A DNA stretch of 20,058 bases from a virus. Numbering within the stretch: the stretch's first letter is position 1; each line of letters starts with the position of its first letter. This document shows, piece after piece, positions 1 to 20,058 of the stretch. The position numbers and the translations under genes are program-made. The notes below the pieces were generated by a model. It was given only the letters and a program-made list of their open reading frames with translations, was not told the origin of the DNA and did no database searches. The stretch is from the IMG/VR virus record IMGVR_UViG_3300030107_005590, positions 3,313 through 23,370 of that record; one strand, 5' to 3'.

Positions 1-338
1 CGTCATTAAACACATTTCTTAAACCAAATACATATTCAGGCCAAGAGTGGTTAGATAAACAAGCAGCAGATAAAGCAGCAGCTATTAATAATATTCAAGC
101 AGATAACACATTAAATGATACTCAAAAAATACAGTTAACAGAGTTTATAAATAACCCACCGGACATGACTACTGGTTTGTTAGATCAAAATAATTTAAGT
201 CTTTCTGATATGGTGGTTAATGAAAACTTTGATACGGGAGTAGACACGGATCAAGCTTCTCTTGATGTATTAAACTCATTGGCAGAACCAAAAACCCAAC
301 CAAATTATTTAAAAAGATTATTTGGATTTAATCAATAA
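1..338 (+). CDS. C-terminal part of an unrecognised phage protein (5' end outside window)
   Basis: An open frame enters from the window edge (first full codon at base 3) and runs 111 codons to TAA at 336-338. The visible residues are polar and Asn/Gln/Asp-rich, with an Ala/Lys stretch near the start (KQAADKAAA) and a basic C-terminus ending LKRLFGFNQ. I recognise no domain. It lies on the same strand as the large terminase at the other end of the window and ends just before the leftward replication block, so it is probably the last part of a virion or late protein. That role is inferred from position only. The next gene starts 2 nt after its stop, so the two are probably translated together. 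Confidence 0.6.
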   Translation, partial: SLNTFLKPNTYSGQEWLDKQAADKAAAINNIQADNTLNDTQKIQLTEFINNPPDMTTGLLDQNNLSLSDMVVNENFDTGVDTDQASLDVLNSLAEPKTQPNYLKRLFGFNQ

Positions 339-340
339 TA

Positions 341-532
341 ATGAATTTATCAATGCGTGATTGGATATGGGTTGGTTGCATAGTGGCTGGTATCGCTTTC
401 ACTAACGGGATGATGTCATCACGAGTCACGGCTCTCGAGTCACAGATTAAAGATTTAGATATGCTACGCATTGATGCAAGATTAGCGGTCATTGAAGAAC
501 AAGTAAAAGAAATAAATAAAAAATTAGATTAA
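341..532 (+). CDS. Small membrane-anchored coiled-coil protein
   Basis: 63 aa. Residues about 8-26 form one hydrophobic membrane segment (WIWVGCIVAGIAFTNGMM). The rest is a charged helix with heptad-like Leu/Ile spacing (VTALESQIKDLDMLRI and AVIEEQVKEINKKLD), which predicts a coiled coil. An N-terminal membrane anchor followed by a coiled coil is common in small phage lysis-module or membrane-associated proteins, but nothing here identifies it as holin, spanin or anything else. The ATG lies 2 nt after the preceding stop, so translational coupling is likely. Its TAA interlocks with the stop of the convergent gene (both use the palindrome TTAA at 529-532), leaving no room for a separate intergenic terminator. 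Confidence 0.65.
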   Translation: MNLSMRDWIWVGCIVAGIAFTNGMMSSRVTALESQIKDLDMLRIDARLAVIEEQVKEINKKLD

Positions 533-729
533 GATTGCAAAAATTCTCTTAGCCAAGAGTCTTCTTTGAGTAATTGTTTATAATGCCAAGTGCAATACTC
601 ATCACTTAATGGTCCCTCTAAAAACTCATTATATCGACAATCACGCATGAATGTCTGGTACGGAGAATAATATCGCCAAATACAGACGCATATAATAATA
701 GTAATACAAATACAAAAAGTTCTAAGCAC
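529..729 (-). CDS. Small membrane protein, last gene of the leftward operon
   Basis: 66 aa starting at GTG. Residues 4-18 are strongly hydrophobic with three Cys (TFCICITIIICVCIW). This is followed by a polar tail with Cys32 and Cys46 and many acidic residues. It is probably a single-pass membrane protein or one with an uncleaved signal anchor. The start overlaps the preceding gene's end by 8 nt, typical of this operon. No strong ribosome-binding site precedes the GTG, so the start is less certain. I recognise no family. Confidence 0.5.
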   Translation of the reverse strand: MLRTFCICITIIICVCIWRYYSPYQTFMRDCRYNEFLEGPLSDEYCTWHYKQLLKEDSWLREFLQS

Positions 730-958
730 CTGTCTGATTTAAACCGGGAATAGGAAAAGCATTGAAGGGAAGACAGAAAGCTTCTGTCAACAACCCTCTC
801 TTATAAGACTCCGGTTTACTTTCATATATCCTCATATAACCATCAAGTGCTGTCATACATTTCTCCTCAGTAGGATAAAGATGTGCATTGTATTTAACTG
901 ATGGTTGATTAGGCATAGACATAAACATAACTAATAACCAAATTTTAATCATCCTCAT
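722..958 (-). CDS. Small exported protein with signal-like N-terminus, unknown
   Basis: 78 aa. The N-terminus (MRMIKIWLLVMFMSM) looks like a signal peptide or membrane anchor: basic residues then about 11 hydrophobic ones. The remainder is soluble, with two Cys (about residues 34 and 61) that could form a disulfide outside the cytoplasm. It overlaps the upstream nuclease gene by 14 nt and the downstream membrane protein by 8 nt. A second ATG two codons in is an equally possible start. Small exported proteins at the end of a replication operon may act at the host envelope, but no function can be assigned. Confidence 0.55.
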   Translation of the reverse strand: MRMIKIWLLVMFMSMPNQPSVKYNAHLYPTEEKCMTALDGYMRIYESKPESYKRGLLTEAFCLPFNAFPIPGLNQTGA

Positions 959-1247
959 AGAAGTAGCATTTTCCTGTATTACTTACCATGAGTAATTTTA
1001 TACCCATTTTATTTTGTAACTTGGTAGTCATTCTTCTTATTTTATAACCAGCTTGTGTACCCGTCTTTCTTATACTTTCACTTTTAATATCTATCTTCAT
1101 AATGTTTCCCGCTTCATTCATAGCAATCACGTCACACGGACCAAGACCACTTACATTATCAAACACATAATAATCATTCATAGTTAACCATTGCATAGCA
1201 ATTAAATGATTAATAAAACCTTTTTGATGTTTTCTATTCAGCTTCAC
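945..1247 (-). CDS. PD-(D/E)XK-fold endonuclease, resolvase-like
   Basis: 100 aa. The core GPCDVIA (Asp39) followed by MKIDIKSES (Asp53, Lys55) gives the D-x13-D-x-K pattern of the PD-(D/E)XK nuclease fold. It resembles archaeal Holliday-junction resolvases and restriction-type nucleases, where these residues bind the metal and catalyse phosphodiester cleavage. The length suits a minimal nuclease domain. The start is GTG at 1247, overlapping the end of the DNA polymerase gene by 14 nt, so translation is probably coupled. A nuclease straight after polymerase in a phage operon usually serves recombination, branch resolution or host DNA breakdown. Which of these applies is inference, and so is the exact subfamily. 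Confidence 0.6.
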   Translation of the reverse strand: MKLNRKHQKGFINHLIAMQWLTMNDYYVFDNVSGLGPCDVIAMNEAGNIMKIDIKSESIRKTGTQAGYKIRRMTTKLQNKMGIKLLMVSNTGKCYFYEDD

Positions 1248-3114
1248 CCCACGAAGGACCTATTTCAGCATCTACCTTAGATGGCACTCGCAAATCAATT
1301 GCATGCTCCATAATTTCTATGATCTTCTTTTTCTCTTCTTCGGTAGAAAAAGAAATATCTAATTCATCATGGACTTGTATAAGTGGTAAAAATCCCTCTT
1401 CATATAAACATAACATAGCTTGTTTTGTTTGATCTGCAGCAGACCCTTGTATCAATCTATTCAATGCTTTGTATGTCCAGGCACGTTTAATCCTACCCAT
1501 TCCCCCGTATTCTATTTCTGCTTGATCTTTAGGAAGAGGTTTATGAACACCCCAAGCAGAAGGTTCCCATAACTCAAAGCGACATTTTCTTCCTAAAAAA
1601 GTTCTAACATATCCTCTGTCGCCTGCTTTTCTCATCGTAAGTTCAGTTAATTCTTTTACAAAAGGCACAGTAGAGTGATAATTTTTAAAGACTTGATCTA
1701 TATCCTCTTTATCTAGCCCTAATTCACTCATCAGTTTACCTTTACCCATTCCGTACATCATACCTAAGTTAATGGTTTTAGCTTGCTTACGGTCTATATT
1801 TGCCATCTTAGCGACTGTATCATGGAAATCTATATCTCTTTCTTCGTATCCTTCTACTAAAGAATTTACTCCATCCATAGCGTCTTGAGACTTTAACCAA
1901 TCCCTTACGACTGCCCCATAATGAACAAGAAGACGTGGCTCTTGCTGTGAATAATCAAAGATCCCCCATTTTTCCCCTTCTTCCGGTATAAATAATTGTC
2001 TTATCTTAGGACTAATTTTGGGATTTCTTGCAGGAATTTGTTGTAAATTGGGATTTTGCATACTTAATCTCCCAGAAATAGTACCACCTTGGTCCGATCT
2101 TAATTGGTTTACATCTGCGTGTATACGTCCTTTATGTTCATGTCTTAAAATAGAATCAATAAAAGTTGTCCTTGCTTTATTTACTTCCCTTGCCTCCACA
2201 ATTTGTTGAGCAAATGGATGAGAATGTGTCAATAAAAAGTTCTTATCAAAGCTAGGTAATCCTGTAGGTGTACGATTATATTTTATTTTAAGTTTATCAA
2301 AAGCCTTGGCAATAGATAAAGGTGCAAGAATTTCTAACTCAAACCCACAAGTTTTATATAATCCTTCTAATATTTTTTTCTCTTCTTTTCTAAAATTTTT
2401 TTTAATAAGTTCGGCTTTCTCAACGTCTACCCTCACTCCTTTTCTTTTCATGTGAAATAGAACAGGAAGTAAAGAAGTTTCTAAATTAAAAACTGTAGTA
2501 AGTTCTTGTCTTATTATCTCTGTTTTTAATGTTTGCCATAGTTTTAAAGTTACAGCAGCATCTTGTTCTGCGTAAGGACCAACATACATGGCAGGTAACA
2601 AATGCATTTCTGCCTTTGCATCAACACCGAAATCTTTAGCAGCCTCATATAAACCTGCCTCTGATTTAGTTTCTCCAATAAAATCTTTTGATACATCTCT
2701 TAATGTATAACTAAATCGGTTCTCATCAATTAAACCAGTAGCGATCATTGTATCAACAATCCTACCTTTTACTTCAAGGCCCATGGCACTTAACCATCCA
2801 ATGTCATACATTGCATTATGAAAAATTTTATCGCATGGTAATTCTAAAATTTTCTTAAGTTGTTTCTTAAATATTCTTTCATCAAAGTTACCACCACCAG
2901 GATGTGCAAGAGGAAAGTATCCTTTCCAACCATCCACGGCCAACGCTACACCAATAACTTTTCCCTTTTTAACAGCCCAACCCGGTCCTGTTGTTTTTAA
3001 ACCGGGATCATGAGTTTCTAAATCAATAGCAATCTCTGTTGCTTCTTCCAAATTAGGAATATTTTCAGGAGGTATCCATTCGCTCGGAGCCTGAAAAAGA
3101 GAGGGTTGTCTCAT
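1234..3114 (-). CDS. polA: Family A DNA polymerase with 3'-5' exonuclease domain
   Basis: 626 aa replicative polymerase of the Pol I/T7 type without a 5'-3' exonuclease domain. The N-terminal proofreading exonuclease shows motif Exo I (AIDLET, Asp31/Glu33), Exo II (HNAMYDIGWL, Asp104) and Exo III (YAEQDAAVT, Tyr181/Asp185). The polymerase domain has motif A (FDYSQQEPR, Asp387, Glu392), motif B (RKQAKTINLGMMYG, Arg442, Lys446, Tyr454) and motif C (QVHDELD, His582/Asp583). RLSMQNPNLQQIP around 349-361 is also typical. All catalytic residues are present, so it should be active. Leu450 sits at the position equivalent to Phe762 of E. coli Pol I. Motif A has Gln391 and Pro393 where Pol I has Ile and Leu. 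It overlaps the DUF6378-like gene by 4 nt. Confidence 0.96.
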   Translation of the reverse strand: MRQPSLFQAPSEWIPPENIPNLEEATEIAIDLETHDPGLKTTGPGWAVKKGKVIGVALAVDGWKGYFPLAHPGGGNFDERIFKKQLKKILELPCDKIFHNAMYDIGWLSAMGLEVKGRIVDTMIATGLIDENRFSYTLRDVSKDFIGETKSEAGLYEAAKDFGVDAKAEMHLLPAMYVGPYAEQDAAVTLKLWQTLKTEIIRQELTTVFNLETSLLPVLFHMKRKGVRVDVEKAELIKKNFRKEEKKILEGLYKTCGFELEILAPLSIAKAFDKLKIKYNRTPTGLPSFDKNFLLTHSHPFAQQIVEAREVNKARTTFIDSILRHEHKGRIHADVNQLRSDQGGTISGRLSMQNPNLQQIPARNPKISPKIRQLFIPEEGEKWGIFDYSQQEPRLLVHYGAVVRDWLKSQDAMDGVNSLVEGYEERDIDFHDTVAKMANIDRKQAKTINLGMMYGMGKGKLMSELGLDKEDIDQVFKNYHSTVPFVKELTELTMRKAGDRGYVRTFLGRKCRFELWEPSAWGVHKPLPKDQAEIEYGGMGRIKRAWTYKALNRLIQGSAADQTKQAMLCLYEEGFLPLIQVHDELDISFSTEEEKKKIIEIMEHAIDLRVPSKVDAEIGPSWGEAE

Positions 3115-3377
3115 TCCTCCCTTTCATTTATTTCCCCAGCGATTGCAGCGTAGGCAGCCAAGTCTATGTAGCTATCTACTTTATGTGCATGCATTAGTCT
3201 TGCCACTTTAACTAATGCCATACACATCGCCACATCATGTGCAGATATATCTTTGCGGAGGAAAATAGACCACAACGCAGCGATGTTCTTATGATTGGTA
3301 AGCTTATCGCCATAATCATTTTGACGATCTTTACCTATTAATTCTTTTGCTTGTTCTAAAATGTTCTTTGATATCAT
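3111..3377 (-). CDS. DUF6378-like small helical phage protein
   Basis: 88 aa. The sequence DRQNDYGDKLTNHKNIAALW, followed by a helix-rich stretch (HDVAMCMALVKVARLM) and the ending VDSYIDLAAYAAIAGEI, matches what I know of the DUF6378 phage family. That family is all-helical with conserved Asp, His and Tyr. Its biochemical role is not established. The residues are loosely reminiscent of MazG-like nucleotide pyrophosphohydrolases, but I do not see a clear E-x2-E-x12-E-x2-D pattern. It sits between helicase and polymerase, starting on the helicase stop (TAATG overlap) and ending in an ATGA overlap with polymerase. A replication or nucleotide-related role is therefore likely by context only. Confidence 0.65.
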   Translation of the reverse strand: MISKNILEQAKELIGKDRQNDYGDKLTNHKNIAALWSIFLRKDISAHDVAMCMALVKVARLMHAHKVDSYIDLAAYAAIAGEINEREE

Positions 3378-4921
3378 TAAAATATTTCTCTAAACTCACG
3401 AGTAGATTCAGAAGAAACAACATGTAAAGATTTTTTTGCTCTTGTTACTCCCACGTAAAACACTCGCCTTTCATCGTCCTGTTGGACAAAATAATTATCA
3501 TCTACCTTCTTAGGTAAGTCTGTTAATAGCATAACATTATCGGCTTCGCCACCCTTTGCTGCATGAATCGTAGATAACTTAATATTTTTTGACACATTAA
3601 AGTCTTGGTGGCGCCGTAAAGCTGCCGTAATATAGACTTTTTGGTACTCCGGAATAGTATCTAAAGCGACATGCCAAGGTCTATCTTTATGTACATTTAA
3701 TCCATGATCTAAAACTAATGTGTCATGATCATAATCTTTTTCTTCATCAGCATTGCGTAACTCTTTATAGCCATGAGCAATATGATTATTACCGGACATA
3801 TAATAATAAATATCTTTAACTAATCTAAAAGGAATTACTCCTCCTTGTTGAATTTGTTTCCAACCAATGATAGCATTCAACATTTTTTCTGGTACTGAAG
3901 AACGATTATATCTCTCAAAAAACCAACCTCTTGTTTTAAGGTCCTCGGCTATTTGATCTAATAAATAATTTGTTCTTCCTAAAATAAGCCAAGTTCCATT
4001 GGATAAATCCATTAAATGATTCAAACGAGTACGATGGTAATGTAACTCTCCTTCTTCTGAACGTGGTTGCCATACCTTCTCTACTCTTCCTATAACAGGA
4101 GTAATAATTTTATGTGCCACTGTATGAACCTTACGAGGAATACGATATGATTTGTCTAGTATTTCTCTCTCACACTTTAACTTTCCTAATCTTCCTATGT
4201 CTGCACCTGCCCAATTAAATATGGCTTGGTCATCATCTCCTGCAATATAAGCTCGATCAGATTTACGAATAATTTTTTCTACCATTTGCCATTGAATAAA
4301 ACTTAGGTCCTGAGCTTCATCAATAATAACTACATCTAATCGTGGCGCACTATCTTCTTTAATAAATTCTAAAATCATATCAGTATAATCAAATAATTTA
4401 TTTTTCTTTTTATATTCTGCAATCCCCCTACTAATATAATCTAACTTATCATATCCCCCATCTATGTGAACATTGGCATTACAAAAATAATTCATCAAAG
4501 ATACTCCTCTTATCTTAGCCTGGTCAATCATTCCAATATACACATCTTTAGCAACACTTACTCCAACATCATTCACAGTCTTGTTAGGATTAAGTAAAGG
4601 GATCTGCAACCAATCAGATAATTCTTTGTAATGAAAATCTCCCATTACATCAGCAGGTTTTAATTTTAAATTGTGGTAAGCAAGACTATGAAGAGTTCTA
4701 AAATAAGTAAAATCTTTTCTCTCTAAATTAAACTTAACACAAGCCCTAGTTACTGCTTCATGCGCAGCTTTTTTAGTAAAGGCAAAGTAACCAATCTTAT
4801 CAATAGGAGTTCCATTTTTTATTTCTTCTTCAACTATATTCAATAGTCGTGTTGTTTTTCCTGTACCAGGCGGACCAAAGATAGTCACAACTTTCTCAGC
4901 GTGTCTATCGTTTAGAACCAT
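3377..4921 (-). CDS. UvrD/Rep-family (SF1A) DNA helicase
   Basis: 514 aa. Superfamily 1 helicase motifs are in order: Walker A GPPGTGKTT (16-24), motif Ia region FAFTKKAAHEA, motif II VIIDEAQD (about 198-205), motif III/Q-like AGDDDQAIFNWAGAD (about 227-241), motif IV region SYRIPRKV, motif V STIHAAKGGEAD (about 450-461) and motif VI FYVGVTRAKKSL (about 488-499). This is the 3'-5' translocating UvrD/PcrA/Rep type, shorter than the about 700-aa host enzymes, with reduced 1B/2B subdomains as in phage versions. It would unwind DNA at the fork or during recombination. A weak RBS (AGGA, 5 nt upstream) precedes ATG at 4921. No DnaB-type hexameric helicase is seen in the window, so this or the SNF2-like protein may supply fork unwinding. 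Confidence 0.92.
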   Translation of the reverse strand: MVLNDRHAEKVVTIFGPPGTGKTTRLLNIVEEEIKNGTPIDKIGYFAFTKKAAHEAVTRACVKFNLERKDFTYFRTLHSLAYHNLKLKPADVMGDFHYKELSDWLQIPLLNPNKTVNDVGVSVAKDVYIGMIDQAKIRGVSLMNYFCNANVHIDGGYDKLDYISRGIAEYKKKNKLFDYTDMILEFIKEDSAPRLDVVIIDEAQDLSFIQWQMVEKIIRKSDRAYIAGDDDQAIFNWAGADIGRLGKLKCEREILDKSYRIPRKVHTVAHKIITPVIGRVEKVWQPRSEEGELHYHRTRLNHLMDLSNGTWLILGRTNYLLDQIAEDLKTRGWFFERYNRSSVPEKMLNAIIGWKQIQQGGVIPFRLVKDIYYYMSGNNHIAHGYKELRNADEEKDYDHDTLVLDHGLNVHKDRPWHVALDTIPEYQKVYITAALRRHQDFNVSKNIKLSTIHAAKGGEADNVMLLTDLPKKVDDNYFVQQDDERRVFYVGVTRAKKSLHVVSSESTREFREIF

Positions 4922-5066
4922 CTTCGTCCTGAATTAACATTAAATTTAACTTGATCATTTTAAGATCATTAACTAACATTCGCCTCGTTAATTTTAATTT
5001 TTTATTTTCTGCTTTAGTTACAAGTTGTGCAGCGATAGTTAAAGTTTCTTTAATTAATTTATTCAT
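4905..5066 (-). CDS. Small basic helical protein, 53 aa
   Basis: 53 codons from ATG at 5066 to TAG at 4905. The protein is Lys/Leu-rich and probably helical (MNKLIKETLTIAAQLVTKAE...). Two things support it as real: its ATG overlaps the zinc-ribbon stop as ATGA, and its 3' end overlaps the helicase start by 17 nt. Without it there would be a 140-nt hole in an otherwise gapless operon. No known family and no catalytic motif. Confidence 0.55.
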   Translation of the reverse strand: MNKLIKETLTIAAQLVTKAENKKLKLTRRMLVNDLKMIKLNLMLIQDEDGSKR

Positions 5067-5245
5067 CTCTTGTCCTCCAATCCTGTTGCATCGGGATGAC
5101 CCCAGTAATCCTTACGAAGTAGTTTAAAAAGTTGATAACATTTATCACAATAAAATTTATCTTTAGGATCTTCTATTACTGCAGGTTCCTTACAGTGCTT
5201 ACAACTTACAAATTCATCATCATTAGAATGGGATTTCACTTTCAT
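5063..5245 (-). CDS. Small zinc-ribbon protein
   Basis: 60 aa. Two CxxC knuckles, CKHC (Cys15/Cys18) and CDKC (Cys33/Cys36), spaced by about 14 residues predict a single zinc ribbon, followed by a basic helix (YQLFKLLRKDYW). I chose ATG at 5245 because GGAG lies 7 nt upstream of it. An in-frame upstream TTG at 5269 would add eight residues but has no such support. The start lies inside the primase 3' end (23-nt overlap), and the stop overlaps the next ATG. Small zinc ribbons in phage replication operons often bind nucleic acid or host transcription proteins. The exact role is unknown. Confidence 0.65.
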   Translation of the reverse strand: MKVKSHSNDDEFVSCKHCKEPAVIEDPKDKFYCDKCYQLFKLLRKDYWGHPDATGLEDKR

Positions 5246-6785
5246 CACTCCTCTCCTTTGGTAATTCAATTTCTTCTTTTGGTTTCTCTAACTCATGTAT
5301 CCACCAAAAGCGATAGTTTTTTCCATTTACTCTTCTCACTACAGTAGGATCGGGATATGTTTCTCCATCCTTTAAATCCCCAATTTCCTTATTATTAAGT
5401 TGCCTTATCCTTGCCCCAATTCTTGTAGCATCGAAACCTTTAAATCTCTTTTTATCTAAGAACTCTTCCAAATAATGCATACGAAAGTATGTCTTACCTT
5501 TTTCTGTAAATGTTTTACCTAATCGTATGACCTCACTAAAAGATGTGCCATCTCCTTGATCTAAAACAAAAGATTCCAAGTACTGATCAAAGCGACCCTC
5601 TACCCTTACATCTTCTGGCATTTCAATTATCTCTACCTTCTCAATTAAATCTTTAATTTTATTCATCCATTGATCACGGCTCACGGAATTAACAACAATA
5701 TTTATTTGATCAATGCAGGCTAAAATAAATTCAGATTGATTGTAAAGTTGACGTGTTGATAAACTTACTACCCTCCCATCCACACTAATAAACCAAACAG
5801 AATTATCGGATTGATATTTTTGTAGGTTAGAAAACTGATGTTCGTATGCATATCCAATTCCATATTCTCTTTTACGACATTCAATTGAATCACAGAATGC
5901 ACACATAGGTTGGTCCTTGCATTTGTATTGGTATTCTTGCTTGGTATGTTGATTAATTATCTTTTGAACTTGTTTATAATCTAATCGAGGATTGATATGA
6001 TTAGCATTAAAGTCAGAAACTTTATCTTCCCACCCTTCTTTCCACTTCTTTTTTGCATAAACTGCATAATGATATAAAGTATTATCTCTCCCCCCTTCTC
6101 CAACCCCTTGTTCCATTAATGTTTGTAAACAAGGTGGACCATCACTTAACTCATCTGATTTTAAGGCAACTTGTTTAGGTTGGATCTTGTTAATATCTTG
6201 AGATTTAATTTTGTGCTTATCGTAGAGAGAATAAAACTCGTCCAAAGTAGCAGCATTACCATTGTCCAAAAAACCATAACGATTACCATCATCACTATTA
6301 AAGTAAGGTAGATTAAGAAAGTTACCAGTGTCGCCACGCTCGGCATTAATTTTAATTTGTTTAGGAAAAACTTCACAATTACCGTATCCTAACACAGCAG
6401 CTAATTGGGTCAATTTATTTCTTAAATCCTCAGCACTAACAGGATCTTCTGTAAATAAAAATAAATGAGCGCCACCACTTTTAGATCGACATACAATAAG
6501 AGGAAGTTCTAAACTTCTTATTTTTTTTACAATTTTTAAATGATCGAGAGGATAAGTGTCAACATCAATACAACCCCAAGAACAAGTGCTATCATCTCTA
6601 ATGGGGATGATACCAAGACTAGGTTCCATACCCTCAAGATGATTTTTCCATAGTGCATCTGTAACAATATCTTTTTTAATATATGCATTACCACCCTGCT
6701 TTCCATTCTTTACATCTCCCGAATTGTACTGCCCATAGGCTCTTTCCAATCCTGAAAATATTTGTTTAAATTTTTCTATACTCAT
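5223..6785 (-). CDS. Archaeo-eukaryotic-type (AEP) primase
   Basis: 520 aa. The N-terminal AEP catalytic core shows WGCIDVDTY (Asp74, Asp76: the DxD metal-binding pair), CRSKSGGAHLFLF (Ser103-His107: the S-x-H motif) and CEVFPKQ (Glu138), then NFLNLPYF. The best match I know is the primase domain of phage and TOTE-type systems. Residues about 215-310 look like a PriCT-style helical region (RDNTLYHYAVYAKKKW) ending in a four-Cys cluster (Cys289, Cys295, Cys298, Cys303) likely to bind zinc or Fe-S. The C-terminal 200 residues are unrecognised. The last residues, SDESEIPF, mimic the acidic tip of bacterial SSB. It should make primers for the family A polymerase. A structured leader precedes it, and AAGG lies 7 nt before the ATG. 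Confidence 0.82.
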   Translation of the reverse strand: MSIEKFKQIFSGLERAYGQYNSGDVKNGKQGGNAYIKKDIVTDALWKNHLEGMEPSLGIIPIRDDSTCSWGCIDVDTYPLDHLKIVKKIRSLELPLIVCRSKSGGAHLFLFTEDPVSAEDLRNKLTQLAAVLGYGNCEVFPKQIKINAERGDTGNFLNLPYFNSDDGNRYGFLDNGNAATLDEFYSLYDKHKIKSQDINKIQPKQVALKSDELSDGPPCLQTLMEQGVGEGGRDNTLYHYAVYAKKKWKEGWEDKVSDFNANHINPRLDYKQVQKIINQHTKQEYQYKCKDQPMCAFCDSIECRKREYGIGYAYEHQFSNLQKYQSDNSVWFISVDGRVVSLSTRQLYNQSEFILACIDQINIVVNSVSRDQWMNKIKDLIEKVEIIEMPEDVRVEGRFDQYLESFVLDQGDGTSFSEVIRLGKTFTEKGKTYFRMHYLEEFLDKKRFKGFDATRIGARIRQLNNKEIGDLKDGETYPDPTVVRRVNGKNYRFWWIHELEKPKEEIELPKERSDESEIPF

Positions 6786-6802
6786 AAGACAGCCTTGTTT
6801 TG

Positions 6803-6903
6803 CGAGTCGTTGAGTGTATAAGTTTAAATGATCTCATCGTTGGATACCTATACACTCTAGTGAAGTGACTCGAACCTCCATGCCTTTTGGAACTTTCCAA
6901 CGA
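6803..6903 (-). promoter_or_regulatory. Structured leader between SSB and primase genes, possible pseudoknot
   Basis: The only long gap inside the replication operon (6786-6905) contains nested inverted repeats: CGAGTC/GACTCG (6803-6808 with 6867-6872) enclosing GAGTGTATA/TATACACTC (6812-6820 with 6849-6857). Eight bases in the loop (6837-6844) are complementary to 6896-6903 outside the stem, so a pseudoknot can form. The same outside bases can instead make a local hairpin (TTGGA/TCCAA, 6887-6900). No T-run follows, so it is not a standard terminator. It could be a cis-acting RNA regulating primase translation, an RNA-processing site or an origin-type DNA structure. Function is inferred. Confidence 0.45.
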
Positions 6904-6905
6904 AA

Positions 6906-7673
6906 CTAGAATGGAGTTTTTTCGTCTTGTTTTTCGTCTTGATCTGGCACTAACTTATCTTTTGCTACTGCCATCTCATCAGAAAAAGAACGAGCTTCTT
7001 TGACATGGTTATCACTTGAAAGCATAGAATCTATTTCTATCTTCCACTTGTACCATGTCTTATCTCCGCTTTTTGTCTTTTCTGTTTTCAATAAATAAGA
7101 ATGAGACCACATAGGAGGAGTGAAGTAAACACCCTTCGAATTTTGGATCTTCAAATTCTTCATCTTACTATTCCAATTTCTACTTGGAGTTAGTTGTGAT
7201 GACTTCATTGATATAACAGCCTGACTTGTCTCTCCCTTCCCACCAATTATCAAAACAAAATAATTTGCTGTCTCTTCAATGTAATTACCTGAATTATCAT
7301 TGGTGTAGTATTTATTATCCTCACCACGAACCGTATTATTCATGACTTCTTTGGATTGATGCACGTTTATAGGACCTTTAGCACCACTTCCTTGAGGAGC
7401 CCATTCAACATAAGTTTTATGGTAGATACAAGGAACCACTTTGACTCCTTGATCTGAAGGCCACCAGTCTCCTGTCACAGAATTAAATACGTGACCTGCT
7501 CTAAGAGCATCATCATTTTCTAATTCTGGAGACATGGCTTGTAGTAGTTTTAATCGAGGAAGTTGCAGATCGTCTGCATTCATATCCTCAAAACCAGTCT
7601 GTACATTTTCAAACTGATTCATAATTGCGACGGCTGAATTGCCCTCGTTTTTTTTCACAACTTGTTTATTCAT
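6906..7673 (-). CDS. Putative phage ssDNA-binding protein
   Basis: 255 aa. There is no catalytic motif, and the middle is beta-rich and aromatic (GDWWPSDQGVKVVPCIYHKTYVEW, split here as two adjoining strands; later TWYKWKIEID). The C-terminal tail is disordered and acidic, ending DEKQDEKTPF. An acidic tail with terminal Pro-Phe or Phe is the hallmark of bacterial SSB and, in looser form, T7 gp2.5, where it binds partner replication proteins. Its position between a coiled-coil protein and the primase fits a ssDNA-binding role. I do not recognise the fold directly, so this rests on tail and context. GAGG lies about 8 nt upstream of the ATG. Confidence 0.5.
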   Translation of the reverse strand: MNKQVVKKNEGNSAVAIMNQFENVQTGFEDMNADDLQLPRLKLLQAMSPELENDDALRAGHVFNSVTGDWWPSDQGVKVVPCIYHKTYVEWAPQGSGAKGPINVHQSKEVMNNTVRGEDNKYYTNDNSGNYIEETANYFVLIIGGKGETSQAVISMKSSQLTPSRNWNSKMKNLKIQNSKGVYFTPPMWSHSYLLKTEKTKSGDKTWYKWKIEIDSMLSSDNHVKEARSFSDEMAVAKDKLVPDQDEKQDEKTPF

Positions 7674-7691
7674 AATTTATACCTCATAAAT

Positions 7692-8249
7692 TTATTGCTT
7701 GATGTTGACTTTATTAAGTCTGTAAACACCAAACAAGGTTTCATCAAAATCCACACCGTCTCTTGCCTTTGCATTGAGATACGATCTTAATGTACTATTA
7801 TGGATAGTTGATGTTTCATTCGGAATCAATCCCGAATCCTCTGCTAGTTGTTTGAATTTCGTGGCTACTTTGTCTTCGCCTTTTTTGAAATCCACACTTA
7901 CTAAGTTCTTAATGATATCGCCGTCTCCTTGCTCACGCACCCAGGCAAACGCTCTATCTTTATTCTCTTCTTTAATCGAGCAATACAATTGCTCTTTCGT
8001 TGTTACTTTAGATCCATCTGTTAATTTTATTTCAGATAAACCTTTTGATTGTAAGAGGTCCGTAATGCTATCAGCGAGTACCTGCTCCTCTTCCCTTAAT
8101 TTTTTTACCATTTCTTCTGTTGACGCAATCTTCTGTTGAACCAATTTGATTCTCTCCAGCTCATTACCTAATTGTCCTAGAGCCTCATCATCAATTGTGT
8201 TAAAAGATTTAGTAAATTCGTCTTCGAATACATTTAAAATATCATTCAT
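7692..8249 (-). CDS. First gene of replication operon: N-terminal coiled coil, unknown function
   Basis: 185 aa. Residues about 20-70 form a charged coiled coil (ELERIKLVQQKIASTEEMVK and following). A mixed domain comes next, beginning LSEIKLTDGSKVTTKEQLY and ending in a beta-like FGVYRLNKVNIKQ. The layout (helical N-terminus, compact C-terminal domain) resembles small phage proteins that sit beside SSB or recombination genes, such as Gam/host-nuclease inhibitor or Gp157-type proteins, but I cannot assign a family. GGAG lies 7 nt before the ATG at 8249. It is the promoter-proximal gene, 18 nt from the putative SSB gene, so it should be expressed early with the replication proteins. Confidence 0.7.
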   Translation of the reverse strand: MNDILNVFEDEFTKSFNTIDDEALGQLGNELERIKLVQQKIASTEEMVKKLREEEQVLADSITDLLQSKGLSEIKLTDGSKVTTKEQLYCSIKEENKDRAFAWVREQGDGDIIKNLVSVDFKKGEDKVATKFKQLAEDSGLIPNETSTIHNSTLRSYLNAKARDGVDFDETLFGVYRLNKVNIKQ

Positions 8250-8275
8250 ATCTATTCTCCCACATTATCTTTTAT

Positions 8276-8304
8276 TATTTACTTGCATTAAATCTTATAG
8301 TCAA
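8276..8304 (-). promoter_or_regulatory. Candidate promoter for the leftward replication operon
   Basis: On the minus strand TTGACT (8304-8299) is followed after 17 nt by TAAATA (8281-8276), or after 19 nt by AATAAT. The -35 is good and the -10 only fair. The same stretch holds an imperfect dyad, ACTTG (8281-8285) against CAAGT (8302-8306), with AT-rich flanks that also match. This may be an operator serving both this promoter and the rightward SNF2-like gene, whose own promoter is less clear (TTGCAT at 8283 with a weak -10). Confidence 0.4.
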
Positions 8305-8327
8305 GTAATAAAATAAATTAATTAATT

Positions 8328-9794
8328 ATGAGTGAATATATTTTTAAGACAAAGCCATATGAACATCAGTTCAAAGCCTTAAAAAAATCATGGAACAAAG
8401 AGTTTTATGGGCTTTTTATGGAGATGGGTACAGGTAAATCTAAAGTTTTAATAGATGAGATAGCCAGTCTTTATCTTCGTGGCAAGATTACGGCAGCTCT
8501 TATCATTGCACCCAAAGGTGTATATCGTAACTGGGAACGAGGAGAATTACCCACTCATATGCCGGATCAAGTGCCAACATTAGTGGCTGCATGGAAGGCT
8601 CCAAGTGAAATGTCTAAAAAAGATAAAGAGGATCTTAAAAATATTCTTATTCCTAATGGGAAACTAAGAATCTTATTAATGAATGTAGAGGCTTTTAGTT
8701 CTACTAAAGGAACTAAATATGCAGCACAGTTTCTACACAAAAGTAACACACTCATGGCTGTAGATGAAAGCACTACAATTAAAACACCAAGTGCTTCACG
8801 AACAAAAAATGTTTTACGGGTAGGTAAGTTAGCCAAGTATAGAAGGATCATGACAGGATCTCCTGTTACTAAGAATCCTCTCGATATTTTTTCGCAATTA
8901 GAATTTCTTAGTCCTACTATTTTAAGACAAAATTATTGGGCATTCCGTTCTAGGTATGCGATTATGCGCAACGTGAACTTTGGACCACGGTCCACGCAAC
9001 TAATTGTTGGATTTCAACGATTACCAGAACTTAATAGAATTGTAGAGCATCATTCTTACCGAGTACTGAAAGAAGATTGTTTAGATCTTCCGGATAAAGT
9101 TTATGAAAAAAGATTTGTTAGTCTTACTCCAGAACAAGTGAAAGCATATGAAGAGATGAGACGTTTTAATATGACGGAATTAGAAGGAGAAACCATGACA
9201 AGTTTATCAAGCCTCACGGCTCTGATTAGATTACATCAGATAAGTTGTGGTCATGTAACACTAGATAGTGGAGAAACAAAAGCCCTAAAAAGCAATAGGA
9301 TGAATGAACTTCTTAATGTTCTTGATGAAGTTGAGGGTAAAGTTATTATCTGGGCTAGTTATAGATTTGATTTAAAACACATAGAAGAAACTTTAAAAAA
9401 TAAATTTGGAGAAGAGAGTACGGCATCTTACTTTGGAGATACAAAAGATAAAGATCGTCAAGATATTGTTGAACGATTCCAGGATAAGAACTCTAAGTTG
9501 AAATACTTTGTTGGCAATCCATCGACTGGTGGGTATGGCCTAACATTAACAGCAGCTCATACCGTAATTTATTATTCAAATACCTATGACTTAGAAAAGC
9601 GAATGCAATCTGAGGATAGGGCACACAGAATTGGTCAGGTTAATAAGGTAACTTATATTGATTTGATTAGTGAGGGAACTATAGATGAAAAAATTGTCCA
9701 AAGCCTACGCAGTAAGATTGATATCGCAAGTGCTGTAATGGGTGAGGATGTTAAAGAATGGTTAATTGAACCAATTAAAAAAAGGAGAAAATGA
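8328..9794 (+). CDS. SNF2-like SF2 helicase/ATPase
   Basis: 488 aa. Superfamily 2 motifs: YEHQFKAL Q-motif-like start (11-18), Walker A MEMGTGKSK (31-39), Ia ALIIAPKGVYRNW (57-69), motif II VDES (145-148, DES instead of DEAH), motif III MTGSPV (175-180), motif V GGYGLTLTAA and motif VI QSEDRAHRIGQ (427-437). This is the compact phage form of the SNF2/RapA translocase family, which moves along double-stranded DNA. Its job in phages is thought to involve replication or recombination, but this is not settled. It starts a rightward operon divergent from the replication block. No clear Shine-Dalgarno precedes the ATG. Confidence 0.93.
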   Translation: MSEYIFKTKPYEHQFKALKKSWNKEFYGLFMEMGTGKSKVLIDEIASLYLRGKITAALIIAPKGVYRNWERGELPTHMPDQVPTLVAAWKAPSEMSKKDKEDLKNILIPNGKLRILLMNVEAFSSTKGTKYAAQFLHKSNTLMAVDESTTIKTPSASRTKNVLRVGKLAKYRRIMTGSPVTKNPLDIFSQLEFLSPTILRQNYWAFRSRYAIMRNVNFGPRSTQLIVGFQRLPELNRIVEHHSYRVLKEDCLDLPDKVYEKRFVSLTPEQVKAYEEMRRFNMTELEGETMTSLSSLTALIRLHQISCGHVTLDSGETKALKSNRMNELLNVLDEVEGKVIIWASYRFDLKHIEETLKNKFGEESTASYFGDTKDKDRQDIVERFQDKNSKLKYFVGNPSTGGYGLTLTAAHTVIYYSNTYDLEKRMQSEDRAHRIGQVNKVTYIDLISEGTIDEKIVQSLRSKIDIASAVMGEDVKEWLIEPIKKRRK

Positions 9795-9967
9795 TGGATA
9801 CATCAAAATATAAATCGGTAGCCACAAAAATGGATACCTATCACAAAGCCAAATTAATGGCTGAGAATACACATCGATCAATAGGATCGTACATTTCCAT
9901 GGTCATTGATGAGGCATGGAAGAAACAAAAACCTGCAGTTAAAGGTAAATTAAAGGAAGTGTCATGA
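9794..9967 (+). CDS. Ribbon-helix-helix (Arc/CopG-like) DNA-binding protein
   Basis: 57 aa, too short for most gene finders. The pattern SVATKMDTYHKAKLMAE, then RSIGSYISMVIDEAWKK, fits the RHH fold: a short beta strand (residues about 7-13), helix A, a Gly-containing turn and helix B. Such dimeric proteins bind operators through the paired beta strands and usually act as repressors or antitoxins. The ATG at 9794 overlaps the SNF2-like gene stop and has AGGAG 6 nt upstream; ATG at 9791 is the alternative. No toxin gene is adjacent. It is the clearest transcription-factor candidate in the window and might bind the shared operators at 13.5-19.1 kb. That link is speculative. Confidence 0.6.
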   Translation: MDTSKYKSVATKMDTYHKAKLMAENTHRSIGSYISMVIDEAWKKQKPAVKGKLKEVS

Positions 9968-10095
9968 ACTTTTTTATTTGGCATACATTAATAATTTTAT
10001 TTGTTTTCTTTTGGGGAGCCTGTTTAGGATTTATTTTTAGAGGAAACTATGAAACTAGAAAAAAGACTACGAAAAGAAAAGAAGCGATTAGATAG
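9964..10095 (+). CDS. Single-pass membrane peptide, 43 aa
   Basis: 43 aa. The N-terminal half is a very hydrophobic aromatic membrane segment (FFIWHTLIILFVFFWGACLG, residues 3-22), followed by a strongly basic tail (RKKTTKRKEAIR) that should stay in the cytoplasm. It starts in an ATGA overlap with the RHH gene, with AAGGA 6 nt upstream, and its 3' end overlaps the next gene by 47 nt in another frame. Function unknown. The topology is that of many phage membrane micropeptides. Confidence 0.5.
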   Translation: MNFFIWHTLIILFVFFWGACLGFIFRGNYETRKKTTKRKEAIR

Positions 10096-10210
10096 GATAG
10101 CGCTTCGAGACCCACGGACCAAGGAACAAATGATTGCACGAATGCGATGGGAAAGATTATATTCTATTATCAGAAGGAGGTACGATGACAAGAATATGCC
10201 ACAATTGTAA
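10049..10210 (+). CDS. Small highly basic protein, 53 aa
   Basis: 53 aa with about one third Arg/Lys (MKLEKRLRKEKKRLDRIALR...), predicted helical, likely to bind nucleic acid or acidic partners by charge. AGGA lies 5 nt before the ATG. The gene overlaps the membrane peptide (47 nt) and the zinc-finger gene (26 nt), each in a different frame. Both overlaps are long for real genes, but the good RBS and the chain-like layout support it. Unrecognised family. Confidence 0.45.
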   Translation: MKLEKRLRKEKKRLDRIALRDPRTKEQMIARMRWERLYSIIRRRYDDKNMPQL

Positions 10211-10421
10211 AGGTAATGGATACTTACGATTATCTTTTGAAGCAGAAGAAACAGTGGAACAGTGTAAAGTGTGTCATTCTCAAGGAGAATTAGATGAAGA
10301 TAAACATTATCATCAGAGCTGGGATGACACAGATCACTTAGGAAATATCAATAGAACATTATACTTTGGACCACCTTTAGACCCTGAAAGTTTTCCCGGA
10401 TATAGGATAGAATCTGACTAA
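10185..10421 (+). CDS. DnaJ-type zinc-finger protein
   Basis: 78 aa. CHNCKGNGY (Cys5, Cys8) and CKVCHSQGE (Cys27, Cys30) are CxxCxGxG-like repeats of the DnaJ central zinc finger. Here they occur as one pair rather than the usual four, so the protein binds one zinc. The rest is acidic and polar, with no J domain. I start it at ATG 10185 because AAGGAGG lies 4 nt upstream; a longer reading from TTG at 10134 has no RBS. Such mini zinc fingers are common in phages and probably mediate protein or nucleic-acid contacts. It is the last gene of the operon starting with the SNF2-like helicase. No obvious terminator follows. Confidence 0.7.
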   Translation: MTRICHNCKGNGYLRLSFEAEETVEQCKVCHSQGELDEDKHYHQSWDDTDHLGNINRTLYFGPPLDPESFPGYRIESD

Positions 10422-10424
10422 GTA

Positions 10425-10452
10425 TTGAATTTTTTATAAAATATCTTATAAT
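10425..10452 (+). promoter_or_regulatory. Sigma70-like promoter
   Basis: TTGAAT (10425-10430), a 16-nt spacer and a perfect TATAAT (10447-10452), placed 24 nt before the ATG at 10477. It gives the small gene 10477-10680 its own transcript, separate from the operon ending at 10421. Confidence 0.6.
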
Positions 10453-10476
10453 GCGCCTTTTAAACTAAGGCTACTT

Positions 10477-10680
10477 ATGAGTATTCGATTGCCTGATAGT
10501 CCGATAAGAAAAATTTATCGGTGTAATAAATGTAATAATCTTTCTGTTAATTTCTGGAATCCTAAGTATGACAGAACATATACCACAGAAGAGTGGATTA
10601 GTGTTTGTGAAGAGGGGAAAGATATTTTACGTAAGATTCTTGCGCCTATTATGGAAGATCCTAAATTTTTTTTAGATTAA
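10477..10680 (+). CDS. Small hypothetical protein with one CxxC knuckle
   Basis: 67 aa. It contains CNKC (Cys16/Cys19) followed by an acidic, aromatic stretch with a third Cys (Cys44) and a hydrophobic C-terminal helix (ILRKILAPIM). One CxxC is not enough for a complete zinc ribbon on its own, but pairing in a dimer is possible. AAGG lies 6 nt before the ATG, and a good promoter lies upstream. It is convergent with the next gene, 33 nt away, with no clear terminator between. Family not recognised. Confidence 0.6.
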   Translation: MSIRLPDSPIRKIYRCNKCNNLSVNFWNPKYDRTYTTEEWISVCEEGKDILRKILAPIMEDPKFFLD

Positions 10681-10713
10681 AAAGTTGAATATGACTCTAG
10701 GTTAATTAATCAG

Positions 10714-11100
10714 CTAATCTGATTTAAAATTTCTTTTTAAAATTTCACAAGTGTGAAATTCTACCATATGTCTCATGTGTCTATACACACAAAACTCCAT
10801 CAATTCTTTTTCTTTTCTAAAAGAAAGTTCTCTGCCATAATTTAATGTGGCAATTTTATTCATTTCTTCAGAAGATAAAAAGATATGATTATTTGAATTT
10901 AAAACATCATAAGAATAACCATTATTATCTGGTAATTGTTTTGGAATTGTTTTTACAACTTGATAAAAATGATTCTCTCGGTTTTTTATAAAAGTAAAAC
11001 CAAGATGTAAAAATTTATACAAATCATTAAAACTAAAGTTTTCAATATTGTGTTCACTACCACTATCGGTATGATAATATTTTAAATGATATTCTATCAT
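10714..11100 (-). CDS. Hypothetical protein, 128 aa
   Basis: 128 aa, rich in His, Tyr, Asn and Phe, with no recognisable domain. The N-terminal half may be beta/alpha (YHLKYYHTDS..., FSFNDLYKFLHLGFTF) and the C-terminal part is a charged helix (RKEKELMEFCVYRHMRHM). GGAG of the common GGAGTGA box lies 7 nt before the ATG. An extended -10 promoter is about 90 nt upstream. Near the 3' end, the codons at 10741-10760 form a perfect 9-bp dyad (AATTTCACA / TGTGAAATT, 2-nt centre). Function unknown. Confidence 0.6.
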   Translation of the reverse strand: MIEYHLKYYHTDSGSEHNIENFSFNDLYKFLHLGFTFIKNRENHFYQVVKTIPKQLPDNNGYSYDVLNSNNHIFLSSEEMNKIATLNYGRELSFRKEKELMEFCVYRHMRHMVEFHTCEILKRNFKSD

Positions 11101-11400
11101 AATTCACTCCGTCGTTTGATAAGAGTCATATTCACTTTTTAAAGAACAGTATCTACTCATAACTTATGAAGTTATTTTTAATACAAAACCATTATAACAT
11201 TTTTTTAAAAAAATTTCTTACGACTAAAAATTTTGGGAATCAAAATCTGCGAAATATTTTTTTTAATCGCAAAAAATCATGCGACAATATTTCCATAATA
11301 GATGAAATTAGTTTTTTTTAAGGTTAAATTTTTTCTTCGCAACAGCGCAGTTTACTTGGGGTGATTTTTTTTATCCACAAGATTTTCTGCCAAATTTTTT
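11101..11400 (+). other. AT-rich gene-free region with DnaA-box match; possible origin
   Basis: About 300 bases without a convincing gene, dominated by A- and T-tracts. It contains an exact DnaA-box consensus TTATCCACA at 11371-11379 next to T8 and T6 tracts, a 7-bp dyad at 11159-11175, and the extended -10 promoter at 11191-11199. An AT-rich, bendable stretch beside a consensus DnaA box is the look of a replication origin, but only one perfect box is visible. The 18-codon frame at 11104-11160 has no RBS and is not called. Confidence 0.35.
11191..11199 (-). promoter_or_regulatory. Extended -10 promoter for the 10714-11100 gene
   Basis: On the minus strand TGTTATAAT (11199-11191) matches the extended -10 consensus TGnTATAAT exactly. 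No -35 is recognisable at 16-18 nt, which extended -10 promoters do not need. The predicted transcript would start near 11184 and carry a leader of about 85 nt. That leader contains the palindrome ATAACTT-ATG-AAGTTAT (11159-11175). Confidence 0.5.
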
Positions 11401-11934
11401 TTAGATTAAAACTGGTTCAAACCATATAATTATTGAGAATCTAGGTAAATTACCTTCAGCCGTGTATAATAAAGGTGAATGAAGACACCCATCAGCATTA
11501 AAAATAACAGCACGATTAGGAAAAAAACCAACAGCCGTGTTAAGATCAAAAGTATTTCCGTCTATAAAATTATAAAATCCAGTCCCAGCATTAAGTTTTG
11601 GATCACCATTTAAATAAATTATAAGATGTTTTTCATTGGGAAAAACTAATTTGTCAGTATGTGGAGTTGCTTTTTTAGTATTAACACAAGTAAAAGCTGC
11701 AAGGTTAAGATTTTTTATTTTTATACCGAAATGTTTTTTTATAGATTTTTCTATATCTTTAATTAAATCATCATTTTCTTTTATGGGGTTTGATAAGAAA
11801 ACATGTTCTTTGTTTTCATCAGGTCCTCTTACAATATTTTTACTACTATAATCTAAAGTAAGGCTATAAGCTGCAAGTTTTTCAAAAAATTGTTTAGGCA
11901 AAAAATTATCTTTTACTTCTAATTCTAAATTCAT
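11401..11934 (-). CDS. 2OG-Fe(II) oxygenase family protein
   Basis: 177 aa. The double-stranded beta-helix iron site is visible: TPHTDK gives His92-x-Asp94, LHSP gives the distal His152, and NLPRFSIIIWF gives Arg165, the usual 2-oxoglutarate anchor. Length and layout match the small prolyl-hydroxylase-like/DUF6445-type proteins common in marine phages. These are expected to hydroxylate or demethylate a protein or nucleic-acid substrate using O2 and 2-oxoglutarate. The substrate cannot be read from the sequence. It starts 3 nt after the stop of the PP-loop gene, so the two are almost certainly co-expressed and may act in one pathway. Confidence 0.82.
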   Translation of the reverse strand: MNLELEVKDNFLPKQFFEKLAAYSLTLDYSSKNIVRGPDENKEHVFLSNPIKENDDLIKDIEKSIKKHFGIKIKNLNLAAFTCVNTKKATPHTDKLVFPNEKHLIIYLNGDPKLNAGTGFYNFIDGNTFDLNTAVGFFPNRAVIFNADGCLHSPLLYTAEGNLPRFSIIIWFEPVLI

Positions 11935-11937
11935 TTA

Positions 11938-12798
11938 TCAAACACCACACATACCTTCGCATACATTATCAAACATATTGTATTGTTCTTTTTTTGGTTT
12001 GAACTTTACCTGGTCGAGTGGTTGTGCTGACCTATGTAAAAATAATTTATCTTTTACATTTCGTGATCCATGTCTAATCTTTTTATCAAAGTCCACAGCG
12101 TCCGCAAATTCTTCCGGGCGATTGTCTTTCATGTCTTGCCAATGCGCATCATCGTGAAATGGACAACAGATACACGCTGACTTCGTGGGTTTTTTATGTC
12201 CACGTTTCTCAAACCAATCTTGGCATTGTCTCCGGTTAATGTTTAATTCAAGTAAGGGCCAACGATTAATAATGTATTTATCTCTCGCTGGTTTCATTCT
12301 TGCTATCTCATCTGTTGAGATTCCTATCCATTGTTCTACCCATACATTTTTTTTAACGTGTTTGTAGTATCCTACACCTAATAACTCACGAATTTTTTTT
12401 CTAATTGGTTGGATCTTATAATCATTTGTACATTGACGCATAAGCATTCCTTTTTTCCCTGTCTCTGCATTGACTGTAAAGAACGGAGCTGTCGGGAATC
12501 TTGTCCCATGGTCCACGGAACTGACCATATCATCTCGGATGTTTCCTTTCATTACTCGGTATACCGGAAATGGTAATTGCTTCTCTAACCAATTTAAATA
12601 TTCATATACATCAGGTGGTTCGTATCCTGTGTCGGCAAAAATTGCACAATCTGGCATAGGTCGTATGTGTCCCTCTGCCGCCATCATTGCCATGGTTGAT
12701 GATTGAACCCCAGCTCCAAGTGATAAGACTATAAGTTTAGGTGTCTTGTCGTGTTGTGGTAGTAATGTACCGAAGTATTTATCTTTAGTAAGATCCAT
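11938..12798 (-). CDS. PP-loop ATPase, PAPS-reductase-like
   Basis: 286 aa. The N-terminal nucleotide-binding PP-loop reads LSLGAGVQSST (25-35), a Gly-Ala variant of SGGxDS, followed by FADTGYEP (54-61). This places it in the adenine-nucleotide alpha-hydrolase superfamily (PAPS reductase, DndC, TtcA, QueC relatives). The Cys residues RQC (123) and ACICCPFH (209, 211, 212) could hold an Fe-S cluster or act as sulfur carriers. A classical PAPS reductase has a C-terminal ECG motif, which is missing, so assimilatory sulfate reduction is unlikely. Thiolation or another modification of DNA, RNA or a small molecule fits better. It overlaps the upstream gene by 14 nt and is followed by the oxygenase. 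Confidence 0.8.
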   Translation of the reverse strand: MDLTKDKYFGTLLPQHDKTPKLIVLSLGAGVQSSTMAMMAAEGHIRPMPDCAIFADTGYEPPDVYEYLNWLEKQLPFPVYRVMKGNIRDDMVSSVDHGTRFPTAPFFTVNAETGKKGMLMRQCTNDYKIQPIRKKIRELLGVGYYKHVKKNVWVEQWIGISTDEIARMKPARDKYIINRWPLLELNINRRQCQDWFEKRGHKKPTKSACICCPFHDDAHWQDMKDNRPEEFADAVDFDKKIRHGSRNVKDKLFLHRSAQPLDQVKFKPKKEQYNMFDNVCEGMCGV

Positions 12799-13024
12799 CG
12801 TCTTTTCTTAATTTAAATTTAAGATAAGTTCTAAACTTATTTACTCGGTTGTAAGGAAATGTAATTCCTCCATCATAGTCCACACATTTAGCCATAAAGC
12901 GATACCAATCATGGCCCTTGCCTCTATAATCTTGAATCCAGGATCTCGCTTTGTCCGTTTTGGGAATAAAACTTACCCATAAGTCATCGTAATGAATTGT
13001 ATATTTATTTTCTATTAGTTCCAA
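12785..13024 (-). CDS. Hypothetical protein, 79 aa, TTG start
   Basis: 79 aa, rich in Tyr, Trp, Asp and Lys (SWIQDYRGKGHDWYRFMAKC), with a basic C-terminus. The start is TTG at 13024: GGGGAG lies about 7 nt upstream, which is the best RBS in the area, and no ATG occurs before residue 44. It overlaps the PP-loop gene by 14 nt and the tiny membrane ORF by 20 nt. It could be an accessory subunit of the PP-loop protein, by context only. Family not recognised. Confidence 0.55.
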   Translation of the reverse strand: MELIENKYTIHYDDLWVSFIPKTDKARSWIQDYRGKGHDWYRFMAKCVDYDGGITFPYNRVNKFRTYLKFKLRKDDGSY

Positions 13025-13109
13025 AATATCTCTCCCCTGCTACAAATATCATAAAGGCGATACAAATCAAAACAATAAGTATCGCCCCTAGTAAAATATT
13101 AGTTATCAC
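13005..13109 (-). CDS. Tiny membrane peptide with GTG start, 34 aa
   Basis: 34 codons from GTG at 13109 to TAA at 13005. Almost the whole N-terminal two thirds is one hydrophobic segment (ILLGAILIVLICIAFMIFV), followed by a short basic tail (AGERYFGTNRK). GGAG lies about 5 nt before the GTG. It overlaps both neighbours (11 and 20 nt), filling what would otherwise be the only gap in the operon. Real but small membrane peptides of this type are common in phages. Function unknown. Confidence 0.45.
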   Translation of the reverse strand: MITNILLGAILIVLICIAFMIFVAGERYFGTNRK

Positions 13110-13326
13110 ACTGTCTCCATTTTTCACCACTCCACTCATTCATATGAGTAAAGCCGTAAAAATCTTGAAAATCTTTTAAGCTCCAAGATTTCATTTGTTT
13201 TTTATAATTATCATCAGATAAAATGCTACCATTTTTATCTTTTATTTGATTGCACTCTAAATCAAATGTGTAATCAAATCCTTGAGCATATTCTAAAAAA
13301 TCTTTTTTGGTATATTGTTTCTTCAT
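13099..13326 (-). CDS. Hypothetical protein, 75 aa
   Basis: 75 aa, Lys/Asp/Phe-rich, probably helical at the N-terminus (KKDFLEYAQGFDYTFDLE). It has two Cys and the aromatic patch FQDFYGFTHMNEW. AGGAGG lies 5 nt before the ATG, and the ATG overlaps the stop of the upstream gene as ATGA. No family recognised. It is the second gene of the operon driven from the operator-containing promoter at 13532-13564. Confidence 0.6.
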   Translation of the reverse strand: MKKQYTKKDFLEYAQGFDYTFDLECNQIKDKNGSILSDDNYKKQMKSWSLKDFQDFYGFTHMNEWSGEKWRQCDN

Positions 13327-13502
13327 TCTTCCTCCTTTAAGTCAGCTAAATCTTGATATACTATTTCAATTCCTCTAACTCTGTCAAACATGACTTTTGC
13401 CCAGACATCTTCTTGACCAGGATATTTTTTTAAAAATTCTTCTTTGGTTACATCCACAGCATATTCTTCCATTTCCATTAACCATTGCTTTACTTTACCC
13501 AT
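13323..13502 (-). CDS. Small acidic protein, 59 aa, first gene of operon
   Basis: 59 aa from ATG at 13502, with GGAGG 5-6 nt upstream. It is acidic and helical (MGKVKQWLMEMEEYAVDVTK, then EEFLKKYPGQEDVWAKVMFD), ending LADLKEEE. It ends in an ATGA overlap with the next gene. No family recognised. As the first gene after a promoter with the shared operator, it marks the start of the operon that ends with the PP-loop protein and the oxygenase. Confidence 0.6.
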   Translation of the reverse strand: MGKVKQWLMEMEEYAVDVTKEEFLKKYPGQEDVWAKVMFDRVRGIEIVYQDLADLKEEE

Positions 13503-13531
13503 ATTCGCCTCCGTTTTTAAGGGTTATTTAT

Positions 13532-13564
13532 ATACTAAATATCCCATGTAATATAAGATGTCAA
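13532..13564 (-). promoter_or_regulatory. Promoter with shared operator (copy 1)
   Basis: On the minus strand TTGACA (13564-13559) precedes an operator match at 13547-13532, ATGGGATATTTAGTAT (12 of 16 to the consensus ATGGGATATATCCCAT). The -10 is weak (TATTTA after 17 nt). It would drive the operon 13502 to 11401. Confidence 0.55.
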
Positions 13565-13574
13565 TAAAAAATGT

Positions 13575-13828
13575 CCCTCACACAGAAGAATGAAAACTAT
13601 GTGAGGGAAGGGAGTGAATAGCCTCTTTTAGATGAGGCAAAACCATCTATACACATAATACATACTGTGTATAGTGTTTTTTACTCCAATTCTTTTTAAC
13701 AAAACTCAAATACCTATCCATAGCGCCATAGCGCCATAGCAGTAAAAAAAATACTATACATTACAATGACTTAAAGGTCATTTTAGTGCTACGGCTGTGC
13801 TACGGCTGTTGATACTGCCATAGCAGTA
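13575..13828 (+). repeat. Hairpin- and repeat-rich gene-free region upstream of small terminase
   Basis: In the 372-base gap 13503-13874 I see a series of hairpins: CCCTCACA/TGTGAGGG (13575-13582, 13600-13607), GCCTC/GAGGC (13621-13638), CTATACACA/TGTGTATAG followed by TGTTTTTT (13647-13674), AATGAC/GTCATT (13765-13782) and TACTGC/GCAGTA (13813-13828). Between them are direct repeats: CCATAGCG twice then CCATAGCA (13718-13741), TGCTACGGCTG twice in tandem (13787-13808), and CCATAGCAGTA at 13734 and 13818. CCATAGC and GCTACGG are near-complements, so larger cruciforms are possible. It may be an iteron-type origin, a terminase recognition site or an operator cluster. Confidence 0.6.
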
Positions 13829-13840
13829 GAAATAAAAATC

Positions 13841-13868
13841 TTTATTTTCCGCCACTTTAAATTATAAG
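13841..13868 (+). promoter_or_regulatory. Candidate leaderless promoter for small terminase
   Basis: TTTATT (13841-13846), a 16-nt spacer and TATAAG (13863-13868), with the ATG 6 nt after the -10. Transcription would begin at or next to the ATG at 13875, giving a leaderless mRNA. This fits the lack of any Shine-Dalgarno. The large terminase promoter has the same geometry. Confidence 0.45.
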
Positions 13869-13874
13869 ATAAGT

Positions 13875-14378
13875 ATGAATATTGATACAGTAAGAGATAA
13901 ACTTACTCCGAAACAAATTAAATTTTGCTTATTGTTTGTTGAGCATGGGGATGAAATGAGTGCTAGGGAATGTGCGATCCAATCTGGGTATGCAGAATCA
14001 GTAGCAACTAAGACTGCATCTGAGTTAAGAAAAAAACCTCATGTTGCAGAGTACATAAGAGAATTAAGAAACAAAGAAGAAAAGAAATACGAAGTAAATC
14101 TTCATAGGCATTTGAAAAGATTGGACCAACTAAGTAAAGGCGCAGAAGAAAAGGGAAATTGGAATGCAGCAGTCCAGGCTGAGAAATCCAGAGGTCAAGT
14201 GGCAGGTTTATATATTGACAGAAAAGAAATTATGCATGGCTCGATTGACCAATTGAATCGTGAGGAAGTTGATAAATTATTAACAGATATGGACAAGAAA
14301 TTATCTATTGAAGGGAGTTACAAGGTACTAGATGACGACAAAACCGGAGACGAAATTTTGGAGAAGAATAAAGAATAA
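13875..14378 (+). CDS. terS: Terminase small subunit
   Basis: 167 aa. The N-terminus LTPKQIKFCLLFVEHGDEMS followed by ARECAIQSGYAESVATKTAS and LRKKPHVAEYIREL is the classic helix-turn-helix DNA-binding region of terminase small subunits (Terminase_2-like). The central part is a helical oligomerisation segment (YEVNLHRHLKRLDQLSKGAE, then KGNWNAAVQAEKSRGQVAGL), and the C-terminus is acidic. It binds the packaging-initiation site on the genome concatemer and feeds it to the large subunit. It lies 4.9 kb upstream of terL instead of next to it, and overlaps the nuclease gene by 47 nt. The repeat-rich region immediately upstream is a possible binding site. Confidence 0.85.
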   Translation: MNIDTVRDKLTPKQIKFCLLFVEHGDEMSARECAIQSGYAESVATKTASELRKKPHVAEYIRELRNKEEKKYEVNLHRHLKRLDQLSKGAEEKGNWNAAVQAEKSRGQVAGLYIDRKEIMHGSIDQLNREEVDKLLTDMDKKLSIEGSYKVLDDDKTGDEILEKNKE

Positions 14379-14742
14379 GTTTACAAAAATTACCTTTACT
14401 AGAATTGAGGCTGTTACACCCACAGGACTGCCTGATTTAAATGGATTATTTTTAGATCCAGAAAAAAAACCACATGAATTTTGGGTTGAGTTAAAGGTAA
14501 GTTCAGGGAACAGGGTCAGGCTATCGCCCGGTCAAATTTCGTGGCATATGAACAGATTTAAATTGGGTGGAAAATCATTTATCATGGTTACCCCCCTCGA
14601 ACAGAGGGGCATCTCTGTGTACTCTGGGGGAAGGACCTTGGACCTTGTGTCTCAAGGCTTAAACCTTGAACCTTGTGCCTTTTTTCCTGAGCCCTGTGTC
14701 TTCTCAAACCTTGAGTCTTGGTTCATGAACCATGTGCCTTGA
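14332..14742 (+). CDS. VRR-NUC-like nuclease with repeat-derived C-terminus
   Basis: 136 aa. EAVTPTGLPDLNG (Glu26, Asp35), FWVELKV (Glu53, Lys55) and LSPGQISW (Gln68) form the PD-(D/E)XK active site of VRR-NUC domains, which cut structured DNA. The core ends near residue 100. The last 35-40 residues are encoded by the 7-nt repeat array at 14635-14756 and read as imperfect heptapeptides (LDLVSQG, LNLEPCA, FFPEPCV), so they are probably not part of the fold. The gene starts inside terS (47-nt overlap), linking it to packaging. It may resolve branches before packaging or help cut the genome. A GC hairpin CCCCTC/GAGGGG lies at 14593-14609 within the gene. Confidence 0.78.
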   Translation: MTTKPETKFWRRIKNKFTKITFTRIEAVTPTGLPDLNGLFLDPEKKPHEFWVELKVSSGNRVRLSPGQISWHMNRFKLGGKSFIMVTPLEQRGISVYSGGRTLDLVSQGLNLEPCAFFPEPCVFSNLESWFMNHVP

Positions 14743-14756
14743 TCCTTGTGTCTTCT
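14635..14756 (+). repeat. Heptanucleotide repeat array A
   Basis: Imperfect 7-nt units, consensus about NYCTTGN: ten in phase from 14635 to 14704 (ACCTTGG, ACCTTGT, GTCTCAA, GGCTTAA, ACCTTGA, ACCTTGT and so on), a 3-nt slip, then seven more from 14708 to 14756. It covers the 3' end of the nuclease gene and the 3' end of the convergent zinc-ribbon gene, so it is read as protein on both strands. Confidence 0.8.
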
Positions 14757-14864
14757 GTTATAGCATCTGATACAGAGGTGAGGCCCATCATTCTCACATT
14801 GGATCATTAACTCTAAGAGATATCTTCTGAAGCAATTATCACAAGTTGATTTAATGGACCGCAT
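14652..14864 (-). CDS. Small zinc-ribbon protein with repeat-derived tail
   Basis: 70 aa from ATG 14864 (ATG 14873 is also possible). CDNC (Cys8/Cys11) and CIRC (Cys31/Cys34), 19 residues apart, predict a zinc ribbon with a further Cys23. The C-terminal 28 residues come from the 7-nt repeat array and form heptapeptides (QDSRFEK, TQGSGKK, AQGSRFK), giving a Gly/Lys/Gln-rich tail. The start overlaps the end of the GP88-like gene, suggesting coupled translation; there is no strong RBS. The longer in-frame reading from 14951 lies inside GP88 and is not supported. It overlaps the nuclease gene by 91 nt on the opposite strand. A nucleic-acid-binding role is likely but unproven. Confidence 0.5.
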   Translation of the reverse strand: MRSIKSTCDNCFRRYLLELMIQCENDGPHLCIRCYNRRHKDQGTWFMNQDSRFEKTQGSGKKAQGSRFKP

Positions 14865-15480
14865 AATTAACATTCTGTATATTAATATTCCAACAAGCCC
14901 GGCAGCTCTTGCATTCGTTGTCTTGCTTGCTAGCTGGGCAATTGTGACCAATTGGTTTCTTATCCTTGCTTACTGTTGACGTTAACCCCACATTGCTATG
15001 AGGTTTCCCGTCAATCATCGTAGCTGATACCCGCACCGCTAGGTTTCCAGGAAGTGAATGGCCTTCTTTATAAAAGGCTTTCAAGATCCCCGCTTCACGT
15101 GTTGGCAGCCAATGCTTTACAGCTGGCGTTGCCATTGCTACAGCTACAATCTTTTTAAGATGGTCCAGGCTTTGTAGATCGCCTGAGTCATGCCACCTAA
15201 AATAAGGTATTTTCTTTCCGTAATTATTAATTAATAGAACCATCGCATTCACCCAGCGTGGATCTTGAATTGATTCTAATCTGTTTGCGTGAGCTGCTTT
15301 CACGCCTTTAAAAGTATAGCGGCCCTTTAATGCATAACACAAAGAACAAGTACTACCTATAATCAAGCGTAGCTTGCTTCCTGTTATACAATCGAATGCG
15401 CTCAGGCCGTAACCGTAACCAGGCATTTTGGATGGGTTGCTTAAACCGCCAACAATTGCCTTCGCTTCTTTTATATTCAT
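14851..15480 (-). CDS. GP88-family phage protein
   Basis: 209 aa. SNPSKMPGYGYGLSAFDC, STCSLCYALKGRY (Cys45, Cys48), YFRWHDSGDLQS and HWLPTRE match the phage GP88 family (named after a mycobacteriophage protein). A C-terminal Cys cluster (NCPASKQDNECKSCRACW) could bind zinc or Fe-S together with the first pair. No biochemical function is established for the family. I start it at ATG 15480, with GGGG of AAGGGGTGA 8 nt upstream. The upstream in-frame start at 15519 would lie inside the promoter. It is the first gene of a two-gene operon with the zinc-ribbon protein and is controlled by operator copy 2. Confidence 0.72.
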   Translation of the reverse strand: MNIKEAKAIVGGLSNPSKMPGYGYGLSAFDCITGSKLRLIIGSTCSLCYALKGRYTFKGVKAAHANRLESIQDPRWVNAMVLLINNYGKKIPYFRWHDSGDLQSLDHLKKIVAVAMATPAVKHWLPTREAGILKAFYKEGHSLPGNLAVRVSATMIDGKPHSNVGLTSTVSKDKKPIGHNCPASKQDNECKSCRACWNINIQNVNYAVH

Positions 15481-15500
15481 AATATTCACCCCTTTATTAT

Positions 15501-15529
15501 TATATAGGATATATCCCATACATAGTCAA
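15501..15529 (-). promoter_or_regulatory. Promoter with shared operator (copy 2)
   Basis: On the minus strand TTGACT (15529-15524), a 17-nt spacer and TATATA (15506-15501), or TATAAT two bases further on. The spacer contains ATGGGATATATCCTAT (15519-15504), 15 of 16 to the consensus palindrome. A protein bound there would block RNA polymerase. It drives the GP88-like gene. Confidence 0.65.
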
Positions 15530-15548
15530 CTAAATAATTAAAAAAAAT

Positions 15549-15632
15549 TTCTTGATCCTTGCGTCCTGGTGCAGGGTCCGTGCGCCTTGCGTCCTATCTC
15601 TTGAGCCTTGCGTCCTATCTCTTGTTCCCTTT
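15549..15632 (+). repeat. Heptanucleotide repeat array B
   Basis: Twelve 7-nt units in perfect phase: TTCTTGA, TCCTTGC, GTCCTGG, TGCAGGG, TCCGTGC, GCCTTGC, GTCCTAT, CTCTTGA, GCCTTGC, GTCCTAT, CTCTTGT, TCCCTTT. Units 6-8 and 9-11 make a 21-bp tandem repeat with one difference (15584-15604 and 15605-15625). It lies between genes, beyond the GP88 promoter. Confidence 0.85.
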
Positions 15633-15633
15633 T

Positions 15634-15695
15634 TAATTGGCTGTTGTACATTGAAAGCAACATTTAACTAACCACCGATAGGTTAGCACCAATTG
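15634..15695 (-). other. Possible three-way-junction structure
   Basis: An outer pair AATTGG/CCAATT (15635-15640, 15689-15694) encloses two hairpins, TGTTG/CAACA (15642-15646, 15658-15662) and CTAACC/GGTTAG (15668-15673, 15681-15686). It lies just past the stop of the 15705-16046 gene, so it may act at the 3' end of that transcript, although no T-run follows on the minus strand. Function unknown. Confidence 0.35.
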
Positions 15696-15704
15696 GAGTG
15701 AAAC

Positions 15705-16046
15705 TTACTCACCTTCAAGTATCGCTAAAGCATTTTCCATGTGTTTTGCGATAAGTTTATTTCTCACCTTCTCCTTCTCCCACGCCTCAAGTCTTCGATC
15801 CATTATCTCATACCTTGAAATAAGATCATCAATATATAAGCTGAATCTCTCACTAAATTGATGAGGTAGAAAAGAACTATATTGCAAAGAATTTTTTGCA
15901 CCATTAACTTTTCTTGCACCTCTACCTAGAACCCTGAGCCTGTACCTTTTACGATTTAAAAATTTACGAGCGAGGCGGATAAACTCCGCCCCCTCCTTAT
16001 TGTTAGGTACATCTGAAAAGTAATGAATAGGTATAGGCTTATTCAT
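15705..16046 (-). CDS. Hypothetical protein, 113 aa, basic
   Basis: 113 aa with a strongly basic N-terminal half (ARKFLNRKRYRLRVLGRGAR) and a helical, charged C-terminal half (ISRYEIMDRRLEAWEKEKVR). The basic stretch suggests nucleic-acid binding, but I recognise no domain. It overlaps the upstream gene by 8 nt and is the last gene of a three-gene operon starting at 16444. Confidence 0.6.
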   Translation of the reverse strand: MNKPIPIHYFSDVPNNKEGAEFIRLARKFLNRKRYRLRVLGRGARKVNGAKNSLQYSSFLPHQFSERFSLYIDDLISRYEIMDRRLEAWEKEKVRNKLIAKHMENALAILEGE

Positions 16047-16299
16047 CGTACGAACAAGTTGGAATAGTTGGAATTTCTTTACTTGTTGTAAAAATTACTC
16101 CGCTACCATTCCCTTCATCATCTCTTGAGGCTGTTATCCAATGACCATCATCAAAAACAATTCTTACATTGCTTCCGTAATCATCAAAGAATATTTCTTC
16201 ATTTTGTTTTTGTGTGTGATAATAAACATCAACAATTTTCTTTCCAACAAGAAATTCTTTTGCTTTATTGCCCCACCTTTTAGTTAAGCTATCTTTCAT
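16039..16299 (-). CDS. Hypothetical protein, 86 aa, beta-rich
   Basis: 86 aa. After a short basic N-terminus it reads LVGKKIVDVYYHTQKQNEEI, then VRIVFDDGHWITASRDDEGNG and a C-terminal TIPTCSYDE. This suggests a small beta-barrel (alternating hydrophobic strands, Gly/Asp turns). AAAGGAGTGA precedes the ATG at the usual spacing. It overlaps the small upstream ORF by 11 nt and the downstream gene by 8 nt. Family not recognised. Confidence 0.6.
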   Translation of the reverse strand: MKDSLTKRWGNKAKEFLVGKKIVDVYYHTQKQNEEIFFDDYGSNVRIVFDDGHWITASRDDEGNGSGVIFTTSKEIPTIPTCSYDE

Positions 16300-16444
16300 A
16301 ATTCACTCCTTTAAATTTTTTATGAAAAAGATAATCTATAATCTTATGCCTTCTTTTAAATTCTTTCCAACTATAAGACTTACCCTTATAATTTTTAGGC
16401 ACATACTTTTTTAATAAGTATAACATATATTTTTCTCTATTCAT
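16289..16444 (-). CDS. Small basic protein, 51 aa
   Basis: 51 aa from ATG 16444, with AAGGAATGA upstream at SD distance. It is very basic and aromatic (MNREKYMLYLLKKYVPKNYK, then SWKEFKRRHKIIDYLFHKKF), likely helical and nucleic-acid binding. Its TAG overlaps the next gene start by 11 nt. The promoter with operator copy 3 lies directly upstream. No family recognised. Confidence 0.55.
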   Translation of the reverse strand: MNREKYMLYLLKKYVPKNYKGKSYSWKEFKRRHKIIDYLFHKKFKGVNYER

Positions 16445-16472
16445 AATTCATTCCTTTTTATGAAATTAATAA

Positions 16473-16504
16473 TTGACATTACATGCGATATATCCCATAG
16501 TCAA
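16473..16504. promoter_or_regulatory. Divergent promoter pair sharing one operator (copy 3)
   Basis: Rightward: TTGACA (16473-16478), 17 nt, CATAGT (16496-16501). Leftward: TTGACT (16504-16499), 17 nt, TAATGT (16481-16476). The two promoters overlap head to head. The common spacer is the near-perfect palindrome ATGCGATATATCCCAT (16483-16498), 15 of 16 to consensus. One bound dimer would control genes 16444 (-) and 16537 (+) at once. Confidence 0.65.
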
Positions 16505-16536
16505 GTATTAATTAACCTATAACAAAGGAGTGAGAT

Positions 16537-17106
16537 ATGGGTGAGATGAAAGTATATCAAAGGGAACATTTCGAGAGAAAAATAAGAAACCTCTTGAGTC
16601 CCGAAATTGAAAAAGAAGAAATGTTATTATCATCAACTATTGCTGATATGACAGAATCGGCTGAGAAAAACTTAGCAAAAAAAATCGGAGCAGATAAAAT
16701 TATTAATGAACTTGAACTTGCTGAATTACATTTAGAAAAAGCAAGGAACAAAGCCATGAGTTTTTTTAAACAAGCGTCTAGGAAGCGTGTGTCTTTCAAG
16801 AAATCTTTAGCGTATGATTTTGAATATAGAGATAGTTCAAAAAATATAACGCCTAAGTATTGCCGAGACCAGATTAGAACTTGGGCTGCAAAACTTGCTG
16901 AAAAAGAAGCCGAGAAACTACCTATTGGAAAACGCATTAGTTATCTTAAAGCAGTACAAACCAATGCCACAGATACTATTATGGAGTGCCATGTAGGTAC
17001 TGAATTAAAGGATATGTTAGGTGATATCTTGAAACCTTTGGGTTTATCGTGGCAGCGACCACTACCTGCGATTGCTCCACCAAGTCAGGACATACCTGAA
17101 GACTAA
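16537..17106 (+). CDS. Helical protein of unknown function, 189 aa
   Basis: 189 aa, mostly charged helix through residue about 90 (IEKEEMLLSSTIADMTESAE, then IINELELAELHLEKARNKAM) with coiled-coil character. A more compact part includes TPKYCRDQIRTWAAKLAEKE and YLKAVQTNATDTIMECHVGT, and the tail is proline-rich (PLPAIAPPSQDIPED). No known motif. GGAG of AAAGGAGTGA lies 6-7 nt before the ATG. It has its own operator-controlled promoter and an intrinsic terminator 70 nt after the stop, so it forms a single-gene transcript. Confidence 0.65.
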   Translation: MGEMKVYQREHFERKIRNLLSPEIEKEEMLLSSTIADMTESAEKNLAKKIGADKIINELELAELHLEKARNKAMSFFKQASRKRVSFKKSLAYDFEYRDSSKNITPKYCRDQIRTWAAKLAEKEAEKLPIGKRISYLKAVQTNATDTIMECHVGTELKDMLGDILKPLGLSWQRPLPAIAPPSQDIPED

Positions 17107-17173
17107 GAGTTTTAATTGCAACATAAGGCGTAAAGCATGGATATACTTGCCACCATGTGAGTGGTTAAAAATT

Positions 17174-17197
17174 AAGGGGGTTTATACCCCCTTTTTT
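17174..17197 (+). terminator. Intrinsic terminator
   Basis: Stem AAGGGGG/CCCCCTT (17174-17180, 17187-17193) with a 6-nt loop TTTATA and a T6 run at 17192-17197. It ends the 16537-17106 transcript directly before the next promoter. Confidence 0.9.
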
Positions 17198-17199
17198 AT

Positions 17200-17229
17200 T
17201 TGACTAATATATGGGATATATTGTATACT
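17200..17229 (+). promoter_or_regulatory. Promoter with shared operator (copy 4)
   Basis: TTGACT (17200-17205), an 18-nt spacer and TATACT (17224-17229). The operator match ATGGGATATATTGTAT (17211-17226) fills the spacer and runs into the -10, 13 of 16 to consensus. It drives the gene at 17264. Confidence 0.65.
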
Positions 17230-17263
17230 CTTTTTAATTTAATCTTAACAAAGGAGAGTGAAA

Positions 17264-17632
17264 ATGGGGTTAGATCAAAGTATGATTTCCACTAAAGGAC
17301 AAAAAGATTACTATTGGAGAAAACACGCAAGACTACAAGTCTTCATGGCTAGAGCATGGCAACAACAAAATGGCAACCATGACAGTACTATGGATCTTGG
17401 TTTCAATGGTGGTGATGAGCCTGTAAAAATTACACGAGAATTATGTGATGAGTGGGAAAGACAAATCAAGGATAATTACTGGGATAATTTTGCTACTGAT
17501 GGCTTTTTTTGGGGACAACAGTTTCAAGAGGAAGCAGTAAAAGAATATAAAAAGCAAGACCTTGAAGCAGTAGATTGGGCGAGGGCTCAACTTGAAAAAG
17601 GTGGAGAGGTAGAGTATTCTTGTTCGTGGTAA
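17264..17632 (+). CDS. Conserved phage protein of the MGLD...YWRK type
   Basis: 122 aa. It starts MGLDQSMIS, then YYWRKHARLQVFM, FFWGQQF, and ends VEYSCSW. This pattern (MGLD near the start, a YWRK motif, a C-terminal Tyr-Ser-Ser-Trp-like end) belongs to a widespread group of phage proteins of unknown function. Some have been mislabelled as phosphoglycerate kinase, and there is no kinase motif here. I start at ATG 17264, with GGAGAG 5-7 nt upstream; GTG at 17258 is the alternative. It has its own operator promoter and a strong terminator, so it is a one-gene unit. Confidence 0.65.
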   Translation: MGLDQSMISTKGQKDYYWRKHARLQVFMARAWQQQNGNHDSTMDLGFNGGDEPVKITRELCDEWERQIKDNYWDNFATDGFFWGQQFQEEAVKEYKKQDLEAVDWARAQLEKGGEVEYSCSW

Positions 17633-17652
17633 ATTAATTTTTAATTAAAAAT

Positions 17653-17683
17653 AAAAAGGGCGATCTAAAACTCGCCCTTTTTT
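17653..17683. terminator. Bidirectional intrinsic terminator
   Basis: Stem GGGCGA/TCGCCC (17658-17663, 17672-17677) extended by five A-T pairs, loop TCTAAAAC. A T-run follows on the plus strand, and TTTTTATTTTT follows on the minus strand. It separates the convergent genes 17264-17632 (+) and 17690-17860 (-). Confidence 0.88.
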
Positions 17684-17689
17684 ATTGGT

Positions 17690-17860
17690 TTAATTCTTGT
17701 GCCTTGCAACCTGTTTCATTAATTCTTGTGCCTTGTCATGCCATATTCTCCACAACCACACACACGCAGGTAAAGACCTTTCAGACTGCTGTTCCATAAT
17801 TTTTGCTTTTTTTTGCAGTTGCTCCTCAGTGTAATAAATTCCATTATAAAGTTTAATCAA
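17690..17860 (-). CDS. Small protein, 56 aa, TTG start
   Basis: 56 aa from TTG at 17860, with GGGGG a few nt upstream as RBS. It starts (M)IKLYNGIYYTEEQLQKKA, continues as charged helix with a Trp-rich patch (PACVWLWRIW) and ends HDKAQELMKQVARHKN. The end is encoded by repeat array C. No family recognised. It is the last gene of the leftward operon that starts at 19004 and stops 7 nt from a bidirectional terminator. Confidence 0.5.
   Translation of the reverse strand: MIKLYNGIYYTEEQLQKKAKIMEQQSERSLPACVWLWRIWHDKAQELMKQVARHKN
17694..17736 (+). repeat. Heptanucleotide repeat array C (short)
   Basis: Units TTCTTGT, GCCTTGC, AACCTGT, then after an interruption TTCTTGT, GCCTTGT. The pair TTCTTGTGCCTTG occurs twice, 29 bp apart (17694 and 17723). 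These bases encode the last 15 or so residues of the minus-strand gene 17690-17860, as array A does for its two genes. Confidence 0.65.
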
Positions 17861-17876
17861 TATTCCCCCTTTAGTT

Positions 17877-17948
17877 TTAGATCCAATGTGGTATTGCCAA
17901 CATCAGCAATACCACAAATAAAAATAAAATAAACCAGTGAGTTTCCAT
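17877..17948 (-). CDS. Micro-ORF, 23-aa membrane peptide
   Basis: METHWFILFLFVVLLMLAIP plus HWI: one membrane helix with AGGAGG 4 nt before the ATG and a TAATG overlap with the upstream gene. The strong RBS argues for translation. The 11-bp inverted repeat TGTGGTATTGC/GCAATACCACA (17887-17897, 17906-17916) covers nearly half of it, so the region may also work as RNA. Confidence 0.45.
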   Translation of the reverse strand: METHWFILFLFVVLLMLAIPHWI

Positions 17949-18115
17949 TATTCCTCCTCACTTATTACTAAATCAAAACACTTGATCCAACAAATAGATA
18001 AACCTATTAAGAATACATCACTGAAAAATGTGTATTGAAATATATTATAATCAGTTAGCAACCACGCTAACATTAACGTAGTTAGTATTAACATTACTAC
18101 TTTTACTTGTTTCAT
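17948..18115 (-). CDS. Small two-helix membrane protein, 55 aa
   Basis: 55 aa from ATG 18115, with GGAG of AAAGGAGTGA at good spacing. Two hydrophobic segments (VVMLILTTLMLAWLL at 6-20 and FFSDVFLIGLSICWI at 30-44) and an acidic end (SEEE) predict a membrane hairpin. Its stop overlaps the start of the 23-aa peptide by one base. Two membrane peptides in a row could act together at the host membrane, but no function is known. A strong hairpin lies just upstream (18135-18158). Confidence 0.55.
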   Translation of the reverse strand: MKQVKVVMLILTTLMLAWLLTDYNIFQYTFFSDVFLIGLSICWIKCFDLVISEEE

Positions 18116-18134
18116 ATTCACTCCTTTAATTTAA

Positions 18135-18158
18135 TTGGGGGCAATCATATGCCCCCAA
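18135..18158 (-). other. Strong GC hairpin in operon, no T-run
   Basis: TTGGGGGCA/TGCCCCCAA (18135-18143, 18150-18158) with loop ATCATA, a 9-bp stem unusual in such AT-rich DNA. Neither strand has a following T-run, so it is not a standard terminator. It sits about 20 nt before the RBS of the 18115 gene, downstream of the 18294 gene stop, and may be an attenuator, mRNA-processing or stabilising element. Confidence 0.6.
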
Positions 18159-18168
18159 GTCTCTGATC

Positions 18169-18294
18169 TTATCTTATAACTAGGTATCTGTAATACCATT
18201 TATTCGATAACTCTTTTAATAAAAGTTGGATCTCTTTTTTACTTGTAGCCCAACCTCTATTAACTTTAGTTTTAGTATCATAAAGATAATACAT
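18169..18294 (-). CDS. Small basic aromatic protein, 41 aa
   Basis: 41 aa from ATG 18294, with AAAGGAGCGA upstream. It is Tyr-, Lys- and Arg-rich (MYYLYDTKTKVNRGWATSKK, then LLKELSNKWYYRYLVIR). It is probably a small beta/alpha domain. It follows the 18309-18548 gene by 14 nt, in the same operon. No family recognised. Confidence 0.5.
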   Translation of the reverse strand: MYYLYDTKTKVNRGWATSKKEIQLLLKELSNKWYYRYLVIR

Positions 18295-18308
18295 ATTCGC
18301 TCCTTTCA

Positions 18309-18548
18309 TTAGTCTAGTAAAACCATGTAAGCCTTTGGGTTAAATTTCATAAACCAATCAAGCCCAAGTCTAACATTTTCGTAGTCTTCAACCATTTCAC
18401 AACCCATAATTGCATCATAAATTGAAAGTTCAAGGGCATTAAGTTCAATGCTATCACCTCCAAATCTATTTTGTACAGTTGCTCCATTGTCATAAATTGC
18501 GATAGCCACCTTGAAAGGTGGCTTATCTTTTACAAGTTTAATTCTCAT
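18309..18548 (-). CDS. Hypothetical protein, 79 aa
   Basis: 79 aa starting MRIKLVKDKPPFKVAIAIYD, with GGGAG 7-8 nt upstream of ATG 18548. The in-frame upstream start at 18587 lies deep in the previous gene and is less likely. The sequence alternates strands and helices, with a C-terminal LDWFMKFNPKAYMVLLD. It overlaps the upstream acidic gene by 11 nt. I recognise no family. Confidence 0.55.
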   Translation of the reverse strand: MRIKLVKDKPPFKVAIAIYDNGATVQNRFGGDSIELNALELSIYDAIMGCEMVEDYENVRLGLDWFMKFNPKAYMVLLD

Positions 18549-18735
18549 TAGGTTGCTCCCAATCTCCATGGTCTGCAGCCATTTCATTTTGATACTCGTT
18601 TATCATTTCTTCAATGATATCGTTTACCTCATCAGGTGTATAACCTTGACTAAGCAGCAGGGCTCTTTGTTCCTGCTCCCATTCATTTTCAATTATGCTT
18701 TGATTATCCAAAGCCATTGCATTTATTTTACCCAT
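18538..18735 (-). CDS. Small acidic protein, 65 aa
   Basis: 65 aa, strongly acidic with many Gln/Asn (IIENEWEQEQRALLLSQGY, PDEVNDIIEEMINEYQNEM, ending GDWEQPNEN). Such a charge can mimic DNA, as in some phage inhibitors of host DNA-binding proteins, but there is no direct evidence. GGAGG lies 6 nt before the ATG, which overlaps the WYL_2-like gene by 13 nt. Confidence 0.55.
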   Translation of the reverse strand: MGKINAMALDNQSIIENEWEQEQRALLLSQGYTPDEVNDIIEEMINEYQNEMAADHGDWEQPNEN

Positions 18736-19004
18736 TCAATACCTCCAATTTTTAAACTAGTAATAGTATTAAGGTTAATAGAACGCCAAGACTGTCTTGG
18801 GTTATCTTTATTCTTCTTCAATACGTTTACATCTATGACCTCTAATAAATGCTCACGATTGCCTTTTAATTCCCCACCAGCAAAAAACTTATCTGCTTTA
18901 GGCAATTTGCAAAGCATAGTGCGTTCAATTCCATTCGCTTTCACGAATGAAACTGAGAACATTTTTGTTCCTATGCTATCTCTTAATATTTTTTTTATAA
19001 ACAT
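18723..19004 (-). CDS. WYL_2 / SH3-like beta-barrel phage protein
   Basis: 93 aa from ATG 19004, with GGAG of AAAGGAGTGA upstream; GTG at 19010 is the alternative. FSVSFVKANGIERTMLCKLP, then LEVIDV and WRSINLNTITSLKIGGIEW follow the pattern of the small phage proteins annotated as WYL_2/DUF2693 (one Sm/SH3-like beta barrel with a conserved Arg and an inner Leu-Thr-Ile strand). WYL domains often bind nucleic acid or ligands and regulate transcription. This protein lacks a DNA-binding domain of its own. First gene of the leftward operon 19004-17690, with operator copy 5 upstream. Confidence 0.65.
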   Translation of the reverse strand: MFIKKILRDSIGTKMFSVSFVKANGIERTMLCKLPKADKFFAGGELKGNREHLLEVIDVNVLKKNKDNPRQSWRSINLNTITSLKIGGIEWVK

Positions 19005-19041
19005 ATTCACTCCTTTATGATTAGTTTATATATCCTATATA

Positions 19042-19070
19042 ATTATATTTTATCCCATTACAATAGTTAA
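19042..19070 (-). promoter_or_regulatory. Promoter with shared operator (copy 5, most diverged)
   Basis: On the minus strand TTAACT (19070-19065), exactly 17 nt, and a perfect TATAAT (19047-19042). The operator half-site ATGGGATA (19058-19051) is intact in the spacer; the other half is lost (10 of 16 to consensus). ATAGGATATAT follows nearby (19039-19029). It drives the 19004-17690 operon. Confidence 0.7.
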
Positions 19071-19082
19071 TTTATTTTTTTT

Positions 19083-19105
19083 CTGGTTATTTCCAGTTTT
19101 TTTTT
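19083..19105 (+). terminator. Possible weak rightward terminator
   Basis: A short stem CTGG/CCAG (19083-19086, 19093-19096) is followed by nine T at 19097-19105. The stem is only 4 bp and no rightward gene lies close upstream. It may stop antisense read-through before terL, or be chance in a T-rich stretch. The rest of 19106-19225 holds only a purine tract (G6AG3 at 19170-19179). Confidence 0.3.
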
Positions 19106-19225
19106 GTACTTACTCACAGCACAAAAAGGAGTGTCATTTTCCAAACTTGCGAATTGAAAAAATTAAAAAGGGGGGAGGGACTAAAAAAGACCGAAGGACT
19201 ACTATACTTACTATATATATACTAT

Positions 19226-19253
19226 TTTACTCATATAGACTTTGTGGTATAAA
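19226..19253 (+). promoter_or_regulatory. Candidate leaderless promoter for large terminase
   Basis: TTTACT (19226-19231), a 16-nt spacer and TATAAA (19248-19253), with the ATG 6 nt after the -10. The hexamer similarity, spacer and -10-to-ATG distance match those of the small terminase. The ATG has no Shine-Dalgarno, consistent with a leaderless mRNA. Confidence 0.45.
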
Positions 19254-19259
19254 CATCGG

Positions 19260-20058
19260 ATGGCTGACCTTAATACATTTAAGAGGCTGACTAATTTTGA
19301 TAATTTAAGTCCGAGTGAATTAGACACCTTACAAAAAAAGTTATTGCTACGTAAGAAAACCTTTGATCTAAAATCATTGGCGCAAGAAAATTTTTTAAAG
19401 TTTGTTAAACAAGTATGGCCTGAGTTTATAGAGGGTCCCCATCACATAAAAATTGCAGAAAAGTTTCAAGCATTAGCCGAGGGGAAGATAAAACGACTAA
19501 TTGTTAATATGCCACCCAGACATACAAAATCAGAATTTGCATCTTTCCTATTTCCTGCGTGGATGATGGGCCGTGATCCAAAGCTCAAGATCATTCAAAC
19601 AACACACACAGCAGAACTCTCTTATCGTTTCGGTCGTAAGGTTCGTAACCTGATGGAAGAAAATACTTTTCAAGATATTTTTGATGACATTCAATTATCC
19701 CAAGATTCAAAAGCTGCAGGTAGGTGGGAGACTAATAAAGGGGGAGAGTATTTCGCCGCAGGTGTTGGTGGTGCTATTACCGGACGTGGTGCAGATTTAT
19801 TAATTATTGATGATCCACATTCCGAGCAAGACGCTTTATCAGAAACAGCAATGGAGTCAGCGTACGAGTGGTATACCTCTGGTCCAAGACAAAGACTTCA
19901 ACCAGGTGGTAAGATTGTTATTGTTATGACACGTTGGTCAACAAAAGATCTTACCGGAGAATTAATGAAAGCACAAAAAGATGTAAAGGCAGATCAGTGG
20001 GAGGTGATTGAGTTTCCAGCAGTCTTGAATGATAAACCTATTTGGCCAGAATATTGGA
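19260..20058 (+). CDS. terL: Terminase large subunit (3' end outside window)
   Basis: The first 266 residues are visible. The packaging ATPase domain shows the Walker A variant NMPPRHTKSEF (83-93, PPRHxKS), the adenine/Q region TTHTAELSYRFGRKVRNL, Walker B LLIIDDPH (180-187) with a paired Asp-Asp, and the coupling motif IVMTRWS (221-227). The C-terminal RNase H-like nuclease domain lies beyond the window. The type is the common Terminase_6/terL family of siphoviruses and podoviruses. The product drives genome packaging into the procapsid and cuts the concatemer. An in-frame TAG at 19236 limits the N-terminus. ATG 19260 has no RBS and sits 6 nt after a TATAAA box. Structural genes probably follow to the right. 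Confidence 0.93.
   Translation, partial: MADLNTFKRLTNFDNLSPSELDTLQKKLLLRKKTFDLKSLAQENFLKFVKQVWPEFIEGPHHIKIAEKFQALAEGKIKRLIVNMPPRHTKSEFASFLFPAWMMGRDPKLKIIQTTHTAELSYRFGRKVRNLMEENTFQDIFDDIQLSQDSKAAGRWETNKGGEYFAAGVGGAITGRGADLLIIDDPHSEQDALSETAMESAYEWYTSGPRQRLQPGGKIVIVMTRWSTKDLTGELMKAQKDVKADQWEVIEFPAVLNDKPIWPEYW

Follow-up and report, generated by a model that had tools for sequence, protein, structure and literature searches.

In the preQ1-II riboswitch, which we take to be Rfam family RF01054, a hairpin loop is paired to a strand farther downstream, with a third stem inserted ahead of the latter. The strands of HDV ribozymes follow the order P1 P2 P1' P4 P4' P2'. A table of riboswitch classes describes preQ1-II as an HLout pseudoknot (PMC11625349). 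Among phages, the operator of T4 gene 32 is a single pseudoknot of about 28 nt that precedes gene 32 itself. Binding of gp32 is nucleated at this pseudoknot, and the protein then spreads over a 3' segment that has less structure and holds UUAAA/UAAA and the ribosome site (PMC535899). Permuted hammerheads with two pseudoknots also exist (PMC10085705). Compared with the T4 operator, the leader described here extends over about 100 nt, contains two pseudoknots and lies after a gene for an SSB-like protein and before a primase gene.

The locus lies in a window of 20,058 nucleotides, which is part of a 23,370-base virus record (IMG/VR record IMGVR_UViG_3300030107_005590, positions 3,313 to 23,370). 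On the minus strand, which encodes both flanking genes, a gap of 120 nt separates the SSB-like gene (6906-7673; Pam3 gp34-like, PF23977/phrog_2402), with its TAG stop codon at 6906-6908, from the gene for an AEP-family primase (5223-6785; PF22548 AEP domain, phrog_21866). A homologue of the SSB-like protein in Pseudomonas phage Lydia (H36) carries the annotation ssDNA-binding protein, and the residues PF stand at the C-terminus of all 12 aligned SSB-like proteins, including that of the window (...KTPF), a tip that resembles that of bacterial SSB. PF tips are found on both proteins encoded here (KTPF, 6906-6917, and ESEIPF of the primase, 5223-5243, both on the minus strand), as if the SSB-like protein and the primase could use one SSB-tip-binding partner. 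Genes for a helicase and a family A DNA polymerase follow the primase in the same direction, and what looks like a polycistronic replication mRNA is the likely context of the leader RNA. Elsewhere in the window, a short divergent intergenic region (8250-8327) between a Pam3 gp33-like gene (minus) and an SNF2-type helicase gene (plus) is a likely divergent promoter site, and a gene at 11938-12798 (minus) matches phrog_424, phosphoadenosine phosphosulfate reductase, a gene of auxiliary metabolic or host-takeover type.

Covariation and anatomy together show a predicted fold of two interlocked pseudoknots for the leader RNA between the SSB-like gene and the primase (all coordinates below are on the minus strand). 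The long-range helix a has its 5' strand at 6896-6903, 2 nt past the SSB-like stop codon, and pairs over 8 bp with a' (6837-6844) inside the loop of the hairpin P4, as supported by a swap test and subfamily alignments. P2, which was located by the swap test, subfamily alignments and hand registration, joins UGGAG (6876-6880) to CUUCA (6861-6865). P3 (6 bp) and P4 (11 pairs) were defined by the alignments: the 5' strand of P3, CGAGUC (6867-6872), is located within the P2 loop and its 3' strand is at 6803-6808, while P4 pairs 6847-6857 with 6812-6822. The P2'/P4 junction is CUA (6858-6860), and a 17-nt spacer (6786-6802), outside the fold, leads from P3' to the primase AUG. With P2 as b, P3 as c and P4 as d, the strands run in the order a b c b' d a' d' c'; P2 and P3 form an H-type pseudoknot with P4 in its third loop, and the P4 loop pairs in turn with the strand leaving the SSB-like stop codon. 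An earlier, sequence-only reading of this DNA had described two nested stems of 6 and 9 bp, which are both present, P4 being extended by one G.U and one G-C pair; it had overlooked P2, which holds the 5' strand of P3 in its loop and makes the fold a double pseudoknot. The same reading had called the element a primase leader. It does precede the primase, and it is equally the 3' UTR of the SSB-like gene: in 22 of 25 leaders the first base of helix a lies 0-5 nt past the SSB-like stop codon, and in the other three the helix can reach 2 nt into that codon. Of 32 relatives measured, 31 have the end of P3' 15-19 nt ahead of the primase AUG, and L116 has it 23 nt ahead, so the fold fills the space from the SSB-like stop to about 17 nt before the primase AUG with little slack.

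The structure was evaluated by comparison with relatives. In a structure-blind MAFFT alignment of 25 leaders (24 distinct), 97.9% of the P3 and P4 cells were paired, two-sided changes occurred in 15 of 18 pairs, and covariation reached 0.794 against at most 0.114 with slid partners; RNAalifold recovered both helices unprompted. Further pair types, one of five measures, were not above shuffles in this alignment (31 against a mean of 31.7). Because this alignment puts helix a and P2 out of register from one subfamily to the other, these helices were judged by the swap test, by separate subfamily alignments and by hand registration. Helix a forms 8-15 bp in all 25 leaders, and in ten representatives its own partners beat swapped partners at p=5e-5, which upholds the complementarity between the P4 loop and the upstream segment that the sequence-only reading had reported; for P2 the same test gave p=0.004, less strong than for helix a. 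Within subfamily 2 (15 leaders, 13 distinct), the paired cells amounted to 97.2% for helix a, 92.3% for P2, 100% for P3 and 98.6% for P4, and further pair types were likewise not above shuffles. Within subfamily 1 (13 leaders), the corresponding values were 97.7%, 66.7%, 100% and 99.4%, the low P2 value being ascribed to MAFFT registration, and every shuffle was exceeded on all five measures. In all these alignments the structures counted were read off the same sequences, and kinship alone can push values above shuffles. The two-sided changes and the slid-partner controls are the stronger argument for structure than the shuffle comparison. Hand registration of eleven representatives placed P2 in all of them, imperfectly in L126, with a G.U wobble kept at one fixed position in 11 of 11, the U of which lies in the 3' strand of P2; P2 nevertheless is the weakest helix, more weakly supported than a, P3 and P4. 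The A-G at the P2/P4 junction and the CA after P3' (6801-6802 in the window) are invariant in the 25-leader alignment.

Eight leaders (L099, L101, L102, L103, L104, L105, L116 and L126) carry an extra segment in the P4 loop between a' and P4', which can form a small hairpin in several of them. At the nucleotide level, the leader is 92.5% identical to that of the relative L004, and third codon positions are 75% identical in the SSB-like gene and 65% in the primase (5400-6785); of all 120-nt windows in the surrounding alignment, 5.2% equal or exceed the leader in conservation. The comparison of homologous leaders that the sequence-only reading had recommended thus finds the stems conserved and compensated, and its view of a cis-acting structured RNA with a pseudoknot is borne out by a conserved fold that is probably cis-acting. 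Folding energy, which it had also proposed to compare with shuffled sequence, gave a divided result: the whole leader is mildly unusual (z=-1.84; 9 of 200 shuffles as good), and the P3-P4 part is better (z=-3.81; 1 of 200), with z from -2.37 to -6.54 for this part in five relatives, where the L104 and L126 segments were without all or part of P3'. As the single-sequence energy is only mildly unusual, one sequence alone is insufficient, and it is the comparison with relatives that settles the structure.

A mutually exclusive switch, in which the outer segment would alternatively form its own hairpin, is not supported by this comparison. The alternative pairing can indeed be drawn in the window (TTGGA...TCCAA, 6887-6900, with 6896-6900 pairing 6887-6891), and 48.5% of shuffles of the window's linker are as good, so that it stands at chance level. 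Across the 25 leaders the local competing pairing was reached by 9-93% of 200 linker shuffles, and in none did it clearly beat shuffled linkers. Nor is the hairpin family-wide: the TTGG/CCAA type is the best local pairing in 8 of the 25 leaders, all of subfamily 1, while the remaining 17 allow different local pairings of 4-7 bp. Three further candidates were rejected. A tRNA or tmRNA mimic had been prompted by GGTTCGAGTC, a stretch that includes a P3 strand, and ARAGORN found none in the window. A small leader ORF, in the frame read from ATGGAGGTTCGAG, looks open in some members, and a 2-nt indel between close relatives breaks the frame. A CTAGT/ACTAG pairing across the SSB-like stop codon is broken in L056 and L131, where the stop is TAA.

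Relatives were collected from IMG/VR (52 loci with the primase as query, 49 with the SSB-like protein) and through an alignment query that covered the best 80 of 292 relatives, with three genome contigs besides. Among the junctions inspected, the clade around the window shows the same fold at the same junction, often in quite different sequence. A covariance model of P3 and P4 only, built from 25 leaders, matched 33 of the 38 loci of this clade (33 distinct contigs; bit scores 89-109), 25 of these matches being training leaders by construction and the other eight near-copies, and the model adds no distant member; the five clade loci that it missed carry a stem and a U-run instead. Across 49 whole records, 29 gave one strong match each (E below 1e-19), located at the SSB-like/primase junction, and apart from these there were four marginal matches (E 0.19-0.74). 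No credible match was obtained in 26 loci with other junction types, which include phages DSL-LC04 and 023Pt_psg01 (one at E=1.9). Three pattern searches were also performed. The first returned 6 stretches, all within the clade; the second returned 42, 36 of them outside the clade, six of which were inspected by eye, and none of the 36 matched the covariance model at E<=1; the third returned 8, all in contigs already known as carriers. A distant DNA search of phage records yielded only a chance 19-nt match in two records, and further queries (one of them covering the best 80 of 292 relatives) added no new leaders other than that of one MAG contig. This contig (L220, JAHEGS010000035.1) is binned as a Bacteroidetes MAG and contains the pseudoknot together with phage genes; it is probably a misbinned phage contig rather than a case of a host gene. 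In the sequences searched, the fold was found only at this junction.

The slot between the two genes is filled differently in other relatives. The five loci of the clade that the model missed (L108, L114, L119, L121 and L130) are terminator-like, with a stem and a U-run in the place of the pseudoknot. In a tree of the SSB-like protein (37 rows), these five form one clade (98/95), which groups with pseudoknot subfamily 2 (90/96, below the star of the tool). Both the tree and its bootstrap range require two changes for the pseudoknot type, and the starred branches alone force only one and are compatible with a single pseudoknot origin and no replacement; the simplest account, which is not proven, is either that a terminator replaced the pseudoknot once or that the pseudoknot was gained twice. 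A census by script of the loci named in it, with 72 distinct gap sequences, counted 25 pseudoknots, 19 stems followed by four or more U in a row, 19 stems without such a run, 8 gaps of less than 25 nt and 1 other, with three loci unclassed (L105, L046 and L118). Correction by eye gave 26 pseudoknots, 26 stems with a U-run, 14 stems without one, 7 gaps of 0-17 nt and 1 other (L050). In this correction, L105 became a pseudoknot member and L046 a stem with a U-run; TTTT was seen immediately past a GC stem in L007, L008, L009, L010 and L191; and L184 and L188 have a stem and a U-run, where the script had taken a GTG inside the stem as the start. The L118 junction is cut off in the census. At the junctions of DSL-LC04 and 023Pt_psg01 (L236:2453-2472 and L237:1757-1778), a GC-rich hairpin is present without a following run of 4 U. 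In relatives farther removed, the junction holds a GC-rich hairpin, which a U-run follows in some and not in others, or there is hardly any gap, as in the 7 distinct sequences of 0-17 nt. Related phages thus serve one and the same slot in four ways: with a double pseudoknot, with a hairpin that resembles a terminator, with a plain hairpin or with next to nothing.

The terminators of the relatives resemble the element of the window in that they occupy the same slot between the same two genes and contain a stem, and GCAU follows this stem in L108 and L114 as it follows P3' in 15 of the 25 pseudoknot leaders. The window differs in its covarying double pseudoknot and in having no U-run: no U is found in the 10 nt after P3', and no intrinsic terminator was called in the leader. 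Among other pseudoknot leaders, U makes up 7 of these 10 nt in L109 and L111, and 6 in L104. The missing U-run speaks against simple intrinsic termination in the window, where transcript-end protection, a pause or a barrier to reinitiation would be the remaining modes. We suggest, with a probability of about 0.42, that the RNA is a cis-acting intercistronic element that separates the expression of the SSB-like gene from that of the primase and can be replaced by a terminator. As a rigid block between the terminating ribosome and a point about 17 nt before the primase AUG, it would act as an expression divider: it would protect the SSB-like message against decay on its 3' side, and by impeding read-through of RNA polymerase, reinitiation of ribosomes or both, it would lower or time the output of primase. 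The terminator-like hairpin of the sister clade and the GC-rich hairpins of distant relatives would do the same job. A ribosome on the stop codon is expected to cover helix a with its footprint, so that folding of the leader would probably depend on translation of the SSB-like gene. The near-gapless relatives indicate that the function of the element is not universal. In addition, a passive barrier needs no sequence conservation, and the conserved core therefore counts against a purely passive divider; the kept G.U in P2, the A-G at the P2/P4 junction and the CA after P3' may rather be hints of specific recognition.

Such recognition is central to an operator model, in which the SSB-like protein or the primase would bind the pseudoknot, spread over the A/U-rich start and repress the primase. 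The upstream gene is SSB-like, the conserved core residues suggest recognition, and the order of parts is that of T4: a phage pseudoknot adjoining an ssb gene, then a spacer outside the fold leading toward the primase start, with a UUUAAA start region. However, the T4 element precedes the ssb gene whereas this one follows the SSB-like gene and precedes the primase, UUUAAA falls within conserved primase codons, and the terminator-type clade retains the SSB-like gene without the pseudoknot, so that we consider the operator model rather doubtful. Translation coupling, in which the fold would bring the SSB-like stop near the primase start for terminating ribosomes to reinitiate, accords with the tight span of the fold, which reaches from the stop codon up to a point 15-19 nt short of the AUG, and with the spacers, where by eye Shine-Dalgarno-like motifs occur only in some members and inconsistently; relatives with a short hairpin or almost no gap need no bridging fold, and this reading seems decidedly unlikely. 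Classic sequestration is unsupported, since the Shine-Dalgarno region is not inside the fold and purine-rich motifs, where there are any, lie in the spacer after P3'.

The preQ1-II riboswitch also is an HLout pseudoknot with an embedded stem and shares the strand order of the leader, in which P2 is the weakest helix; a ligand-binding riboswitch of this topology might be imagined. The leader differs from preQ1-II in an additional strand upstream that pairs with the embedded hairpin's loop, in a Shine-Dalgarno that is not buried, P3' ending 15-23 nt before the AUG, and in its place between SSB-like and primase genes of phages. With few invariant unpaired bases, replication genes on both sides and no listing of the preQ1-II model at E<=10 for the window or L120 leader, we regard a riboswitch as very unlikely. 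A self-cleaving ribozyme that would separate the two messages is harder still to credit. Interlocked pseudoknots are common in ribozymes, the permuted hammerheads cited above have two of them, and the order P2 P3 P2' P4 P4' P3' of the leader resembles that of HDV-like ribozymes. Unlike these, the leader has an additional helix a/a' and is without a hairpin at the HDV P3 position, where 0-1 nt separate the corresponding strands in 11 representatives; the CUGAnGA core of hammerheads, permuted forms included, is absent from the 32 pseudoknot leaders searched, all of the 33 but L105, and no Rfam ribozyme match appeared in the searches run. An element acting as DNA, such as a replication origin or a protein-binding palindrome, would suit a site among replication genes, and is the most improbable of these explanations. 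In the subfamily 2 alignment 56 of 455 cells are G.U and none is A.C, which points to selection on the sense-strand RNA rather than on DNA; subfamily 1 has 45 G.U cells and 5 A.C cells, all five in P2, where MAFFT registers badly.

Searches of Rfam 15 at the gathering score gave no match for the window or for the loci of seven relatives, and when matches with E as high as 10 were admitted, the leaders of the window and of L120 gave only implausible ones of low score, in agreement with the sequence-only reading, which had named no matching riboswitch family. Among the papers retrieved by searches of the open-licence PMC literature, none describes such an element in its title or the start of its abstract. 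Absence from Rfam and from the literature searched is not proof of absence in print; the element constitutes a new family of structured RNA, and its general kind is known.

An RNA family found neither in Rfam 15 nor in the papers searched is thus accompanied by clean covariation for two interlocked pseudoknots, and its carriers are uncultured phages in which it sits among the replication genes. The double pseudoknot probably sets the amount of primase relative to the SSB-like protein. By analogy with gp32, the SSB-like protein might recognise the double pseudoknot with which its own message ends and, as long as ssDNA does not titrate it away, spread onto the neighbouring start site and shut off the primase. 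Although we hold this to be unlikely, it would, if true, define a new class of phage regulatory RNA, one that reads out the state of replication, and the clades without the RNA would have swapped this control for a fixed terminator. If a replication protein does bind, the problem that phage T4 solves with the gene 32 operator would have been solved a second time, by this leader. As a natural experiment, the four junction types let the role of a structured intercistronic RNA in replication-protein ratios be tested.
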